Under the pieces are notes generated by a model that saw only the letters and a program-made list of their open reading frames with translations, was not told where the DNA came from and did not search any database. The translations under genes were made by a program, and so were the position numbers. Shown here piece after piece: positions 1 to 64,000 of a stretch of 64,000 nucleotides of DNA. The stretch comes from Phyllobacterium bourgognense (GTDB taxonomy: Bacteria; Pseudomonadota; Alphaproteobacteria; Rhizobiales; Rhizobiaceae), in assembly GCF_003337575.1 (NCBI RefSeq), contig NZ_QPJM01000010.1, positions 1-64,000 of the forward strand, read 5' to 3'. Numbering within the stretch: the first letter of the stretch is position 1; each line of letters begins with the position of its first letter.

Positions 1-387
1 GCCGTCCTTCCCCACTTTCGAACGGCTCCGGAAGCAGCTCCCCATGGAAAGGACGGGCATAGGATAGCTCAGGTTCGGGGAGCGTGGATAAGTGGGCCAC
101 GATTATTTTGGTCTGGAGGTTGATCGGGTGCCTTGAAGGCTGGTGATTTGCCGGATGGCAATGCTGCTGTGCGCCCTTCGGCAAGCTCAGGATGAGGGAG
201 TTGGGTGGGGTGCAGGGAGCTCAGATAGAAACAGCAACGTTCCTATCGCGACGCCCCCGGGTATCGTGCAACCCACCACTTCCCTCATGGTGAGCTTGTC
301 GAACCACGCACGGCAGCTTTGCCAAATCCGAGCACTTACGGTATCCGTCAGAACGTTTTACTTTATCCCCGAAACGGCATCACGCCG
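1..387. other. Intergenic stretch at window edge, no gene seen
   Basis: No convincing gene is visible in these 387 bases. Short frames that open here run antisense into the ABC exporter gene. The stretch holds a REP-like inverted repeat (listed separately). It also has a weaker dyad, with arms near 2-11 and 47-57 (CCGTCCTTCC and GGAAAGGACGG), which could belong to an element that starts outside the window. Confidence 0.5.
176..304. repeat. REP-like inverted repeat
   Basis: Two imperfect inverted arms of about 37 bases lie near 176-212 and 265-304. Both carry the core CAAGCTCA..ATGAGGGA, read in opposite directions, and enclose a roughly 50-base spacer. Cores of this kind (TTCGACAAGCTCAGGATGAGGG) are, from general knowledge, very common dispersed palindromes in alphaproteobacterial intergenic regions. 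It lies just downstream of the exporter gene and could fold into a long hairpin in its mRNA. Confidence 0.6.
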
Positions 388-2202
388 TTACTCCGCAGCG
401 CCCCTGAAGGCATCGGCGCCTGCTTCAAACTGAAGCTTGGCAAGGCTCGCATAGATGCCGTTCTTCTTGACCAAAGTCTGATGCGTGCCTTCCTCGACAA
501 TGCGTCCGTTTTCCATGACGAGAATGCGGTCGGCCCTCAGCACGGTCGCGAGCCGATGCGCGATGACCAGTGTCGTGCGGCCTTGCATCAGATGGTCGAG
601 CGCCTTCTGCACCAGCATTTCGCTTTCAGCATCGAGTGCGGACGTCGCTTCGTCGAGCAGGAGTATAGGCGCGTCGCGCAGGATGGCCCGCGCAATGGCC
701 ATGCGCTGGCGTTGGCCGCCAGACAGTGTGATGCCGCGCTCGCCAACCTGCGTATCATAACCATCGTCGAACGCTTTGATGAAGTCGTGTGCCAGTGCCG
801 CCTTGGCCGCGGCCTCTATCTCGGCGTTTGTGGCGCCAGGTCGGCCAAAGCCAATGTTCTCGCGCGCGGTCGCGGCAAAAATTGTCGTATCCTGTGGAAC
901 GATCGCGATGCGTGAACGCAAATCCGAAGGATCGACGTCGCGCAGATCGAGCCCATCGACGCGGACACTCCCCGAAACCGGATCGTAGTAGCGAAGCAAG
1001 AGTGAAAACACGGTACTCTTGCCGGCGCCGGATGGACCTACGATAGCGACCGTCTCGCCCGGCTGGATGCTGAAATCGAGACCTTTCAAGGCCGGAGCAT
1101 TCGGGCGCGACGGATAGTTGAAGCGCACGTCGTCAAAGTTCACCGAACCTATGGCCGGCTGCGGCAGAGGAACAGAATTGGCCGGCGCTTCAATTGCCGG
1201 TTTCTCTGCCAGGATTTCCATCAGTCGTTCGGCTGCACCCGACGCTTGTGACAGCTCACCCCAAACCTCGGAAAGCGCACCGAGGGCTCCCGCGGCAAAC
1301 ACGGCGTAAAGCAGAAACTGGCCAAGCGTTCCGGGCGTCATTGCACCAGAAAGAACATCACGCGAGCCAAACCAAAGCACAGCGACGACACTGGAAAAGA
1401 TCATGAAGATGGCGAAGGCGGTCAAGATTGCCCTCGCCTTAACCGACGAACGCGCCGCCGAAAACGCATCTTCGACGGAAGTGCCAAAGCGCGTTGTTGC
1501 CAGCTTCTCGTTGGTGAATGCCTGCAGCGTGCGCACCGAGACAATGGATTCGGCGGCATAGGCCGTGGCATTGGCCAGCGTATCCTGGGCGGCACGAGAG
1601 CGGCGGCGCACGGATCGCCCGAAAGCGACCAACGGAATGATGATGAGCGGAATTGCCGCGATAACAAGTCCCGACAGCTTGGCGCTCGTAATCACCATCA
1701 TTACGACTGCTCCCAACGCAAGGATGAGATTACGGAGAGCGACTGACGCCGTCGCACCGACTGCCGATTTAATCTGTGTCGTGTCTGCCGTAAGGCGCGA
1801 GACGATCTCGCCAGACTGCGTACCATCAAAGAAAGCCGGAGAAAGCCGTGTCAGATGGTTGAATACATCCCGGCGCAAGTCCGAAACGATACGCTCACCA
1901 AGTGTTATGACGAAATAGTATCGCCCGCCCGAAGCGAGTGCCAGAAGCGCTGCAAGCACCACCAGCATGCCAAAATAGTTATTGATAAAAGCACCGTTTG
2001 CGCCAGTAAAACCGTGGTCGATCATGCGCCGGACAGCCAGCGGAAGTGTCAACGTCGTTACCGCCGCCAGCACCAGGGAGACCAGCGCGCCAGCTATCAT
2101 GCCCCGATAGCGAGACATATATGGGTAGATACGCCGCAGTGGTTTCAAAGAGCGACGCTTTCTTTCCGTCTCTTGAAGGTGAGATGGATCCCTATCGGCC
2201 AT
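388..2202 (-). CDS. MsbA-like ABC exporter, fused permease-ATPase
   Basis: A 604-residue half-transporter of the MsbA/multidrug exporter type, working as an inner-membrane homodimer that moves lipids or hydrophobic compounds outward. About six membrane segments fill residues 33-325, and the ATPase domain covers about 355-595. The Walker A motif GPSGAGKST is at 389-397, followed by the LSGGQRQR signature, a Walker B motif ending LLLDEATSALD, and an H-loop in IAHRL. Length is normal for the family. The gene stands alone, divergent from rpmE. The substrate cannot be told from sequence; lipid A flippase, multidrug pump or cyclic glucan exporter are all possible, though glucan exporters are usually somewhat different in sequence. 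Confidence 0.9.
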   Translation of the reverse strand: MADRDPSHLQETERKRRSLKPLRRIYPYMSRYRGMIAGALVSLVLAAVTTLTLPLAVRRMIDHGFTGANGAFINNYFGMLVVLAALLALASGGRYYFVITLGERIVSDLRRDVFNHLTRLSPAFFDGTQSGEIVSRLTADTTQIKSAVGATASVALRNLILALGAVVMMVITSAKLSGLVIAAIPLIIIPLVAFGRSVRRRSRAAQDTLANATAYAAESIVSVRTLQAFTNEKLATTRFGTSVEDAFSAARSSVKARAILTAFAIFMIFSSVVAVLWFGSRDVLSGAMTPGTLGQFLLYAVFAAGALGALSEVWGELSQASGAAERLMEILAEKPAIEAPANSVPLPQPAIGSVNFDDVRFNYPSRPNAPALKGLDFSIQPGETVAIVGPSGAGKSTVFSLLLRYYDPVSGSVRVDGLDLRDVDPSDLRSRIAIVPQDTTIFAATARENIGFGRPGATNAEIEAAAKAALAHDFIKAFDDGYDTQVGERGITLSGGQRQRMAIARAILRDAPILLLDEATSALDAESEMLVQKALDHLMQGRTTLVIAHRLATVLRADRILVMENGRIVEEGTHQTLVKKNGIYASLAKLQFEAGADAFRGAAE

Positions 2203-2405
2203 GTCTCAGGTCTTCCTCACATCGCTTTGCGACTTTGCGGCCAGACGGCCTTGTTATTGCTTAAAGGCTGATGTATAGGCTCGCCAACAGTTTTGGAAGC
2301 CCACGCCCCTGTGACGTTTGGCTTCATCTCTACCAATCGGCTCCGACCGGAACCCCACTTAGGCAGTGGCGCTGGTTTTGTGCCCTCTAGTTTAGGACGA
2401 TACAG

Positions 2406-2627
2406 ATGCAAGCCAAGATTCATCCGGATTACCACACCATCAAGGTTGTCATGACCGACGGCACAGAATACCTGACCCGCTCCACTTGGGGCAAGGAAGG
2501 CGATACGATGAACCTCGATATCGACCCCTCCACGCATCCGGCATGGACCGGTGGTTCGCAGCAGCTGACAGACCGTGGCGGTCGCGTATCGAAGTTCAAG
2601 AGCCGTTTCGCCAATCTCGGCATATAA
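2406..2627 (+). CDS. rpmE: 50S ribosomal protein L31
   Basis: A 73-residue L31 protein of the large ribosomal subunit. It begins [22 protein letters not shown] and contains the typical [25 protein letters not shown] tail region. It has no cysteines, so it is the zinc-independent (C-minus) form. The ATG follows an A/T-rich leader in a region of about 200 bp shared with the divergent ABC exporter gene. A strong hairpin terminator lies 24 bases downstream, so it is probably monocistronic, as rpmE usually is. Confidence 0.96.
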
Positions 2628-2650
2628 GTTTTTCCGGTACACCGGATTTT

Positions 2651-2681
2651 AAAACGGCCCCGATTATTCGGGGCCGTTTTT
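2651..2681 (+). terminator. Rho-independent terminator of rpmE
   Basis: The arms AACGGCCCCGA and TCGGGGCCGTT form a GC-rich stem with a short loop, followed by a run of Ts (2677-2681) and preceded by As. This is a textbook intrinsic terminator 24 bases after the rpmE stop codon. Confidence 0.9.
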
Positions 2682-2768
2682 GTTGTTCGCTCCCTCTCGT
2701 TTGACAAGCTACTGTTTCGTCAATAGTTTTTTCAAACGCGTATCTGCATTTACAAGGGGGAGAACTCG

Positions 2769-4190
2769 ATGACCGACGTGACTTCAGGTAGCAGCGCCGC
2801 GGGGGCGACGATTGAACCAAGTCTTCACCGGGTCATGGGCCCCTGGCTCCTGCTCCTCTTCATTGTTGGCGATATTTTGGGAACTGGCATTTATGCGCTC
2901 ACTGGCCAGGTCGCAAAACAGGTTGGTGGTGTTGTCTGGCTGCCGTTCCTGGTGGCGTTCGTCGTCGCCGTCGTCACTGCCTTCAGCTATCTCGAGCTCG
3001 TGACGAAGTATCCAAAGGCAGCCGGCGCAGCGCTTTATACGCACAAGGCCTTCGGTATCCACTTCATCACTTTCATCGTCGCCTTCACTGTCATGTGTTC
3101 GGGCATCACTTCGGCCTCAACCGCATCGCGGGCTTTCGCCGCCAACCTCTCGGGGGCGTTTCAGCTCAATCTTGAAACGGGGATTGGCATTTCGCTGGTC
3201 GCACTCGCCTTCATGGCTATCGTCGCGGCCGTGAATTTCCGTGGCGTTGGTGAGAGCGTCAAGGCCAATGTGGTTCTGACCATGGTCGAGCTTACTGGCC
3301 TTCTGATCATCATTTTCATCGGCTTGTGGGCCATTGCCGCCGGTCAGGGCGACGTCTCCCGCATCACGCAATTTGCGACATCGCCGGATACCAGCGTGTT
3401 CTGGTCCGTTATGGCCGCAACCACACTCGCCTTCTTCGCCATGGTCGGCTTCGAGGACTCGGTCAACATGGCCGAGGAATGCAAGAACCCGTCGGGAATT
3501 TTTCCAAAAGTACTGCTGGCAGGTCTCTTCATTACCGGCGCTATCTATGTGCTGGTCTCTATTTCCGCCATCACCCTCGTTACACCTGCTGATCTCGGCG
3601 AAGGCGAAACCCCCCTGCTCAAGGTCGTCCAGGCCGGGGCGCCGAATTTTCCGCTATGGATTTTCGGCTTCATCACAATGTTCGCCGTCGCCAACAGCGC
3701 CCTGATCAACATGCTGATGGCGAGCCGCCTAGTCTACGGCATGAGCCGCGAACATGTCTTGCCGCCAATCTTCGGCAAGGTGCATGCGACACGCCGCACG
3801 CCATACCTGGCGATCGCCTTCACGACATTGCTGGCGTTTGCCCTGATTCTGTTCGTGGGTGAAGTTCCGGCGCTTGGCGGCACAACAGCATTGTTGCTGC
3901 TGTTCGTTTTCACGATCGTGAACATCGCAGTTCTGGTCTTGCGAAAAGAAAGCGTCGACCACGATCATTTCCGCACTCCGACATTTTTACCGATCGTGGG
4001 CGCAATCTGCTGTGCCTTCTTCGCAGGCCCCTGGACGGGCCGCGATCCAGTGCAATACAAGATCGCAGGGATCCTTATAAGCATCGGTGTGGTGCTATGG
4101 GTTGTTACCATTCTGGTCAATCGCGCCACCGGAATAAGGCCGACTGACGCGGATATGGAAGCTCTGGGTGGTGACGGACCGGTCAACTAA
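2769..4190 (+). CDS. APC-family amino acid permease
   Basis: A 473-residue polytopic membrane protein with about twelve hydrophobic segments, of the amino acid-polyamine-organocation family. The GDILGTGIYALTG stretch near residues 35-47 is the unwound first helix that binds substrate in these carriers, and FAMVGFEDSVNMAEE near 218-232 is a second hallmark region. The ATG follows a good ribosome site (GGGGGAG, 2757-2763). A TTGACA hexamer at 2701 may be part of its promoter, but the -10 is poor. It ends at a bidirectional terminator shared with yebC. The transported substrate is unknown. Confidence 0.9.
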   Translation: MTDVTSGSSAAGATIEPSLHRVMGPWLLLLFIVGDILGTGIYALTGQVAKQVGGVVWLPFLVAFVVAVVTAFSYLELVTKYPKAAGAALYTHKAFGIHFITFIVAFTVMCSGITSASTASRAFAANLSGAFQLNLETGIGISLVALAFMAIVAAVNFRGVGESVKANVVLTMVELTGLLIIIFIGLWAIAAGQGDVSRITQFATSPDTSVFWSVMAATTLAFFAMVGFEDSVNMAEECKNPSGIFPKVLLAGLFITGAIYVLVSISAITLVTPADLGEGETPLLKVVQAGAPNFPLWIFGFITMFAVANSALINMLMASRLVYGMSREHVLPPIFGKVHATRRTPYLAIAFTTLLAFALILFVGEVPALGGTTALLLLFVFTIVNIAVLVLRKESVDHDHFRTPTFLPIVGAICCAFFAGPWTGRDPVQYKIAGILISIGVVLWVVTILVNRATGIRPTDADMEALGGDGPVN

Positions 4191-4196
4191 GTTCAA

Positions 4197-4235
4197 CAAA
4201 AACCCGCCAGGACATTCCTGGCGGGTCATTATTTT
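4197..4235. terminator. Bidirectional terminator between permease and yebC
   Basis: A perfect 11-bp stem (ACCCGCCAGGA / TCCTGGCGGGT, 4202-4226) with a 3-base loop sits between the convergent permease and yebC genes. It has an A run before it and a T-rich run after it, so it can stop transcription on either strand. Confidence 0.9.
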
Positions 4236-4244
4236 TAAATAGGA

Positions 4245-4994
4245 TCAGGCTGCGCTGAGCTTGGCCAGAACTTCGTCGCTCACTTCAAAGTTAGCATAAA
4301 CGTTCTGCACGTCGTCATCGTCGTCCAATGTCGAAATCAATCGAAGAACCGACTGCGCCTTTTCTTCATCAACCGGAGCGGTCGTCGCAGGCTTCCAGAT
4401 CGCCTTGATTGATTCCGCTTCACCAAGCGCGGCTTCCAGCGCCTTCGAAACATCGCCGATATCTTCGAAAGCGCACAGGATCACGTGGCCCTCTTCGTCG
4501 CTTGCTACATCATCGGCTCCAGCCTCGATCGCAGCTTCCATAACCTTGTCGGCGCTACCCGCCTCGGGCTTGTAGGTGATTTCGCCGACGCGATTGAACA
4601 TGAAGCCGACGGATCCGGTCTCACCCAATGCGCCCCCAGCCTTGGTGAAGGCCGCACGCACGTTGGAGGCCGTGCGGTTTCGATTGTCCGTCAATGCCTC
4701 GACGATGACAGCAACGCCGCCCGGGCCATAACCTTCATAGCGGACTTCCTCGTAGTTGTCGGCATCGCCACCGGACGCCTTCTTGATGGCGCGCTCGATA
4801 TTATCCTTTGGCATCGACTGCGCCCTGGCGTTCTGTACGGCCAGACGCAAGCGCGGGTTCATCAACGGGTCGGGCAGACCCTGCTTGGCAGCGACAGTGA
4901 TTTCGCGCCCGAGCTTGGAGAAGATTTTCGACCGAACGGCGTCTTGGCGCCCTTTGCGGTGCATGATGTTCTTGAATTGTGAATGGCCTGCCAT
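4245..4994 (-). CDS. YebC/PmpR-family transcription/translation factor
   Basis: A 249-residue YebC-family protein, starting [23 protein letters not shown], the conserved family opening. The family has been described both as DNA-binding regulators and as factors that relieve ribosome stalling; which applies here cannot be read from sequence. The region [21 protein letters not shown] near residues 88-108 and the acidic [16 protein letters not shown] near the C terminus are typical. Length matches the family. In many alphaproteobacteria yebC sits next to ruvC; here its neighbours are DUF1284 and bioY on the same strand. Confidence 0.95.
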
Positions 4995-5141
4995 GGCACC
5001 CCTGCGTGCTTGTCTGCGGTTGTTGATGTTTCACTTCAGGGCCCAGCAATGAGCGGGCTGCACCGAGCGGAAACATGCTTCTGGAATGGCGCCCTTATAG
5101 GTAAAAAGCGGCGCCTCGTCCAGCACCAGTCGCTTCGCCGT

Positions 5142-5567
5142 TTACTCAAACGTTAGTTTGGTGCCTTGGTAGTCGGCTTTCGATATGGCGGAGCAAAGCT
5201 CAAACCACTCGCAACCGATACAAGCGCGCCGGGTTTGGCCCTTCGCGAAGGCGTCGCGGAATTTTCCGACTCTCACAGCTTCAAGATTTATAGTATCGCC
5301 GACCTGAAGTGGCCTGCCAAGCAGATCAGCAACGCCATGCATAGCTTCCGTATCGCGCTCAACAACGCTGTCGCGCAAGCAATGCGGTTCGGTCGTCGCG
5401 AGAAGGGGCTCGCAAATATCGTCCGGCCCTTCCTTGATCAGGATATCCTCGCCGACCACCAACCTCGCAATGACCTTGTCATAGTTGGTGGTAAAGGCAG
5501 GACTATAGCCTTTGCCGACATAGGTCAGCATGCAGAGCAGATGGTGCGCGCGAAGCTTGACCGTCAA
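5142..5567 (-). CDS. DUF1284 domain protein, overlaps bioY
   Basis: About 141 residues if it starts at the TTG of LTVKLRAHHLLCMLTYVGKGYS. That TTG overlaps the TGA of bioY (bases 5564-5567), suggesting translational coupling. The opening RAHHLLC and the cysteine cluster CIGCEWFELC near the C terminus match DUF1284, a family of unknown function whose Cys residues may bind metal or an Fe-S cluster. The frame stays open upstream inside bioY, so a longer start is possible but would be antisense-free overlap of about 150 bases, which is unlikely. Confidence 0.75.
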   Translation of the reverse strand: MTVKLRAHHLLCMLTYVGKGYSPAFTTNYDKVIARLVVGEDILIKEGPDDICEPLLATTEPHCLRDSVVERDTEAMHGVADLLGRPLQVGDTINLEAVRVGKFRDAFAKGQTRRACIGCEWFELCSAISKADYQGTKLTFE

Positions 5568-6139
5568 GAGAGGCGGATACCTGAGCGGCGGAACATTTCG
5601 ATCGTTGCGGCAGCCAGCGCCGATTTGAGGACGCCGCCGATGATGAATGGGGCGACACCGAAAATCCATGCCTTTTCGAGGCCGATCATGTTTGCCAGCC
5701 ACGACCCACCGAGCACGAGGCATAGCGCATTGCCGAGAAGCATGACACCGAAAGCCGCGAATGGATTGCGCGTCAGCCCACGTTCCGCGAGAAAACCAAC
5801 GAATACCGCAACAACAGGAAAGGAAAACAGATATCCAGCCGTTGGACCTGCAAAGGCAATCTGGCCCGGCGTGCCGTCAGCCAAAACAGGCAATCCGACG
5901 AAAGATTGGAGAAGCCATGCGATGACAGTAATGCCTCCAAGCCGCCAGCCGTAAAGTGCCCCGACCATCGTTACGGCAAAGGTCTGCATGGTGACTGGCA
6001 CCGGAATCATCGGGACCGAAATCCACGAACTGACTGCGAGGAGCGCTGTGCCGATCAGAACGGCGATTGCCTTGTACAGAAGCGAACGGTTGGCAAGTTT
6101 GAGCGGAACGAAAGCCTCGGCAAAAGTGGTCTGGGTCAT
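5564..6139 (-). CDS. bioY: Biotin ECF transporter S component BioY
   Basis: A 191-residue integral membrane protein of the BioY family, the biotin-binding S component of energy-coupling-factor transporters. Six hydrophobic segments are visible. The stretch MIPVPVTMQTFAVTMVGALYG near residues 43-63 and the LPVLADGTPGQIAFAGPTAGYLFSFP stretch near 82-107 are family hallmarks. I chose the ATG at 6139 because GGAGG lies 9-13 bases upstream. No bioM or bioN gene is nearby, so it may act alone or with a distant ECF module, as reported for solitary BioY in some bacteria. DUF1284 is coupled downstream. Confidence 0.92.
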   Translation of the reverse strand: MTQTTFAEAFVPLKLANRSLLYKAIAVLIGTALLAVSSWISVPMIPVPVTMQTFAVTMVGALYGWRLGGITVIAWLLQSFVGLPVLADGTPGQIAFAGPTAGYLFSFPVVAVFVGFLAERGLTRNPFAAFGVMLLGNALCLVLGGSWLANMIGLEKAWIFGVAPFIIGGVLKSALAAATIEMFRRSGIRLS

Positions 6140-6183
6140 TGAGTGCAAATCCTCCAATAGGTGTTAATGTACTTGTATCATAA

Positions 6184-6927
6184 TCAGTGCTGCTTTTTCC
6201 TGCGGCGCGCCAGCATGTTGAGTGCCTCGACAAGGGCAGAAAAGCCCATCGCCGCATAGATGTAGCCTTTGGGAACATGGTAGCCAAACCCATCGGCAAT
6301 CAGCGTCATACCAATCATCAAAAGGAAGCCGAGCGCAAGCATGACTATAGTAGGGTTGTTGGCGATGAACTTCGACAATGGCTCGGCCGCAAGCAACATG
6401 ACGGTCACGGCGGCAAGCACGGCAATAACCATGATGGCGATTTCGTCTGTCATGCCGACGGCGGTGATGATGGAATCTACGGAAAACACAAGATCGAGCA
6501 CGAGTATCTGCGCGATTGCTGCACCCATCGTAAGCGTAACCGTCTTGCCGATGACATCTTCCTTGGCATCCTCATGATCGACCGTGTGATGGATTTCCTT
6601 CGTGGCCTTCCACACCAGAAACAAGCCACCGGCGATCAGGATAAGGTCGCGCCATGAAAACCCATGACCGAAGGCTTCGAAGATCGGTTCTGTCAGCTGC
6701 ACGATGATCGAGATTGTAAATAGCAAAACCAGCCGCAGGATCAGCGCTGCGCTGATACCAAGCCGGCGGGCACGCGCCTGCTGTTCCTTCGGCAGCTTGT
6801 TGGTGAGTATCGAAATGAAGATAAGATTGTCGATGCCGAGCACCACTTCCATCACGACAAGCGTAACGAGGGCGATAAGGCCTGACGGCGTGTAGATGAA
6901 ATCGAAATAGGAGAGTAGCGCTTCCAT
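6184..6927 (-). CDS. TerC-family integral membrane protein
   Basis: A 247-residue membrane protein of the TerC/Alx family, linked in other bacteria to tellurite resistance and to metal (notably Mn2+) export coupled to protein secretion. The two half-repeats carry the acidic motifs [13 protein letters not shown] (near 27-39) and [14 protein letters not shown] (near 145-158), whose Asp/Glu residues in the membrane probably contact metal. It has about seven helices. It sits between the ymdB-like gene and bioY on the same strand, with 44 bases to bioY. The leader shows no recognisable manganese riboswitch. Confidence 0.9.
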
Positions 6928-7008
6928 GGGGGTCGTTCCTGAGGTTAGTGGCCCGGATGGTGTAGAGGTGCGTGCTTCGACTTAGGTGAGCGCCCTTCTT
7001 CGGTCAAC

Positions 7009-7833
7009 TCATTTCCAGAATGATGGAATGGTTTCTTCAAGTCGCGGTCCAAGACGCAGTGGAGCGATCTTTTCGGCGAGGCCCGTGCGGTCGGAAATTT
7101 CAACCCCGACCCCGCAGATTGTCGCTTTGCCGCTGGCGGCCTCAAACCGGCCTTTCGGCACTTTCGAAAGAAACCGGTTAAGCGGTTCTTCCTTGTCCAT
7201 CCCGAGCGAGGAATCATAGTCGCCGCACATGCCCGCATCGGACATATAGGCGGTTCCACCATTCAGGATCTGCGCATCTGCCGTCGGCACGTGCGTATGG
7301 GTGCCGACGACGAAACTGGCACGGCCGTCTACAAAGTGGCCGAAGCACTGTTTCTCGCTCGTCGCCTCTGCGTGAAAATCAAAGACCACCGCATCCGCCT
7401 GTTCACCGAGCGGACATGCTGCCAGGATTTCTTCGGCTATCGTGAAGGGATCATGCAAATCCGGATGCATAAAAACGCGGCCCATGATGTTGGAAACGAG
7501 AACTCGGGCGCCATTTTTGGCAAGGAATATGCCCGAACCTTTTCCCGCCGTCCCCAACGGGAAGTTGGCAGGCCGAAGGAAGCGCTGTTCGCGCGCGGCG
7601 AAGACCAACGCCTCGCGCTGATCCCAAACATGGTTGCCCGTGGTGACGACATCGGCACCGGCGTTGATCGTATCGTGGAATATTTCTTCGGTAATGCCAA
7701 AGCCGCCGGCCGCATTTTCACCGTTAACGATTGTAAAGTCGAGTTTCAGATCGGAGATAAGGCCCGGTAATTGTTCATAAACGGCGGTCCGGCCCGAGCG
7801 GCCTACCATATCACCAAGAAAAAGTAATCTCAC
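7009..7833 (-). CDS. YmdB/TIGR00282 family metallophosphoesterase
   Basis: About 274 residues, a calcineurin-like phosphodiesterase of the YmdB/DR1281 family, which in Bacillus acts on cyclic nucleotides and RNA metabolism. The metal-binding motifs are visible: FLGDMVGRSGR at the start, FTIVNGENAAGG, VTTGNHVWDQRE, DFHAEATSEK and VVGTHTHVPTADA. I prefer the GTG at 7833 (VRLLFLGD) with AGGA seven bases upstream over an ATG at 7875, because family members begin with M-R-x-L-F-x-G-D. It follows the folate cyclo-ligase gene on the same strand, a pairing common in Hyphomicrobiales. Confidence 0.9.
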   Translation of the reverse strand: MRLLFLGDMVGRSGRTAVYEQLPGLISDLKLDFTIVNGENAAGGFGITEEIFHDTINAGADVVTTGNHVWDQREALVFAAREQRFLRPANFPLGTAGKGSGIFLAKNGARVLVSNIMGRVFMHPDLHDPFTIAEEILAACPLGEQADAVVFDFHAEATSEKQCFGHFVDGRASFVVGTHTHVPTADAQILNGGTAYMSDAGMCGDYDSSLGMDKEEPLNRFLSKVPKGRFEAASGKATICGVGVEISDRTGLAEKIAPLRLGPRLEETIPSFWK

Positions 7834-7898
7834 GCGCACATCCTGAGTGAGAGCGCCCGTTCCTTCGGGGCTCATGATTATTAATTGGCTTTATCGAT

Positions 7899-8486
7899 CT
7901 AGCCAAAGCTACGCAACCCGCTTTCCGTCAGGACGGCCTCCAGCGGCACGTCATGCGGTTCGTCAGGCACGATTTCTACTTGCTGACAGTCAAAAGCCAC
8001 GCCGATCAACCGGGGATTGACGCCAATCTCCTTCAGTCGCGCGATTGCACGGTCATAGTAGCCTGCACCATAGCCGATACGATGACCGCGCTCATCGAAA
8101 GCGGCAAGAGGGACCAGCATGAACGAAGGATCGAGAACTGCCGCATCCTCGGGCGGTCCAGCCGTGCCGAAACCCGTGGCAACCATCGGCGCACCGCGCA
8201 CAAGTTCGCGAAAAAGAATCGTCCGCTTGTCGATGATGACCGGAAGACATAGCCGCGCACCTTTTTCACGCATATGGAAAAGCAGAGGGCGCAAATCCAC
8301 TTCCGACCGGATCGGCCAGAAACCCGAGACATTGGTTCCTGGATCTACAACAAGGGACGCGACGCCAGCGTCGGCGATCCGCATTGATGCTTCAATCCGA
8401 TACTCCGCAGAAAGCGCGTCGCGGCGGGCCAGAGCTGCGAGCCTCAAATTCTTCTTCAGGTCCTTGATGGTGGATAGGTGCTGCAA
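7899..8486 (-). CDS. 5-formyltetrahydrofolate cyclo-ligase
   Basis: About 195 residues. It converts 5-formyl-THF to 5,10-methenyl-THF using ATP, salvaging a folate storage form in the cytoplasm. Hallmarks are the N-terminal ARRDALS, the LCLPVI region and the C-terminal GYGAGYYDRAIARL. No ATG lies in frame near the expected start; the TTG at 8486 gives a normal family length but has no strong ribosome site, so the start is uncertain, and the frame is open to 8561. The 6S RNA gene directly upstream on the same strand reproduces the ssrS-ygfA arrangement seen across Proteobacteria, so the two may be co-transcribed. Confidence 0.9.
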   Translation of the reverse strand: MQHLSTIKDLKKNLRLAALARRDALSAEYRIEASMRIADAGVASLVVDPGTNVSGFWPIRSEVDLRPLLFHMREKGARLCLPVIIDKRTILFRELVRGAPMVATGFGTAGPPEDAAVLDPSFMLVPLAAFDERGHRIGYGAGYYDRAIARLKEIGVNPRLIGVAFDCQQVEIVPDEPHDVPLEAVLTESGLRSFG

Positions 8487-8539
8487 GCGGGTGACTTCAT
8501 GAGGCGCTGGAAGCTGGACTCCAGCTCGGGATGAGCACA

Positions 8540-8690
8540 AAATTAAAAGCGGCGTCCACACAACCGATGGAGAAGTCGATCCCGGGAACCTACAAAGTAG
8601 GTGGGTGCCGTGTGAAGAAGCCCACGGGCCTCCTCAGGGACAGCTCCCTAAGGGATCATTAAGGCCCCGGGGAATATGTCTCTCCTGTCG
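8540..8690 (-). ncRNA. ssrS: 6S RNA
   Basis: Read on the minus strand, the region contains GGGAGCTGTCCCTGA, then CACACGGCACCCACCTAC and GTAGGTTCCCGGGATCGA, a signature I recognise from alphaproteobacterial 6S RNAs. A closing stem forms between GGAGA..CCCCGGG near the 5' side (8667-8685) and TTCCCGGG..TCTCC near the 3' side (8569-8590). 6S RNA binds the housekeeping RNA polymerase holoenzyme and dampens transcription in stationary phase. Ends are approximate; a GC-rich segment followed by TTTTAATTTT at about 8540 could be the 3' end. Its position upstream of the folate cyclo-ligase gene supports the call. Confidence 0.88.
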
Positions 8691-8827
8691 AGAAGCGCAG
8701 AACGCCATCCCAAATATAGGATGGATGGTTGGATTGCACCAGTAGGGTTGTCGGCTAATTTCAACCTCTTGCGCTCATTAAATCGCAACCCTAATCTCGC
8801 GCCTGGCAGATCAGGAGACAAACATAA

Positions 8828-9274
8828 ATGAGCGTTCAAATCCGCCCCTTGCAAAAATCCGACGAGGCCCAGTGGCGTCGGCTTTGGACTGCCTATCTCA
8901 CCTTTTATGAGACCACAGTGCCTGAAAATGTCTACCAAACGACATTCGCGAGGCTGACTTCCGGTGCTGACCATGAGTATCGCGGCTTCATCGCCGAGTT
9001 TGAAGGCAAATCTGTCGGGCTCACGCATTACCTGTTTCATCGGCACAACTGGAGCATAGAGGATGTTTGCTATCTTCAGGATCTTTATGCCGACCCCGAC
9101 GTGCGCGGCAAGGGTATCGGTCGCGCGTTGATCGAAGCCGTCCATGCCGAGGCCACCAAGGCTGGCGCCCACTCGGTCTATTGGACGACCAATCAGGACA
9201 ACAAGACGGCACGCCAACTCTACGACAGGATCGCGAAAGTAACGCCTTTCATCAAGTATGTGAAAATGGTTTGA
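8828..9274 (+). CDS. GNAT-family N-acetyltransferase
   Basis: A 148-residue acetyltransferase of the GNAT fold, moving acetyl from acetyl-CoA to an amine. The acetyl-CoA binding loop is VRGKGIGRALIEAVHAEA (near residues 93-110), preceded by the beta4 strand LQDLYADPD, and followed by WTTNQDNKTARQLYDRI, typical of motif B. Substrate unknown. The RBS is AGGAGACAAACATAA upstream of the ATG. It stands alone, divergent from 6S RNA and upstream of the ku gene. Confidence 0.88.
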   Translation: MSVQIRPLQKSDEAQWRRLWTAYLTFYETTVPENVYQTTFARLTSGADHEYRGFIAEFEGKSVGLTHYLFHRHNWSIEDVCYLQDLYADPDVRGKGIGRALIEAVHAEATKAGAHSVYWTTNQDNKTARQLYDRIAKVTPFIKYVKMV

Positions 9275-9415
9275 GCCTCCGGCGCGGTCTAATCATACGG
9301 CCCGCCGTTGTTTGCCAACCCTGCTATTTCCCGTTCAAGTTGTATTCTTCTGCCAAGATTGTTACCGTCCCGTCCATTCATCAAGCCGTCGAACATACGG
9401 ACCAACAAGGGTTTC

Positions 9416-9440
9416 GGAACTAATCCACCTCAAGTGCATT
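9416..9440 (+). promoter_or_regulatory. Possible EcfG-type stress promoter of ku
   Basis: GGAAC at 9416-9420, a 16-base spacer and CATT at 9437-9440, ending 28 bases before the ku TTG. Spacing and distance match the better EcfG promoters in this window (14020, 57886, 60745, 62809), but the -10 has CATT rather than CGTT, so this is a weak call. Confidence 0.3.
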
Positions 9441-9468
9441 TCGCAATACGAGCCATGGGAGTTGAGCG

Positions 9469-10317
9469 TTGGCGCCAAGAGCAAATTGGAAAGGCTTTCT
9501 GAAGGTTGCAGAGCTTTCGTGTCCTGTGGCGCTGTATACGGCCGCCTCGACCTCTGACCGCATCGCCTTTCACACGTTGAATCGTGCAACCGGCAATAGG
9601 GTTCAGCGGCAATTCATTGATTCCGACAGCGGCAAGCCTGTGGAAAAGGAAGATCAGGTCAAGGGCTACGAGGTTGGCGACAACGACTACATCGTACTCG
9701 AGCCCGAAGAGGTTGCTGCTGCGGTTCCCGAGAGCGACAAGACGCTATCAGTCGAAGCATTTGTCGCCACGGACGATGTTGACGATATATATTTCGACAA
9801 ACCATATTATCTCGCACCTAGTGACAAGCACGGCCAGGAAGCCTTTGCCCTCATCTGTGAGGGCATGAAAGACAAGAAGGTGGCGGCGCTTGCCCAAACG
9901 GTGCTTTTCCGCCGCGCTCGCACGCTCTTGATCCGCGCAGTAGACGGTGGACTGGTCGCCAACACATTGCACTTCGATTACGAGATCCGCTCAGCCAAGG
10001 ATGCGTTTAGCGATATCCCTGAGATGAAGATCACGGGCGAGATGTTGGACCTTGCCAAGCATATTATCGGAACGAAACGCGGCAGCTTTGACCCTTCCGA
10101 GTATAAGGACCGATACGAGGCCGCCCTTGCCGAACTGGTTCGGGCTAAACTCGAAGGCAAGCCGATCCCCAAGAAACAACCCGCCAAGTCCGAGAAGGTC
10201 GTCGATCTTATGGAGGCGCTGCGGCAAAGCGCGGGTGCGGGCAAGAAAGAAGCGAAACCCAAAAAGACGCAAGCCCGCAAACCCAAGGCGGAACCCGCAC
10301 GGAGGAAGGCGAGCTGA
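9469..10317 (+). CDS. ku: Non-homologous end joining protein Ku (first copy)
   Basis: A 282-residue bacterial Ku that forms a homodimeric ring on DNA ends and recruits LigD. It opens MAPRANWKGFLKVAELSCPVALYTA and contains the FHTLNRATGNRV region of the Ku core; the C terminus is a lysine- and alanine-rich tail (about 225-282), which in other Ku proteins contacts DNA and LigD. The start is a TTG with GGGAG upstream. The gene precedes ligD on the same strand, separated only by a palindromic element. It is clearly divergent from the second Ku at 13.1-14.0 kb, so the two may form distinct dimers or a heterodimer, as proposed for Sinorhizobium Ku pairs. Confidence 0.95.
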   Translation: MAPRANWKGFLKVAELSCPVALYTAASTSDRIAFHTLNRATGNRVQRQFIDSDSGKPVEKEDQVKGYEVGDNDYIVLEPEEVAAAVPESDKTLSVEAFVATDDVDDIYFDKPYYLAPSDKHGQEAFALICEGMKDKKVAALAQTVLFRRARTLLIRAVDGGLVANTLHFDYEIRSAKDAFSDIPEMKITGEMLDLAKHIIGTKRGSFDPSEYKDRYEAALAELVRAKLEGKPIPKKQPAKSEKVVDLMEALRQSAGAGKKEAKPKKTQARKPKAEPARRKAS

Positions 10318-10592
10318 AAAGAGCAAGTTCCGACCATATTGGATCGTTCTGCCAGAGAGAATTTGGTTCAAGGCCAAGGAGTTTGGCGAGGCCGATGTCT
10401 TCCCATCGGACGATGCCGAAATCCGATGGATTTGGGCCAAATTCACCTGGCCCTTCGGGTTTCCGGCTGGCGGACACCCACTTTGTCAGGCGGCGTCGTC
10501 CGATGGGAAGACATCGGCCTCGCCACCTTCCGCGTGGCGTTGCCTCGCCATCCGTGAAACAGAACTGATTCAATATGATCGGAATTTGCTCT
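10317..10592. repeat. 276-bp palindromic element between ku and ligD
   Basis: The whole gap between the ku stop and the ligD ATG is one large imperfect palindrome. The outer arms are AGAGCAAGTTCCGACCATAT and, inverted, AGAGCAAATTCCGATCATAT. The inner arms contain GCGAGGCCGATGTCTTCCCA followed by TCGGACGA, repeated exactly in inverted orientation near 10390-10418 and 10494-10524. The centre has another dyad (GGGCCAAATTCACCTGGCCC). It carries no gene and looks like a dispersed MITE- or RPE-type repeat, able to fold into a long hairpin in ku-ligD mRNA. Confidence 0.8.
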
Positions 10593-10593
10593 T

Positions 10594-13152
10594 ATGGTTG
10601 CGCTCGAAACATACCGGAAAAAACGCGATTTCAAGACAACGTCAGAGCCAAAGGGGCGCAAGTCGCGTAAGGCCGGTAATAGTTTCGTCATCCAGAAGCA
10701 CGATGCGACGCGACTTCATTACGATTTACGCCTTGAAATGGATGGCGTTTTGAAGAGTTGGGCCGTTACGCGCGGCCCTAGCCTGGTACCAAGTGAGAAG
10801 CGGCTCGCGGTCCACGTGGAAGACCATCCTTTGGAGTATGGCGGCTTCGAGGGCACGATACCCAAGGGCGAGTATGGTGGTGGAACTGTCATCGTCTGGG
10901 ACCGTGGCACCTGGACCCCGGTCTTTGACCAGAAGTACGGGTATGCCAAGGGCCATCTGGAGTTCGAACTTCACGGCGAAAAGCTTTCAGGGCGTTGGCA
11001 TCTGGTTCGCATGCACGGCAAACCGCGCGAAAAGCGCGAAAACTGGTTGCTCATAAAGGCAGAAGACGATTCCGCGCGTACCGAAAGCGATCCCGATATC
11101 CTTGAGGAGCGCCCTGAATCCGTGAAGTCCGGGCGGGAAATCGCTGATGTCGCTGGCGAAGACCCCGGCTGGTCTTCAAAAACTGGCAAGATCGATAAAA
11201 AGAAGGCCGCCAATGGCAAAGCCACCGCCAAAGCTGCCAGAGCACAGTCTTCTGACATCCAAGCGGCGAATGTCCCTGATCCTTCAAAAATCGACGGAGC
11301 CAGGAAGGCACCCCTTCCCTCGTTTGTCGAGCCAACGCTGGCAACACTTGCGCCAAAGCCGCCTTCAGGCGAGCGCTGGATTCACGAGATAAAGTTTGAC
11401 GGCTATCGACTGCAGGTACGGATCGAGGCCGGCCGGGTCAAGCTGTTCACTCGCAACGGCCTCGACTGGACGAAGAAGTTCGGCAAAGAAATCGTTGGCG
11501 CATTTCAAAGCCTGCCAGTTGGCACGGCGCTGATAGATGGCGAGCTGGTGGTCGAAACAGCTGGAGGCGCCTCCAACTTTTCCGCCCTGCAAGCCGATCT
11601 CAGCGACAACCGGACGGATCGTTTCGTCTTTTACGTTTTCGACCTCCTCTATCTTGACGGCTTTGATCTGCAAGGGCTGGCCTTGATTGAACGCAAGGCC
11701 GTGCTCGAGAAACTCGTAGCCGATGCACCGACGATAATCCGCTACAGCGGCCATTTCGAAGAGAACGGACCTCTTATTCTCGATCACGCCTGCCGGCTTA
11801 GCCTCGAAGGTATCGTGTCGAAGCTTCGCGAAGCACCATACCGCTCCGGCCGCGTCAAGGATTGGATAAAGGCCAAATGCTCCCAACGGCAGGAGTTTGT
11901 CATCGGCGGCTACGTCCCATCCACCACGTCGCGCAGGGCGATCGGCTCGCTCGTCATGGGCGTTTACAATGGCAAGAAACTTGAACACGTTGGCCGCGTC
12001 GGAACTGGGTACAGCGCGTCGGTGGCGGAAGATTTGTTTCGGAGGCTCGAACGCATTCGCGCGCCGGAGAGTCCCTTTGCCGAACGGCTGAGCGCCGATG
12101 CGGCACGGCAGGTGCGCTATGTGAAACCGCAACTTGTCGCTGAGGTGGAGTTCCGCGCCTGGACAGCTGACAACAATCTGCGTCATGCAGCGTTCCGTGG
12201 TCTGCGCGAGGACAAGCATCCAAGCGAAGTCGTGCGCGAGACGCCAAAGTCAAAGGCATCGCCACAACCGGAGAGGCCGACAGTGAAACTTACCCATCCC
12301 GATCGCATCTATTGGCCGGAAGAAGGCGTCACCAAGCAAGGTCTGGCGGACTACTATACCGAGGTCTGGAAGTATATCGCTCCCTTCGTCGTTGCGCGCC
12401 CCTTGGCGTTGCTCCGGGGGCCAGAAGGTATTACTGGACAAACCTTTTTTCAGAAACACGCCTGGAAGGGCCTCAATACCAATATCGCCTTGGTCACCGA
12501 CCCAAAAGACAAAGACGACGAACCGTTGATCAGCATCAACGACCTGGACGGGCTTATCGGTTTGGTGCAGTCGGCTGTGCTCGAAATTCACCCTTGGGGT
12601 TCGACGATCACAGATTGGGAGCGCCCGGACATGATCATCATGGATCTTGATCCAGGTGAAAATGTCCCTTGGGAACAGGTCATAGCAGGCGCATTGGAAA
12701 CCCGGGAGCGACTTGAACAGGCAGGTCTGGCCGCCTTCATCAAGACCTCCGGAGGCAAGGGTCTCCACGTGGTGGCCCCAGTCAAACCCAAAGCTACCTG
12801 GCCGGAAGTCAAGGCTTTCACCAAAGCACTTGCGGATTCAATGGCGTCCGACAGTCCTGACTCATATGTCTCGACGATCACCAAGTCGAAACGCACGGGC
12901 AAGATTCTCATCGATTATCTGCGCAACCAGCGCGGTATGACAGCAGTTGCACCCTACTCAACGAGGGCGCGTCCAGGCGCTGCCGTTTCGATGCCACTCG
13001 AATGGGATGAGCTTACTCCCGGCATTGGCCCGGCTTATTTCACGGTATTGAACACGGCGACGCGTCTTGCCGCCATAAAACGCGATCCTTGGGCCGATTT
13101 TCGTGCAGCAGCCGCTCCAATTGAAAAGCCGAAAACAAAAAAGCGCGGTTAA
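10594..13152 (+). CDS. ligD: DNA ligase D (phosphoesterase-ligase-polymerase)
   Basis: An 852-residue ATP-dependent ligase with all three LigD modules. The 3'-phosphoesterase domain is at about 20-165 (FVIQKHDATRLHYDLRLE, with HVEDHPLEYGGFEGTIP). The ligase domain is at about 230-520 with catalytic Lys267 in EIKFDGYR. The primase-like polymerase domain is at about 560-840 (DLDPGENVPWEQV). It repairs double-strand breaks with Ku by trimming, filling and sealing ends. A low-complexity, Lys/Ala-rich linker lies near 185-225. The start codon sits one base after the palindromic element, leaving little room for a normal ribosome site. Its stop overlaps that of the convergent second ku. Confidence 0.97.
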   Translation: MVALETYRKKRDFKTTSEPKGRKSRKAGNSFVIQKHDATRLHYDLRLEMDGVLKSWAVTRGPSLVPSEKRLAVHVEDHPLEYGGFEGTIPKGEYGGGTVIVWDRGTWTPVFDQKYGYAKGHLEFELHGEKLSGRWHLVRMHGKPREKRENWLLIKAEDDSARTESDPDILEERPESVKSGREIADVAGEDPGWSSKTGKIDKKKAANGKATAKAARAQSSDIQAANVPDPSKIDGARKAPLPSFVEPTLATLAPKPPSGERWIHEIKFDGYRLQVRIEAGRVKLFTRNGLDWTKKFGKEIVGAFQSLPVGTALIDGELVVETAGGASNFSALQADLSDNRTDRFVFYVFDLLYLDGFDLQGLALIERKAVLEKLVADAPTIIRYSGHFEENGPLILDHACRLSLEGIVSKLREAPYRSGRVKDWIKAKCSQRQEFVIGGYVPSTTSRRAIGSLVMGVYNGKKLEHVGRVGTGYSASVAEDLFRRLERIRAPESPFAERLSADAARQVRYVKPQLVAEVEFRAWTADNNLRHAAFRGLREDKHPSEVVRETPKSKASPQPERPTVKLTHPDRIYWPEEGVTKQGLADYYTEVWKYIAPFVVARPLALLRGPEGITGQTFFQKHAWKGLNTNIALVTDPKDKDDEPLISINDLDGLIGLVQSAVLEIHPWGSTITDWERPDMIIMDLDPGENVPWEQVIAGALETRERLEQAGLAAFIKTSGGKGLHVVAPVKPKATWPEVKAFTKALADSMASDSPDSYVSTITKSKRTGKILIDYLRNQRGMTAVAPYSTRARPGAAVSMPLEWDELTPGIGPAYFTVLNTATRLAAIKRDPWADFRAAAAPIEKPKTKKRG

Positions 13153-13955
13153 CGTTTTTTTGTTTTGCTTTCGCTGGCGATACTCTTCTTCAAAGCGTCC
13201 ATGATGTTGACGACATTGCTTGGAGGCTCCGATGCGCTTTCCTTTGCCTTTGCCGGACGCTTCTTGCCCTTCTTTTTTGCCGCGATAATTTCCAGCAAAC
13301 GATCCTGAACCGGATCATCGACCATTTTAGGATCCCAAGGCTTCATCCGCTCATCGATAAGCGTTTTCACCAACGGCATGAGATTGCTGTCGACCTTGTC
13401 ATTCTTTATATCCCCGAAGTAAGCATCGCGATCACGTACTTCATCGCCGTAGCGCAATGTCCACAAGACAATGCCGCGACCTCGCGGCTCCAGCATCACA
13501 GCACGCTCTCGCCTGTACATAACCAGCCGCGAAATCCCGACCTGACCGGTTGCCTCCATAGCATCGCGGATAACCGAAAAAGCTTCTTCGCCCACGGGAT
13601 CGTCTGGTGTCAGATAGTGCGGCTTGTCATACCAGATCCAATCAATGCTATCGCGCGGCACGAACATCTCGATATCGATCGTTCGCGTGCTCTCAAGCCC
13701 CACGGCCTCAATTTCGTCCTCCTCCAGCATGACGTATTCGTCTTCGCTACGCTGATAGCCTTTGACTTCTTCGTCCTCATCCACCGGCTTGCCACTTACG
13801 GAATCGACATATTGGCTGACAACGCGATTTCCCGTTTTCCGGTTAAGCGTATGGAACTTGACCTTTTCATTGTCCGTAGTTGCAGGAGTCATCGCCACCG
13901 GGCAGGTGACGAGCGAAAGCTTCAAATAGCCTTTCCAGAATGAACGCGGAGCCAT
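13149..13955 (-). CDS. ku: Non-homologous end joining protein Ku (second copy)
   Basis: A 268-residue Ku protein, starting MAPRSFWKGYLKLSLVTCPVAM after a strong ribosome site (GGAAGGAGAG). It has the family's FHTLNRKTGNRV stretch and ends in a lysine-rich tail with a C-terminal NIMDALKKS motif of the kind seen in several rhizobial Ku proteins. It is convergent with ligD: the two genes share the four bases TTAA (13149-13152), each strand reading its own TAA stop. It lies head to head with the topoisomerase IB gene. Its core is only moderately similar to the first Ku, so this is an old duplication or a separate acquisition. Confidence 0.95.
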   Translation of the reverse strand: MAPRSFWKGYLKLSLVTCPVAMTPATTDNEKVKFHTLNRKTGNRVVSQYVDSVSGKPVDEDEEVKGYQRSEDEYVMLEEDEIEAVGLESTRTIDIEMFVPRDSIDWIWYDKPHYLTPDDPVGEEAFSVIRDAMEATGQVGISRLVMYRRERAVMLEPRGRGIVLWTLRYGDEVRDRDAYFGDIKNDKVDSNLMPLVKTLIDERMKPWDPKMVDDPVQDRLLEIIAAKKKGKKRPAKAKESASEPPSNVVNIMDALKKSIASESKTKKR

Positions 13956-14019
13956 GAGCTCTCCTTCCAATACGTAGATGGCGTGGTTGATTCTATCTTG
14001 CCCCTTTTTTCCGCTTCAG

Positions 14020-14045
14020 GGAACAGTTCCGTCACGACAGGCGTT
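14020..14045 (+). promoter_or_regulatory. EcfG-type general stress promoter of topoisomerase IB
   Basis: GGAAC at 14020-14024, a 17-base spacer and CGTT at 14042-14045, ending 27 bases before the chosen ATG at 14073. This matches the EcfG/RpoE2 general stress consensus of Hyphomicrobiales (GGAAC-N16/17-CGTT) and argues against the longer reading frame starting at 13983. Confidence 0.7.
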
Positions 14046-14072
14046 CTTGGACCGCAACAACAAGGTGAAGAA

Positions 14073-15083
14073 ATGCAGCCGGACTATGCATATTATGCAG
14101 AGAAACTTGGACTGAAACTGGTTGATCCGGAAGCATTTACCTTAAAGCGCGTCGCATCGACGGATACATTCAATTACATCCGTACCAACGGACGGCCCGT
14201 CTCGCAAACACACATCAAACGTATGGTAGCACTTGTCATACCGCCGGCCTGGACCGACGTTTATTGCTGTGATGATTGCGACGGCCATATTCAGGCTGTG
14301 GGCCTGGACGCGCTTGGCCGCCGGCAATACATCTACCACCCCAAGTGGGAGGAGGTGCGCAACAGCATCAAAACTCATCGCTTGCTTGCATTCGGCAAGG
14401 CACTTCCGCGGATCCGCAAACGCATCATCCGCGATATGCGGCGCCCGCCGACATCAAGCCGTCCGCTTGCCGCGCTTGCCCTCAAGCTGATCGACCAAAA
14501 GGCTTTCCGGGCCGGGCATGAAAAATATGCCAAGGATGGTGGTCGTGGCATCGCCTCACTCAAAAACAGCGATCTCAAGATCAACGGCAATATCGCGAAC
14601 TTCGTCTTTGCCGGTAAATCGAAAAAGAAGAACGAAATAGCAATCAGCGATCGCGCCGCCGTCCGGCGCTTAAAAGCCCTGAAACGGCGGGGACGGCTAT
14701 TCCAATACAAGGACAAGCAGCGCTGGCGCAGCCTGCATGCGGGAGAACTGAACCAATATCTGCAAGAAATCTCCGGTTCAAAAGTCAGCGCCAAGGATTT
14801 CAGAACTTTTCATGGTTCGGCCCGTGCTCTCGAATTCCTGGCGCGGATGGATGCCAACTCCGATTCCGCCCGGAAGCGGGCTCTTGCAGCAGCCATGCGC
14901 AATGTCAGCGAATTTCTGCGCAATACACCTGCAGTTACACGGTCAAGTTATGTTCATCCCCTTGTGACGGAGTACTTCAACGCCGGCCAACTCGATAGTT
15001 CGCTCCTGCGCCCGCCCCATCGGGCAGGGCTTACCGGCCCTGAAACTGGATTGATGAGGCTCCTCGAGCAAACAACAGATTGA
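14073..15083 (+). CDS. DNA topoisomerase IB (poxvirus-like)
   Basis: About 336 residues of a bacterial type IB topoisomerase, which nicks one DNA strand through a 3'-phosphotyrosine and relaxes supercoils. The N-terminal domain begins near FTLKRVASTDTFNYI. The catalytic domain contains HEKYAKDGGRGIASL, the FRTFHGSARA region and the catalytic tyrosine in SSYVHP near the C terminus. The ATG at 14073 has AAGGTGAAGAA upstream and lies just below an EcfG-type promoter, so I prefer it over an in-frame start at 13983. It neighbours the end-joining genes, as bacterial topoisomerase IB genes often do near stress or repair loci. Confidence 0.92.
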   Translation: MQPDYAYYAEKLGLKLVDPEAFTLKRVASTDTFNYIRTNGRPVSQTHIKRMVALVIPPAWTDVYCCDDCDGHIQAVGLDALGRRQYIYHPKWEEVRNSIKTHRLLAFGKALPRIRKRIIRDMRRPPTSSRPLAALALKLIDQKAFRAGHEKYAKDGGRGIASLKNSDLKINGNIANFVFAGKSKKKNEIAISDRAAVRRLKALKRRGRLFQYKDKQRWRSLHAGELNQYLQEISGSKVSAKDFRTFHGSARALEFLARMDANSDSARKRALAAAMRNVSEFLRNTPAVTRSSYVHPLVTEYFNAGQLDSSLLRPPHRAGLTGPETGLMRLLEQTTD

Positions 15084-15333
15084 CCGTGCCGGAAGTCCAT
15101 TCAAAGGCAATCCTCAATTGGGTGTTATCGCCGCGTATCTCTCTTGCTAAGTTTGCCCATCAGGAGTGGCATTTTGCAGTGCGGTAAGTGGTGAATTCGA
15201 CAAACGAATCCAATTCGATTTGCGGCCGCACCGAAAATGCGCTTAGCTTTTTTCATATCGCCGCAATGATGACCTCGCGGAATGGCGGTCCGCAAATTGA
15301 GATGTGTTCTCGCTAAACAGATGGGAGCGTGTC

Positions 15334-15633
15334 ATGGCATTCACAGATAGAGATCAACGAATATTCGCGACTACGGACTGGGAAATCATGCAGCGGGCTC
15401 ACAACAGAGCATCGCAGCTATTGGATCGGTGTCCCAGGACCCATGAGCGCTGTAACGATCTGGCTCGCGTCGTCATGGCTATCTATGAGAGCGGCGTACG
15501 TGATGAGGATGAGCTGGCGGCAATGGCAGCAAATCGAGAGCTCAATTTTATGGCGGGACGCGGGCATTTTCAAAAACCGTTTCCATTCAAAAATGCGGCG
15601 ACTCTCACACATCATTCCATGACCGAACACTAG
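15334..15633 (+). CDS. Hypothetical protein, 99 aa
   Basis: A 99-residue soluble, helical and charged protein that I do not recognise. It begins MAFTDRDQRIFATTDWEIMQRAHNRA and has a basic His-rich C terminus. The ATG follows GGGAGCGTGTC, an acceptable ribosome site, while the frame is open 30 bases further upstream. Lengths and composition resemble the many small rhizobial proteins of unknown role. The 250 bases upstream, after the topoisomerase gene, show no clear promoter or repeat. Confidence 0.6.
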   Translation: MAFTDRDQRIFATTDWEIMQRAHNRASQLLDRCPRTHERCNDLARVVMAIYESGVRDEDELAAMAANRELNFMAGRGHFQKPFPFKNAATLTHHSMTEH

Positions 15634-15816
15634 TGCGACAGAGCGAGAGGCGGAGCCGCAACACGGCTTCGTCCTTCAGATCAATTTCGGGCCAGTCCCG
15701 CAGCTTTTATCCTATCCGGCGCGAATGGTGCTTGGTTTGCCACGCGGCCTACAATCTTATGGACATCGCAAGGCCATGTACCGGCAGATTGTCGTCGTCT
15801 GGATGCAGATCAATTT

Positions 15817-17496
15817 GTGTTGAGTTCCCTCTCCCGCGCGAATGAATACACTCTTTGGCGACGCCGCCGCATCGAAGGAGGGGAAGAGCTGTTCCATCAC
15901 ATCATTTTACGTCTAGCCATCGCCTTTGCACTTCTAACCTCGCCAGCGTTTCCGCAAGACAATGCGCGGCAAGACGTTGGTCCAGATGATCATGGTGGGA
16001 AAGTCGGGCAATCTCGACAGCCGTCAGGTGCTGGAGATAACGTACACACTCCAAAGACAGAGAGCGACAATTCGACCGGCATTCTGGGCCTTTTGGCTGC
16101 GGATTCAGTTACCGATCACGCCTTGAAAACCAGAGCGCAAGACCTCGCGTATACGGCCACCGCGGGCACACTCAGCCTCTTTGGGCAGAATGGAGAGCGA
16201 ACCGCCAAGGTATTTTATACCGCCTATGTCGCAAGTAATCGTCAAGCGGGTCGTCCGCTTACCTTTGCCTTCAACGGCGGGCCGGGAGCCGCGTCGGCAT
16301 ATCTCCACCTTGGGCTGGTCGGGCCACGCATTCTCGATTTCGGCTCGAACGGACAGGATGGTACCAGACCCACGCTTGTCGACAATCCGGATAGTTGGCT
16401 GGAGTTCACTGACCTTGTGCTGATCGATCCTGTTGGCACGGGTTGGAGTCGTGCGGCGAGCGACAGCGTAGCTTCGAGTTTCTATGCGGTTGGCCAAGAT
16501 GCGGAGAGCATTGCCAAGACAATCGCGCTCTACGTCAATCACAATGAGCGCATGGCTTCCCCGAAATATCTGCTTGGCGAGAGCTACGGTGGTTTTCGCG
16601 CCGCAAAAGTCGCCTCTGCGCTCAAGAATGATCAAGGCATTCTTGTTTCGGGAATTGTCATGCTCTCGCCACTCATCGAGGGGCAGCTTTTGTTCGGGGA
16701 GAGGGAGTATCCGCTGGGTGCGGCTCTTCAGCTTCCTTCGCTTGCTGCTGCAGAGTTGGAACGCCGAAATGCCTTCGACTCGAGCGCGATCCGGAATGCA
16801 GAGCAATTTGCCATGACGGATTATCTTGTGACACTTGCGGGACCTGAACCGACAGGGGACAAGGCAAAAGCCTTCTACGCGCGGGTTTCACAATTGACTG
16901 GCATACCCGAAGCGGTCGTGGGCAGAACGCGCGGTTTTCTCGACAACACCTATGTCAAGCACTCGAAGGGCGATGAATTCGAGGTTGTCAGTCCTTATGA
17001 TGCGTCGTTTGCCGTCTCAGACCCTTATCCTGAGTCCGACGCTGACCGAAGCAACGATCCTATCCTTGATGGGTTCACGCGCTCATATGGGGCGGCTTTT
17101 GCCAGCTACGCCCGTAATGAACTGGGTTTCCGCACCGAATTGACCTACAGACTGCTCGCGAACGATGTCAACGAGCGATGGGAATGGGGTCGTCGCGGCA
17201 AAAGCGGCGGTATGCGAGCCCAGGCTAGCGCGACCGGCGATATTCGCGATCTGCTCTCGGTCATACCATCTTTCCGTTTGTTGGTCGCGCAGGGCTACAG
17301 CGATGCCATAACGCCCTACGGGATCAGCAAATACGTCATTGACCATCTGCCCTCGTCACTTGCTGCTGGCCGGGTCGACCTCAAGCTTTATCGTGGCGGC
17401 CATATGTTCTACACGCGGTCAAGCTCCCGGCGTGACCTGACCGCAGATGCAAGAACCTTCTTTTCCGGACAGATTGGAAAACCCCAAGGGGAATAG
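15817..17496 (+). CDS. S10-family serine carboxypeptidase, exported
   Basis: About 535-559 residues, an alpha/beta-hydrolase-fold peptidase of family S10. The nucleophile motif GESYGGFRA, the aspartate in VAQGYSDAITP and the histidine in YRGGHMFY form the catalytic triad, and FAFNGGPGAASAYLH gives the oxyanion region. A signal peptide (FHHIILRLAIAFALLTSPAFPQ) begins near residue 26, directly after a strong ribosome site (GGAGGGGAAGAG) and a CTG codon at 15889. That makes a CTG start plausible; the listed GTG at 15817 is the most upstream option. It probably removes C-terminal residues from peptides in the periplasm. Neighbours are unrelated. Confidence 0.87.
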   Translation: MLSSLSRANEYTLWRRRRIEGGEELFHHIILRLAIAFALLTSPAFPQDNARQDVGPDDHGGKVGQSRQPSGAGDNVHTPKTESDNSTGILGLLAADSVTDHALKTRAQDLAYTATAGTLSLFGQNGERTAKVFYTAYVASNRQAGRPLTFAFNGGPGAASAYLHLGLVGPRILDFGSNGQDGTRPTLVDNPDSWLEFTDLVLIDPVGTGWSRAASDSVASSFYAVGQDAESIAKTIALYVNHNERMASPKYLLGESYGGFRAAKVASALKNDQGILVSGIVMLSPLIEGQLLFGEREYPLGAALQLPSLAAAELERRNAFDSSAIRNAEQFAMTDYLVTLAGPEPTGDKAKAFYARVSQLTGIPEAVVGRTRGFLDNTYVKHSKGDEFEVVSPYDASFAVSDPYPESDADRSNDPILDGFTRSYGAAFASYARNELGFRTELTYRLLANDVNERWEWGRRGKSGGMRAQASATGDIRDLLSVIPSFRLLVAQGYSDAITPYGISKYVIDHLPSSLAAGRVDLKLYRGGHMFYTRSSSRRDLTADARTFFSGQIGKPQGE

Positions 17497-17533
17497 TGGA
17501 TAGCTTCCAGACAGGCGATAGGGCGCACATTGA

Positions 17534-18004
17534 TTAGAGAAACCCGATCCACCGACCGGCAATTATGGCGCTGACCCAAAAGGCCATGGACAGGAATGCT
17601 GAAAGCTGCACTCTTCTGGACGGCTCTTTGTTCATAAGTGCGAGCCGCCAATGGCGATTTTGATTGAGCAGCAAAGCGTTGGTGATACCCAAACCGACTA
17701 TTCCGACCTTGATGAGGAAGGCGGTATTGTGAATGTATGCGATGGGCCTCACCGAAAAGAGCATCAATCCAGTGAGAATGGCAAGCCCAATACCTGCTGC
17801 AGCAACACGTGAAAGAGGTGGGCCAAGCGCGCCGATCGGATACTGCCTGAATAGCCCCATTATTCTAAGGTCCAGTGTGATGATGGCGCCCAAGACAAGA
17901 CCGATCGAAAGAATATGCGCCGCGTTGACAAGCAGATAGGCAATCTGAAACCGCCGAAGCATTACCGCTCCGGGCCACTCGGAAAGCGCTTGCAAAAACT
18001 CCAT
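17534..18004 (-). CDS. Small integral membrane protein (DUF2214/DUF6644-like)
   Basis: A 156-residue protein with four predicted membrane helices (about 23-48, 62-84, 90-110 and 133-152) and short loops. It resembles the DUF2214/DUF6644 group of small membrane proteins, sometimes likened to cytochrome b561-type or CopD-type folds. A conserved histidine lies in helix 1 (NAAHILSIGLVLGA), which could bind heme or metal, but this is only suggestive. It sits 11 bases downstream of a DUF6152 gene on the same strand. I recall this pairing in other Hyphomicrobiales, so the two probably work together, perhaps in metal or redox handling at the membrane. Confidence 0.7.
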   Translation of the reverse strand: MEFLQALSEWPGAVMLRRFQIAYLLVNAAHILSIGLVLGAIITLDLRIMGLFRQYPIGALGPPLSRVAAAGIGLAILTGLMLFSVRPIAYIHNTAFLIKVGIVGLGITNALLLNQNRHWRLALMNKEPSRRVQLSAFLSMAFWVSAIIAGRWIGFL

Positions 18005-18015
18005 CAAAACGTTGA

Positions 18016-18399
18016 TCAGTTCGTCTTTATGCGCTCGGGGTAGATATCAAATGTCTTCCCACCTACGGCGATCCGCACTGCCTTCAAACGTTTTTCGCCT
18101 GGGTCAGTGGACCGATTGCCGAGTGCAACTACCTCATCGCCGATTTTTGCCGAGCCCTGGACAAAGCCGGAGCGTTCGGTCTGACGCGGATTGCCGAGTT
18201 CTACCCGCCAAAGACCATCATTCGCAGTTTCCACATCGAGCGTCGGGTGCGGTGGGCCGATATAGAGTTCACGGATTACACCCTTGAGCTCTATTTGATC
18301 GGCCTCGGCCCAAGACCAGCCGTGATGCGCTGCAGCGCCCGAGACAATTGCCGTCATAAAGATGGCGCCGCCAAGAAACCGACCGTACAAATTCATCAT
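18016..18399 (-). CDS. DUF6152 family secreted protein
   Basis: A 127-residue exported protein with an N-terminal signal sequence (residues 1-24, ending GAAA) followed by HHGWSWAEADQIELKGVIRELYIGPPHPTLDVE, typical of the DUF6152 family, which starts mature with a His-His motif that could bind metal. The rest is a small OB-like beta domain. The start is ATGATG at 18399 with GGAGG five to nine bases upstream; the open frame extends further but overlaps the glycosyltransferase gene. It is the first gene of a two-gene unit with the membrane protein downstream. Function is unknown. Confidence 0.78.
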   Translation of the reverse strand: MMNLYGRFLGGAIFMTAIVSGAAAHHGWSWAEADQIELKGVIRELYIGPPHPTLDVETANDGLWRVELGNPRQTERSGFVQGSAKIGDEVVALGNRSTDPGEKRLKAVRIAVGGKTFDIYPERIKTN

Positions 18400-18475
18400 G
18401 CCTGCCTCCTCTGCTAGGTCGTCCCATCGATTATCATAGGCCATTTCCAGCACCGGTACACGGTTCAAGATAGAT

Positions 18476-19540
18476 TTAATCCATCGTGCGCCGGATGGTC
18501 TTTGACATCCGTGACAGGAACGCCGGCCGGGACGATGCGACAAGCTTCCATGCCAAGACCGTTTTCGCCATCTGCCGCGGCAGCACTCCGATGGATAAAA
18601 ACCACGCCGCAAGGACCGCCCGACGGCGCAAGGATGCGTTCATTTCCAGACTGGCGCTTACGCCTGCGACGGCCAAAGCCAGCTTGGAATCATCGGCGAC
18701 GGGGTGCTGGCTTTCATCGACGCACAAGGATGCCAAGCGCTCTTCCAGATGAACCGGATCATGCAGATTGGCATCCTGCTGCACGGTCAGGCCGATCTCC
18801 GCCGCTTGGTCCGACAGGGCCTCCAGGCGACGGAAATCATGCTCCACCCGCCAGCGGGCCCGTTGGCCAAATTTTTCTGCAAAGACCGAGTGATTGCCGC
18901 CATGGATTCGGTAAGCTCCGAGACAGGCCTCTAGCGACGTCACTTTTCCGTAGAGCGGTGCCAGCGTAGCCAGATATCCGTCAGCCCCCTGCCTGAAGTC
19001 CTGTTCAGGAATTGGCATGATCGTTTCAAGCGTTGATCGATCAAAGGCAAGACCGCTAGTCACCGTGGTTTGGTAACGGCCCTTGCGCAAGAGTTTCGGA
19101 ACGACATCACCGGAATCGAACGGTAGTTCAGGTGGCGGGAAGATATCCTTGATCTGTTCTTGCTCATCCACGATATGCAGTCTGAATTGCATCTGGGCGA
19201 TTGTCGCTTCCCAAGCGCTGACCGCCTCTGATACCGCATTTGGGTAAAGGTAGTCGTCAGCGTCCAAAAAGAGAACGATCTCCCCCGATGACGCCGCGAA
19301 CCCCGTGTTGAATGCGGCTGCATGCCCGCCATTTCGTGTCCTGAGGCACGGGCGCACCCTTCCGCCATATGATTCGATGATTTCTACGGAATTATCGGTC
19401 GATTCATCATCGACAATGATGACCTCGACATCTCCGTAATCCTGCTCCAGCGCGCTATCGATGCACGGCCGTAGAAAGCGTGCGTAGTTGTAGTTGGAAA
19501 TAATGATCGATACCGGGGTGCGGTCAACGTCGGAATACAT
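18476..19540 (-). CDS. Family 2 glycosyltransferase
   Basis: About 354 residues. A GT-A-fold inverting glycosyltransferase using a nucleotide sugar: VSIIISNYNYARFLRPCIDSALEQ opens the domain, VIIVDDESTDNS is the first nucleotide-binding region and VLFLDADDYL is the DxD metal site near residues 98-107. The C-terminal half (about 260-354) is more divergent and has a hydrophobic patch (VLAAWFLSIGVLP). The ATG at 19540 has GAGG 10 bases upstream; an ATG at 19558 is an alternative. No surface-polysaccharide cluster surrounds it, so the acceptor is unknown. Confidence 0.87.
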   Translation of the reverse strand: MYSDVDRTPVSIIISNYNYARFLRPCIDSALEQDYGDVEVIIVDDESTDNSVEIIESYGGRVRPCLRTRNGGHAAAFNTGFAASSGEIVLFLDADDYLYPNAVSEAVSAWEATIAQMQFRLHIVDEQEQIKDIFPPPELPFDSGDVVPKLLRKGRYQTTVTSGLAFDRSTLETIMPIPEQDFRQGADGYLATLAPLYGKVTSLEACLGAYRIHGGNHSVFAEKFGQRARWRVEHDFRRLEALSDQAAEIGLTVQQDANLHDPVHLEERLASLCVDESQHPVADDSKLALAVAGVSASLEMNASLRRRAVLAAWFLSIGVLPRQMAKTVLAWKLVASSRPAFLSRMSKTIRRTMD

Positions 19541-19770
19541 CGCGTTTAGCCTCAGCATTTTGTTTCGGGTGTGGCGAACTGCAATTCGGGTTCACTGAAT
19601 CAAGCTGCTAGGGCACGGCAGGCCCTTGCCACGAGTCTGCACCTGGTTGTGTCCTAGTTATGACACAGGTTGATGAATGCCCCTGGCGGGATTGGATCGA
19701 ACTGCGTTCTTGTGCGTTGGTTTAAGGGCACATTTTATCCGCCCGAATAGTTCAGTCGGAGGATACAGCC

Positions 19771-20055
19771 ATGCATGGAGTCAACCAGCAACTTGAAGGT
19801 CTCTGTCTGGCCATAGCATCGATCAATCGCTTGTTGGTCGCCAAGGGAGTTGTCACACAAGAAGAATTGGACACCGCGCTCGAAAAGGCAGAGACAACTG
19901 CCCGCAGCGAGGATTGGTATACTGCTGTTTGCTTGCCGATCCGGATTCTTCAGGTCGCCAACGATACCGGGGCAGACAAGCCGTGGTCAGTCTCGGAACT
20001 TGCGAAGCTCGTCACAGATAAGGAGCCACGTAAACGTTCAATTGAAGACCACTAA
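19771..20055 (+). CDS. Hypothetical protein, 94 aa
   Basis: A 94-residue soluble, mostly helical and acidic protein with no family I recognise. The N-terminal half reads like a short helical hairpin (CLAIASINRLLVAKGVVTQEELDTALEKAE), resembling the subunit-type regulatory helices found in many small proteins, but this is not diagnostic. The ATG follows a good ribosome site (GGAGGATACAGCC). It stands alone between two minus-strand genes, and the 200 bases upstream contain no promoter I can name. Confidence 0.6.
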   Translation: MHGVNQQLEGLCLAIASINRLLVAKGVVTQEELDTALEKAETTARSEDWYTAVCLPIRILQVANDTGADKPWSVSELAKLVTDKEPRKRSIEDH

Positions 20056-20096
20056 ACGTGCATCTACGGAGGAATAGAGCAGGACGCCCATGATCG

Positions 20097-20516
20097 TCAC
20101 AGCCGGCGTAGCGGCGGCAACGTTGGGCAATCTGTCGGTATCGCCGAGTGAAGAAGAGCCTGCATCTGTTCTGGCAGGTCGAGCTCGCCTCGTGCCGCGA
20201 TAGTCAAAAGATATCGGGCCTTGGTACGGCGATCCCCTTCGCTGATCGCGGAATAGGCGCAGACAGCCAAAAGCGCTTCTTCCTCGGCTCGGCCGGCTTT
20301 GTCATGTCCGTGACCGGTGTCGTCCTTCTCTTGGATTGCCTTGCCAAACGCTTCGTACGTTCTCTCGTGCATCTTGATTAGCCCCAGCAGATCGCTGGAC
20401 GGTTCCGTGTCCCGGTGTGGCGGCGTTATGGTGAAAGCTGCTGCGACGGGCGCAGCGATGACGGCACCGCCGCAGCTGAGAAGCAAGGCACGACGATCAA
20501 TACTAATCTTGGGCAT
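20097..20516 (-). CDS. Hypothetical exported protein with Tat-like signal
   Basis: A 139-residue protein of unknown function. The N terminus (DRRALLLSCGGAVIAAPVAAAF) has twin arginines, a hydrophobic core and small residues before a cleavage site, resembling a Tat signal peptide, although the consensus around RR is loose. The mature part is helical and charged, with a His-rich stretch (DDTGHGHDKAG). The ATG at 20516 has GAGAGGAG eight to fifteen bases upstream; an upstream frame to 20573 lacks a ribosome site. It lies alone, facing the EAL gene. Confidence 0.65.
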   Translation of the reverse strand: MPKISIDRRALLLSCGGAVIAAPVAAAFTITPPHRDTEPSSDLLGLIKMHERTYEAFGKAIQEKDDTGHGHDKAGRAEEEALLAVCAYSAISEGDRRTKARYLLTIAARGELDLPEQMQALLHSAIPTDCPTLPPLRRL

Positions 20517-20723
20517 GGTAAATCTCCTCTCTTCGTCACTTAACGCAGTCAGCCAGATCAGTGTCTTAAACACTGGTCGCCGCGTTCAATCGTAGCACGA
20601 CGGTCGACCCATTCATGTCAGTATGGATGATACCCGGGATATGCCGGCATCTGCGCTAGAATTAAATCAAACTACTTAGTTTTCCCTGGATTCCGGAAAA
20701 TCAGAGAAATATTAACGGTCGTA

Positions 20724-22352
20724 GTGTCATTGATAAGCTGGCGCTCGAGTCAACAAACTGGCGTGTCGATCCCGTGGTGGAAAGCTTGGTGGATTCTCCT
20801 AATGTCGCGCTATTTTGATGGGCTGTGGTACAGAGCAATATTGATTGCTGTGCTCATTGCCGCCGGCGCCGTGTGCGGCATGTGGATCAGCAGGCTTGTC
20901 GTCATCTCAAGTGACCGCGGGCAGATGCGACTTTTCTCTGAACGACTTCTTGATCGCGCGGTGGATGTTTTCACCGAAGCCGACAGGATGCTGACAGTCA
21001 TCAATACGTCCCCCTATCCTTTCTGTTCGGACAAGGAAATATCCTATTTGCGGGACGTGCTGTTCGGCACCAGGTATCTCAAGGACATGGGGAGAGTGAG
21101 CGATGGATTTTTCCATTGCTCCGCGGTGTTCGGTAACGGAAAAACGCCGATGCCTCTGGTCGCACATGATCTCGAAACACCTGCGGGGAAGCTGATTTAT
21201 GCCAATTCGCGCCTGGCCATATCCAATTCCAGCGCCCCAATTATCGGTATTGGCAAGGGAAATGTAGTACTGGATCCCGCCTCTTTTGAAACGCTTAAAA
21301 ATTCCGCCTATGCCTACGTCGTGATGTACAATCCACAAGGCTCATCTTCTACAGTCGGGATGTTCGGTCCATTGAATATCGGCAAGCTTGACGTGAAACC
21401 AGCCGATGGCGTTGGCCGTACCGGAGATATTGTCTACCGTGATGCCTGCCGAGACATGGCATGCGTGACGGTCCACGCCGAGGTCAGTCAGCTTGAAGCA
21501 TCAGCGCAGCCGATCACGGCAATCATCTCGATTTTTGGCGCTACGCTCGGTGGCGCTCTCGCCACGATTATCATCCTGCTCCAACGTAACAATCTGAGCA
21601 TGAAAACGAGGCTGCAACAGGCGCTTGGGCATAATAGACTAACGATCGAGTATCAACCTATTGTCGATATAGCGACAGGTCGCACCGTAGCAGCCGAAGC
21701 GCTTGTGCGGTGGAAGGAAAAGGGGGAAACGATACCCCCGGACGTGTTTATCCCTGTTGCTGAGAAAGCCGGTTTGATTAACCGACTTACCATTCGTGTT
21801 ATCGAAAATGTGCTTAAGGACATGGCGCCAGTTCTCGATGCCAATCCCGATTTTCACATCAGCATCAATATAGCCGCTGCGGACCTATTCAATCGCGATT
21901 TCAGTGCCCAGCTCGCGTCGCGGCTTGAGGAGGCGAACGTCGCCAGTCGCCAGATTGTGCTTGAAATCACAGAACGTTCGACCGCCAACGCCGTCGACGC
22001 CATAGAGGCAATCAAGCGCCTGCGATCCCGCGGGCACCGGATATTCATCGATGATTTCGGTACCGGATACTCGAGCCTCGCCTATCTCGGTGAACTCAAT
22101 GTCGACGGGATAAAGATCGACCGATCGTTTACCCAAACGATCGGAACCGGTTCCGTCTCGGTGTCAATCGTGCCACAGATCATTGGCATGGCCCATGTGC
22201 ATCATCTGGATATCGTCGTCGAAGGTATCGAGACGCCCGCCCAGCGTGACTATTTTGCGGCTCTCGTCCCCAAGGTTGACGGACAAGGATGGCTCTTCGG
22301 CCGCCCTACCAGTGCGGCAACAATCAAGGAACTCCTGAATTCGCTCACGTGA
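20724..22352 (+). CDS. CSS-motif EAL phosphodiesterase, membrane bound
   Basis: A 542-residue c-di-GMP phosphodiesterase. Two membrane helices (about 36-58 and 262-285) flank a periplasmic sensor domain with the CSS-type cysteines (SPYPFCSD and DGFFHCSAVFG, plus RDACRDMACV). The cytoplasmic EAL domain is at about 300-535 with AAEALVRW, FIDDFGTGYSS, GIKIDRSF and VVEGIETPAQ, so all key metal and substrate residues appear intact, predicting activity. In enterobacterial CSS proteins the periplasmic disulfide controls EAL activity. The listed start is a GTG; an ATG at 20802 would remove 26 residues. It stands alone. Confidence 0.9.
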   Translation: MSLISWRSSQQTGVSIPWWKAWWILLMSRYFDGLWYRAILIAVLIAAGAVCGMWISRLVVISSDRGQMRLFSERLLDRAVDVFTEADRMLTVINTSPYPFCSDKEISYLRDVLFGTRYLKDMGRVSDGFFHCSAVFGNGKTPMPLVAHDLETPAGKLIYANSRLAISNSSAPIIGIGKGNVVLDPASFETLKNSAYAYVVMYNPQGSSSTVGMFGPLNIGKLDVKPADGVGRTGDIVYRDACRDMACVTVHAEVSQLEASAQPITAIISIFGATLGGALATIIILLQRNNLSMKTRLQQALGHNRLTIEYQPIVDIATGRTVAAEALVRWKEKGETIPPDVFIPVAEKAGLINRLTIRVIENVLKDMAPVLDANPDFHISINIAAADLFNRDFSAQLASRLEEANVASRQIVLEITERSTANAVDAIEAIKRLRSRGHRIFIDDFGTGYSSLAYLGELNVDGIKIDRSFTQTIGTGSVSVSIVPQIIGMAHVHHLDIVVEGIETPAQRDYFAALVPKVDGQGWLFGRPTSAATIKELLNSLT

Positions 22353-22446
22353 GCGTCTCGTGCGTCGCGAACTGATTTGAAATCCGTCCCCTCCTGGATC
22401 ATATGTAATAACAAGCCATACGGCACAATCAAATGGGGTGATTTCC

Positions 22447-22869
22447 ATGGAGGAAGACGCCGCAACTTTCGCGGCCCGATTGAAACACCGGGCGCATACG
22501 TATGGATTTTTGACATGCGTCCTTCTGGTTGCATCATCGATCATCGGCGATGCAGGAGGTCCGCTTTTCAGCTGGCTCTGGCCCCTGTTGATCATCGGCG
22601 GGTTGTTGACCCTTTTCCTGGCCGTCTATCTTCGTTTCGATGCAGCGCTGTTTCGCTTTATCGCATCCCATGACGACGAAACGGAGGGCTGCCGCGCGGT
22701 GGACGATATTCTCGCGCGAATGCATCTGCGAACGCGGCCTGATAGGACGCGACCTTTGCAAGCGCGCATGACACGAACCAACAGCCTCCTGATGAAACTG
22801 CATCTTGCTTTTGCGGCTTTTCTTGCTTTATTCGCTGCGATAACAGCCTATGGGTTGTGGACCGGTTAA
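22447..22869 (+). CDS. Small membrane protein upstream of acyltransferase
   Basis: A 140-residue protein with about three hydrophobic helices (near 22-40, 44-62 and 116-136) and a soluble loop between. I do not recognise a family. Its ATG has GGGGTG seven to twelve bases upstream. Its end (22869) lies 19 bases before the acyltransferase ATG, and those genes run on to a CdsA homologue, so the three probably form one transcript concerned with membrane lipids. It may be an accessory protein of that lipid unit, but this is inference from position alone. Confidence 0.65.
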   Translation: MEEDAATFAARLKHRAHTYGFLTCVLLVASSIIGDAGGPLFSWLWPLLIIGGLLTLFLAVYLRFDAALFRFIASHDDETEGCRAVDDILARMHLRTRPDRTRPLQARMTRTNSLLMKLHLAFAAFLALFAAITAYGLWTG

Positions 22870-22888
22870 AAACAACCAGAGGGGGTAT

Positions 22889-23548
22889 ATGATAGAAACC
22901 AAACCGCTATTGCGGCGAGCGGCTGCCATGGTGCTTGCCGGCGTCGCGCGCGCCATAACTGGCGTGCGGCCGATCTGGCAGGGCTGTGCGCCGTCGAAGC
23001 GCCAGCGAATCTATTACGCCAACCATGCCAGTCATGGCGATTTCATTCTGCTTTCCACATGCCTGCTCCCGGAAGAGCGCGAACGCACCCGTGCGGTCGC
23101 TGGAGCTGATTACTGGAGGAAAAACAGGATCCGGCACCTTTTGGCGCGTGACCTGCTCAATACGGTACTCGTAGAGCGGAACTGGGTGGAGCGTGAGCAA
23201 GATCCGATGGTCATCATGCTGGACGCACTCAAAGATGGTCACTCGCTGATCATCTTTCCCGAAGGCACGCGCAACATGACCGATGATCCACTGCTGCGGT
23301 TCCGTTCGGGCCTATACAACCTGGCCTTCGCCCGTCCGGATGTTGAGCTCATCCCGTGCTGGATCGAAAACATGTCGCGCGTTCTTCCCAAAGGTGCTCT
23401 TCTACCGGTGCCGTTGCTTTGCCGCGTTATCTTCGGCGCACCTGTCGAGCTTACGCCCGCCGAAGATCGTCATGCTTTTCTCGACAGGGCGCGGCAGGCT
23501 CTACTTGAACTAGACCCGGAACACCAGAGGTCGCTCAATCATGGCTGA
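22889..23548 (+). CDS. 1-acyl-glycerol-3-phosphate acyltransferase (PlsC-like)
   Basis: A 219-residue PlsC-family acyltransferase, which adds an acyl group to lysophosphatidate to make phosphatidate. The catalytic motif HX4D is NHASHGDF (about residues 41-48), and the second signature FPEGTRN is near 126-132. A short hydrophobic N-terminal helix fits membrane association. The ATG at 22889 is preceded by GAGGGGG; the longer frame from 22850 overlaps the upstream gene without a site. Its stop overlaps the CdsA-like start by a few bases, so its product would flow into CDP-diacylglycerol. Confidence 0.9.
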   Translation: MIETKPLLRRAAAMVLAGVARAITGVRPIWQGCAPSKRQRIYYANHASHGDFILLSTCLLPEERERTRAVAGADYWRKNRIRHLLARDLLNTVLVERNWVEREQDPMVIMLDALKDGHSLIIFPEGTRNMTDDPLLRFRSGLYNLAFARPDVELIPCWIENMSRVLPKGALLPVPLLCRVIFGAPVELTPAEDRHAFLDRARQALLELDPEHQRSLNHG

Positions 23549-24479
23549 AACGATCTGGCTGTTCCTTGGCCTCGTTGGCATATTGACGGCCGCCAGCGCC
23601 GTCGCGACCGCGCTGAGCTGGAAGAGCACACGCAAAGGCGATGTTCTGCCTTCAACACTCGCCAATTTGAACTCGCGGATCAAGGCGTGGTGGATCATGA
23701 TCGCCACCATCTCCATTGCATTCCTTTTCGGCAAGGGAGGCGTCATCCTGCTGTTCGCCTTTGTTTCTTTTGCGGCCTTGCGCGAATACGTGACGCTGAC
23801 ACACACGCGCCGCGGTGACCACTGGATACTCCTCGGCATGTTTCTGGTCATCATTCCGGTTCAGTACTATCTGCTCTGGATCGAATGGTACGGAATGTTC
23901 TCCATCTTCGTGCCAGTCTATTGCTTCCTTGCAATGCCCGCTTTGACAGCGATCTCCGGCGACACGGAGCGGTTCCTCGAGCGAGTCAGCGAGCAGCAAT
24001 GGGGTATCATGCTCTCGGTCTATTGCCTCAGCCATGTACCTGCATTGCTTACGCTTTCGATACCGCAGTTCGAGGGCAAAGGCCTGCTGCTGATCGCCTT
24101 TCTGATAGCTACTGTGCAGGGTAGCGACGTGCTACAATATGTGTTCGGCAAGCTCTTCGGCAGGAATAAGGTAGCGCCTAAAATATCGCCATCCAAGACT
24201 TGGGAAGGTTTGATCGGTGGCGTTATCAGCGCATCACTCCTCGGAGCCGCACTTTATTGGCTGACGCCTTTCACACCCCCACAAGCCGGCCTGATGGCCG
24301 CGCTCGCCTGCATCATGGGGTTCTTCGGCGGATTGGTCGCCTCGGCGATAAAGCGCGATCGCGGTGTCAAGGATTGGGGCCACATGATCGAGGGCCATGG
24401 CGGCATGCTTGACCGGGCCGACAGTCTGGTCTTTGCCGCCCCGATCTTCTTTCACATCGTCCGTTATTTCTGGACCTAG
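23541..24479 (+). CDS. Phosphatidate cytidylyltransferase (CdsA-like)
   Basis: A 312-residue membrane enzyme that makes CDP-diacylglycerol from phosphatidate and CTP. About eight helices are visible, with the CdsA signature spread over ISPSKTWEGLIGG (near residues 214-226) and RGVKDWGHMIEGHGGMLDRADSLVFAAP (near 274-301). The length and its pairing with a PlsC-like gene suggest an accessory phospholipid set separate from the housekeeping cdsA usually found near frr/uppS, which is not here. The gene overlaps the acyltransferase by 8 bases and shares the tetranucleotide CTAG with the convergent FAH gene. Confidence 0.88.
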   Translation: MAETIWLFLGLVGILTAASAVATALSWKSTRKGDVLPSTLANLNSRIKAWWIMIATISIAFLFGKGGVILLFAFVSFAALREYVTLTHTRRGDHWILLGMFLVIIPVQYYLLWIEWYGMFSIFVPVYCFLAMPALTAISGDTERFLERVSEQQWGIMLSVYCLSHVPALLTLSIPQFEGKGLLLIAFLIATVQGSDVLQYVFGKLFGRNKVAPKISPSKTWEGLIGGVISASLLGAALYWLTPFTPPQAGLMAALACIMGFFGGLVASAIKRDRGVKDWGHMIEGHGGMLDRADSLVFAAPIFFHIVRYFWT

Positions 24480-25630
24480 AGCAAATCCGCCCGCGCGAGA
24501 TCACGCAGCAGATGGCTTGCACCATAGGTCCATGGGGCGCATTCGGTTGAAAGCCGTACACGGTTTGACAATGTTCCCAGCGATGGTGTCGAGATCGAAA
24601 CGACATCGTTCATCTTGTGGGTGAAACCCTTGCCCGGCCCATCGCGATCCTTGACCGGCGCGAACATGGTGCCGAGATAGAGCACAAGACCGTCCGGATA
24701 CTGATGGTGCTTTCCGATCGTAGTTTCAACAAGCGATTCCGGTGTGCGTGATATTTTCGCCATGCTGGAATGGCCATCGAGCACAAACCCGTCCTCTCCC
24801 TCGACGCGCATGCTGAGTTCCGCCGCCTTGACGGTCTCGATCGTGAAATCACCGTCAAACAGGCGAACAAATGGTCCGACAGACCCAGAGGCGTTGTTGT
24901 CTTTTGCCTTGCCCAGCAGCAATGCCGAGCGTCCTTCCACATCGCGCAGATTGACGTCGTTGCCAAGCGTTGCACCGACGATGCGACCGGCACTTGAAAC
25001 GACCAGCACAATTTCGGGCTCCGGATTGTTCCAGCTCGAAATCGGGTGCAATCCGACGTCGGCTCCGAAGCCCACGGTCGACATGGGCTGACCCTTGGTG
25101 AAGATTTCGGCATCGGGGCCGATCCCGACTTCGAGGTACTGGCTCCAGACGCCACGGGCGATCAGCGCCTCCTTGACCTGCATCGCCGCAGGGGAACCCG
25201 GCACGATCTTTGAGAGGTCCGCGCCGATAAGCTTGAGAACGTCGTCGCGCAGTGAGTCGGCCTTTGCCTTGTCGCCCTTCGCCTGTTCCTCGATGACCCG
25301 TTCGAGCAGGGAAGCGACGAAGGTCACGCCTGACGCTTTTACAGCCTGCAGATCGATCGGAGAAAGCAGCGCAGGCAGCGCAGGATCGTATTTTTTCGTC
25401 CAGCTGTTCTCGATGATGGCGTCTACATTACCAAGCTTTGTCCCCGCAGTTCCGGAAACATAACTGGCTGGATTGTCGAGTTCGGCAATATCACGCACGG
25501 TTGGCGCGGCTTTGGCAGTGATATCGAAAACCACTCCACCACGAACCGCAACAATCCGCGGGGTGGCATGGCCGGGAATTTTGGCGCGACCGACAAGAAC
25601 ACCGGAGCTGGGAACGATTGTATTTGGCAT
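24476..25630 (-). CDS. Fumarylacetoacetate hydrolase family protein
   Basis: A 384-residue FAH-family enzyme. The C-terminal catalytic domain carries the metal motif in NPEPEIVLVVSSAGRIVGATLGNDVNLRD (about 195-225), which supplies the acidic metal ligands, and DGFVLDGHSSM. The family includes hydrolases and decarboxylases of beta-diketo or 2-keto-3-deoxy acids, often from sugar-acid or aromatic catabolism; the substrate cannot be set here. It stands upstream of nothing on its strand and downstream of the molybdenum hydroxylase operon by about 160 bases; a joint function is not evident. Its stop overlaps that of the cdsA-like gene. Confidence 0.85.
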   Translation of the reverse strand: MPNTIVPSSGVLVGRAKIPGHATPRIVAVRGGVVFDITAKAAPTVRDIAELDNPASYVSGTAGTKLGNVDAIIENSWTKKYDPALPALLSPIDLQAVKASGVTFVASLLERVIEEQAKGDKAKADSLRDDVLKLIGADLSKIVPGSPAAMQVKEALIARGVWSQYLEVGIGPDAEIFTKGQPMSTVGFGADVGLHPISSWNNPEPEIVLVVSSAGRIVGATLGNDVNLRDVEGRSALLLGKAKDNNASGSVGPFVRLFDGDFTIETVKAAELSMRVEGEDGFVLDGHSSMAKISRTPESLVETTIGKHHQYPDGLVLYLGTMFAPVKDRDGPGKGFTHKMNDVVSISTPSLGTLSNRVRLSTECAPWTYGASHLLRDLARADLL

Positions 25631-25787
25631 AGTCTGATTCCTGATATCTGTGGCGTGGCGCGCTTCCAGCCCAGCTGCGAATGCTGGCTGCGGATGAATG
25701 CGCCGCAGTTATGCGACAGGGCATCCCACCAATCAAGACCGCGTGATGCAAGAGGCTCCAGCCAAATCAGGTTACGCTGAAGTCGTG

Positions 25788-28049
25788 TCAAACTCCGAGC
25801 GTTGCTTTCACCCGCGCCGGCGAAAAAGGCAGATTGTAAAGACGCTTGCCTGTCGCATTGGCGAGTGCGTTGGCAAGTGCGGCCGATGTCGGTCCCTGCG
25901 CAGCCTCGGCGACGCCGAGATAGGGCGAACCGGGATTATCCACAATATGGACATCAAGAGTGCCGGGTACCGCACTAAAACGCAGGATCGGATAGGTCGA
26001 CCAGTCCGAACTCATGATCCGGGTATTGTCGAAATTGACTTCTTCGTACATCGTCCAGCTCAACGACTGGATGATGCCGCCCTCCGTCTGGTTACGGATG
26101 TTGTCGGGAGCCACCGCCTCGCCGCAATCGACCGCAGAAACGATGCGCGGTATGCGGATCTTGCCCGTTTCCTTGTCGACATCGATCTCCATCGCCAGTG
26201 CCAGATAGGCGGCATGGTTCTTGTATTTGGCAAAGGCAAATCCCCGGCCGCGTCCTTCTGGCATGGGATCGCTCGACCAGTTGAAAGCCTCGACCGCCGT
26301 CGCGATCACCTTGCGTGCCCTTGGATCCTCCATGTGCTTGAGGCGAAACTCAACCGGATCGGCCCCCGCTTCCTTCGCCAGTTGATCCATGAAACTTTCA
26401 ATTGAAAAGACGTTGGCATAGGCGCCGAGCCCACGTAGCGAAGAAACCCGCACTGGCATATCGGCGACGAAGTGCCAAAGCACCCGCATATTGGGGATCG
26501 AATAAAGCGGTATGGCGTTGCGATCGCCATTGCCAAGCGGCGTGATGTTCATGACCGGCTTGTCCGGCGGAAAGCCCGACGCCATGAGCTGCCCTGGTAG
26601 CAGTGCGCCCGCACTACCAGGCCTGGCCGAATGGGTGTTGCTCCAAAGGTCATATTTCCAATTGACGATCTTGCCTGAAACATCGAGCGATGCGCTGACC
26701 TTGGTCAGCATTGCCGGACCATAGGGCTCCCATAGATGCTCCTGGTCGCGCATCCACTGTACTTTGACAGGACGGCCTGGAAGGGCGCGCGCAATCAATG
26801 CTGCATCGCCGGCTGCATCGTCGGCGCCATTGTGTCCATAACAACCTGACCCTTCCGTATGGATGCAGCGTACCTTGTCCAGAGGCATGCCCAGCATTTG
26901 CGCGATCGCCTTGCGGTCCGGATAAACGCCCTGGGTATGGGTCCACACTGTCATTGTGCCATTGTCAAGATGAGCCACGGAGCACGAAGGTCCGATCGAT
27001 GCGTGCATCTGGTATGGCCGCATGAACTGAGCGCTGAATGTCGTTATACCGCCGGTAAAATCGCCGCCAGCCTCAGCGACAACGCCCTGCTCGCTTTCGC
27101 TCTTTTGCAAAACGGCGGGTAGATCCTGTTCGTTCGGTAGGCGGGGCGTTTCTTCCCATTCGGCAAGGTCCGTCAAAGCCCGCATGGCTTGTACGGCCTG
27201 AAACTCCTTCTCCGCGGCCACTGCGAGAAAATTGCCATCGCGAATAACAGCAACCACACCCGGCATCGCCTTGATGGAAGCGGTATCGATATCCTTCAGC
27301 GTGGCGAACCAGCTTGGCGGGCGAACGACGCGAGCATGCAACATCCCCGGGAGCCGCATGTCCTGTACATAAGCGGGACCGCCGGTAACCTTGGCCGGGA
27401 TGTCCACACGCGCGAAAGGCTTGCCAATATATTCATAGGCGTCCGGGGACTTGAGCTTGGACTTCGGCTGCGCATCCACATGCAGCATATCGGTCATGAC
27501 CACTTCGCCATATCCGATCGACTTGCCATCGGGTCCGACAATACGACCATTTTGCGCCTTGAGCTGATCGGCAGGAACTTGCAATTTGCTGCTGGCCTGC
27601 TGGATCAGGATCTCGCGTACCTGCGCCGCGGCATTGCGGATTGCCGTGCCACTGTTCTGGACCGTCTGGCTGCCCGCAGTAAAACCCTCGTCCGGGGTAA
27701 TTGCCGTATCAGCAGTAATCAGATTGATCGACGCAGGCGGAACTTCGAGTTCTTCCGCCGCGATCTGACGCAGCGACGTCTTGGTTCCCTGCCCGAGTTC
27801 TGCCTTGCCGGTATAGACCGTGACCGAGCTATCCGCATCGATGCGGATCCATGCGTCCAGTGAAGGCGTATCGGCCAAGCTACCGGGCAGCTTGGGACCA
27901 GTCGCTACAGGTTCTGGCGGTTTCGCGGGTACATTGAGTTCGCCTTCCTGGGCGAAGGCATGGTCTTTCAATGAAAAACTGACGACCAGGGCGCCCGTAC
28001 CCAGCAATAGGCTGCGGCGCGTAACATTCGGGAAGCGGGGGGCGTTCAT
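25788..28049 (-). CDS. Molybdopterin-binding aldehyde/isoquinoline oxidoreductase subunit
   Basis: About 753 residues, the large subunit of a xanthine oxidase-family enzyme of the isoquinoline 1-oxidoreductase beta (IorB) type. A Tat signal (TRRSLLLGTGALVVSFSLKDHAFA, about 10-33) places it in the periplasm. The molybdopterin domains include the YTGKAELGQG region near 80-89, the repeated GxGxxxAxGD-type stretches, and the active-site glutamate region near the C terminus (GVAEAAQGP). It oxidises aldehydes or N-heterocycles by hydroxylation. It is the third gene of an operon (cytochrome c, 2Fe-2S subunit, this gene), overlapping the previous stop by one base. Confidence 0.92.
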   Translation of the reverse strand: MNAPRFPNVTRRSLLLGTGALVVSFSLKDHAFAQEGELNVPAKPPEPVATGPKLPGSLADTPSLDAWIRIDADSSVTVYTGKAELGQGTKTSLRQIAAEELEVPPASINLITADTAITPDEGFTAGSQTVQNSGTAIRNAAAQVREILIQQASSKLQVPADQLKAQNGRIVGPDGKSIGYGEVVMTDMLHVDAQPKSKLKSPDAYEYIGKPFARVDIPAKVTGGPAYVQDMRLPGMLHARVVRPPSWFATLKDIDTASIKAMPGVVAVIRDGNFLAVAAEKEFQAVQAMRALTDLAEWEETPRLPNEQDLPAVLQKSESEQGVVAEAGGDFTGGITTFSAQFMRPYQMHASIGPSCSVAHLDNGTMTVWTHTQGVYPDRKAIAQMLGMPLDKVRCIHTEGSGCYGHNGADDAAGDAALIARALPGRPVKVQWMRDQEHLWEPYGPAMLTKVSASLDVSGKIVNWKYDLWSNTHSARPGSAGALLPGQLMASGFPPDKPVMNITPLGNGDRNAIPLYSIPNMRVLWHFVADMPVRVSSLRGLGAYANVFSIESFMDQLAKEAGADPVEFRLKHMEDPRARKVIATAVEAFNWSSDPMPEGRGRGFAFAKYKNHAAYLALAMEIDVDKETGKIRIPRIVSAVDCGEAVAPDNIRNQTEGGIIQSLSWTMYEEVNFDNTRIMSSDWSTYPILRFSAVPGTLDVHIVDNPGSPYLGVAEAAQGPTSAALANALANATGKRLYNLPFSPARVKATLGV

Positions 28050-28546
28050 CAGACTTTCCTTTCGCCGCTTGCAGGTGCCATGGCTGCCGTCTTCATCAAT
28101 TCGCGTGCGCGTTTCACCGCTTTGAGAATACGCATATGCGTTCCGCAACGGCACAGATTGGGTTCAAGCGTCGTCTGGATTTCTGCATCGCTCGCATCGG
28201 GCTTCGATTGCAGCAATGCCTGGGCCCGCATCATCATCCCGGGAATACAGTAGCCGCATTGCGCAGCCTGCTCCTCGATAAACGCCTGTTGCATCGGGCC
28301 AGGACTGTCGATGGTACCGAGGCCCTCCACAGTCTTGATCTCCCGTCCCTCAAGCAAGAGGATCGGTGTCAGGCAGGAGAAAATTGCCTTTCCGTCTACC
28401 ATCACAGTGCAGGCGCCACATTGCCCCAGACCACAGCCGAACTTGGCAGCGTTAAGTTCGAGGTCGTTGCGCAAGACATAGAGCAGCGGCGTCGCGGGAT
28501 CGGCATCCACTTCGTGCGTGCTGCCATTGACGTTGAGTTTCATCAC
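28049..28546 (-). CDS. 2Fe-2S subunit of molybdenum hydroxylase
   Basis: A 165-residue iron-sulfur subunit that binds two [2Fe-2S] clusters and passes electrons from the molybdenum site to the cytochrome. The plant-type cluster motif is CGLGQCGACTVMVDGKAIFSC (about residues 38-58, split here for length) and the second is the C-terminal C..C pattern CGYCIPGMMM and LCRCGTHMRI. It has no signal peptide and is likely carried by the Tat signal of its partner. Start overlaps the cytochrome gene stop (ATGA), so it is translationally coupled. Confidence 0.94.
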   Translation of the reverse strand: MMKLNVNGSTHEVDADPATPLLYVLRNDLELNAAKFGCGLGQCGACTVMVDGKAIFSCLTPILLLEGREIKTVEGLGTIDSPGPMQQAFIEEQAAQCGYCIPGMMMRAQALLQSKPDASDAEIQTTLEPNLCRCGTHMRILKAVKRARELMKTAAMAPASGERKV

Positions 28547-29919
28547 TGATCCTCCGCTCCTATGTTGCTGGGGCCGCGCTCGATGCCGTCGGAGGGCCGG
28601 ACGCTGACATGGTATTTACCGGTTCTGGTATCGGCTGCACGCTGGACGACATCGCCCCACGGTGCCTGGTCGGTAAAGTGCTGGCGCAGATAGCCAAGCA
28701 GATCGTTCAGCTGATCGTTTGTCAGCACATCGGCGAATCCTGGCATGATAGCGCTGGTGCGGCCACTTGCTGCTGGAAGACCGTAGAGCACCATATTGAT
28801 GGCGTTTTGCGCATCTGGTGCATGCACCGTGGAGCTGAGCCGCAGATCAAGTCCGCCGAAAGGCTGCGGCCGGCCGTTTTCATGGCAAGCGGCGCAGGCA
28901 GCCTGATAGATCGCAGCACCCTTTCCGCCTAACGCCGATTGATCATTGCCTATCGCAGACGTGATCGGGCCCGATTTTATCTCTTGCAGGAGTTGTTCTG
29001 ACTTGGCGCGTCGCTCCGCCGAAGGTTCGCCCACGATTGATGCGATGTAGGTTGCCATTGCACGAATATCGCTGTCAGGCAGCAGCCCAAGATTTCCGGT
29101 AACTTCACTCATGGGGCCATTAGCGACGCCGTGATCCGGATGCCAGCCCTGCCGCAGATAGGTGTACAGGCCCTCCTCGTCCCAAACCACAGGAGCGGGC
29201 GATGATCCATCAAGCGCGAAAGCACTCCAACCCTCGGCTTCGCCACCCGCTAGGTGCAGTGATGCTTTTTCGGCACCGAGCGTGTTGCGCGGCGTGTGGC
29301 ACGCACCACAATGGCCCAGACCATCGACCAGATAGGCACCGCGGTTCCATTCCTCACTTTGGCTCGCATCGGGTTGATAAGCGCCGTCCCTGAAGAACAG
29401 CATCTTCCAGCCAGCCAGAACCAGACGCACGTTCAAGGGGAAAGGCAGCTCGTTCGGTGGCGGCGTGGCTTTCACTGGCTGACGTGTCATCAGGAAGGCA
29501 TATAGGGCACGGTTGTCGTCATCCGAGACATTGGTGAAGTGATCATAAGGGAACGCGGGATAAAGATGCTCGCCCTTACGACCAACTCCATCCCGCATGG
29601 CCCGCTGAAAAGCCGCTTCCGACCATGTTCCTATGCCGGTCTCCGCGTCGGGTGTGATGTTGCTGGAATGGATCGTCCCGAAGGGGGTCGGAATGGTCAG
29701 CCCACCGGCAAAGGATTTTCCGCCGGGATTGGTATGGCAAGCCGTGCAATTGCCGACGGCGGCGAGTTTCGCCCCATGCTCAATCAAGGCCTGGTCGAAG
29801 GATGCACGTTCTGGCGGTTTGATTGGAGCAATTTCCGGCTTCCACGCGTAAACAAAAGCGCCCGCAACACCGACAACAATCAGCACTCCAAGACCGGTAA
29901 GAAAACGACCGAATTTCAC
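28543..29919 (-). CDS. Triheme cytochrome c electron acceptor subunit
   Basis: A 458-residue membrane-anchored c-type cytochrome with three CXXCH heme sites: CTACH near residue 58, CGACH near 205 and CAACH near 338. One N-terminal hydrophobic helix (LTGLGVLIVVGVAGAFVYAW) anchors it in the periplasm. This is the alcohol/aldehyde dehydrogenase cytochrome subunit architecture that delivers electrons to the quinone pool or terminal oxidase. I prefer the GTG at 29919 because AAGG lies seven bases upstream, over the TTG at 29925. It heads the operon. Its promoter lies in the 300-base gap shared with a DMT transporter gene. Confidence 0.9.
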   Translation of the reverse strand: MKFGRFLTGLGVLIVVGVAGAFVYAWKPEIAPIKPPERASFDQALIEHGAKLAAVGNCTACHTNPGGKSFAGGLTIPTPFGTIHSSNITPDAETGIGTWSEAAFQRAMRDGVGRKGEHLYPAFPYDHFTNVSDDDNRALYAFLMTRQPVKATPPPNELPFPLNVRLVLAGWKMLFFRDGAYQPDASQSEEWNRGAYLVDGLGHCGACHTPRNTLGAEKASLHLAGGEAEGWSAFALDGSSPAPVVWDEEGLYTYLRQGWHPDHGVANGPMSEVTGNLGLLPDSDIRAMATYIASIVGEPSAERRAKSEQLLQEIKSGPITSAIGNDQSALGGKGAAIYQAACAACHENGRPQPFGGLDLRLSSTVHAPDAQNAINMVLYGLPAASGRTSAIMPGFADVLTNDQLNDLLGYLRQHFTDQAPWGDVVQRAADTRTGKYHVSVRPSDGIERGPSNIGAEDQ

Positions 29920-30107
29920 AGGCAATCCTTGGAATCAAACGTCCAACCATCGGGCCGGGATACTCGGCGCGTGCAAAAGTTGGCGAGAACTTAGAACGAA
30001 TCCAATGTTAGATATATCAGCAACTTGGGTCAATTGAGCCGGGGCGCAATGCAATCAAGATTGTGTGATCGTTATACAAACTACATAAGCCGTTACTTAC
30101 GCAACAG

Positions 30108-30125
30108 CTGACATCACCGTGTCAG
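30108..30125. promoter_or_regulatory. Dyad upstream of DMT transporter
   Basis: CTGACA, six bases, TGTCAG: a perfect 6+6 inverted repeat in the 300-base gap between the cytochrome and DMT transporter genes. The rest of the gap (29926-30220) is A/T-richer with no gene or other clear element. The dyad may be an operator for either divergent unit; a six-base arm is short enough to be chance. Confidence 0.25.
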
Positions 30126-30220
30126 TAGCATCTCAATTTTGGCTTTCGAAGCCTTGCCATCTCGCGCAACAGCGGCGCTAGATCACGCATGTATCCGTTG
30201 TTCGAACAGTCAAGGCAATC

Positions 30221-31114
30221 ATGAAGCCATCGGCTTATCAACTGGGACTGATTTTCGTAACCGGCTCGGCCATTGCATGGAGCCTCGCGGGTCTGTTCAC
30301 GCGCGTCATCCCGCAGGACAATTGGACCATCCTTGCATGGCGCGGGATTTTCGGTTCGCTCGGCAGAGCGACGGTGATGGTCTTTACCGAGCGCGGCCGG
30401 TTCTGGGCGAGCTTCCGCGACATGGGCCGGGCTGGCTGGCTTTTCGTTGGCATTTCCGCGCTCGGCATGATGTTTTTCATCAGTGCCTTGAAGAAAACCA
30501 CCGTAGCGCATGTCGCTGTCATCTATGCCACCATCCCGTTTGTGGCCGCAATTCTTGGCTGGTTCGTTCTCGGCGAAAGATCGACCTGGAGCGCCATTCT
30601 CGCCAGCATCGCTGCTGCGACCGGGGTCTCGCTTATGGTTGGTTTCAGCCTCGAAGGTGCTATCTTCGGCGATGCTCTCGCCTTTGGCATGACACTGTGT
30701 ATGGCGGTGCTGATGATCATTGTCCGCCGTTCGCCGGATGTTTCTGTCATGCCCGCTGCCTGTCTGTCGGCTCTCGTCAGTTCCCTCGTCTGCTGGCCGC
30801 TCGGCGATCCGCTTGGCGTTACGGCCCATGATCTGATGCTCATTGCGCTTTTCGGCATATTGGTTTCTGCCGTGGGCCTTGCCCTCTTCACCCTTGGGGC
30901 AAAGCTCCTTCCACCGATCGAAACGGCGCTGATCGGTTCCCTTGATGCCCCCTTGGCGCCATTCTGGGTCTGGCTCGTATTCAACGAAGTGCCAAGCAAG
31001 AGTACAGTGTTTGGTGGATCGATCGTTTTCGCTGCTGTGATCGTTCATGTGATTTCCGGCGCATCGCGAAAGGCCAAAGCGCAACGCCTGGTTCAACAAA
31101 ATAATGTATCGTGA
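30221..31114 (+). CDS. DMT-superfamily (EamA) transporter
   Basis: A 297-residue protein with about ten membrane helices in two EamA halves (about 6-140 and 150-285). EamA transporters export amino acids, metabolites or drugs, or import others; the substrate is unknown. The ATG has AAGG seven bases upstream. It is divergent from the molybdenum hydroxylase operon and followed by an MBL-fold hydrolase 80 bases on, without an obvious shared pathway. Confidence 0.87.
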   Translation: MKPSAYQLGLIFVTGSAIAWSLAGLFTRVIPQDNWTILAWRGIFGSLGRATVMVFTERGRFWASFRDMGRAGWLFVGISALGMMFFISALKKTTVAHVAVIYATIPFVAAILGWFVLGERSTWSAILASIAAATGVSLMVGFSLEGAIFGDALAFGMTLCMAVLMIIVRRSPDVSVMPAACLSALVSSLVCWPLGDPLGVTAHDLMLIALFGILVSAVGLALFTLGAKLLPPIETALIGSLDAPLAPFWVWLVFNEVPSKSTVFGGSIVFAAVIVHVISGASRKAKAQRLVQQNNVS

Positions 31115-31194
31115 CCCAATCTTTACGCTGATTGACAAGCTGAACCAAAAGCGGCGAGAATCGTGTCGAGCTCAAGCTCGGGGGACGCGCGAAA

Positions 31195-32085
31195 ATGTTG
31201 GAAGCCGCCATAAAACCGGACGTTCAAGCATTCTTCGACAAACGAACGAATTCCGTCCAGTACGTAGTTGCAGATCCCGTGACCCGGCATTGTGCAATCA
31301 TCGACTCGATTCTGGATTTCGACGAAAAGTCCGGATCAACGGCACCCGTCAACGCCGACCGAATATTGGAGTTCGTTGACGCCAATAGCTTGAAGGTCGA
31401 GTGGATACTGGAGACCCACCCGCACGCCGACCATTTTTCGGCAGCCGACTACTTGCGAACGAAAACAGGCGCAACGACCGCTATCGGTAGGCATATCGTC
31501 GAGGTTCAGGCCCTGTGGAAACGATTCTACAATTGGCCGGATTTCCCGGCAGACGGATCGCAATGGGACCATCTATTCAACGCCGGAGACTATTTCAGTA
31601 TTGGGAAGCTGACCGGGGCCGTGATGTTCTCACCGGGCCATACCCTTGCGTCGGTTACGTATGTTATTGGCGATTCCGCCTTCATTCACGATACAATGTT
31701 CATGCCGGACGGCGGAACCGCCCGCTGTGACTTTCCCGGAGGGAGCGCTGAACACTTATGGCAGTCCATTGAATCGATTCTTGCGCTCCCGGACGACACC
31801 AGGGTCTTTGTCGGTCACGATTATCAACCCGGCGGGCGCGAACCTCTGTGGGAAAGCACTGTGGGCGACCAGAAGCGCCACAATATCCACGTCTCCCAAT
31901 GCAATTCCCAAGCTGAGTTCGTGGCAATGAGACAAGCCCGCGACAAGACGCTGCCCATGCCCAGACTTATTCTGGCAGCCTTGCAGGTCAACATGAATGG
32001 TGGTCGGCTGCCTGAACCAGAAGCGAACGGTGAACGTTTTCTGAAAATACCCCTGAATGCCCTCGGCGACGCGAAATGGGATTGA
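31195..32085 (+). CDS. MBL-fold metallohydrolase, persulfide dioxygenase-like
   Basis: A 296-residue metallo-beta-lactamase fold protein. The metal motif HPHADHFSAADYL (near residues 75-87) is the HxHxDH signature, with further ligands in SPGHTLASVTYVIGD and FVGHDYQPGG. The insert and the C-terminal region resemble Blh/persulfide dioxygenases (ETHE1-like) that handle glutathione persulfide, rather than glyoxalase II, but I cannot prove the substrate. The gene stands ahead of the XRE-cupin regulator with nested dyads between them. No sulfur-metabolism partner is adjacent. Confidence 0.82.
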   Translation: MLEAAIKPDVQAFFDKRTNSVQYVVADPVTRHCAIIDSILDFDEKSGSTAPVNADRILEFVDANSLKVEWILETHPHADHFSAADYLRTKTGATTAIGRHIVEVQALWKRFYNWPDFPADGSQWDHLFNAGDYFSIGKLTGAVMFSPGHTLASVTYVIGDSAFIHDTMFMPDGGTARCDFPGGSAEHLWQSIESILALPDDTRVFVGHDYQPGGREPLWESTVGDQKRHNIHVSQCNSQAEFVAMRQARDKTLPMPRLILAALQVNMNGGRLPEPEANGERFLKIPLNALGDAKWD

Positions 32086-32097
32086 CCTTGCATTGTC

Positions 32098-32169
32098 AGG
32101 TTATGAGCGCCAAGGTATGCGAGGTCGTGCACTCTAAATCTGCTGGCCAGATTTACGAATTCATAACCT
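32098..32169. promoter_or_regulatory. Nested dyads upstream of XRE-cupin regulator
   Basis: An outer pair, AGGTTATGA (32098-32106) and TCATAACCT (32161-32169), encloses a perfect inner dyad AAATCTG-CTGGC-CAGATTT (32136-32154). Together they could be overlapping operators for the regulator's own control or a structured leader after the MBL gene. No T run follows, so a terminator is less likely. Confidence 0.4.
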
Positions 32170-32198
32170 AATGACCAGCTGACAGGTCACGGCAAGGC

Positions 32199-32807
32199 AT
32201 GAACAAGATTGAACTCGGCAAACAGCCCAACGGTATCACTGAGACCAATCCGGCTCGGCTTGGCATCCGGCTGAAACTGGCACGGCAGACACGCGGCCTT
32301 ACACTGAAGGCTCTCTCCGAAGCCGCCAATTGTTCAGAAAGCCTCCTGTCCAAGATCGAGAACGGCAAGGCATCGCCTTCCCTGCCCATGCTGCACCGAT
32401 TGGTCCAGGTTCTCGAAACCAATATTGGGTGGATGTTTGAAGAGTCGGACGGCGAGGAAGGCATCGTCTTTCGCGCCGGCGCAAGACCACTGATCGCGCT
32501 TGATCCTTTACGGCGCGGTGAAGGCATCTCGCTGGAGCGCATCATACCCTATTCGCCTGGGCACCTTCTCCAGTGCAACATCCATCATATCGAGAAGGAT
32601 GGAGCCAGCGCCGGTCCAATTCAGCACGCAGGCGAAGAAGTGGGCTACATCCTCGCCGGCGAAGTCGAACTCACAGTCGGTGAAAAACAGTTTGAGCTCA
32701 AAGAGGGCGACGCGTTCGTCTTCAACTCCGATCTGCCCCATTCCTACCGGAACACGGGCAACAAGCGCGCAAGTATCTTTTGGGTCAACACTCCGCCGAC
32801 ATTCTAA
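32199..32807 (+). CDS. XRE-family regulator with C-terminal cupin
   Basis: A 202-residue repressor/activator with an N-terminal helix-turn-helix (about 22-77: LGIRLKLARQTRGLTLKALSE, then SLLSKIENGKASPSLPMLHRL) and a C-terminal cupin (about 115-195, with GEEVGYILAGEVELTVGE and GDAFVFNSDLPHSYRNTG). The family (PuuR-like) senses a small ligand such as an amine, amino acid or sugar derivative through the cupin. It lies directly upstream of a catabolic ABC operon whose promoter has a perfect dyad between -35 and -10, and is the obvious candidate to bind it. The ATG has AAGG upstream. Confidence 0.9.
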   Translation: MNKIELGKQPNGITETNPARLGIRLKLARQTRGLTLKALSEAANCSESLLSKIENGKASPSLPMLHRLVQVLETNIGWMFEESDGEEGIVFRAGARPLIALDPLRRGEGISLERIIPYSPGHLLQCNIHHIEKDGASAGPIQHAGEEVGYILAGEVELTVGEKQFELKEGDAFVFNSDLPHSYRNTGNKRASIFWVNTPPTF

Positions 32808-32829
32808 GGCCAAGAGCCTTTCAATTTAC

Positions 32830-32858
32830 TTGACATGCATTCAAGTCTCTTGAATTAT
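32830..32858 (+). promoter_or_regulatory. Sigma-70-type promoter with spacer operator dyad
   Basis: TTGACA (32830-32835), a 17-base spacer and AATTAT (32853-32858) make a good housekeeping promoter for the ABC operon. The spacer holds ATTCAAG-TCT-CTTGAAT (32839-32855), a perfect 7+3+7 dyad overlapping the -10. A protein bound here would block RNA polymerase, so this is a likely repressor site, most simply for the adjacent XRE-cupin regulator. Confidence 0.65.
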
Positions 32859-32924
32859 GGTTTGGCGTTCAGTTTTTATGAGGCCCTCACATGGGTAATT
32901 CATCAAATAAAAAGGGGAATCGGG

Positions 32925-33863
32925 ATGCGTCTTACCAAAATACTTTCGGGCTGCGCTGCAGCCATCGCCATGTCTCTTGTTGTTGGCTCGTCCGCCTGGG
33001 CCGATACGTTTGCGCTGGTCACGATCAACCAGCAGGCGCTTTTCTTCAACCAGATCAATGAAGGCGCCCAGAAAGCGGCCGATGCCGCCGGCGCCAAACT
33101 GGTTATCTTCAACGCCAACAATGTTCCAAGCGCCCAGAATGACGCCATGGAGAATTATATCACCCAGAAGGTCGACGGCATTATCCTGGTTGCGATCGAT
33201 GTGAATGGCGTCAAGCCTGCAATCACTGCTGCCAAAGCTGCCGGCATCCCGGTCATTGCTATCGATGCGCAGATTCCCGACGGCGACAACATCGCCTTTG
33301 TCGGTGTCGACAACACCAAGGCGGGCGAAGACATCGGCAAGTTCTATGCTGACTACGTCAAGTCCAACTTGTCGGGAACTGCCAAGATCGGCGTGATTGG
33401 CGCGCTCAATTCGTTCATTCAGAACCAGCGTCTGGACGGCTTCAAGAAGGCTGTTGCGGACAGTGGCCAGAAGATAACTTTCCTCGATACGGTCGATGGC
33501 CAAAACGTTCAGGATGTGGCTCTGACCGCCGCCGAAAACCTGATGACCGCCAATCCTGACATGACGACGCTTTATGCGACGGGTGAGCCTGCGCTGGTCG
33601 GTGCCGTTTCGGCCGTCACGAGCCAGGGCCGGACTGGAGACGTCAAGGTATTCGGTTGGGACCTCACCAAGCAGGCCGTTGAAGGCATCGATGCCGGCTG
33701 GGTCACAGCTGTTGTTCAGCAGGACCCCGCCGGTGAAGGCAAGGCTGCCATCGAGGCATTGACCAAGCTGAAGAAGGGCGAAAAAATCGAGCCCATCATC
33801 AACGTGCCGGTGACAATCGTTACGAAGGACAACGTCGACCAGTTCCGCGGCATGTTCAAGTAG
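32925..33863 (+). CDS. Sugar-type ABC transporter periplasmic binding protein
   Basis: A 312-residue periplasmic binding protein of the ribose/D-galactose class (Peripla_BP_4). Residues 1-26 are a signal peptide ending SSAWA before DTFALVTINQQALFFNQINEG; the fold then shows two lobes with VDGIILVAIDVNGVKPAI and VIAIDAQIPDGDNIAFVGVDN. It captures substrate for the ATPase and permease encoded downstream. The ATG at 32925 has a GGGG run upstream and follows a strong promoter; the frame opens further up but runs through the promoter. Ligand unknown: the operon's hydrolases hint at something with amide or ester bonds rather than a simple sugar. Confidence 0.93.
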   Translation: MRLTKILSGCAAAIAMSLVVGSSAWADTFALVTINQQALFFNQINEGAQKAADAAGAKLVIFNANNVPSAQNDAMENYITQKVDGIILVAIDVNGVKPAITAAKAAGIPVIAIDAQIPDGDNIAFVGVDNTKAGEDIGKFYADYVKSNLSGTAKIGVIGALNSFIQNQRLDGFKKAVADSGQKITFLDTVDGQNVQDVALTAAENLMTANPDMTTLYATGEPALVGAVSAVTSQGRTGDVKVFGWDLTKQAVEGIDAGWVTAVVQQDPAGEGKAAIEALTKLKKGEKIEPIINVPVTIVTKDNVDQFRGMFK

Positions 33864-33877
33864 AACAAGTGCTGCAA

Positions 33878-33902
33878 GGGCGCGGCCGCACATGCCGCGC
33901 CC
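33878..33902 (+). terminator. Stem-loop after binding-protein gene
   Basis: A perfect 9-bp, all-GC stem (GGGCGCGGC / GCCGCGCCC) with a 7-base loop lies 15 bases after the binding-protein stop and 35 bases before the ATPase start. It has no T run. Such hairpins commonly protect the 3' end of binding-protein mRNA and lower downstream expression, matching the need for excess binding protein. Confidence 0.75.
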
Positions 33903-33936
33903 AATCCTGTCGTCATTTTAACCCAATGGTATTGCG

Positions 33937-34740
33937 ATGAACGATATTGGCAATGAAACCTACCGGGTCCGCATGACCGGCATATTCAAGCGGTACAATA
34001 CGATCCAGACACTCGACAATGTATCGTTGAGCCTGAAGCCTGGTGAAGTGCTCGGTCTCGTCGGCGACAATGGCGCTGGCAAATCGACCCTGAGCAAAGT
34101 CCTGTCCGGAGCAGTCATACCGGACGCAGGAACCATCGAGATCGACGGCAAGACCGTGTCTTTTTCCTCGCCCGCCGACGCAAGATCAGAACATGTGGAG
34201 ATGGTTTATCAGGACCTTTCCCTGTGCGATACCGTCGATGTGGCGGGTAACATTTTCCTTGGAAGGGAACCGAGACGCCGGATATTGGGCATGCCCTTTC
34301 TCGACAAAAGGCGGATGCACGATGAAGCTCGCGCCATGCTCGACCGGCTTGGCATCGTCATTGCCGATACGGGTTTGAAGGTCGAAAATCTCTCCGGCGG
34401 CCAGCGTCAATCCATCGCCATCGGCCGCGCGGCTTCCTTCGAACCTTCCGTCCTCATCATGGACGAACCAACCGCAGCCCTCGCGGTCGCGGAGGTCGAG
34501 GCAGTTCTTGATCTTATTCGTGCTGTCAGCGCCCGCGGCGTCAGCGTGATCCTGATCACCCACCGTCTGCAGGATCTGTTCCTGGTTTGCGACCGCATTC
34601 AGGTTATGTACGAGGGCCGCAATGTCGCCGAAAGACGCATTGAAGACACCAGCATCGAAGACGTCGTGAACCTCATTGTCGGGCGCAAATTCCAGGCTCG
34701 TTCGGCGCGCCGCAGCGAAGAAAATGGAGCACGGCCATGA
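33937..34740 (+). CDS. Sugar-type ABC transporter ATP-binding protein
   Basis: A 267-residue single ATPase domain. Walker A is GDNGAGKST (about residues 46-54), the signature is ENLSGGQRQSIAIGRA, Walker B is VLIMDEPTAALAV, and the switch histidine is in ITHRLQDL. It is a single-domain ATPase, unlike the duplicated ATPases of ribose and xylose importers, so it would act as a homodimer with the permease. Its stop overlaps the permease start by four bases (34737-34740). Confidence 0.93.
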   Translation: MNDIGNETYRVRMTGIFKRYNTIQTLDNVSLSLKPGEVLGLVGDNGAGKSTLSKVLSGAVIPDAGTIEIDGKTVSFSSPADARSEHVEMVYQDLSLCDTVDVAGNIFLGREPRRRILGMPFLDKRRMHDEARAMLDRLGIVIADTGLKVENLSGGQRQSIAIGRAASFEPSVLIMDEPTAALAVAEVEAVLDLIRAVSARGVSVILITHRLQDLFLVCDRIQVMYEGRNVAERRIEDTSIEDVVNLIVGRKFQARSARRSEENGARP

Positions 34741-35765
34741 GCAACCCATCGACTTCAAGCAACGATGCGCTGCATCCAGCCGCCGCTCAAACGCGCGTAC
34801 GAAAAAGCACGCTGCACGATCGTTTCATGGCCAACGGCAGCGTTGTTTCGATAGCCATCTTCTTTCTCGTCGTGTGCCTGTTGTTCTCCGGCATCACCGA
34901 CGCCTTTCTAACGGCGCCGAATCTCCTCAACATCGTCAGGCAATCGGCGCCGCTGCTGATCGTCGCTGCCGCGATGACCTTCGTAATCACCACGGGGGGT
35001 ATCGACCTTTCGGTCGGTTCCGTACTCGCGCTGGTCGCCACCCTGTCGGCGGTAACATTGCAGGCCGGTCTACCTTGGCCACTGGTTATCATCGCTATGC
35101 TGCTGCTCGGCGCTGCCATTGGTGCAATCCAAGGCTTCTTCATCGCCTATGAGCGCATACCTGCCTTCATCGTCACGCTGGCCGGGCTGTCTGTCATCCG
35201 CGGCATAGCTCTGCTTATCACTGGCGGCTATTCCATTCCGGTCGAAGCAACAAGCCCCTTCACGGTCATCGGCCGCGCCTGGTTTCTCGGTGTGCCCGTC
35301 CCCGCGCTGATTGCCCTCGTCGTGCTTGTTGTCGCGTATCTCGTCTTCAACGAAACCCGCTTCGGCCGCTACGTGACCGGCATTGGTGCGAACGCCGAGG
35401 CTGTACGCCGCGCCGGTGTCGATACGCGGCTGACAACGTTGATGGTTTATGTCCTCTCGAGCACGGCAGCGGCAGCTGCTGGTATCATCCTCGCCGCCCG
35501 CCTCGGCTCTGGTTCGTCCAATGCCGGACAAGGCTTTGAGCTGGAAGTGATTGCCGCCGTCGTGCTTGGCGGTACCAGTCTTTTCGGTGGCCGGGGCACG
35601 CTGATTGGCACCGTGCTTGGAGCCTTGACCGTGGCCGTTATCGGCAATGGCCTCATCCTTGCGCACATGTCGCCATTCTTCACGCCCATCGTCACCGGCA
35701 CGATCATTTTGGTTGCGATCTGGCTGAACTTCCGGCTGTTTCGCGGCGCGATCCGGAGCAGATGA
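34737..35765 (+). CDS. Sugar-type ABC transporter permease
   Basis: A 342-residue permease of the ribose/RbsC class with about nine to ten helices. The conserved ITTGGIDLSVGSVLALVATLSAV stretch (about 86-108) and the VLGGTSLFGGRGTLIGTVLGAL stretch (about 277-298) are family marks. Its stop TGA is directly followed by the ATG of the phosphotriesterase-family gene, so all belong to one transcript. Confidence 0.93.
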   Translation: MSNPSTSSNDALHPAAAQTRVRKSTLHDRFMANGSVVSIAIFFLVVCLLFSGITDAFLTAPNLLNIVRQSAPLLIVAAAMTFVITTGGIDLSVGSVLALVATLSAVTLQAGLPWPLVIIAMLLLGAAIGAIQGFFIAYERIPAFIVTLAGLSVIRGIALLITGGYSIPVEATSPFTVIGRAWFLGVPVPALIALVVLVVAYLVFNETRFGRYVTGIGANAEAVRRAGVDTRLTTLMVYVLSSTAAAAAGIILAARLGSGSSNAGQGFELEVIAAVVLGGTSLFGGRGTLIGTVLGALTVAVIGNGLILAHMSPFFTPIVTGTIILVAIWLNFRLFRGAIRSR

Positions 35766-36857
35766 ATGACCGGCCTCGACTTTCAGAACAATGAACGCGG
35801 ACGTGCGCCAATCGGGATCAAGTCCGGAACCGTGATGACCGTTCAGGGGCCGCTGCCTGTCGGTGAAATGGGCGTTACCCTGATGCATGAGCATATTCTG
35901 CTGGATGGAGCGACAACCTGGAAATGCCCGTGCCATCCCGACGAATTGGCCATCGCGGATCAGCCCGTATCGATCGAGATCATCGGCGAGTTGCGCATGA
36001 ACCCATACATGAATCGTGACAACGTTTCCTTGGATGATACGGACCTTGCGCTTTCCGAACTCAAGCGCTTTCAGGCGCTCGGTGGCCACACCGTCGTCGA
36101 TCCCACCAACATCGGCATCGGCCGCGATCCGGTGAAGTTGCGGCGTATCTCGCGGATGGCCAATCTGAAGATTGTCATGGGCTCCGGGTTCTATCTGCAA
36201 CACACCCATCCCGAATGGCTGAAAGATATGGATGTCGATGCGGTGACGGAATTTCTGGTCAACGATGTTGGCGGCGGCGATACGCAACCCGAGATCATGC
36301 CGGGAATCATCGGTGAAGTTGGCGTTAGCAAGGACTTCACATCGGAAGAGCGCAAGTCCCTGCGTGCCTCGGCGCGTGCGTCCCGTCTCACCGGCGTACC
36401 GCTATCGATCCATCTGCCAGGCTGGGAGCGTCTTGCCAATCAGGTGCTGGACATCGTCGAAGAAGAAGGCGCCGACCTTCGCCACACGATACTTTGCCAT
36501 ATGAACCCCAGTCACGAGGATCTGCCTTACCAGGCCGGGCTCGCCAAGCGTGGCGCGTTCCTCGAATACGATATGATCGGCATGGACTATTACTACGCCG
36601 ACCAGGATGCTCAGTCACCATCCGACGAACAGAACGCCCGTGCCATTCGCTCGCTCGTCGATATGGGTTTTGGCGACCGCGTCCTGTTGTCTCAGGACGT
36701 ATTCCTGAAGATGATGCTGACACGCTACGGCGGTTTCGGTTACGGCCATATTCTCAAGCACTTCGTGCCACGCCTCAAGCGCCATGGCGTTGATGCCGGA
36801 ACCATCGAGCGCATGCTTACAGACAACCCCAAATCCGTATTTTCTGCAGCGGCCTGA
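35766..36857 (+). CDS. Phosphotriesterase-family metallohydrolase
   Basis: A 363-residue TIM-barrel hydrolase of the phosphotriesterase/aryldialkylphosphatase family. The first metal motif is TLMHEHILLDG (HxH near residues 41-43), followed by GIIGEVGVSKDF (the bridging acidic or carbamylated position, here Glu), HLPGWERLANQV, HTILCHMNPSHED and the Asp of LLSQDVFLK. Characterised relatives are lactonases and phosphotriesterases, and many act on sugar lactones or unknown esters. It starts directly after the permease stop. In this operon it likely hydrolyses the imported compound or an intermediate, which is inference. Confidence 0.88.
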   Translation: MTGLDFQNNERGRAPIGIKSGTVMTVQGPLPVGEMGVTLMHEHILLDGATTWKCPCHPDELAIADQPVSIEIIGELRMNPYMNRDNVSLDDTDLALSELKRFQALGGHTVVDPTNIGIGRDPVKLRRISRMANLKIVMGSGFYLQHTHPEWLKDMDVDAVTEFLVNDVGGGDTQPEIMPGIIGEVGVSKDFTSEERKSLRASARASRLTGVPLSIHLPGWERLANQVLDIVEEEGADLRHTILCHMNPSHEDLPYQAGLAKRGAFLEYDMIGMDYYYADQDAQSPSDEQNARAIRSLVDMGFGDRVLLSQDVFLKMMLTRYGGFGYGHILKHFVPRLKRHGVDAGTIERMLTDNPKSVFSAAA

Positions 36858-36887
36858 TCGCTGCGTTTTGGTACCCAAGGAGTTTTC

Positions 36888-37658
36888 ATGTCCAAACACA
36901 AAGTTCTTCTCGCCGGCGAGTCGTGGGTTTCCACCGCGACCCACATCAAGGGTTTCGATCAGTTCCCCACCGTCACTTACCACACCGGCGCCGACGAATT
37001 GCTGAAGGCGTTGAAGGACAGCGACTTCGACGTGAAATTCATGCCGGCGCACGAAGCGCAGCGCGATTTCCCTCAGACGATTGAAGCGCTGTCCGAATAT
37101 GAGGCGATCATTCTCTCCGATATCGGCGCCAATACACTGCTTCTGCATCCCGATACATGGATTCATTCGAAGACCACGCCGAACCGTCTTCGCCTGTTGC
37201 GCGACTATGTCCGCAATGGCGGTGCGCTGCTGATGTTTGGAGGCTACTACAGCTTCCAGGGTATCAATGGCGGTGCACGCTATCACAAGACGGCAGTTGA
37301 AGAGGTCCTGCCCGTTACTTGCCTTTCCGTCGATGACCGCATTGAGGTTCCCGAGGGGTTCGCCCCTGTCGTAACCGGTTCTGGCGACCATCCCATATTG
37401 CGAGGCCTCGGCACGAATTGGCCAATCCTGCTTGGTTATAACGAAGTCACCGTCAAGGACGGGGCGGAAGTCCTTGCAACCGTATCGACGGATTACGGGT
37501 CACAGCCTCTGCTCGTTACCGGCACCTATGGCAAGGGTCGCACGCTTGCCTGGACCTCAGATGTCGGACCGCATTGGCTCCCTTCTGATTTTATAGCGTG
37601 GAAAGGCTACAAGACCTTGTTCGAGCAGATGCTTGCCTGGGCAATTGCAAAAGATTGA
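36888..37658 (+). CDS. Glutamine amidotransferase-like protein (ThuA/DUF1355 type)
   Basis: A 256-residue class I glutamine amidotransferase-fold protein of the type annotated as cytoplasmic glutamine amidotransferase (PF07090-like). The fold elements VLLAGESWVS, EAIILSDIGANTLLL, GALLMFGGYYSFQG and GKGRTLAWTSDVGPHW are visible. The position of the usual nucleophile elbow reads GGYYSFQG, with no cysteine, so it may not be a glutaminase. It may act on a sugar-like ligand, as ThuA-related proteins do. It lies 30 bases after the phosphotriesterase gene with a good AAGGAG site. Confidence 0.8.
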   Translation: MSKHKVLLAGESWVSTATHIKGFDQFPTVTYHTGADELLKALKDSDFDVKFMPAHEAQRDFPQTIEALSEYEAIILSDIGANTLLLHPDTWIHSKTTPNRLRLLRDYVRNGGALLMFGGYYSFQGINGGARYHKTAVEEVLPVTCLSVDDRIEVPEGFAPVVTGSGDHPILRGLGTNWPILLGYNEVTVKDGAEVLATVSTDYGSQPLLVTGTYGKGRTLAWTSDVGPHWLPSDFIAWKGYKTLFEQMLAWAIAKD

Positions 37659-37669
37659 CCCAAACTGCA

Positions 37670-38923
37670 ATGAACACGAGGGCAAGGATCAATGGCGAAC
37701 GTCTCCTTCAAAGGCTGGATGAGTTTGCCGCTATTGGCGCAACCCCGGCGGGCGGTGTCAACCGCCGGGCACTGTCTCCCGAAGATCGGAGCGCCCGGAC
37801 TAAACTTGCAAATCTGGCTTTGGAGCGCGGCTTTGGCGTTTTCCAGGATCCGATGGCCAATTTGTTCATCCACCGCCCTGGGCTTTCCACCGACCTTCCG
37901 CCCTTCCTGATTGGCAGTCATCTCGACAGCCAGCCTATGGGCGGTCGCTTCGACGGCGCGCTTGGTACGTTGTCTGCCTTCGAAGTGCTCGAATCCCTGG
38001 AGGATGCCGATATCCAGACACCTAGAGCCGTGGAGGTGGTCGCCTGGACCAACGAGGAAGGCAGCCAATACGCGCCGGGCTGCATGGGCTCGATGGCCTT
38101 TGCCTCGGGTGCAATTCCGATCGAGTGGTATTCCGCCCATTCTCCAGACGGCAAGGTATTGGGTGAGGAACTTGCGGCGACCCTCGACGCCCTTCCGGAA
38201 GCGCTCAAGCGCCCGCTGGGAGGCCCGCTGTCCGGCTATCTTGAACTGCATATCGAACAGGGACCGTCGCTTGAGCGCGAGAACATCCCGATCGGTATAG
38301 TCCATGCGATTCAGGGCACGCGCTGGCTTGAGGTCGTGGTTACGGGCCAGACCGCTCATGCCGGGACCACTCAGCTCTCGTTCCGCCGTGATCCGCTCGT
38401 GGCCGTCACCGAAGCGCTACAGGAGCTTTACAATTCCGTCATGCCCAATGATGAGCGGGCCCGGTTGACCATTGGGCGCATTTCGGTGGAGCCGGCTTCG
38501 ATCAACGCCATTCCCGGCAAGGTGTCCTTCAGTGTCGACCTGCGCCATCCGGACGCTGCCGAACTGGCGCGGCTGGAGGACCATGTTCGCGTAACCTGCG
38601 AAGAAAAGGCGGCGGCGTTCGGGTGTGCAGTGACCATCCGCCGAACGTTCGATATGCCACCGGCGCAATTTTCTCCGCTGCTATTGCAAGCTGTCGATCG
38701 GGCGGCAACGGGTCTCGGTGTCGCCTCGAAGCCAATGGTATCGGGCGCGTTCCATGACGCACTTTTCCTTGCGCGGGTCACCGATGCTGCCATGATCTTC
38801 GTGCCTTGCCGCGATGGTCTCAGCCACAATGAAGCAGAATACGTCAAGCCCGAACACTCCAAAATGGGCGCACAGGTTTTGCTGGAATCGACTCTCGCAG
38901 CGCTTCAGATGGCTATGAAATAG
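37670..38923 (+). CDS. M20-family carbamoylase/amidohydrolase
   Basis: A 417-residue Zn-dependent amidohydrolase of the hydantoinase/carbamoylase group (allantoate amidohydrolase, beta-ureidopropionase, N-carbamoyl-L-amino acid hydrolase). Metal and active-site motifs are GSHLDSQPMGGRFDGALG (about 82-99), TNEEGSQYAPGCMGS, ELHIEQGPSLE and SGAFHDALFLA. The internal dimerisation domain carries VTGQTAHAGTTQLSFRRD. It cleaves an N-carbamoyl or ureido bond and releases ammonia and CO2. It begins 12 bases after the previous stop and closes the operon, pointing to a nitrogen-containing substrate. Confidence 0.9.
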   Translation: MNTRARINGERLLQRLDEFAAIGATPAGGVNRRALSPEDRSARTKLANLALERGFGVFQDPMANLFIHRPGLSTDLPPFLIGSHLDSQPMGGRFDGALGTLSAFEVLESLEDADIQTPRAVEVVAWTNEEGSQYAPGCMGSMAFASGAIPIEWYSAHSPDGKVLGEELAATLDALPEALKRPLGGPLSGYLELHIEQGPSLERENIPIGIVHAIQGTRWLEVVVTGQTAHAGTTQLSFRRDPLVAVTEALQELYNSVMPNDERARLTIGRISVEPASINAIPGKVSFSVDLRHPDAAELARLEDHVRVTCEEKAAAFGCAVTIRRTFDMPPAQFSPLLLQAVDRAATGLGVASKPMVSGAFHDALFLARVTDAAMIFVPCRDGLSHNEAEYVKPEHSKMGAQVLLESTLAALQMAMK

Positions 38924-39112
38924 CCTGTATTCGCGCGCTCCGCTGGATGTATTGCGGCGGCTGCCCGAAAGCTCGCAGAAATGCGCGGCGCGCAGGACTC
39001 GCGCGCGCCACAATCTGAAAAAGCTACGAATCGTGCCAACGCCTTGACACATTAGACGTATATTCGCTGTCGACCTGTCCTCTGATGATAAAACCAACTC
39101 TCCGGGCCAACG

Positions 39113-40906
39113 ATGTCTCGCAAACTGGCACTGCGCCGATTGGGCGTGTTCTCCATATTTCTTGCACCAAGCCGTCTGCGGGCATTTGCCCGCAGCACCG
39201 AACTCGGCCTCGTTCTTGCGGCAGCGGCTGTCGGCATCGTGTCGGGCTTCACCGTCACCGCAATGAGTTTCATCGCACAACAGATGCACGAGCTGATTTT
39301 CGGGTTGAACGAAGGCGAACGGCTCTCGTCGGTCATTACGAATGACCTCATCCTTTTGCTCATCGCACCTGTGACGGGCGGCGCCATTTTGGGATTGTTG
39401 CTGCTTATCCTCAATCGTTACCGCAAACGACCCATGGTCGACCCCATCGAGGCAAACGCACTGCACGGCGGACGTCTTTCACTCAATGACAGCCTCATCA
39501 TTACTGCGCAAAACCTCATATCCAACGGATTCGGTGCATCGGTCGGTCTCGAAGCCGGCTACACCCAACTCGCATCGGGCCTTGCTTCGAAGATTGGCCT
39601 CTCCCTGCGATTGCGTCGCTCGGACCTGCGCATCCTCGTCGGCTGTGGCGCAGCCGGTGCGATTGCGGCTGCGTTCAACGCCCCGCTAACCGGTTCATTC
39701 TACGCCTTCGAGTTGATCATCGGCTCCTATACGATCCTTAGTCTCGCGCCAGTTGTCGTTTCTGCGCTTGTCGCCACAATTATTGCGCGGATGCTCGCTG
39801 GCGATAATTTTATCATCGATATCGGCAATTTCGGCACAGTAGTCCCAGCAGATTATATCCCGGCTCTGCTTCTCGGTGTCTTCTGCGCACTGGCCGGCAT
39901 CCTTCTCATGAAGGGGGTTGCGTTTATCGAGCAGATCGCGCGAAAGAGCTTTATTCCCGGACCGATCCGGCCATTGTTTGGGGGTGCAGTCATAGGCCTT
40001 TTGGCGCTGATTTCACCGCAGGTCCTTTCCGGCGGTCATGGCGCGCTGCACCTCAATCTCGATAACACAACTCCGATTGCGGCTTTAATTGGCGTGCTGC
40101 TGCTCAAGGCGTTTGCCTCGGCGATTTCCATCGGTTCGGGTTTCCGCGGCGGCCTGTTTTTCGGCTCGCTGTTCATGGGCGCATTACTGGGCAAGCTCTT
40201 TGCCTACTCGGCACCCTACGTCTTCGCCCATGCGACGTTGACACCAGTTATCTATGCCGTTGTCGGCATGAGTGCGCTGGCCGTTTCGGTCATCGGCGGA
40301 CCCATGACCATGACGTTCCTTGCCCTCGAGATCACGGGCGATTTTCCGATAACGGTGTTGGTCCTTGCGGCCGTGATTACCGCCTCGCTCACTGTACGCA
40401 ATCTGTTCGGCTATTCGTTCGCCACCTGGCGTTTCCACCTGAGGGGCGAAAGTATCAGAAGTGCACATGATGTGGGCTGGATTCGCAATCTGACCGTGGC
40501 CAAGCTTATGCGTGTCGATGTCCGAACGGCGCCGTCCAATCTTAGCATCGACGCGTTCCGCCGTGATTTCCCGCTTGGTTCAACTCAGCGCGTGATCATT
40601 GTCGACGATAACAACAAATATGCCGGCATGGTTCTGGTACCGGAGGCGCATTCGGGCGTGACCGAAAGCTCCGACGAAGGCCAATCGATCGCCGGCCTGA
40701 TCAAATACAAGAACGACTTCCTGCAACCACAAATGAACGCCAAACAAGCAGCCGCTATTTTTGACACGGCGGAAAGTGAAGAACTGGCGGTCGTCAGTGA
40801 TCTTGTCGAGCGACGCGTCATCGGCCTCCTCACCGAAAGCCATACGCTCCGCCGCTACAGCGAAGAACTGGACAGACAGCGGCGCGATGTTTCCGGAGAA
40901 ATCTAG
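39113..40906 (+). CDS. ClC-family chloride channel/antiporter with CBS region
   Basis: A 597-residue ClC protein with membrane domain (about 30-440) and a C-terminal cytoplasmic region resembling CBS domains (about 460-590). Selectivity motifs are altered: [12 protein letters not shown] replaces GREGPT, keeping the gating glutamate, and [20 protein letters not shown] replaces GxFxP. It moves Cl- or another anion, possibly coupled to protons. The 190 bases before it hold no gene or clear repeat. Its stop overlaps the convergent aldo/keto reductase in a CTAG tetranucleotide. Confidence 0.88.
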
Positions 40907-41739
40907 AGCATCTCAAGCGGTCGTTTTCGTCGCGGTGGCGGGAAAGCTTCATCCAGAACAGCGAGTTGATCCGCCGTCAGTTTCACATCTACCGCGCGGC
41001 GATTCTCCCGTATGTGCTTGGACGTACTCGACTTTGGAATGGCGATGACACCGTCGTGGCTAAGAACGAAGGCCAATGCCACCGCGGCTGGAGTTGCCCC
41101 GCACTCCTTGGCAACACGTGCGAGTGCCGGATGATTGAGCATCCGCCCCTGCTCGATCGGCGAATAGGCCATTATCGGTATCTTGTGTTCCTGGCACCAG
41201 GGCAATAGCTCAAACTCGACACCGCGCCGGCTGAGATTGTAGAGCACCTGGTTGGTCGAAACGGCCTTTCCGCCGTCTATCGCCTGAAGCTCTTCCATAT
41301 CTTCCGTGTCGAAATTGCTGACACCCCAATGCCGGATTTTCCCGGCCTTGATCAGGTCTTCGAATCCAGCCACCGTTTCTTCAAGCGCGTAGCCACCGCG
41401 CCAGTGTAGGAGATAAAGGTCGATCGTTTCACATTTCAGTCGTTTGAGGCTGCGTTCGCAGGCAAGTGCGGCACCCCTTCGTGATGCATTTGATGGCAAA
41501 ACTTTGCTTACTAGAAACACCTCATCGCGTCTGTGTTCGATGGCTTCGGCGACCACTTCCTCTGCCCCGCCATTGCCATACATTTCCGCCGTATCGATCA
41601 GGCTCATGCCGAGATCGAGGCCAAGCCGCAATGCATCCGCTTCCTGATAGAACTGCCGTCTGTCCTCGCCCATGAACCATGTTCCCTGACCGAGCACCGG
41701 AACCATCTCACCTGAGGGAAGAGCCGTCTGCTTCATCAT
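40903..41739 (-). CDS. Aldo/keto reductase
   Basis: A 278-residue NADPH-dependent oxidoreductase of the AKR family. The catalytic tetrad Asp-Tyr-Lys-His is visible as [12 protein letters not shown] (Asp, Tyr), VSKVLPSN (Lys) and LYLLHWRGG (His). NADPH contacts occur in [14 protein letters not shown] near the C terminus. Substrate unknown. Its start overlaps the stop of the GFA-family gene upstream (ATGA), so the two are co-translated, perhaps in aldehyde detoxification. It is convergent with the ClC gene. Confidence 0.9.
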
Positions 41740-42236
41740 ATTTCACCTTGCATCGCCGTTGTGAAACGCGCTTTGGCTTCAGCACTCCAGACCTTTTCCG
41801 CATCGTAGTTGCCTTCGAAGGCCGGAACATCCGCCGGCAACGCGACCCATGAATGCTTGGTTGTTGTGAAACAATGAATATCGGGAGATAGCTTTGAAGC
41901 GTCGTCCAGCGTGCCAACGTAAACAAGCGCGAAAGTCTCACCGAGCTGGGAATGATTGGCCCATAGCGGTACGGAACAGCGCGGGCAGCGATGGATCATC
42001 TGGCCGGCTGGCAATGCCGAGGCCGTGTGAATCGCATCAGGCTTGCCCTCACCGGTGAGTATAACGCGGTCCGCTTCGATCATGGCGTTGACCGCGAAAG
42101 CCGAACCCGACATCCGCTGGCAATAACGGCAGTGGCAGCCGTGAACAACGATCGGCGCAGTTTCCATGCGGTAGCGTACATGGCCGCAAACGCAACCCCC
42201 GGTCAGGCCGCCCGAGACATCCGAATCTGTCGCCAT
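41736..42236 (-). CDS. GFA-family zinc protein (glutathione-formaldehyde type)
   Basis: A 166-residue GFA-fold protein. Cysteine ligands for two zinc sites are in [10 protein letters not shown] (about 14-23), [13 protein letters not shown] (about 32-44) and CPRCSVPLW (about 85-93). The family name comes from glutathione-dependent formaldehyde-activating enzyme, but most members have unproven function. It is the first gene of a two-gene unit with the aldo/keto reductase. The upstream gap of 216 bases to the TRAP genes holds no clear repeat. Confidence 0.87.
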
Positions 42237-42452
42237 TGATGTTCCTCCTTGCCTCCCGATGATTGCGCAATTGGATCAGGAAGTGAAGGCTCCGGATCGC
42301 GGTCTCCTGCCTTCATTCGGTGAAATTGACGAAACCTGCGCCATTGCAACGTTCGATTCCTTGGGTTAACTCTGTCAACCCGCAAGGCCGGCTGCAAACT
42401 CGAACAAGAGGTGCCGACTTGCCAGAAAGGTGTGAATGGGAGGGGACACTGC

Positions 42453-43061
42453 ATGTCACGATGGCTGGCCATCACGGGCTGGATCGATGAATTCAATCGT
42501 CGCATAGCGATTGTTGCAATCTATTTTGTCTTGTTTGCATCGTTGGTTTGCGCCTTCAACGCGCTCCTGCGATACAGCATCGGCACGATGATCTGGCTGG
42601 ACCACAATGTCGGGGTTGGCGGCCTGTTTCGCGGCATCCTTGCCGTTTACGGCCGCAATTCAAATTCGCTTTCAGAACTGCAGTGGTATCTCTTCGCCGG
42701 CATGGTCATGCTGGGCGGTGCCTGGACATTGAAATTGAATGAGCACGTGCGCGTCGACCTCGTTTACGGCTCCGTCAGCGAAAGAACAAGGACGTGGATT
42801 GATTTGCTTGGCGGCCTGTTTTTCCTGCTGCCGATATGTTGCCTGATGATTTATTTCACGTGGCCCTGGTTCGTCCTGTCATGGGTAACCAATGAAGGAT
42901 CGTCCAACTCCGGCGGTCTTCCGCTCTGGCCCGTCAAGTTAAGCCTTCCCGTGGGCTTCGCACTGGTGGGTCTGCAGGGCATTTCAGAACTCATCAAATG
43001 CTATCTCGCCCTCACCACTGATTATGTTCGCGAATTTGCCTACGAGAAACCCGTTCAATGA
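42453..43061 (+). CDS. TRAP transporter small permease (DctQ)
   Basis: A 202-residue small subunit of a tripartite ATP-independent periplasmic transporter, with four main helices (about 20-40, 85-103, 128-150, 168-190) and a long periplasmic insert between the first two. The start ATG at 42453 follows GGGAGGGG. It overlaps the DctM gene by four bases. It is longer than the usual 160-180 residues, as seen in the group linked to chloroaromatic or mannitol-type transport. No DctP binding protein is next to it in this window. Confidence 0.85.
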   Translation: MSRWLAITGWIDEFNRRIAIVAIYFVLFASLVCAFNALLRYSIGTMIWLDHNVGVGGLFRGILAVYGRNSNSLSELQWYLFAGMVMLGGAWTLKLNEHVRVDLVYGSVSERTRTWIDLLGGLFFLLPICCLMIYFTWPWFVLSWVTNEGSSNSGGLPLWPVKLSLPVGFALVGLQGISELIKCYLALTTDYVREFAYEKPVQ

Positions 43062-44500
43062 TGACATTCTTTGCTGATAATCTTGCCCCGTTGATGTTCT
43101 TCGGGCTGATCATCTTTATGGTGATCGGCTATCCCGCAGCATTTTCCCTCGCCGCAGTCGGGCTTTTCTTCGGCTTTATTGGCATCGAAATGGGCGAAAT
43201 CAGCCCGGACTTCCTGGGTAATCTCACCTACCAGATGTTTTCGGTCCTCTCCAACGAGTTGCTGTTGGCCATCCCGTTTTTCACGTTTATGGGCGTCATC
43301 CTTGAACGGTGCGGCCTCGCCGAAGACCTGCTTGAAGGGTTCGGCCAGCTGTTCGGTGGCGTTCGCGGCGGCCTTTCCTACGCGGTCATCCTCGTCGGCG
43401 CCATTCTTGGCGCAATCACGGGAACCGTCGCAGCCTCGGTGATCGCCATGGGACTCATTTCGCTGCCGGTGATGGCGAAATACGGCTACAATATCCGCCA
43501 CGCCACCGGCGTCATCGCGGCTTCCGGCACGATCACCCAACTTATTCCGCCATCGCTTGTGCTCATCGTCCTTGCCGATCAGCTTGGCAAGTCGCCGGGT
43601 GATATGTATATCGGCGCGACCGGAGCGAGCATCGTTCAGGTGCTGCTGTTCGCGGGCTGGGTGTTCGTGCTCAGTATCATCAGGCCGGATCACGTTCCCG
43701 CGCTTCCACCGGAAGCGCGCACCCTCCGAGGCTGGCCGCTACTGGCACGCTGCGCTCGCGGCATGATTCCCTCGCTTGCTCTCATCTTCATCGTGCTCGG
43801 CACGATCTTCATGGGCCTTGCCACACCGACGGAAGCCGGAGCGATGGGGGTTGTCGGTGCCATGTTTATTGCCTGGCTGAACCGCCGCCTGACCTGGAAG
43901 CTCGTCTATCAGGCGATGGATATGACGATGCGCCTCACCGCCATGGTCGTATTTATTCTGCTCGGCGCGCGCGTGTTCAGTCTGGTATTTCAGGGCGTCG
44001 GCGGCGGTCACTGGATTGAAACCATGCTGACCTCCCTGCCGGGAGGCGTCGTCGGCTTTCTGATCTTCGTCAATATCTTCATATTTATCCTCGCCTTCTT
44101 CCTCGATTTTTTCGAAATCGCGTTCATCGTCATTCCACTGCTTGCGCCGGCGGCAAGCGCACTGGGCATCGACCTCATCTGGTTCGGTGTCATGATCTGC
44201 GCCAATATGCAGACAAGTTTCATGCATCCGCCCTTTGGCTTCGCGCTGTTTTATCTCAGGGGCATCGCGCCAAAATCGATCAAGACCAGCGATATCTACA
44301 TGGGTGCAATCCCATGGCTTGTGCTGCAGCTGATCCTCGTGGGTTTACTTATCGCATTTCCGGGGATGGTTACCTATTTCCTCGACTCAACCGCGGCAGT
44401 TGACCTGCAGAATATCCAGTTGAATTTGCCGACCGCTCCGGGCAACGACCTTGGTAATCCGCCGTCGTTCGATCTTGGGCAGCCGCCGTCATTCAAGTGA
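43058..44500 (+). CDS. TRAP transporter large permease (DctM)
   Basis: A 480-residue large subunit with about 12 helices of the DctM/ion-transporter type, including the GAITGTVAASVIAMGLISLPVM region (about 127-148) and GTITQLIPPSLVLIVLADQLG (about 166-186). It uses a sodium or proton gradient with DctQ and a binding protein to take up an organic acid. The C-terminal 20 residues contain a short tandem repeat (LGNPPSF, LGQPPSF). The upstream overlap with DctQ shows co-translation. Substrate is unknown, and the binding protein gene is absent here. Confidence 0.9.
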   Translation: MMTFFADNLAPLMFFGLIIFMVIGYPAAFSLAAVGLFFGFIGIEMGEISPDFLGNLTYQMFSVLSNELLLAIPFFTFMGVILERCGLAEDLLEGFGQLFGGVRGGLSYAVILVGAILGAITGTVAASVIAMGLISLPVMAKYGYNIRHATGVIAASGTITQLIPPSLVLIVLADQLGKSPGDMYIGATGASIVQVLLFAGWVFVLSIIRPDHVPALPPEARTLRGWPLLARCARGMIPSLALIFIVLGTIFMGLATPTEAGAMGVVGAMFIAWLNRRLTWKLVYQAMDMTMRLTAMVVFILLGARVFSLVFQGVGGGHWIETMLTSLPGGVVGFLIFVNIFIFILAFFLDFFEIAFIVIPLLAPAASALGIDLIWFGVMICANMQTSFMHPPFGFALFYLRGIAPKSIKTSDIYMGAIPWLVLQLILVGLLIAFPGMVTYFLDSTAAVDLQNIQLNLPTAPGNDLGNPPSFDLGQPPSFK

Positions 44501-44506
44501 CCGGTC

Positions 44507-44529
44507 GCGGCCGGCATCAGGTCGGCCGC
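44507..44529 (+). terminator. Possible terminator after DctM
   Basis: A GC-rich dyad (GCGGCCG / CGGCCGC, loop 9) begins 7 bases after the dctM stop. No T run follows, so it is either a Rho-assisted site or simply a stabilising hairpin. Confidence 0.35.
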
Positions 44530-44653
44530 GCTAGAGTTGGGACCCATTCGAGCCTTATAACTTCTTGATATCTTTACTCTGAACCCGCAATGGAATTCAT
44601 ATCGGCGGACATGGTATTTCTTTCGTGTACCCAAATCATTGGAGTGCATGGAA

Positions 44654-44812
44654 ATGACCATATCGATGAATACTGTAGAACTAGATCACACTAAACCAAC
44701 GAACCTTACCGCAAAGCACAGCCAGAGGCTAGTAACGCTGCTGGTGCTCACTACTCTATTGGCAGGGGCCGCCGGTTTGAGACTTGCCGTCGCACTCGGT
44801 GTCTCTCTCTGA
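44654..44812 (+). CDS. Small membrane ORF, 52 aa
   Basis: A 52-residue ORF (44654-44812) with a charged N-terminal half (VELDHTKPTNLTAKHSQRL) and one long hydrophobic helix (LVTLLVLTTLLAGAAGLRLAVALGVSL). GGAG lies ten bases upstream of the ATG. It is too short for most automatic callers. It ends 85 bases before the DapA-like start, between it and the TRAP unit, and could be a membrane accessory peptide or stress peptide. Whether it is translated is unproven; compositional signal is fair but not decisive. Confidence 0.4.
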   Translation: MTISMNTVELDHTKPTNLTAKHSQRLVTLLVLTTLLAGAAGLRLAVALGVSL

Positions 44813-44896
44813 ATGAGGCGGGTGAACCATTCCGTCGCCGGCAGCTTTCCGGCGTTCGGGGCGGGTCTGCAGATAGATCGTAATAAGAGGAAATCC

Positions 44897-45877
44897 ATGA
44901 CTACGAACAGCAAAGACGACCCTTCACGATTGAAGGGCGTGATGACCGCACTCGTCACGCCCTTCCAGAATGGCGTCATCGATTATGATGCCCTCTCCAC
45001 CTTGTCGGAGTGGCATATACAATGCGGCATCGATGCCCTCGTCCCCTGCGGGACCACCGGTGAAGCTCCTACCCTTGCGTGGGATGAGCGACTGAAGATC
45101 ATCAGAACCTGTGTGCGAACTTCACGCGGACGCGTGCCGGTCATTGCCGGTACAGGCACCAACAGCACTGAACTGACTATTGCGCATACGTCCGCGGCCC
45201 AGTGCTGCGGCGCCGACGCTGCCCTCATTGTCACGCCCTATTATAACAAGCCGAGCCAGGAGGGCATCGTGCGTCACTTCGAGGCGATCGCGCAGAGCAC
45301 CAACCTGCCGATCATCGTCTACAACGTGCCATCCAGGACAGGCGTCGACATTACGATGCACACTCTCGACAGACTTGCCCAGATTCCTTCGATCGTCGGT
45401 ATCAAAGACGCGACGGGAGAGGTCAAGCGCGTCGAATATATTCGCACGATATTCCATGACCGCTTCATACTGCTGTCCGGCCACGATGAGACGGCATATG
45501 CATTTAATCTGCTGGGTGGCGACGGGATGATCTCGGTCATCGCCAACGTGCTGCCGCACGTTTTCGTCGCCCTGCACGATGCCTGCAAAGCCGGTGACTG
45601 GGCCACAGCCCGATACATTCAGCAAAGAATGCAGCCTGTCTTCAAGGCTTTTGACCTCGATACAAATCCATGCCCGGTAAAGTATGCGCTCAGGCATCGC
45701 CGTGGCATGAGTGACGAAGTTCGCCTGCCGCTCGTGCCTGTTTCCGTCGAAACAGCGGGCGATATCCGATCGGCCTTGGATCACCTGGGCGGAACAGACG
45801 ATGGCGCCAGCGCGATCTTCAAGCAAGTCGAGACGCCTTCCGACGCTCAGGCCGCACCGCTCGTCTGGCGCGTCTAG
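44897..45877 (+). CDS. DapA-family dihydrodipicolinate synthase/lyase paralogue
   Basis: A 326-residue class I aldolase of the DapA/NanA superfamily. Schiff-base Lys170 is in VGIKDATGE, with Tyr142 in VYNVPSRTGVD and the pyruvate-binding CGTTGEAPTL (51-60). It condenses or cleaves a 2-keto acid with an aldehyde. The CGTTGE signature favours dihydrodipicolinate synthase chemistry, but a position away from lysine genes, beside a TRAP transporter, suggests a catabolic lyase paralogue. A C-terminal extension of about 30 residues goes beyond E. coli DapA. The start at 44897 has AAGAGGAAATCC upstream. Confidence 0.85.
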   Translation: MTTNSKDDPSRLKGVMTALVTPFQNGVIDYDALSTLSEWHIQCGIDALVPCGTTGEAPTLAWDERLKIIRTCVRTSRGRVPVIAGTGTNSTELTIAHTSAAQCCGADAALIVTPYYNKPSQEGIVRHFEAIAQSTNLPIIVYNVPSRTGVDITMHTLDRLAQIPSIVGIKDATGEVKRVEYIRTIFHDRFILLSGHDETAYAFNLLGGDGMISVIANVLPHVFVALHDACKAGDWATARYIQQRMQPVFKAFDLDTNPCPVKYALRHRRGMSDEVRLPLVPVSVETAGDIRSALDHLGGTDDGASAIFKQVETPSDAQAAPLVWRV

Positions 45878-45932
45878 TACGAATACGCAACTCAACAAAA
45901 TCAATCGCTTCAAGCCGGAAAAGTGAGAAATC

Positions 45933-46196
45933 ATGGCATATGTTGTAAAAAAACACGACAACTCGAACAATTGTTACCGCTTTCTTGTCGGTCGCAACAT
46001 TGACGGCCGCTGGATCGTCTGTGACAGGCAGCGTCTGGTCGGCGGTCTTTTTGCGGACAAGCAATCGGCCGTACATTTTGCCGTTGCGCAAAGCGAGCAC
46101 CAGCTGGGTGCGGTCTGGTGCGCCGAGGACGATGATTGCCTGCTCGCGGATCCCTGGCAGGACCTGTCCGACCGGTCCCACCGTAAACGCGCCTGA
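45933..46196 (+). CDS. Hypothetical protein, 87 aa
   Basis: An 87-residue soluble protein of unknown function, with a central hydrophobic strand-like pattern (GGLFADKQSAVHFAVAQSE) and several aromatic and Cys residues. The fold resembles short DUF2188-like beta-alpha proteins, but that is a guess. A good ribosome site (GAAAAGTGAG) precedes the ATG. It sits 55 bases after dapA-like and its stop lies three bases from the convergent EIIA-Ntr-like gene. Confidence 0.6.
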   Translation: MAYVVKKHDNSNNCYRFLVGRNIDGRWIVCDRQRLVGGLFADKQSAVHFAVAQSEHQLGAVWCAEDDDCLLADPWQDLSDRSHRKRA

Positions 46197-46199
46197 GCG

Positions 46200-46649
46200 C
46201 TAAAGTTCCTCTATAAAACACGAGTAGAGCGACGCTGCGTCTTTCGCCGCTCTCATTTGATCAAGAACACCGGGCGCCCGCAGCTTTCTGGAAACACACG
46301 CCAACACATTGAGATGCTTGTTGGGCTCCTCGTCCGGGGTCAGCGACAGGAAGACAATGTCCACCTGCTTGCCATCGATCGATTCAAAGTCGATGGGCTG
46401 CTTCAATCGAGCAATCATCGCGACAGGTCTGCTAATGCCAGCGATACGCGTAAGCGGAAGGGCAACGCCCTGTCCTACGCCGGTCGACCCCAGATTTTCC
46501 CGCTTTAGCAGCGCATTCAGAATCGTGTCGGCTGGAACTGCGGCAAGTTGACTTGCACTCGCGGACATTGCCTGGAGTACCTGCGTTTTGGATGACACAT
46601 CAAGATTCGGAATTACATTTTCCGGCTTTATATAGTCGGCTAATTTCAT
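46200..46649 (-). CDS. EIIA-Ntr (PtsN)-like protein lacking the phospho-histidine
   Basis: A 149-residue protein of the PTS EIIA-fructose/nitrogen family. The motif that normally reads GxGxGIAxPH(G/T) is GSTGVGQGVALPLTRI: the histidine that accepts phosphate is Leu66 (codon CTT, one base from CAT), so it cannot be phosphorylated at the normal site. The rest of the fold is intact. It follows kdpE by nine bases and belongs to the kdp operon. In E. coli, unphosphorylated EIIA-Ntr binds and stimulates KdpD, so this may be a permanently active KdpD partner; that is inference. Confidence 0.85.
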   Translation of the reverse strand: MKLADYIKPENVIPNLDVSSKTQVLQAMSASASQLAAVPADTILNALLKRENLGSTGVGQGVALPLTRIAGISRPVAMIARLKQPIDFESIDGKQVDIVFLSLTPDEEPNKHLNVLACVSRKLRAPGVLDQMRAAKDAASLYSCFIEEL

Positions 46650-46658
46650 GGCGATTTC

Positions 46659-47381
46659 TCATTCAATCTCGGTAGCTTGCGCGGGTGTCCACTCTACTTC
46701 CCTCAGGCGATAGCCGACGCCGGTCTCGGTCGTGATATATTGCGGTTGATCGGGCAACCGCTCGATCTTCTGCCGGAGTTGCCGCACGTAAACGCGCAGA
46801 TACTGCACGTCCGTCGAACCTCCCCATACCTGCGCCAGCAGAAACCGGTGCGTCAAAGCCTTGCCCGCGTGCTGTACGAGGACTCGCAGGATCTCATACT
46901 CCTTTGGCGACAGCTTCACCTCTTTGCCATCGACCTTGACGATGCGTTTTACCAGGTCAACCGAAAGCCCGCCCGTCTCGAAAATGGGCCTCTCGCCCTG
47001 TTGTTGCAACCTGTGCCGCAAAGCGACATGTATGCGAGCGACGAGTTCATTCATGCCGAACGGCTTGGTGATGTAATCATCAGCGCCAAGCTCCAGCGCC
47101 TGCACGATTCCGCCTTCGTCCGTCCGACTCGAAAGAATGACCACAGGCAGACCCGAACCCTCATCGCGCCAGCGGCGTAGCAGTTCATAACCGGACAGGT
47201 CCGGCAGTCCAAGATCGAGCACAATCAGATCCGGTTGCATCAGGGCTATCTGTTCGATCGCGGCGGTGGCGTTCGTAGCCTCGACAACACTGTAGCCCTG
47301 CGTGCTGAGGCCGAGCCGGAGCAACTTGCGGATGGGTGGCTCGTCATCCACAACCAGGATCTTTACACTCGAATTTGTCAT
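46659..47381 (-). CDS. kdpE: K+ response regulator KdpE
   Basis: A 240-residue OmpR-family response regulator that activates the kdp operon. The receiver domain (about 6-120) has the acidic pair VVDDEPP near the start, the phospho-acceptor Asp in LIVLDLGLPDLSG (near residue 56), and the conserved Lys in YITKPFG. The winged-helix DNA-binding domain (about 130-232) ends TETGVGYRL. It overlaps the kdpD stop by four bases (ATGA) and so is translated with its kinase. Confidence 0.93.
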   Translation of the reverse strand: MTNSSVKILVVDDEPPIRKLLRLGLSTQGYSVVEATNATAAIEQIALMQPDLIVLDLGLPDLSGYELLRRWRDEGSGLPVVILSSRTDEGGIVQALELGADDYITKPFGMNELVARIHVALRHRLQQQGERPIFETGGLSVDLVKRIVKVDGKEVKLSPKEYEILRVLVQHAGKALTHRFLLAQVWGGSTDVQYLRVYVRQLRQKIERLPDQPQYITTETGVGYRLREVEWTPAQATEIE

Positions 47382-50083
47382 GTGAGTTCTTCCAGGTTGG
47401 GGGCCTCCTTCGGAACAGGCATCCTGATCGTGAAGATAGTACCCGACCGGTCGATCCGCCTTTCCGCTTTAATGGTGCCTCCCATAGCTTCTATGAAGCC
47501 GCGTGATATCGACAGGCCCAGGCCCGTACCGGCCGTGACCTGATCGCCCTTGTGTACGCGATAGAACGTATCAAACACCCGTTCCAGATCGTCGGCGGGA
47601 ATGCCCGGCCCCTCATCGACGACCTGCAGGATTACCCAGTCATCATCGGTCCAGGCCCGAATTTGCAGCAACGAACCTTTCGGGGCATATTTGGAAGCAT
47701 TGTCGAGAAGGTTGAACAGTACCTGCTCGAACAGCACCGGATCGACCTTCAGCATCGGCAGGTTGGGCGCAATATCGACCTCGGTCTTGTGCTGCCCGAT
47801 GATCTTTCTGGCCCGGCTCAGCGCAGTGCCGACAATGTCGCCGACGTAGTGGAACGCGAAATTCGGTTCCATTGCCCCGGATTCGATCCTGGTCATGTCG
47901 AGCAGATTGGCAATGAACCGGTTGAGCCGCTCGGACTCGTCGATGACAGTCCCGAGTAGTTCCACCCGCGCCTCAATCGGCAAGGCCGGTGCAAATTCCT
48001 TCAAGGTACCTGCCGCGCCCATGATGGCCGCAAGCGGAGTCTTCAGATCGTGCGAGATCGACGTCAGGAGTGCCGAGCGAAGCCGGTCGGCCTCCGCTGC
48101 GAGCTTGGCACGGTCGACGTCGGCCACAAGCTGCGTGCGCTCTATGGCAACAGCCGCCTGATCAGCCAGTGCATCGAGCAGGCGTTGCTGCTCCGGTGTG
48201 AGCAGCGGCCCCTTTTTGTCACTGTCCAGCCCGATGACGCCGACCGCCATGCGTCCTGTCCGCAATGGCAAGTAGAGCCGCTTTGCCCCCGGCAGCGTGT
48301 CCGCTCCCCGCCCTGCTGCACGGTTGTTTTCCAAAGCCCAGCGCGCCGCCGCAATGTCCGCATCGTCCAGCGTATCATCAGGCGGATAGCCGGCCTTTAC
48401 CTCGATTGTCCCATGATCCGGCAGGAGCAGAACCACACGCACTTTCAACATGGATGCGACCTGGAACGCTGTCGCCCACAATACATCATCGAGCGTACCG
48501 GTCCCGGCGAGCTTCTTGCTGAAGAGATAGAGATCTTCGGTCGTTCGCGCGCGTTGACGTGCTGCCGAGGCCTGACGCTGGACCCGTGCGGTCAAATTGC
48601 TGGCAATGACAGCGACACCAAAGAAGAAGGCTAGCGCGATGACGCTTTCAGGATCGCTAATATTGAGCGTGTAAAGCGGCGGGAGAAAGAAGAAGTTGAG
48701 CATCAGGGCGCTAAGAACAGATGCGAACAAAGCCGGCCAGAGTCCGGCCGAAACGGCGGAAGCAAGCACCGCCATGAGAAAGACAAGCGCAATGTTGCGC
48801 ACGTCAACCACGCTCGAGAGCAAAAGGCCGAATGCGAGTGCTCCGATCACGTAGCCCGTGCTCAAGAGATAGGCTCTGATCCGGACGCTCGCCATCGGCG
48901 CCTGCTCGGCGGTCCGCACCGTAGCACCCGCATGCTCTTCGCTTCCCGAGATGACATGGACGCTGATATTGCCGGCCTGGCGGATCAGATCATGAGATAC
49001 CGACCCTTCAAAGAGTTCGCGCCATTGTGCCTTGTGCGGCTTGCCGATGACAATGTGCGTAACATTGTTTTCCCGGGCGTGACGTGCAATTTCCTCGGCC
49101 GCGTCCCGGCCCGGGAGCGTGATCGCATCACCACCCAGCTGGCCGGCAAGGCGCAGCGTAGATGCGATCCGATTCCGATCCGCTTCTGAAAAACGCGTCG
49201 AACGATGTGTCTCCACGTTAACAGCTGTCCACGGCGCCCGAAGCCGATCCGCAAGACGGCGGGCATATCTGACAAGTGAAGTACCGCCTGGATGCTCATC
49301 GATACAGACGAGAACCCGATCGCCGGCCGCCCAGGGCCCGGATATCGCATTCGCCTGCATATGGGTAAGCAACTGATCATCAACCCGTTGCGCGGTACGC
49401 CGCAGGGCAAGCTCGCGCAGGGCAGTCAGATTGCCCGGCGAAAAATAGTTTTCCATGGCGCGCTTGGCGTTGGCGGGAACGTAGACCTTGCCCTCCTGCA
49501 GACGCTTGATCAGATCAGCGGGCGTCAGATCGATGATCTCGACCTCATCGGCCTGATCGATGACCAAATCCGGCACTGTTTCGCGCACCCGCACCTTGGT
49601 GATTTGCGCCACGACATCATTCAGGCTTTCGACATGCTGGATGTTCATCGTCGAATAGACATCGATGTCGTGTGCCAGGATCTCCTGCACATCCATGTAC
49701 CGCTTCGGGTGGCGCGTACCTGGAGCGTTCGTATGTGCGAGTTCATCAACCAGAACGAGGCTTGGCCGGCGTGCGAGGATCCCATCGAGGTCCATCTCCT
49801 GGAGATAATGATCCTTGTAGTTGATCTGAGTGCGCGCGATGACTTCGAAACCGTTAACCAGCGCCTGTGTCTCTTTGCGGCCATGCGTCTCCACGACGCC
49901 GATCACCACATCTTTGCCATCTGCAAGTGCCGCTCGGCCAGCCATCAGCATTTCATAGGTTTTGCCCACACCGGGTGCCGCCCCGAGAAAAATCTTCAGC
50001 CGTCCTCGCGTCTCGCGCTCCGCATTTTCAAGGAGTGCATCGGGTGATGGTCTCCTGTCGGTGTCGCGGCTGTCAGTGGGCAT
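47378..50083 (-). CDS. kdpD: K+ sensor kinase KdpD
   Basis: A 901-residue sensor kinase for low K+ or osmotic stress. The N-terminal KdpD domain holds a Walker A (GAAPGVGKT, about 33-41) and is followed by a universal-stress-like domain, four membrane helices (about 405-505), a GAF-like region, and the kinase core with the phospho-accepting His in SISHDLKTPLAAIMG (near 675), the N-box LLDNASKYAPKGS and DEGPGIPADDLERVF. The start at 50083 has GAGAGG upstream. It lies between kdpC and kdpE and overlaps kdpE. Confidence 0.95.
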   Translation of the reverse strand: MPTDSRDTDRRPSPDALLENAERETRGRLKIFLGAAPGVGKTYEMLMAGRAALADGKDVVIGVVETHGRKETQALVNGFEVIARTQINYKDHYLQEMDLDGILARRPSLVLVDELAHTNAPGTRHPKRYMDVQEILAHDIDVYSTMNIQHVESLNDVVAQITKVRVRETVPDLVIDQADEVEIIDLTPADLIKRLQEGKVYVPANAKRAMENYFSPGNLTALRELALRRTAQRVDDQLLTHMQANAISGPWAAGDRVLVCIDEHPGGTSLVRYARRLADRLRAPWTAVNVETHRSTRFSEADRNRIASTLRLAGQLGGDAITLPGRDAAEEIARHARENNVTHIVIGKPHKAQWRELFEGSVSHDLIRQAGNISVHVISGSEEHAGATVRTAEQAPMASVRIRAYLLSTGYVIGALAFGLLLSSVVDVRNIALVFLMAVLASAVSAGLWPALFASVLSALMLNFFFLPPLYTLNISDPESVIALAFFFGVAVIASNLTARVQRQASAARQRARTTEDLYLFSKKLAGTGTLDDVLWATAFQVASMLKVRVVLLLPDHGTIEVKAGYPPDDTLDDADIAAARWALENNRAAGRGADTLPGAKRLYLPLRTGRMAVGVIGLDSDKKGPLLTPEQQRLLDALADQAAVAIERTQLVADVDRAKLAAEADRLRSALLTSISHDLKTPLAAIMGAAGTLKEFAPALPIEARVELLGTVIDESERLNRFIANLLDMTRIESGAMEPNFAFHYVGDIVGTALSRARKIIGQHKTEVDIAPNLPMLKVDPVLFEQVLFNLLDNASKYAPKGSLLQIRAWTDDDWVILQVVDEGPGIPADDLERVFDTFYRVHKGDQVTAGTGLGLSISRGFIEAMGGTIKAERRIDRSGTIFTIRMPVPKEAPNLEELT

Positions 50084-50142
50084 TGTGGGCCTCTCATGCC
50101 AGAGCCGGGGTTTGCGGTTGCAGATCCCCGGCACGCATTCAA

Positions 50143-50712
50143 CTACTGTGTCGTCAGGCCATCAAGTGCCTGGTTCAGCGCCAGCACATTCACCACCGGC
50201 TCCCCCATGAAATCGAGCTCGCGGCCCTGGACGTTCTGATCGACCAACTGGCGGATGCGGGTTTCATCTATACCACGCGCCTTGGCGACGCGCGGTACCT
50301 GAAAATAGGCTCCTTCCGGCGAGACGTGCGGATCCAGACCACTAGCTGAGGTGGTAACGAGATCCATCGGCACTGGAGTATTCGGGTTGGTTGCCTGCAA
50401 GGCGGCAAGATCCGTCTTGATACGATCGATCAATTTCGGATTTGTCGGTCCAAGATTGGACCCACTGGACGCCGCGGCATTGTACCCGTCACCCGCAGCA
50501 GATGGCCTGCCGTGGAAGTACTTGTCGGCGGCGAAGGCCTGACCGATCAGTTCGGAACCGATGACGGTACCGTTCTTCTCGATGAGGCTGCCATTGGCCT
50601 GCCGCGGGAACAGGACCTGAGCGATGCCGGTCATGCCCAAAGGATAGATAAGGCCGGTTATGACCGTGAAGGCGATGATCATGATAATCGCGGGTTTGAG
50701 TTGTTTTAACAT
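50143..50712 (-). CDS. kdpC: K+-transporting ATPase subunit C
   Basis: A 189-residue KdpC, the single-span subunit that assists ATP binding by KdpB. One N-terminal helix (about 8-30) precedes the periplasmic-facing or cytosolic-facing domain; [27 protein letters not shown] (near 45-72) and [13 protein letters not shown] are typical. Length matches the family. It follows kdpB by 12 bases. Confidence 0.95.
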
Positions 50713-50724
50713 TGGAATAATCCT

Positions 50725-52818
50725 TTACGCCAAGCCGAGGCTTGTGATGAACACGTCGATAGCTTTGATGCCGACGAAGGGGACAATGACGCCGCCGAGG
50801 CCATAAATCAGAAGGTTGCGCCTCAGCAGTGAGCCAGCACCGACAGCCCGGTATTTGACGCCTTTCAGCGACAACGGGATAAGCGCGACGATGATGAGTG
50901 CATTGAAGATGATGGCCGACAGGATGGCGCTCTGGGGTGTCTGCAGTCCCATGATATTGAGTGCGCCAAGCTGCGGATAAAACGCTAGGAACATCGCCGG
51001 AATAATGGCGAAGTATTTGGCGATATCATTGGCAATCGAGAAGGTCGTCAACGCACCGCGGGTCATCAGCAACTGCTTGCCGATGCCGACGATCTCGATC
51101 AGCTTGGTAGGATCGCTGTCCAGATCGACCATGTTGCCAGCTTCGCGGGCTGCAACAGTACCGGTGTTCATGGCGACACCCACATCTGCCTGGGCGAGTG
51201 CCGGGGCATCATTGGTACCGTCACCGCACATGGCCACAAGCTTGCCCTTCGACTGCTCATTGCGGATCAGCGTGAGCTTGTTTTCCGGCGTCGCCTGCGC
51301 GAGGAAATCGTCGACGCCGGCTTCCGCTGCAATGGCAGCAGCGGTAAGCGGGTTGTCGCCGGTGATCATCACGGTGCGGATGCCCATGCGGCGCAGCTCG
51401 GCGAAACGTTCGCGAATGCCGCCCTTGACGATATCCTTCAAGTATATGATGCCAAGCAGCTTGCCATCGCGGACAACCGCGAGCGGAGTGCCGCCACCCT
51501 TGGCGATCTGGTCGGCGATAGCCTGCAGATCACGAATGGTCTCGGCCGTGGCGCGTGTCGCAACAACGGTTCCGCCAGCTCCGGGCGTCGCAAGCGACAT
51601 CTGATTGGCATAGGTAAGAACAGCGTCGACGGCGCCCTTGCGGATCGATGAGCCATCGATATCGACACCGCTCATACGGCTCTGTGCGGTGAAGGGCACA
51701 AAGGTCGCATGCAGTGTCTGCATGTCCCGGGCTCGTATGCCGTATTTTTCCTTGGCCAGTACGACGATCGAGCGCCCTTCCGGGGTTTCGTCCGCCAGCG
51801 AAGCAAGCTGTGCGGCATCGGCAAGCTCCTGTTCCGATACGCCCTTGACGGGCAAGAACTCGGTCGCCTGACGATTGCCGAAGGTGATCGTGCCGGTCTT
51901 GTCGAGGAGCAGCGTATCGACGTCGCCCGCTGCTTCAACGGCGCGCCCAGACATTGCCAGCACATTGAACTGGATAAGACGATCCATGCCCGCGATACCG
52001 ATCGCCGACAGCAATGCGCCGATCGTCGTCGGGATCAGCGTCACGAACAGGGCAACAAGAACGACGACCGGGATGGCGCCGCCTGCATAGGAGGCAAAGC
52101 TCGGAATTGTCGCCGTAGCAAGAACGAAGATCAGCGTCATGCCTGCAAGAAGGATATTGAGCGCGATCTCATTTGGCGTCTTCTGGCGCTCGGCACCTTC
52201 GACGAGTGCGATCATCCGGTCGATGAAGGTCGAACCTGCGGCTGCGGTAATGCGAACGCGCAGCCAATCGGACAGGACCTGCGTACCACCGGTCACAGCA
52301 GAACGGTCACCGCCGGACTCGCGAATGACGGGAGCGGACTCGCCGGTAATAGCCGATTCATTGACCGAGGCGATACCTTCGACAACCTCGCCGTCAGACG
52401 GGATGATGTCACCTGCATCGACGAGGACGATGTCGCCAACCTTCAGGCTCGCGCCCGGCACCAGCTCGAAATTGGTGCGGTCATCGCCGGAAAGAAGCTT
52501 CGCCTGGGTTTCGGTCCGCGCCTTGCGCAACGAATCTGCCTGCGCTTTGCCGCGCCCCTCGGCCACGGCTTCAGCGAAGTTGGCAAAGAGCACGGTGAAC
52601 CACAACCAGATGATGATCTGGAAGGAGAAACCGAGGCTCTGTCCGCCAGTTGCAATGTCCTTGACGAAAAGCACGGTCGTCAGGGCTGAAACCACGGCGA
52701 CGACGAACATCACAGGGTTTCGGATGAGGCTGCGCGGGTTCAGCTTTTTGAAAGCGCCACCGATAGCAGGTACCAAGATGGATGAGTCCATGAGACTCGC
52801 TGATTTGGACTGGCTCAT
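50725..52818 (-). CDS. kdpB: K+-transporting P-type ATPase subunit B
   Basis: A 697-residue P-type ATPase that hydrolyses ATP to drive K+ uptake. Key motifs are the actuator [17 protein letters not shown], the phosphorylation site [13 protein letters not shown] (Asp near residue 313), the nucleotide-binding and [14 protein letters not shown] regions, and [22 protein letters not shown]. Seven or so membrane helices flank these. Its ATG overlaps the stop of the 61-aa ORF upstream (ATGA), so its translation is coupled to that peptide. Confidence 0.97.
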
Positions 52819-53000
52819 TTGAGACTCCAGTTGTGAATGTGGATAAACCCGTATGCGGCGAGCCAGACGAACAACATTATCAGCGTCACGCCGAGAATGA
52901 TGTCGGAAGCGCGCACACGCTTTTCTGCTCCCCGCGCCAAATTTCCAGCGCGGGACTTGAGATTGAATTGCAGGTATCCGTTACGCATGGCGGGGGCCAT
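52815..53000 (-). CDS. 61-aa membrane peptide between kdpA and kdpB
   Basis: A 61-residue ORF with a basic N-terminal half ([22 protein letters not shown]) and one transmembrane helix ([25 protein letters not shown], about 34-58). Its ATG overlaps the kdpA stop (TGATG) and its stop overlaps the kdpB start (ATGA), so it is squeezed exactly into the operon with no spare base. This strict coupling strongly suggests it is translated and works with the Kdp complex. I do not recognise it as a named family; KdpF is a different, shorter peptide found upstream of kdpA. Confidence 0.7.
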
Positions 53001-54703
53001 CAGAATGTCTGCCCGAGGCCGATGGCGAGATGCTCGACGATCGGGCCGACTGCCAGCGCCGGGAAGAAAGTGAGACCGCCGACAATCAGGATGACACCGA
53101 CGAGCAGACCAACAAACAGGCCGCCGTGGGTCGGAAAGGTACCCGCGGATTCCGGAACGGTTTTCTTGGCAACCAGCGAACCGGCGATCGCCAAGGCTGG
53201 AATGATGACAAAGAAACGGCCCATCCACATCCCGATACCGAGCGTAATGTTGTACCAGGGTGTGTTACCCGTAAGGCCACCGAAGGCCGAACCGTTGTTC
53301 GCCGCTGCAGAGGTATAGGCGTACAGTATCTCCGAGAAGCCATGCGGACCGGCGTTAGCAATGGAAGCCACAGCGGAAGGCAGAACGCTGGCTATGGCCG
53401 TGAAGCCCAGCATCGCCAAAGGCAGTACCAGAACGGCCAGCATGGCCATCTTGACCTCCTTGGCCTCGATCTTCTTGCCAAGATATTCCGGCGTGCGGCC
53501 GACCATCAGACCAGCCACGAAGACTGCAATGATGACGTAGAGCAGGATACCATAGAGACCGGCACCAACGCCGCCGACAATCACTTCACCCAGCATCATG
53601 TTGATGAGGGGGATCATGCCACTGATCGCCATGAAGCTGTCATGCATCGCATTGACCGCACCGCAGGAGGCGGCTGTCGTAATGACCGCGAATAGTGCCG
53701 ACAAGGCTATGCCGAAGCGTGTCTCCTTGCCTTCCATATTGCCGCCATCAATTCCGAGAGCATGGACCAGCGGATTGCCGGCGGCCTCACCCCAGTAGCA
53801 GACGATCACACCCGCCAGGAACATCACGCCCATGGCAGTAAAGATCGCCCAGCCTTGACGCTGGTTACCAGCCATGCGGCCGAACACATTGGTCAAAGCC
53901 GCGCCGATCGCAAAGATCGTAACCATCTGGATAAGGTTCGAGATGGCATCGGGATTTTCGAAAGGATGCGCCGAATTCACGTTAAAGAAGCCGCCGCCAT
54001 TGGTGCCGAGCATCTTGATCGCAAGCTGCGAAGCAACCGGACCGACGGCGATCGTCTGCTTGGCGCCTTCCAGCGTCGTGGCATCCACATAAGTTCCAAG
54101 CGTTTGCGGAACGCCGAGATAGACGTAGATCAACGTCAGCACTATGCAGATGGGCAGGAGAATATAGAGCGTGCATCTGGTCAGATCGATCCAGAAGTTG
54201 CCGATCGACCGGCCGGAAGCTCTGGTGAAACCGCGGATCAACGCGATCGCGATGGCGATACCGGTTGCTGCCGAGACGAAATTCTGAACGGTAAAGCCTG
54301 CCATCTGCACGAGATACGACATCGTGCTTTCGCCGCCGTAATTCTGCCAGTTCGTATTAGTCACGAAGCTGACGGCCGTGTTGAATGCGAGTCCGGGTTC
54401 CGTTGCACCCATTCCGGCAGGATTGTAGGGAAGCGCTCCCTGGAACCGCTGGAGGAAATAGAGAACGACAAAGCCGGCCAAGCTGAAGAACAGTAGCGCC
54501 GCCGTATAAGTGGTCCAATGCTGCTCCTCGCGTTCGTTTGTGCCGGCTATGCGGTAAAGACCTCGCTCCACGGGAACGAGGATTGGCGAAAGGAATGTGC
54601 GATCGCCGTTGAAGACGCGCGTCATGTAGCCGCCGAGCGGTTTCACGAGCACAATGATGATCCCGCAGAAGACGAGGATCTGTATCCAACCGTTGAGAGT
54701 CAT
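53000..54703 (-). CDS. kdpA: K+-transporting ATPase subunit A
   Basis: A 567-residue potassium-translocating subunit with about ten helices. It resembles a KcsA-like channel fold, with selectivity-filter-type regions such as [16 protein letters not shown] (near 112-127) and the [19 protein letters not shown] stretch (near 225-243). The start [14 protein letters not shown] at 54703 is in the normal place; the frame runs further upstream without function. Downstream it hands over to the 61-aa peptide by a one-base overlap (TGATG). Confidence 0.97.
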
Positions 54704-54876
54704 GGTGTAGCTTTCCGGGCCTTGGCCGGTAGTGCGCTGGAGACCGTTTGAGAATTCAGCTTGTCGAGGGAGCTGGTGCGGTTCTCGAGAACCGACGCAG
54801 TGGACTTTCTCGTCCAGAGCACCGGAAGCGCAGAAACCACTGCAGACGTCCATCGGGATGGATTGGCAAAAGGTTC

Positions 54877-54966
54877 TTAGAAGCGCTCCGGACGAACGAG
54901 GGCGTAGGTGAGATAGGCGAGAAGGAACAGGGTCACGGCGCCGCCGAGAATATAGTCGATAGTCAT
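54877..54966 (-). CDS. kdpF: K+-transporting ATPase subunit F
   Basis: A 29-residue peptide with one helix: [20 protein letters not shown] continuing to YALVRPERF. The C-terminal LxRPERF is the KdpF hallmark; KdpF stabilises the Kdp complex in lipid. It is too short for most gene callers. GGAACGGAAA precedes the ATG. It lies about 170 bases upstream of kdpA and is preceded by another tiny ORF. Confidence 0.85.
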
Positions 54967-54982
54967 TTTCCGTTCCTTCAGG

Positions 54983-55063
54983 TCACAGCCTGTCGCAGGC
55001 TTTGGTGTAAGCCAGCGAAAGCACGAGGAACAAAATACCTATCCCAAGAACAGCAATGTCCAT
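54983..55063 (-). CDS. 26-aa peptide upstream of kdpF
   Basis: A 26-residue ORF, MDIAVLGIGILFLVLSLAYT then KACDRL, with an excellent ribosome site (AAGGAG, 8 bases before the ATG). It has one short membrane helix followed by a Cys-Asp-Arg-Leu end. I recall similar tiny peptides ahead of kdpF in other proteobacterial kdp operons, but I cannot verify this. It is probably the first gene of the operon and possibly an additional small subunit or a translational leader. Confidence 0.6.
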   Translation of the reverse strand: MDIAVLGIGILFLVLSLAYTKACDRL

Positions 55064-55192
55064 CGATAGAACTCCTTATTGATGCATGAATGGTCCAATC
55101 AGATGGGGCGGTGGCAACACTGCCAAGCTCGCTGATCGCGGCGGAATATGGCTCAGAACGCCATAAAAGTTCGAGACGGGACAAAGGGAGAA

Positions 55193-55220
55193 GAAATAAA
55201 AAAACTATAAGGATTTGAAA
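55193..55220 (-). promoter_or_regulatory. A/T-rich candidate KdpE operator of kdp operon
   Basis: An unusually A/T-rich tract, read on the minus strand as TTTCAAATCCTTATAG followed by a T run and ATTTC, lies 130-160 bases upstream of the first small kdp ORF. KdpE boxes in E. coli are T-rich repeats of the TTTATA type. This is the best candidate in the region, but the exact site and the promoter are not resolved. The rest of the 290-base gap (55064-55354) holds no gene that I can support. Confidence 0.35.
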
Positions 55221-55354
55221 TCTATTGAGGCTGGACCCAAGAGGCCTCTCGTTGGTCAGGGCACGAGTTTCGCAAGTTTACCGCATCGCTTACGGCAACT
55301 TTGCTCATTGTCGTGCGTTGCACAACTTCAGGGTCTCCATTTCAAGGATCAGCC

Positions 55355-56689
55355 ATGAAAACTGCATTTCTCATTATCGGGGCATTGCTGGTGCTCGCAC
55401 TGCTCGCAGCGGCGGGCGTCTATTTCTATTCGCGAGAGACCGCGACCGTACCCATCGAACAAGGATATGGCCCCGACCCGACTCTGCCACCGCCGAACCC
55501 CAAACCTATCGCAACGGTCAACATCGCCGAGGCTTCCGCTTGGCCGGAAGGCAAAACGCCGGCAGTGGCAGCAGGGATGAAAGTTGCTGCCTTCGCAAAA
55601 GACCTTGATCATCCACGCTGGCTGCATGTCCTGCCCAATGGCGATGTGCTTGTAGCTGAAACCAATGCGCCGCCGCGGCAGAACCGGTCCTTCAGCATCC
55701 GCAGTTGGGTCGAAGGCCTCATCATGGGCAGGGCGGGTGCGGGGGTGACAAGCGCGAACCGGATCACGCTACTGCGCGACGCCGACAATGACGGCGTGGC
55801 CGAGATGAAGGAAACCTTTCTTGAGAACCTGAATTCGCCCTTTGGAATGGCCCTTTCTCGTGGCAAGCTTTATGTCGCCAATACTGATGCGATCGTTGCT
55901 TATCCCTATAGCGATGGCGAGATAAAGGTTACAGCGGCACCCGAAAAGATCGCGAATCTGCCGGGTGGGCCGATCAATCATCACTGGACGAAAGATGTGA
56001 TTGCCAGCCCCGACGGGACGAAGCTCTATGCGACGGTCGGATCGAACAGCAATGTCGGCGAGAACGGTATCGATGCAGAAGCCAACCGGGCTGCCGTCCT
56101 CGAGATTGATCTGAACACGAAGAAAACCAGGCTTTTTGCGTGGGGTCTGCGAAACCCGAACGGATTATCCTGGAACCCCGACAGTGGCGCACTCTGGGTC
56201 GCTGTCAATGAGCGCGACGAGATCGGCAGCGATCTTGTTCCGGACTATATGACGTCGGTTAAGGATGGCGGATTTTATGGCTGGCCATACAGCTATTATG
56301 GCCAGAATGTCGATGCGCGGGTCAGCCCGCAAAACCCGGAGCTTGTAGCCAAGGCGATCAAGCCGGACTATGCACTTGGACCACATACGGCTTCGCTGGG
56401 TTTGACCTTCTATACGGGTTCACTGTTTGGCCCTGAATACAAGAACGGCGCGTTTGTCGGCCAGCACGGCTCTTGGAACCGCAAGCCCCGCAGCGGATAT
56501 AAGGTTATCTTTGTTCCGTTCAGCAATGGCAAACCAAATGGACCCCCGCAAGATATACTGACAGGTTTTGTCGATGGCGATAAGGCTCTCGGTCGACCAG
56601 TAGGCGTCGCCATCGACAAGGCCGGCGCTCTTCTGGTGGCAGATGATGTTGGCAACACTGTTTGGCGGGTCACACCCTCCACACCTTAA
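55355..56689 (+). CDS. PQQ-type sugar/L-sorbosone dehydrogenase, membrane-anchored
   Basis: A 444-residue beta-propeller oxidoreductase of the soluble glucose/L-sorbosone dehydrogenase family, which uses PQQ as cofactor. A single N-terminal hydrophobic helix (about 4-24) anchors it to the outside of the inner membrane. Propeller repeats show NGDVLVAET, NSPFGMALSRGKLYVANTD, RNPNGLSWNPDSGALWVAVNERDE and the GSWNRKPRSGYKVIFVPF region. The start at 55355 has AAGGATC upstream. It is divergent from the kdp operon. PQQ biosynthesis genes are not in the window. Confidence 0.85.
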   Translation: MKTAFLIIGALLVLALLAAAGVYFYSRETATVPIEQGYGPDPTLPPPNPKPIATVNIAEASAWPEGKTPAVAAGMKVAAFAKDLDHPRWLHVLPNGDVLVAETNAPPRQNRSFSIRSWVEGLIMGRAGAGVTSANRITLLRDADNDGVAEMKETFLENLNSPFGMALSRGKLYVANTDAIVAYPYSDGEIKVTAAPEKIANLPGGPINHHWTKDVIASPDGTKLYATVGSNSNVGENGIDAEANRAAVLEIDLNTKKTRLFAWGLRNPNGLSWNPDSGALWVAVNERDEIGSDLVPDYMTSVKDGGFYGWPYSYYGQNVDARVSPQNPELVAKAIKPDYALGPHTASLGLTFYTGSLFGPEYKNGAFVGQHGSWNRKPRSGYKVIFVPFSNGKPNGPPQDILTGFVDGDKALGRPVGVAIDKAGALLVADDVGNTVWRVTPSTP

Positions 56690-56692
56690 TCG

Positions 56693-56717
56693 GGAACCTA
56701 TTGTGCGCTCGTCGGTT
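56693..56717 (+). promoter_or_regulatory. EcfG-type stress promoter of 50-aa ORF
   Basis: GGAAC (56693-56697), 16 bases, GGTT (56714-56717), ending 23 bases before the ATG of the 50-aa ORF. The GGTT variant of the -10 also occurs in the SDR promoter at 60708-60732. Confidence 0.55.
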
Positions 56718-56740
56718 AGAGCCGAAACAGGAGTGCAATC

Positions 56741-56893
56741 ATGGCTGAGTATTCATGGCTTCTGGTACTGATTGGTGGGCCCTTCATATTGGGCCTGTTA
56801 CTGGCGCTCGGAATGAGACAGCGCCGGCTGAGCCGTTATGAACGGGAAGCTCGCGATCGGGCCACTGATCGCATCTATCATGAAGAGTCGTAA
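56741..56893 (+). CDS. Small membrane protein, 50 aa
   Basis: A 50-residue ORF with one transmembrane helix (about 5-25: SWLLVLIGGPFILGLLLALG) and a strongly charged tail (RQRRLSRYEREARDRATDRI) ending HEES. The ATG follows ACAGGAG with seven bases to spare and an EcfG-type promoter sits 23 bases before it. It is convergent with udgX and its stop lies 3 bases from that gene's stop. It looks like a stress-induced small membrane protein of the type common in this clade. Confidence 0.65.
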   Translation: MAEYSWLLVLIGGPFILGLLLALGMRQRRLSRYEREARDRATDRIYHEES

Positions 56894-56896
56894 CGG

Positions 56897-57529
56897 CTAG
56901 TGGATCGAGAGAAACTTCCTTATTTCCGTCAGATCGCGGATGAATTCGCGCGTTTCGATATCTGCTTGATCCCTGTCACGTAGTCTCAGAATGTATGAGG
57001 GATGTATGGTGACCAGCACCGGCGGCAGTCCATCGGAATGAAATATTCTGCGCCGGTCCCTCGTTATCCGAACTGAGCTGCCGATTAGACAGTTGGCAGC
57101 CGTAGCTCCCAACGCAACGACTATTTTCGGCTTGATAAGCTCCAACTCGCTTCTGAGCCACCATGAGCAAATTCGTATCTCGCCGGCGTTCGGCTTGGAG
57201 TGCAGTCGGCGCTTGCCCCGCGGCTCGAATTTGAAATGCTTGACGGTATTGGTGACATAACAGCGATCGCGCTCGATACCGGCTTCGGCCAGGGATTTAT
57301 CGAGCACACCGCCGGCTGGCCCCACAAACGGACGGCCGGCAAGGTCCTCCTTGTCACCCGGCTGTTCGCCGACGAGGACGGTTTCCGCATCTCTCGAACC
57401 CTCGCCAAATACCGTTTGAGTGGCATTTTTATAAAGATCGCACCGCGTGCACCGCTCTGCCTCAGATTTGAGTTCGCTCAAGGAATGTGCGGTGGAGCCT
57501 TCGTCCCCCAAAAGATAAGGCTTGTCCAT
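56897..57529 (-). CDS. udgX: UdgX-type uracil-DNA glycosylase
   Basis: A 210-residue family-4-like glycosylase. The opening motif GEQPGDKEDLAGRPFVGP (54-71), the loop GKRRLHSKP (105-113) with His110, and HPSYILRLRD mark UdgX, which in Mycobacterium attacks uracil-DNA and becomes covalently joined through that histidine. Cysteines at 27, 30 and 121, with a fourth nearby, are likely Fe-S ligands. I chose the ATG at 57529; the frame continues upstream over the adjacent gene. It lies downstream of a 104-aa protein with 17 bases between, behind an EcfG-type promoter, so it is probably stress-induced. Confidence 0.85.
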   Translation of the reverse strand: MDKPYLLGDEGSTAHSLSELKSEAERCTRCDLYKNATQTVFGEGSRDAETVLVGEQPGDKEDLAGRPFVGPAGGVLDKSLAEAGIERDRCYVTNTVKHFKFEPRGKRRLHSKPNAGEIRICSWWLRSELELIKPKIVVALGATAANCLIGSSVRITRDRRRIFHSDGLPPVLVTIHPSYILRLRDRDQADIETREFIRDLTEIRKFLSIH

Positions 57530-57546
57530 AACGATCCATCCGGCGT

Positions 57547-57861
57547 CTATCTGCGAACGATTTCGTGAAATTCGTCGCGTTGGCCTGGCGTATCCTCCGC
57601 AACCACGAGACCGAGGCCGCTCTGATCGAACAATGTGAACCACTCATCCCATTCGACCAGGCGCGGCCCGCCCAAATCCTCAGGACGATCGGCGCCCTGG
57701 CGATCATCATCCTCATAGGCATGCTGACCGAACTGGATGGAAAGCACAGGTTCGTCGCTGCCGATGAGCTCCTCGGGATCGCGAATTGCCGGTATGCCAG
57801 ATCGCGCCGCTGCCCAGTCCCTTATCTCCTGATGATCCGTAAGTAATCTGGTCTCCGCCAT
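57547..57861 (-). CDS. Hypothetical acidic protein, 104 aa
   Basis: A 104-residue, very acidic, soluble protein (MAETRLLTDHQEIRDWAAARSG, then an Asp-rich centre) that I do not recognise. It has a good ribosome site (AAGGAG) and an EcfG-type promoter 25 bases upstream at 57886-57910. It is first in a unit with udgX, suggesting a shared stress response, perhaps an accessory repair protein. It is typical of small rhizobial proteins in the general stress regulon. Confidence 0.7.
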   Translation of the reverse strand: MAETRLLTDHQEIRDWAAARSGIPAIRDPEELIGSDEPVLSIQFGQHAYEDDDRQGADRPEDLGGPRLVEWDEWFTLFDQSGLGLVVAEDTPGQRDEFHEIVRR

Positions 57862-57885
57862 TGGGTATTTCTCCTTGCCTTTTTT

Positions 57886-57910
57886 AACGCGCTCAGAATG
57901 CCGAAGTTCC
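57886..57910 (-). promoter_or_regulatory. EcfG-type general stress promoter (udgX unit)
   Basis: Read on the minus strand: GGAAC, 16 bases, CGTT (GGAAC at 57906-57910, CGTT at 57886-57889), 25 bases before the 104-aa ORF. A full match to the EcfG consensus. Confidence 0.75.
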
Positions 57911-58026
57911 GTAGGAATGGCCTCTGCTGGATTGTTCATTTTTTCAATTCACCGGGAACATTTTGCTTCCTTGCGTCTTGAGACTCGACGAAGCTCCGGT
58001 CATTCAATTGCGAAAAGGAACCGACC

Positions 58027-58362
58027 ATGGATAGCGGCATCACGATCAAACCATATTCTCACCCCGTGACGGTACGATTCCACGATGTCGTTATAGCTTC
58101 GACGGAACGGGCATTGGAACTACTGGAGCCCGGGCACAATCCCATTCTCTATATTCCTTTCGACGATATCTATTTCGCTCATCTGGAAAAGACCGAGACC
58201 AGCACGAAATGCCCGTGGAAGGGAACCGCATCCTACTGGCGGGTCACAGGTCAGGGCGAGTCCGCCAAAGATGCCATGTGGGCCTATGAAGACCCTAAAC
58301 CGGACGTCGGTGCAATCCGGGGTCATGGGGCATTCGATCCGCAGAAAGTAACATTCGAGTGA
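58027..58362 (+). CDS. DUF427 domain protein
   Basis: A 111-residue DUF427 protein. The fold contains VRFHDVVIASTERALELLEPGHNPILYIPFDDIYFAHLEKTETSTKCPWKGTASYW, with the Cys-Pro-Trp-Lys-Gly motif typical of the family, plus WAYEDPKPDVGAIRGHGAFDPQKV near the end. Function is unknown. It is followed 21 bases later by a DUF3175 gene in one direction. The ATG follows GGAACCGACC. The region upstream has a GGAAC without a correct -10. Confidence 0.88.
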   Translation: MDSGITIKPYSHPVTVRFHDVVIASTERALELLEPGHNPILYIPFDDIYFAHLEKTETSTKCPWKGTASYWRVTGQGESAKDAMWAYEDPKPDVGAIRGHGAFDPQKVTFE

Positions 58363-58383
58363 ACAGCCTTTGGAGGTTTAAAA

Positions 58384-58668
58384 ATGGCCGGGAAGCCAAA
58401 AGAGAAATGGTCAAAGGATGTCACCGAGCATAGTGACGCGCTGGACCTTGAGGCCCATGTCTTCGAGCAGGATGACCCGCACACGATTGCCGTCTCGCTT
58501 AAGCGGTCCGCAGAGCAGTCGGAACGACGCAAATCAAGCCCATACCGGTCTGCCACGTCGATGTTGACGTTCTATATTAATCGTGCGGGCCACAATTTGC
58601 CCGACAAACAAAAGAATGTATTGGAGCGCGCCAAGGACGAACTAAGGAAGGAATTCGGCCGCACCTGA
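58384..58668 (+). CDS. DUF3175 domain protein
   Basis: A 94-residue DUF3175 protein. The conserved opening is KWSKDVTEHSDALDLEAHVFEQDDPHTIAVSLKRSAEQS and the end SMLTFYINRAGHNLPDKQKNVLERAKDELRKEFGR. It is strongly helical and charged. Function is unknown; the family is common in Hyphomicrobiales and often in stress-related gene sets. The preceding gene is DUF427, 21 bases upstream. Confidence 0.86.
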   Translation: MAGKPKEKWSKDVTEHSDALDLEAHVFEQDDPHTIAVSLKRSAEQSERRKSSPYRSATSMLTFYINRAGHNLPDKQKNVLERAKDELRKEFGRT

Positions 58669-58777
58669 AGGGCCGTCCGGAGACTTTATTGCTTCTATGT
58701 CTACTGGTGGACATACAATTGCGCTTGTCCACAAACGGCGTACTGTTCTTGCGTGAATAACGTAAAAGGGTACGCGG

Positions 58778-59065
58778 ATGGGCCAAAGGCTGGACCACAA
58801 ATTGGAATGCGCAAACTGTGGTACAATCTATCTGAACATACCGGCAGATGTAGATTCGAACTCGCCGATACACTGTAGTTCCTGCGGCAATTTTCTTGGC
58901 TCGTGGGGCGATCTCGAAACCGATTTTGCCCGGCAAGGTGGGCAACACGGTGTCTTCCGTATGGAAAAAGGGGTGATTACCCGGCTTGACGAGCCTGGAC
59001 AAATTCTTCACGGTCCGGCCAATCAGAACTCGCCCAAACCTCTGAAATCCGACGAAATAATCTAG
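58778..59065 (+). CDS. Zinc-ribbon-like small protein
   Basis: A 95-residue soluble protein with a treble-cysteine motif (CANCGTIYLNI near 11-21, CSSCGNFLG near 33-41), giving two CxxC pairs for zinc. The rest is low in features. Function is unknown. The ATG has a GTACGCGG leader and no strong ribosome site. It is convergent with the flavodoxin-like gene. No DNA-binding or domain identity could be assigned. Confidence 0.65.
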   Translation: MGQRLDHKLECANCGTIYLNIPADVDSNSPIHCSSCGNFLGSWGDLETDFARQGGQHGVFRMEKGVITRLDEPGQILHGPANQNSPKPLKSDEII

Positions 59066-59074
59066 AGAAAATTT

Positions 59075-59680
59075 CTATCCCTTGCCGGGATACTGGTTTA
59101 CAGCCAGCTGTCTGGCCAGATGCGCAGTGTTGCGCGCCAGCATATCAACTGCATTCGTTACAACATCCGGCACTTTCCTGAGATCGGTGAAATCTGTGCG
59201 TCCCATGGCTTCACCGACCCAATAGGCAACGGCATTCGGCGCCAATGAGAATCCGACGTCATTGAGCGCCTGAAAAAGCTCGGCGGAGACGTGGTGCGCA
59301 CCGTCCTCATTGCCAACGACAGCAACCGCCGCAACGCGGCCATAAGACACCATCCTGCCCGCCTCGTCTGTCTCTTCGAGAAAGGCGTCCATACGTTCAA
59401 GAGCCCGTTTGCACACACTCGACGGTTGGCCGAGCCAGATCGGCGTTCCCATGACGAGAATGTGCGAACCCAGTATCCGCTTGCGGATGTCCGGCCAGGC
59501 ATCTCCACTACCTTCATCCGAAGTCACACCCGGCTTGATATTCAGCTCGGCGAGCCGGACGCTGGTTCCCTCGACGTCGTGCTGCTGCAGCGCTTCCAGC
59601 ACCAAGTCGATCATCCTTTGCGTTGAGGACTCCCCTTCGCTCTTCAACGTGCCATTGAGGGCGAGCGCCTTGAGTTTCAT
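59075..59680 (-). CDS. Flavodoxin-like NAD(P)H-dependent oxidoreductase
   Basis: A 201-residue FMN-reductase/flavodoxin-fold protein. The opening ALNGTLKSEGESSTQRMIDLVLEAL is the phosphate-binding loop, and HILVMGTPIWLGQPSSVCKRALERMDAFLEE is the second FMN loop. It probably reduces quinones or azo compounds with NAD(P)H. Nine bases downstream of the SDR gene, in the same unit, it is likely controlled by the EcfG-type promoter at 60708-60732. Confidence 0.87.
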   Translation of the reverse strand: MKLKALALNGTLKSEGESSTQRMIDLVLEALQQHDVEGTSVRLAELNIKPGVTSDEGSGDAWPDIRKRILGSHILVMGTPIWLGQPSSVCKRALERMDAFLEETDEAGRMVSYGRVAAVAVVGNEDGAHHVSAELFQALNDVGFSLAPNAVAYWVGEAMGRTDFTDLRKVPDVVTNAVDMLARNTAHLARQLAVNQYPGKG

Positions 59681-59689
59681 ACCGCCCTC

Positions 59690-60679
59690 CTAATAACCGC
59701 CAACTACGGGCAGTATCTCGCCAGTGATGTAGCTTGAGCAATGGGACGACGCCAGAAAGACATAAGCGGGTGCAAGTTCTTCGGGTTGAGCGGGCCGCTT
59801 CATCGGCGTATCCGAACCAAATTTCGAAACATCCCCGGCCGCCTTGTCGGCTGGATTGAGCGGCGTCCAGACGGGACCTGGCGCAACGGCGTTGACGCGA
59901 ATGCCACGGGAAAGCAAGTTTCCTGAAAGCGCCCGGGTGAAGGCGTGAATACCGCCCTTGGTCATGGAATAATCGATGAGATTCTTACTGCCCATAAACC
60001 CTGTAACGGAGCCCGTGTTGATGATCGCCGATCCTGGTTTCATCTCGCGCGCTGCCGCCTGGGCAAGAAAGAAATAGCCATAGAGGTTGGTCTTGATCGT
60101 TTCGTCAAAGTGCTCTTCAGTCAAATCCTGGAAATCATCGGTGTGCAGCTGGAATGCAGCGTTGTTGACGAGGACGTCGATTTCACCGAAGGTTTTGATC
60201 GTCTGTTTAACCGCATCCTCGCAAAAGTCTCGCTTTCGAACATCCCCCGCGATAACGAGACAACGCCCGCCTTCCTTCTCGACCAGTTTCCTTGTCTTGT
60301 CCGCATCACGCTCTTCATCGAGATGCACGATGACCACATCGGCGCCTTCACGCGCATAGAGAACAGCAACCGCGCGTCCGATGCCGGAATCGCCGCCCGT
60401 GATCAATGCGACTTTGCCATCAAGTTTCTTCGAACCCTCATAGTAGGGCGCATCGTACATCGGCGCTGGCTCTATGGTAGCCTCGATGCCCGGTTTCTTT
60501 AAATGCTGTCTTGGAAATGGCGGAACCGGGTAAGCACGGGCGCCAGTTTGCGGCGCTTTTTCCTTAGCAGAACTACCCTTGCGTTCGTCGATCTTATCAA
60601 TCTGAGCTTGAATTTCACGGTGCCGTTTCGCAGTCGTGTTACCGGCTGTTTCATGGCGTGAAAGATTTCCCTGTGCCAT
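59690..60679 (-). CDS. Short-chain dehydrogenase/reductase, stress type
   Basis: A 329-residue SDR with an N-terminal extension (about 1-75) before the Rossmann core. NAD(P) motif VALITGGDSGIGRAVAV (about 90-105), NNAAFQL, and the catalytic YSMTKGGIHAFTRAL (Tyr-x3-Lys) with the Ser in NTGSVTGF. It belongs to the general-stress SDR group (Bacillus YhdF/GSP39-like). A divergent EcfG-type promoter (60708-60732) lies 29 bases upstream. The flavodoxin gene follows it by nine bases. Confidence 0.88.
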   Translation of the reverse strand: MAQGNLSRHETAGNTTAKRHREIQAQIDKIDERKGSSAKEKAPQTGARAYPVPPFPRQHLKKPGIEATIEPAPMYDAPYYEGSKKLDGKVALITGGDSGIGRAVAVLYAREGADVVIVHLDEERDADKTRKLVEKEGGRCLVIAGDVRKRDFCEDAVKQTIKTFGEIDVLVNNAAFQLHTDDFQDLTEEHFDETIKTNLYGYFFLAQAAAREMKPGSAIINTGSVTGFMGSKNLIDYSMTKGGIHAFTRALSGNLLSRGIRVNAVAPGPVWTPLNPADKAAGDVSKFGSDTPMKRPAQPEELAPAYVFLASSHCSSYITGEILPVVGGY

Positions 60680-60707
60680 CTGAATCTCCTTCGTCGCTTC
60701 TGACCCT

Positions 60708-60732
60708 AACCCGCAGCATCCCGAATTGTTCC
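60708..60732 (-). promoter_or_regulatory. EcfG-type promoter of SDR-flavodoxin unit
   Basis: Read on the minus strand: GGAAC (60728-60732), 16 bases, GGTT (60708-60711), ending 28 bases before the SDR start. The -10 is GGTT, one base from consensus CGTT. It is back to back with the plus-strand EcfG promoter 12 bases away. Confidence 0.55.
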
Positions 60733-60744
60733 TGACGTAGTGGA

Positions 60745-60770
60745 GGAACTATCTGCTTGGATCTGGCGTT
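60745..60770 (+). promoter_or_regulatory. EcfG-type promoter of ABM-GGCT unit
   Basis: GGAAC (60745-60749), 17 bases, CGTT (60767-60770), ending 32 bases before the ATG at 60803. A full consensus EcfG promoter. The pair with the minus-strand one makes a divergent stress-response control region. Confidence 0.75.
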
Positions 60771-60802
60771 TTCGACGAACAGCACAACCAAGGGAAAACG
60801 AG

Positions 60803-61156
60803 ATGACCAAACGACCGACGATTGCCCGCATTTGGCGTGGCCGAACCCGGCCGGAACACGCGGACGAATACGAGGCCTACAACTACGAAGCCGGCATCAA
60901 GCCGCTAATTGAAAAGGCGCTCGGGGTGCAAACCTTACGTGAGGACCGGGAGGACGAGACCGAATTCATGACGATTTCTTATTGGGAGGACGTAGGGTCG
61001 ATGGCGCGCTTTACCGGAGGTGACCCCAACAGCATCCATCATCTCGCCCGGGATAGTGAATTCCTGATCGAGCTGCCGGTCCATGTACAGGTTCTCCAAA
61101 TCCGCTCGGCCCACGGCCTGACTGGATTTGGCAAGTTCGTTGCAGAGTTCCAATGA
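60803..61156 (+). CDS. Antibiotic biosynthesis monooxygenase-like protein
   Basis: A 117-residue dimeric alpha-beta barrel protein of the ABM/DUF4188-like group. The sequence IARIWRGRTRPEHADEYEAYNYEAGIKPLIEKALGVQTLRE and EFMTISYWEDVGSMARFTGG are typical. Its role may be a small oxygenase or a heme- or ligand-binding protein. The ATG at 60803 has AAGGGAAAACG upstream. It overlaps the GGCT gene by four bases. It lies directly under an EcfG-type promoter. Confidence 0.8.
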   Translation: MTKRPTIARIWRGRTRPEHADEYEAYNYEAGIKPLIEKALGVQTLREDREDETEFMTISYWEDVGSMARFTGGDPNSIHHLARDSEFLIELPVHVQVLQIRSAHGLTGFGKFVAEFQ

Positions 61157-61563
61157 GAATATTCGCTTTCGGTACTTTAAAGAAAGGTTTCCCGCTGCAT
61201 GCCCATGGTCTGAACGATGCCTTGTTTCTTGGAAACTACCGTACAGTCGAGCGGTTTCCCATGCTCATTGCCGGATCCTGGTTCGCTCCGATGATGCTGG
61301 ATTTGCCGGGGACCGGTCTTCGTGTCAAAGGCGAACTCTATGACATCGCCGAAAGCCGGTTACCTCTGCTCGACGCCCTCGAATCCGTTGGATTGCCTGG
61401 TAATTTTCGCAAGTCGATTAAAATCTGCGACGAGAATGGCAACCAGGCAGGCTGGGCGTTTGCATTCCTCAAATCATCAGATCTCGCCATCCCGGTGCAT
61501 TCGGGTTACCTGGATGAATATCTGGATGGAAGGTTTGTCCCGCCATGGGAACGGCAGAGATAG
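61153..61563 (+). CDS. Gamma-glutamylcyclotransferase-family protein
   Basis: A 136-residue GGCT-fold protein. The substrate motif FAFGTLKKG (about residues 4-12) is a variant of YGSLxxG, and the catalytic Glu is in LDALESVGLPGNFR near residue 75. The family cleaves gamma-glutamyl-amino acids or peptides to 5-oxoproline, or folds a related toxin-like chemistry. It overlaps the ABM gene (ATGA) and belongs to the same stress unit. Confidence 0.83.
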   Translation: MRIFAFGTLKKGFPLHAHGLNDALFLGNYRTVERFPMLIAGSWFAPMMLDLPGTGLRVKGELYDIAESRLPLLDALESVGLPGNFRKSIKICDENGNQAGWAFAFLKSSDLAIPVHSGYLDEYLDGRFVPPWERQR

Positions 61564-61578
61564 AAAAGGCAACAACAG

Positions 61579-62187
61579 TCAGATTGTCCAGCTGCCGAGA
61601 ACCATATCGGTCGTGGCCGTTTCGATCTGCTGAGAATATCGCTGATGATAATGCGTCAGCATGGCATCATGCGCTTCATCGGACGAACTGCAGATTGCGT
61701 CCGTTACAACGATCACCCTGAAGCCGAAATCGACTGCTCCGAGAACAGTGGAAAGCACGCATACATCAGTCTCCCCGCCCGTGATGACGAGAGTGTCCGT
61801 GCGACGCTCGTACAGCTCGGCATAGAGCGAATTGTTATGCCAGGGAGAATACACGCGTTTGTCAAAGACCCGGGCGGGTGGGATGAAACGGGCGAGTTCA
61901 TCCACAAGCTCAACACTGTGCTCATCCAGTCGGCTCAAGGTCATATCGGCCCAGCGGGTATAATATTTGGACCAAAGACCAGGACCCTCTCCAGGCCTGT
62001 CGGCAGGAATGAATCGGGTGAAGATATTTTGTGAAGGGTGCTGCCCGGCTATCAATTCGATATTGGGCAACACCCTTTGGAACCACCCCATCGCCCAAGG
62101 GCTATCACCAGAAAAAATGCGCTGCATATCCACGCAGAGATGAACAGCACTTCGACCGATCGGCCCGTATCGCAACCCGGCTGCCAC
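61579..62187 (-). CDS. Isochorismatase-family cysteine hydrolase
   Basis: A 202-residue cysteine hydrolase of the isochorismatase family, with the catalytic Asp in HLCVDMQRIF (near 20), the Lys in RVFDKRVYS (near 108) and the Cys in ITGGETDVCVLS (near 143). It may hydrolyse a nicotinamide-, ureido- or N-carbamoyl-type amide. The start at the GTG 62187 has GGAG seven bases upstream; the TTG at 62199 is an alternative. It sits downstream of the yciF-like gene, behind a terminator hairpin. Confidence 0.85.
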   Translation of the reverse strand: MAAGLRYGPIGRSAVHLCVDMQRIFSGDSPWAMGWFQRVLPNIELIAGQHPSQNIFTRFIPADRPGEGPGLWSKYYTRWADMTLSRLDEHSVELVDELARFIPPARVFDKRVYSPWHNNSLYAELYERRTDTLVITGGETDVCVLSTVLGAVDFGFRVIVVTDAICSSSDEAHDAMLTHYHQRYSQQIETATTDMVLGSWTI

Positions 62188-62200
62188 GATGTTCTCCAAT

Positions 62201-62230
62201 AAGAAAACGCTCCGCCCTCAACGGAGCGCT
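62201..62230 (-). terminator. Terminator of the yciF-like gene
   Basis: A seven-base stem (CGCTCCG / CGGAGCG) with a seven-base loop and a T-rich tail (TTTTCTT on the minus strand). It lies 13 bases after the yciF-like stop and just before the isochorismatase-family start. Confidence 0.75.
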
Positions 62231-62240
62231 TTGCAGATGG

Positions 62241-62732
62241 TCAGGCAGCTGCGGCCCGGTTTAGCGAGCCTTCGGCCAGTTTTGACAGTGCTGCGTCGGT
62301 GGCGATTTCCTCCTGCAAGGTTGCGCCCAGCAGTTTCTTTGCGTCAGGCATATTCAAATCCCCGGCCCAGCGCGCCAAGGTTCCGTATCGCGCAATCTCA
62401 TAATGTTCGACAGCCTGCGCTGCGGATGCCAGTCCGGCATCCATCGCAGGTTGACCCTTGAATTCGTCCAGGATTTCCTCGCCCTCGGCGATAATGCCTT
62501 CAATCGCCTCGCAGGTCTTGCCCTGTGCACGTTTGCCGAAAATTTCAAAAACCTGTTGCAGACGCTCGACATGAACCTCTGTCTCGTTCCGATGCTTCTC
62601 GAAAGCAGCTTTCAGTTGCGGGGACGCAGCACCTCTAGCCATTTTCGGCAGGGCTTTTAGAATCTTGCGCTCGGCGTAGTAGATGTCCTTCAGGGTTTCA
62701 TGAAAGAGTTTGTCCAGTGTCTTCTCGGCCAT
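62241..62732 (-). CDS. YciE/YciF-like ferritin-like stress protein (DUF892)
   Basis: A 163-residue four-helix ferritin-like protein of the YciF/DUF892 family, with conserved Glu and His residues for a diiron site: FHETLKDIYYAERKIL, EKHRNETEVHVERLQ, and EHYEIARYGTLARWA. The family is induced by stress and stationary phase. It starts MAEKTLDKLF, behind a full-consensus EcfG-type promoter (62809-62833) with a 76-base leader. A terminator follows. Confidence 0.9.
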   Translation of the reverse strand: MAEKTLDKLFHETLKDIYYAERKILKALPKMARGAASPQLKAAFEKHRNETEVHVERLQQVFEIFGKRAQGKTCEAIEGIIAEGEEILDEFKGQPAMDAGLASAAQAVEHYEIARYGTLARWAGDLNMPDAKKLLGATLQEEIATDAALSKLAEGSLNRAAAA

Positions 62733-62808
62733 TGTAAGACTCCCATTCGTTTGGCGGTTTCGCGATTAAAACGCAATCTGAGCTGCGCAAGTAATCGACC
62801 GCGAGAGT

Positions 62809-62833
62809 AACGAAGGTGTTAGACAATGGTTCC
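62809..62833 (-). promoter_or_regulatory. EcfG-type promoter of yciF-like gene
   Basis: Read on the minus strand: GGAAC (62829-62833), 16 bases, CGTT (62809-62812), a full match. It gives a 76-base leader to the yciF-like ATG. Confidence 0.75.
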
Positions 62834-62866
62834 TTGGCCTGGCTGGAAAGATAACCCTGCAATAAA

Positions 62867-63553
62867 TTAGCCGAATGAATATCCTGCGCCGCGCACTGTG
62901 CGGATCGGATCGATGGAGCGGCCAATATTGATGGCCTTGCGCAAGCGCCCGACATGCACGTCGACAGTGCGGTCATCCACATAAATGTCGGCGCCCCAGA
63001 CATTGTCGAGCAGCTGACCGCGCGAAAAGACACGGCCGGGAGATTGCATCAGGAATTCCAGGAGGCGGAATTCCGTCGGACCAAGTTTGAGTTCGCGCTC
63101 CTTGCGGTAGACACGGTGTTGTTCGCGGTCGAGCTTGAGATCGCCAAAGCTCAGCACATGCGACAGAAGGCTTGGGTTGACCCGGCGCAGCATGGATTTG
63201 ATGCGTGCAAGCAGCTCCGGCGTAGAGAACGGCTTGACCATGTAATCATCCGCGCCGGTTGCAAGGCCGCGCACCCGCTCGCTTTCCTCGCCGCGTGCCG
63301 TCAGCATGATGATTGGCAGGATTTCCGTTTCGCGGCGGGCTCTCAGCCGCCGGCACAATTCGATGCCGGAAAGGCCTGGCAGCATCCAGTCCAGGATCAG
63401 CAGATCCGGCACTTTCTCCCGCAAGGCTATCTCCGCTTCATCGCCGCGTGCGATAGTCTCGACTGAATAGCCTTCAGCTTCAAGATTGTACCTGAGGAGG
63501 ACGCTCAAGGCTTCCTCGTCTTCCACAACGGTGATTTTGGGAGCTATAGCCAT
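62867..63553 (-). CDS. phoB: Phosphate regulon response regulator PhoB
   Basis: A 228-residue OmpR-type regulator. Receiver domain: VVEDEEALSVLLRYNLEAEGY, phospho-Asp in LLILDWMLPGLSGIELCRRL (near residue 53) and MVKPFSTPELLARI with the conserved Lys. The winged-helix DNA-binding domain ends RTVRGAGYSFG. It activates pho-box genes during phosphate starvation. It lies 13 bases downstream of phoU on the same strand, the usual phoU-phoB order. Confidence 0.95.
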   Translation of the reverse strand: MAIAPKITVVEDEEALSVLLRYNLEAEGYSVETIARGDEAEIALREKVPDLLILDWMLPGLSGIELCRRLRARRETEILPIIMLTARGEESERVRGLATGADDYMVKPFSTPELLARIKSMLRRVNPSLLSHVLSFGDLKLDREQHRVYRKERELKLGPTEFRLLEFLMQSPGRVFSRGQLLDNVWGADIYVDDRTVDVHVGRLRKAINIGRSIDPIRTVRGAGYSFG

Positions 63554-63566
63554 TTTCTACCTTCAA

Positions 63567-64000
63567 TTAGGATGCGAGAGGTTCATCCACCACGATAGTG
63601 TGGGATTGATCTTCCTTCGGGCGCTCTGCAGGAAGCTGCGTTCCCGTCACAATATAATAAACTGTCTCCGCAATGTTCGTCGCATGATCGCCGATGCGTT
63701 CGATATTCTTGGCACAGAAAAGTAGATGCGTGCAGGCTGAGATATTGCGCGGATCTTCCATCATGTAGGTCAGAAGTTCGCGGAACAATGACGTATAGAG
63801 CGCATCGATCTCGTCGTCGCGCTCGCGCACGATGTTGACCTGTGCGACCGACCTTGTTGCATAGGCGTCGAGAACGTCCTTGAGCTGCGTCAAGGCAAGT
63901 TCGGCAATGGTCTGCAACCCGCGATAGACGGAGAGCGTCTGCCTGGTATCGGTGACCGCAACCACCCGCTTGGCAATGTTCTTGCCAAGATCGCCGATCC
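63567..64000 (-). CDS. phoU: PhoU, 3' part only
   Basis: Only the C-terminal 144 residues are in the window; the gene continues past base 64000. It has the PhoU helical pattern (IGDLGKNIAKRVVAVTDTRQ, FCAKNIERIGDHATNIAETVYYIVTG), with the metal-binding motif ERIGDHATNI. PhoU dampens PhoR signalling and Pst transport when phosphate is plentiful. The frame is open to the edge. It precedes phoB. Confidence 0.92.
   Translation of the reverse strand, partial: IGDLGKNIAKRVVAVTDTRQTLSVYRGLQTIAELALTQLKDVLDAYATRSVAQVNIVRERDDEIDALYTSLFRELLTYMMEDPRNISACTHLLFCAKNIERIGDHATNIAETVYYIVTGTQLPAERPKEDQSHTIVVDEPLAS

Follow-up and report, generated by a model that had tools for sequence, protein, structure and literature searches.

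Why would a sugar-type importer be encoded together with hydrolases and without a sugar kinase? The question is raised by a locus of Phyllobacterium bourgognense, analysed here within a 64-kb stretch of DNA (the window), in which seven intact genes lie on the forward strand between positions 32199 and 38923 in the order REG-SBP-ATP-PERM-PTE-GAT-M20. The first-pass annotation had described a sugar-type ABC importer, a PTE-family hydrolase, a GATase-like protein and a member of the M20 carbamoylase family, all of which were borne out by profile matches. It had also given spacings of 0-35 bases with overlaps; this holds for the last four junctions (-4, 0, 30 and -4 bases), but the first two are wider (117 and 73 bases). 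At the last junction, the most likely M20 start (TTG 37655) overlaps the GAT stop by 4 bases. A single transcript for the seven-gene set is plausible, and an Rfam search of positions 29000-42000 (E up to 1) matched no known RNA element.

The arrangement recurs in relatives. A genome scan gave 184 confirmed places, of which the best 80 were used, so remoter relatives are under-sampled; genes were counted by tblastn in these loci and by hmmsearch in the further loci described below, since simple gene calling had overlooked genes at several of them, and the AraC and SDR gene labels are our reading of the sequences. Of these best 80 of 184, 74 preserve the gene order REG-SBP-ATP-PERM-PTE-GAT, and PTE adjoins GAT in 78 (exceptions L050 and L062). 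Hydrolases kept without the transporter, which the first-pass annotation had named as a pattern that would speak against its reading, are not the rule here: in 77 of the same 80 loci GAT is accompanied by PTE and by all or some of the importer, the exceptions being L050 and L062, where PTE is not beside GAT, and L064, which has a shortened PTE match and no importer. M20 is absent from one class of loci (16/81, counting the best 80 of 184 relatives' loci plus the window) and is a dispensable part of the operon.

SBP (32925..33863, + strand, 312 aa), a ribose-type periplasmic binding protein (PF13407, Peripla_BP_4), begins with a signal-peptide-like stretch, most likely at 32925 rather than 32835, and its closest solved chain is 5hsg (E 4.5e-103). 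The best NCBIfam match of the sugar-type permease PERM (34737..35765, +, 342 aa; PF02653, BPD_transp_2) is the ribose permease, under that model's cut-off. PF13407 and PF02653 both scored above cut-off, the combination expected of a CUT2 sugar importer. CUT2 ATPases have two fused ATP-binding domains and are about 500 aa long; the importer ATPase ATP (33937..34740, +), however, is 267 aa long with a single nucleotide-binding domain (PF00005), and its best matches stop halfway through RbsA/AlsA-type models (in the AlsA model, positions 5-255 out of 510). SBP keeps 4/7 of the positions that hydrogen-bond ribose in the ribose-binding protein (N13, D89, R90, R141, N190, D215 and Q235), with A68 in place of N13, A145 of R90 and G250 of N190, and it also lacks one aromatic residue of that protein; this comparison makes free ribose an improbable ligand, and plain ribose uptake was rejected. 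The locus thus shares with the rbs ribose importer/ribokinase system a ribose-type SBP and permease, and most relatives' operons encode a PfkB (ribokinase-type) kinase, but it differs in its single-domain ATPase, partly altered SBP contacts and added hydrolases.

PTE (35766..36857, +, 363 aa; PF02126, 204 bits) is a metal-dependent PTE-family hydrolase whose metal ligands H41, H43, E184, H216, H245 and D311, matching the family pattern of HxH, bridging Glu/Lys, His, His and Asp, are present in 88/88 sequences. Its top sequence match is 3k2g (443 bits), and it also matches 9efa (223 bits), which we take to be PTER-type. The window PTE keeps its metal-ligand positions and shares family and closest structure with PTER, a mammalian hydrolase of N-acetyltaurine and N-acetyl-beta-alanine (PMC11374699, PMC13311154) whose top PDB structural match is 3K2G (PMC11374699). 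However, the PTER substrate residues R204, R233 and H300 (PMC13311154) align with G219, P248 and F313 (9efa alignment, by eye), so the substrate probably differs from that of PTER, and a PTER-like N-acetyltaurine hydrolase was rejected. M20 (37655..38923, +; PF01546), a hydantoinase/carbamoylase-family amidohydrolase with TTG as its most likely start, scored 363 bits against TIGR01879 (cut-off 204). The operon shares this enzyme with hydantoinase/carbamoylase pathways, but its metal hydrolase is of the PTE family and, as noted, M20 is missing in one class of loci. Judged by enzyme family, hydrolysis of amide- or ureido-type bonds is plausible, in line with one half of the substrate first proposed; the other half, an ester or lactone bond, is the weaker idea because the nearest structure to the window PTE, 3K2G, is also the top PDB match of the amide-hydrolysing PTER.

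GAT (36888..37658, +, 256 aa; PF07090, 386 bits) is a GATase1_like protein in which, as had been observed at first reading, no catalytic cysteine is evident. Its sole cysteine, C145, is invariant in 20 Rhizobiales sequences; in a broader set of 102 sequences it does not reach the 97 % conservation threshold. Class I glutamine amidotransferases carry a conserved catalytic cysteine; GAT has no broadly conserved one, and that identity was therefore rejected. By sequence and fold it matches 3soz (STM1381) and 2gk3 (STM3548), while the nearest folds, once its own family and 3rht are set aside, belong to GH42 and ThuA-like domains.

REG (32199..32807, +, 202 aa) combines an XRE helix-turn-helix (PF13560/PF01381) with a cupin domain (PF07883), confirming that the operon has its own XRE-cupin regulator gene, and it occupies the same place in 74/80 relatives' loci (best 80 of 184). 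A PuuR-type putrescine operon was discarded, as the best NCBIfam match of REG, PuuR, reached 83 bits, far under the cut-off of 211. Beyond REG lies a sigma-70-like promoter (TTGACA-17-AATTAT, 32830..32858, +; 10/12 promoter positions), a prediction that is weak alone because the region holds 4 promoter-like sites against 2.9 expected. Its spacer contains a palindrome (TTCAAG-TCT-CTTGAA, 32840-32854, +) that is conserved between REG and SBP in 74/74 scorable loci (55 exact, 19 with one mismatch; 6 of the best 80 of 184 were not scorable) and is the probable, still putative, operator of REG. The sequence TTCAAGNNNCTTGAA has one exact match only in the whole 5.6-Mb genome; allowing one mismatch gave 28 places, the exact one included, against 12 for a control pattern, so near to background that only the exact site was used.

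Where, then, might a kinase come from? A search of the 64-kb window for relatives of PfkB, BtpA or TenA (E up to 1e-3) gave none, and the first-pass statement that no kinase is present holds to that extent; it fails once the whole genome, or the majority of relatives, is considered. In 69/81 loci (best 80 of 184 relatives plus the window), GAT is followed by genes for a ribokinase-like PfkB kinase and for a BtpA/SgcQ protein (the usual pair), and the window genome carries a GntR-BtpA-PfkB gene set on another contig, C1. Compared with the pair inside the P. sophorae operon, the C1 proteins show 57 % (BtpA) and 43 % (PfkB) identity; the set is a second type of BtpA-PfkB pair rather than a moved copy, and, as the two types differ to this degree, their substrates may differ as well. 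No exact or one-mismatch REG palindrome was listed at the C1 set in the genome-wide scan, and the palindrome was dropped as a link between the two. Predicted fold matches of BtpA were moderate (TM about 0.5-0.6, low identity) and suggest a phosphate-binding-type TIM barrel. An apparent BtpA-M20 fusion in L013 was rejected, since the BtpA match ends at residue 206 and a frame change is likelier.

The second-type (type-B) BtpA, 85-100 % identical to that of the window genome, was detected in 7/79 relatives' genomes (L003, L004, L005, L007, L008, L020 and L022), all 7 of which lack the usual pair, and in 0/69 with the usual pair. In L020 it lies inside the operon, behind M20, and in L050, from the same genome as L022, GntR, type-B BtpA and a kinase are found upstream of an additional copy of GAT. 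L073 and L077, which lack both the usual pair and type B, carry a different BtpA-PfkB pair next to the operon; for L062, where REG and GAT are present, a search of the genome for BtpA up to E 1e-20 gave no match. A quick tree of 78 rows, which cannot tell gain from loss and from which L050, L062 and L064 were dropped beforehand, contained 6 changes; across 6 independent pairs, type B accompanied absence of the usual pair in 4, the reverse was seen in 0 and there was no difference in 2 (sign test, p = 0.125; independent events are few).

We lean, with a little better than even confidence, towards a system that imports a pentose conjugate with amide or ureido bonds, hydrolyses it step by step and relies on a kinase encoded in trans to phosphorylate the sugar. 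REG would repress the SBP-to-M20 transcript via the promoter palindrome until an inducer binds the cupin domain, the ribose-type importer would bring in the conjugate, PTE and M20 would, judging by their families, cleave the amide/ureido bonds of the non-sugar part, and GAT may act on the conjugate by non-glutaminase chemistry. PfkB would phosphorylate the pentose and BtpA process the phosphorylated sugar, both being supplied in the window species by the separate set on C1. The apparent oddity of a sugar importer without a kinase would give way to a testable split-pathway model. This model is supported by the kinase and BtpA after GAT in most relatives, the C1 pair, the complementary type-B distribution and the four ribose positions kept by SBP; the sign-test value, the missing BtpA match in L062, the difference between pair types, the lack of a listed palindrome at C1, the three lost SBP contacts and the moderate BtpA fold matches weaken it.

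We consider it unlikely that the operon merely scavenges nitrogen by stripping amide/carbamoyl groups, with kinase and BtpA dispensable and the C1 set serving an unrelated pathway. The window without a kinase or BtpA match, the amidase/carbamoylase family of M20 (TIGR01879) and a C1 set that has a regulator gene of its own but no listed REG palindrome would all suit such a role, but the way in which type-B BtpA and the usual pair complement each other across genomes argues against it, as does the presence of type B within the L020 operon and beside the GAT copy in L050.

The split-pathway model can also be set beside the Salmonella locus rikA-STM3548-STM3549-STM3550, a PfkB/GATase-like/PTE set for which a pathway for an unknown carbon source was suggested (PMC13432705, 2026). 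RikA, encoded next to STM3548 and STM3550, phosphorylates D-ribose, which supports the model, and its authors hold that ribose may be an off-target substrate, which weakens it (PMC13432705). Both systems feature PfkB, GATase1_like (STM3548 is 2gk3, a top GAT match in sequence and fold) and PTE-family proteins, encoded together in Salmonella; there, however, gene three encodes a predicted DMT transporter and neither an ABC importer nor M20 is among the four, whereas the window has an ABC importer, an XRE-cupin regulator and M20. GAT lies close to PTE in the window (gap 30 bp), but PfkB is not in the same 64-kb window and is encoded, with BtpA, on C1. The open-licence literature yielded no characterised pathway with this combination, as the first-pass annotation had supposed.

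A further 28 GAT loci, hand-picked from match lists and non-random, have PfkB within 9.5 kb of GAT in 21/28, and in 13/15 of those that also have PTE; these counts favour the split-pathway model, and the 7/28 in which hmmsearch found no kinase near GAT weaken it. One of them (L115) is the window's own operon type, and three (L165, L166 and L167) were found via BtpA, so their BtpA is no independent count; extra copies of the Rhizobiales operon (L158, L161 and L162) and L168, where a GAT match is absent, were left out. The operon seems, on balance, to be the Rhizobiales form of a widespread catabolic system with a GATase1-like/PfkB core, often joined by PTE and/or BtpA, and we find it somewhat probable that importers and amide hydrolases are exchangeable parts of that system. 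The scheme first proposed, in which a compound with ester/lactone and ureido bonds is imported and hydrolysed and no sugar kinase takes part, appears quite improbable: the operon content of the window species and the metal-stimulated esterase activity on record for Rsp3690 (PMC5341072) fit it, but PfkB after GAT in 69/81 homologous loci (best 80 of 184 relatives plus the window) and near GAT in 21/28 further ones, together with the second-type pair of the window genome itself, do not. Equally doubtful is an N-ribosyl cyclic ureide (e.g. a dihydropyrimidine- or hydantoin-type riboside), its ring opened by PTE, its carbamoyl removed by M20 and its ribose passed to the kinase, which would suit the combination of metal amidohydrolase, carbamoylase and ribokinase and the smaller side chains at several contact positions of the ribose-type SBP, but which is at odds with the class of loci lacking M20 (16/81, best 80 of 184 relatives plus the window) and with the TenA, ArgE/DapE, penicillin-amidase-like, amidase-signature or nitrilase-type enzymes carried by other GAT loci.

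More tentatively, and at rather less than even confidence, the split-pathway model may extend to a new pathway for amide-bearing pentose conjugates in alpha- and gammaproteobacteria and beyond, in which GAT would act on the conjugate as a non-glutaminase and BtpA/SgcQ on the phosphorylated pentose, hydrolases and importers would be swapped according to the non-sugar part, and the genes would be split in Phyllobacterium into two separately regulated sets. If so, these would be, to our knowledge, the first catabolic roles for PF07090 and PF03437. The comparison connects many rhizobial operons with the rikA locus of Salmonella and tells recurring parts from exchangeable ones, and the ligand of one binding protein could help to clarify what several poorly understood families of proteins do.

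In two other orders, PF07090 matches were found in 6/247 and 26/250 genomes, most of the latter being partial and inside proteins of >850 aa, and this scarcity indicates a system that is widespread but patchy. One locus from another order (L175) has PTE and GATase-like genes alongside a DMT-type membrane protein. In other lineages TenA is a neighbour of GAT, and in L077 it adjoins the operon; as a pointer to thiamine salvage it was set aside and kept only as a lead.

The operon at 32199–38923 lies on contig C10 (NZ_QPJM01000010.1), one of the 61 contigs that make up the 5.6-Mb genome. All seven genes reported in the first-pass annotation were found intact: an XRE-cupin regulator, the binding protein (SBP), ATPase and permease of a sugar-type ABC importer, a phosphotriesterase-family hydrolase (PTE), a GATase1-like protein (GAT; PF07090) and an M20 carbamoylase-family enzyme, separated by 117, 73, −4, 0, 30 and −4 bases. 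The family assignments stand on profile comparison, while two gene starts require correction. On the 5′ side of the regulator, a metallo-hydrolase gene (31195–32085) matches positions 139–423 of the 423-position bifunctional Blh model, with a score under its cut-off. In loci L003–L005, M20 and a chloride-channel gene are separated by two predicted genes, one AraC-type on the minus strand and one SDR-like; only ~190 bases (38924–39112) occupy this place in the window, apparently a deletion relative to those loci.

To place the operon among its relatives, a one-genome-per-species collection was scanned with GAT, and the best 80 of 184 confirmed places were kept (79 titled Rhizobiales or genera of that group, one titled Proteobacteria bacterium); the nearest relatives at the operon locus are Phyllobacterium. 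When these 80 loci and the window were classed by tblastn, 45/81 had the order regulator, SBP, ATPase, permease, PTE, GAT, PfkB kinase, BtpA/SgcQ protein (BtpA) and M20; 16 had this order without M20; and in eight, the window among them, M20 follows GAT directly. The other 12 are L023, L074 and L075, which have the first order plus an extra kinase-like match 3′ of M20, and L015, L020, L035, L039, L050, L062, L064, L071 and L073. Kinase and BtpA, the usual pair, follow GAT in 69/81 loci (the 45, the 16, the three with the extra match, and L015, L035, L039, L064 and L071); L015 has a broken kinase match followed by BtpA. The operon had been proposed to lack a kinase, which is correct only for the operon of this lineage and not for the arrangement as a whole.

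The genome has one BtpA match, on contig C1, arranged GntR-BtpA-PfkB. Because this pair is 57 % (BtpA) and 43 % (kinase) identical to the in-operon pair of P. sophorae, we regard it as a second type (type B) and not simply a moved copy. A search with the C1 BtpA of the 79 distinct genomes behind the 80 loci (L022 and L050 are one genome) found a BtpA 85–100 % identical to it in exactly seven (L003, L004, L005, L007, L008, L020 and L022). In each of these seven, GAT and M20 have no usual pair between them. The 69 genomes that carry the usual pair lack such a BtpA, their best matches being 54–60 % identical. The two pair types are complementary in distribution. This pattern is striking by counts, yet few independent events lie beneath it: a quick tree built from four operon proteins (78 rows, with L050, L062 and L064 excluded), which does not distinguish gain from loss of the usual pair, requires six changes for its absence, and over six independent pairs type B went with absence in four, the opposite in none, with no difference in two (sign test, p=0.125).

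Placement varies among loci without the usual pair. The type-B pair of L020 sits inside the operon, directly 3′ of M20; L050, the second GAT copy of the L022 genome, has GntR, type-B BtpA and a kinase on its 5′ side; L073 has a BtpA–kinase pair directly 5′ of the regulator; and L077 has a cluster with BtpA, TenA and a kinase just 3′ of the operon. L062 has regulator and GAT, and a BtpA search of its genome to E 1e-20 found nothing. GntR, BtpA and kinase adjoin one another in L151, L152 and L153, while simple gene calling at L150 gave GntR alone beside the known BtpA place. In the window's lineage, the BtpA–kinase pair would be supplied in trans, from C1, and of the readings considered, a split pathway acting on a pentose conjugate with an amide or ureido group has the best support. 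The operon's anatomy and conservation and the complementary distribution of the two pair types are direct observations; its substrate, reactions and regulation are inferred. The operon is real, and the earlier remark that this combination matches no established pathway was right; nothing on point was found for the family combination in open-licence papers.

The nearest sequences to the in-operon kinase are the solved carbohydrate kinase 3i3y and ribokinases. For BtpA, no close relative was found among solved structures; its AlphaFold model (mean pLDDT 78) matches phosphate-binding TIM barrels at TM-scores around 0.5–0.6, among them PdxJ, HisF, ribulose-phosphate epimerase, TrpC, TrpF, TenI and thiamin phosphate synthase. 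Aligned with ribose-binding protein, SBP keeps D89, R141, D215, Q235, F15 and F16, and N13, R90, N190 and F164 are replaced by A, A, G and G; all of these we take to be ribose contacts. The alignment suggests a pentose-type site that leaves additional space. The GAT model (mean pLDDT 73) matches STM3548 (2gk3), STM1381 (3soz), the Planctomyces GATase1-like 3rht, GH42 enzymes and a ThuA-like protein. GAT lacks an evident catalytic cysteine: its sole cysteine, C145, is invariant in 20/20 Rhizobiales sequences but is not broadly conserved, falling outside the positions conserved at 97 % among 102 broader sequences. According to excerpts of one report, Salmonella STM3547 (RikA) phosphorylates D-ribose, and its neighbours STM3548, STM3549 and STM3550 are predicted to be a GATase, a DMT transporter and a PTE, respectively (PMC13432705). 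No paper joining this locus to the rhizobial operons was found among open-licence papers.

The closest solved chain to PTE is 3k2g (443 bits), followed by 3rhg and 9efa, the last presumably PTER-type, judging by its name and letters. All six metal-ligand positions are invariant across 88 sequences. In mouse PTER, docking and mutagenesis assign metal binding to H26, H28, E169, H201, H230 and D298 and substrate contact to R204, R233 and H300 (PMC13311154; PMC11374699). In the 9efa alignment, read by eye, these contacts correspond to G219, P248 and F313 of the window PTE. Since the ligands are kept and the three contact residues changed, the metal centre is common to both enzymes and the substrate probably differs. 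Part of a further report describes metal-stimulated esterase activity for Rsp3690 (PMC5341072).

The interval between regulator and SBP contains a sigma-70-like promoter, its TTGACA at 32830 and its AATTAT ending at 32858, whose spacer includes a palindrome, TTCAAGTCTCTTGAA (32840–32854). The palindrome occurs in this interval in all 74 of the 80 loci that have both genes (55 exact, 19 with one mismatch; the other six are not scorable), and the window's genome contains a single exact match to the pattern. It is most likely a local repressor site.

More widely, the partners of GAT vary among annotated plasmid records and further genomes. It occurs with LacI, importer, PTE, ribokinase, BtpA and an M20-type hydrolase in Agrobacterium vitis; with importer, PTE, BtpA, TenA and kinase in Rhizobium ruizarguesonis, Paracoccus and Roseivivax; with TenA, BtpA, PfkB, PTE and an M20-family protein in Pantoea; with BtpA, PfkB and a peptide-type importer in Roseomonas, where no PTE was found near GAT; with ribokinase and no nearby PTE in Rhodococcus and Monoglobus; and with a nitrilase-family protein in Raoultella, where no kinase was found nearby. 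Three genomes of another taxonomic order (L175, L176 and L179) have PTE and kinase around a 314–320 aa protein, identified in L175 as a DMT_YdcZ membrane protein. Across 28 further GAT loci, a non-random choice with three located through BtpA, 21 had PfkB within 9.5 kb, 15 had PTE and 13 had BtpA; 13 of the 15 with PTE had a kinase nearby, and none was found within 9.5 kb of GAT in L119, L122, L126, L156, L159, L160 and L164. L156 has a penicillin-amidase-like gene 3′ of GAT and neither kinase nor BtpA found near it; in the same genome kinase, BtpA and TenA adjoin one another on a different contig, making this a second case of a split gene set. A second P. trifolii cluster (L155) combines a GATase1-like gene and importer with PfkB, BtpA, an M20-like protein scoring under the Pfam cut-off and an amidase-signature protein, and so gives a further form of this core within the window's own genus.

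On contig C20 of the window's genome, a second GATase1-like gene (L085) accompanies a LacI-PfkB fusion kinase, two permeases, an ATPase, an SBP and an ArgE/DapE-type M20, an arrangement that recurs on a Rhizobium etli plasmid. A Klebsiella pneumoniae record (L165, 1980–2780 and 8299–9950) has a partial, unannotated GATase-like match and a kinase match in two pieces flanking an IS1 element.
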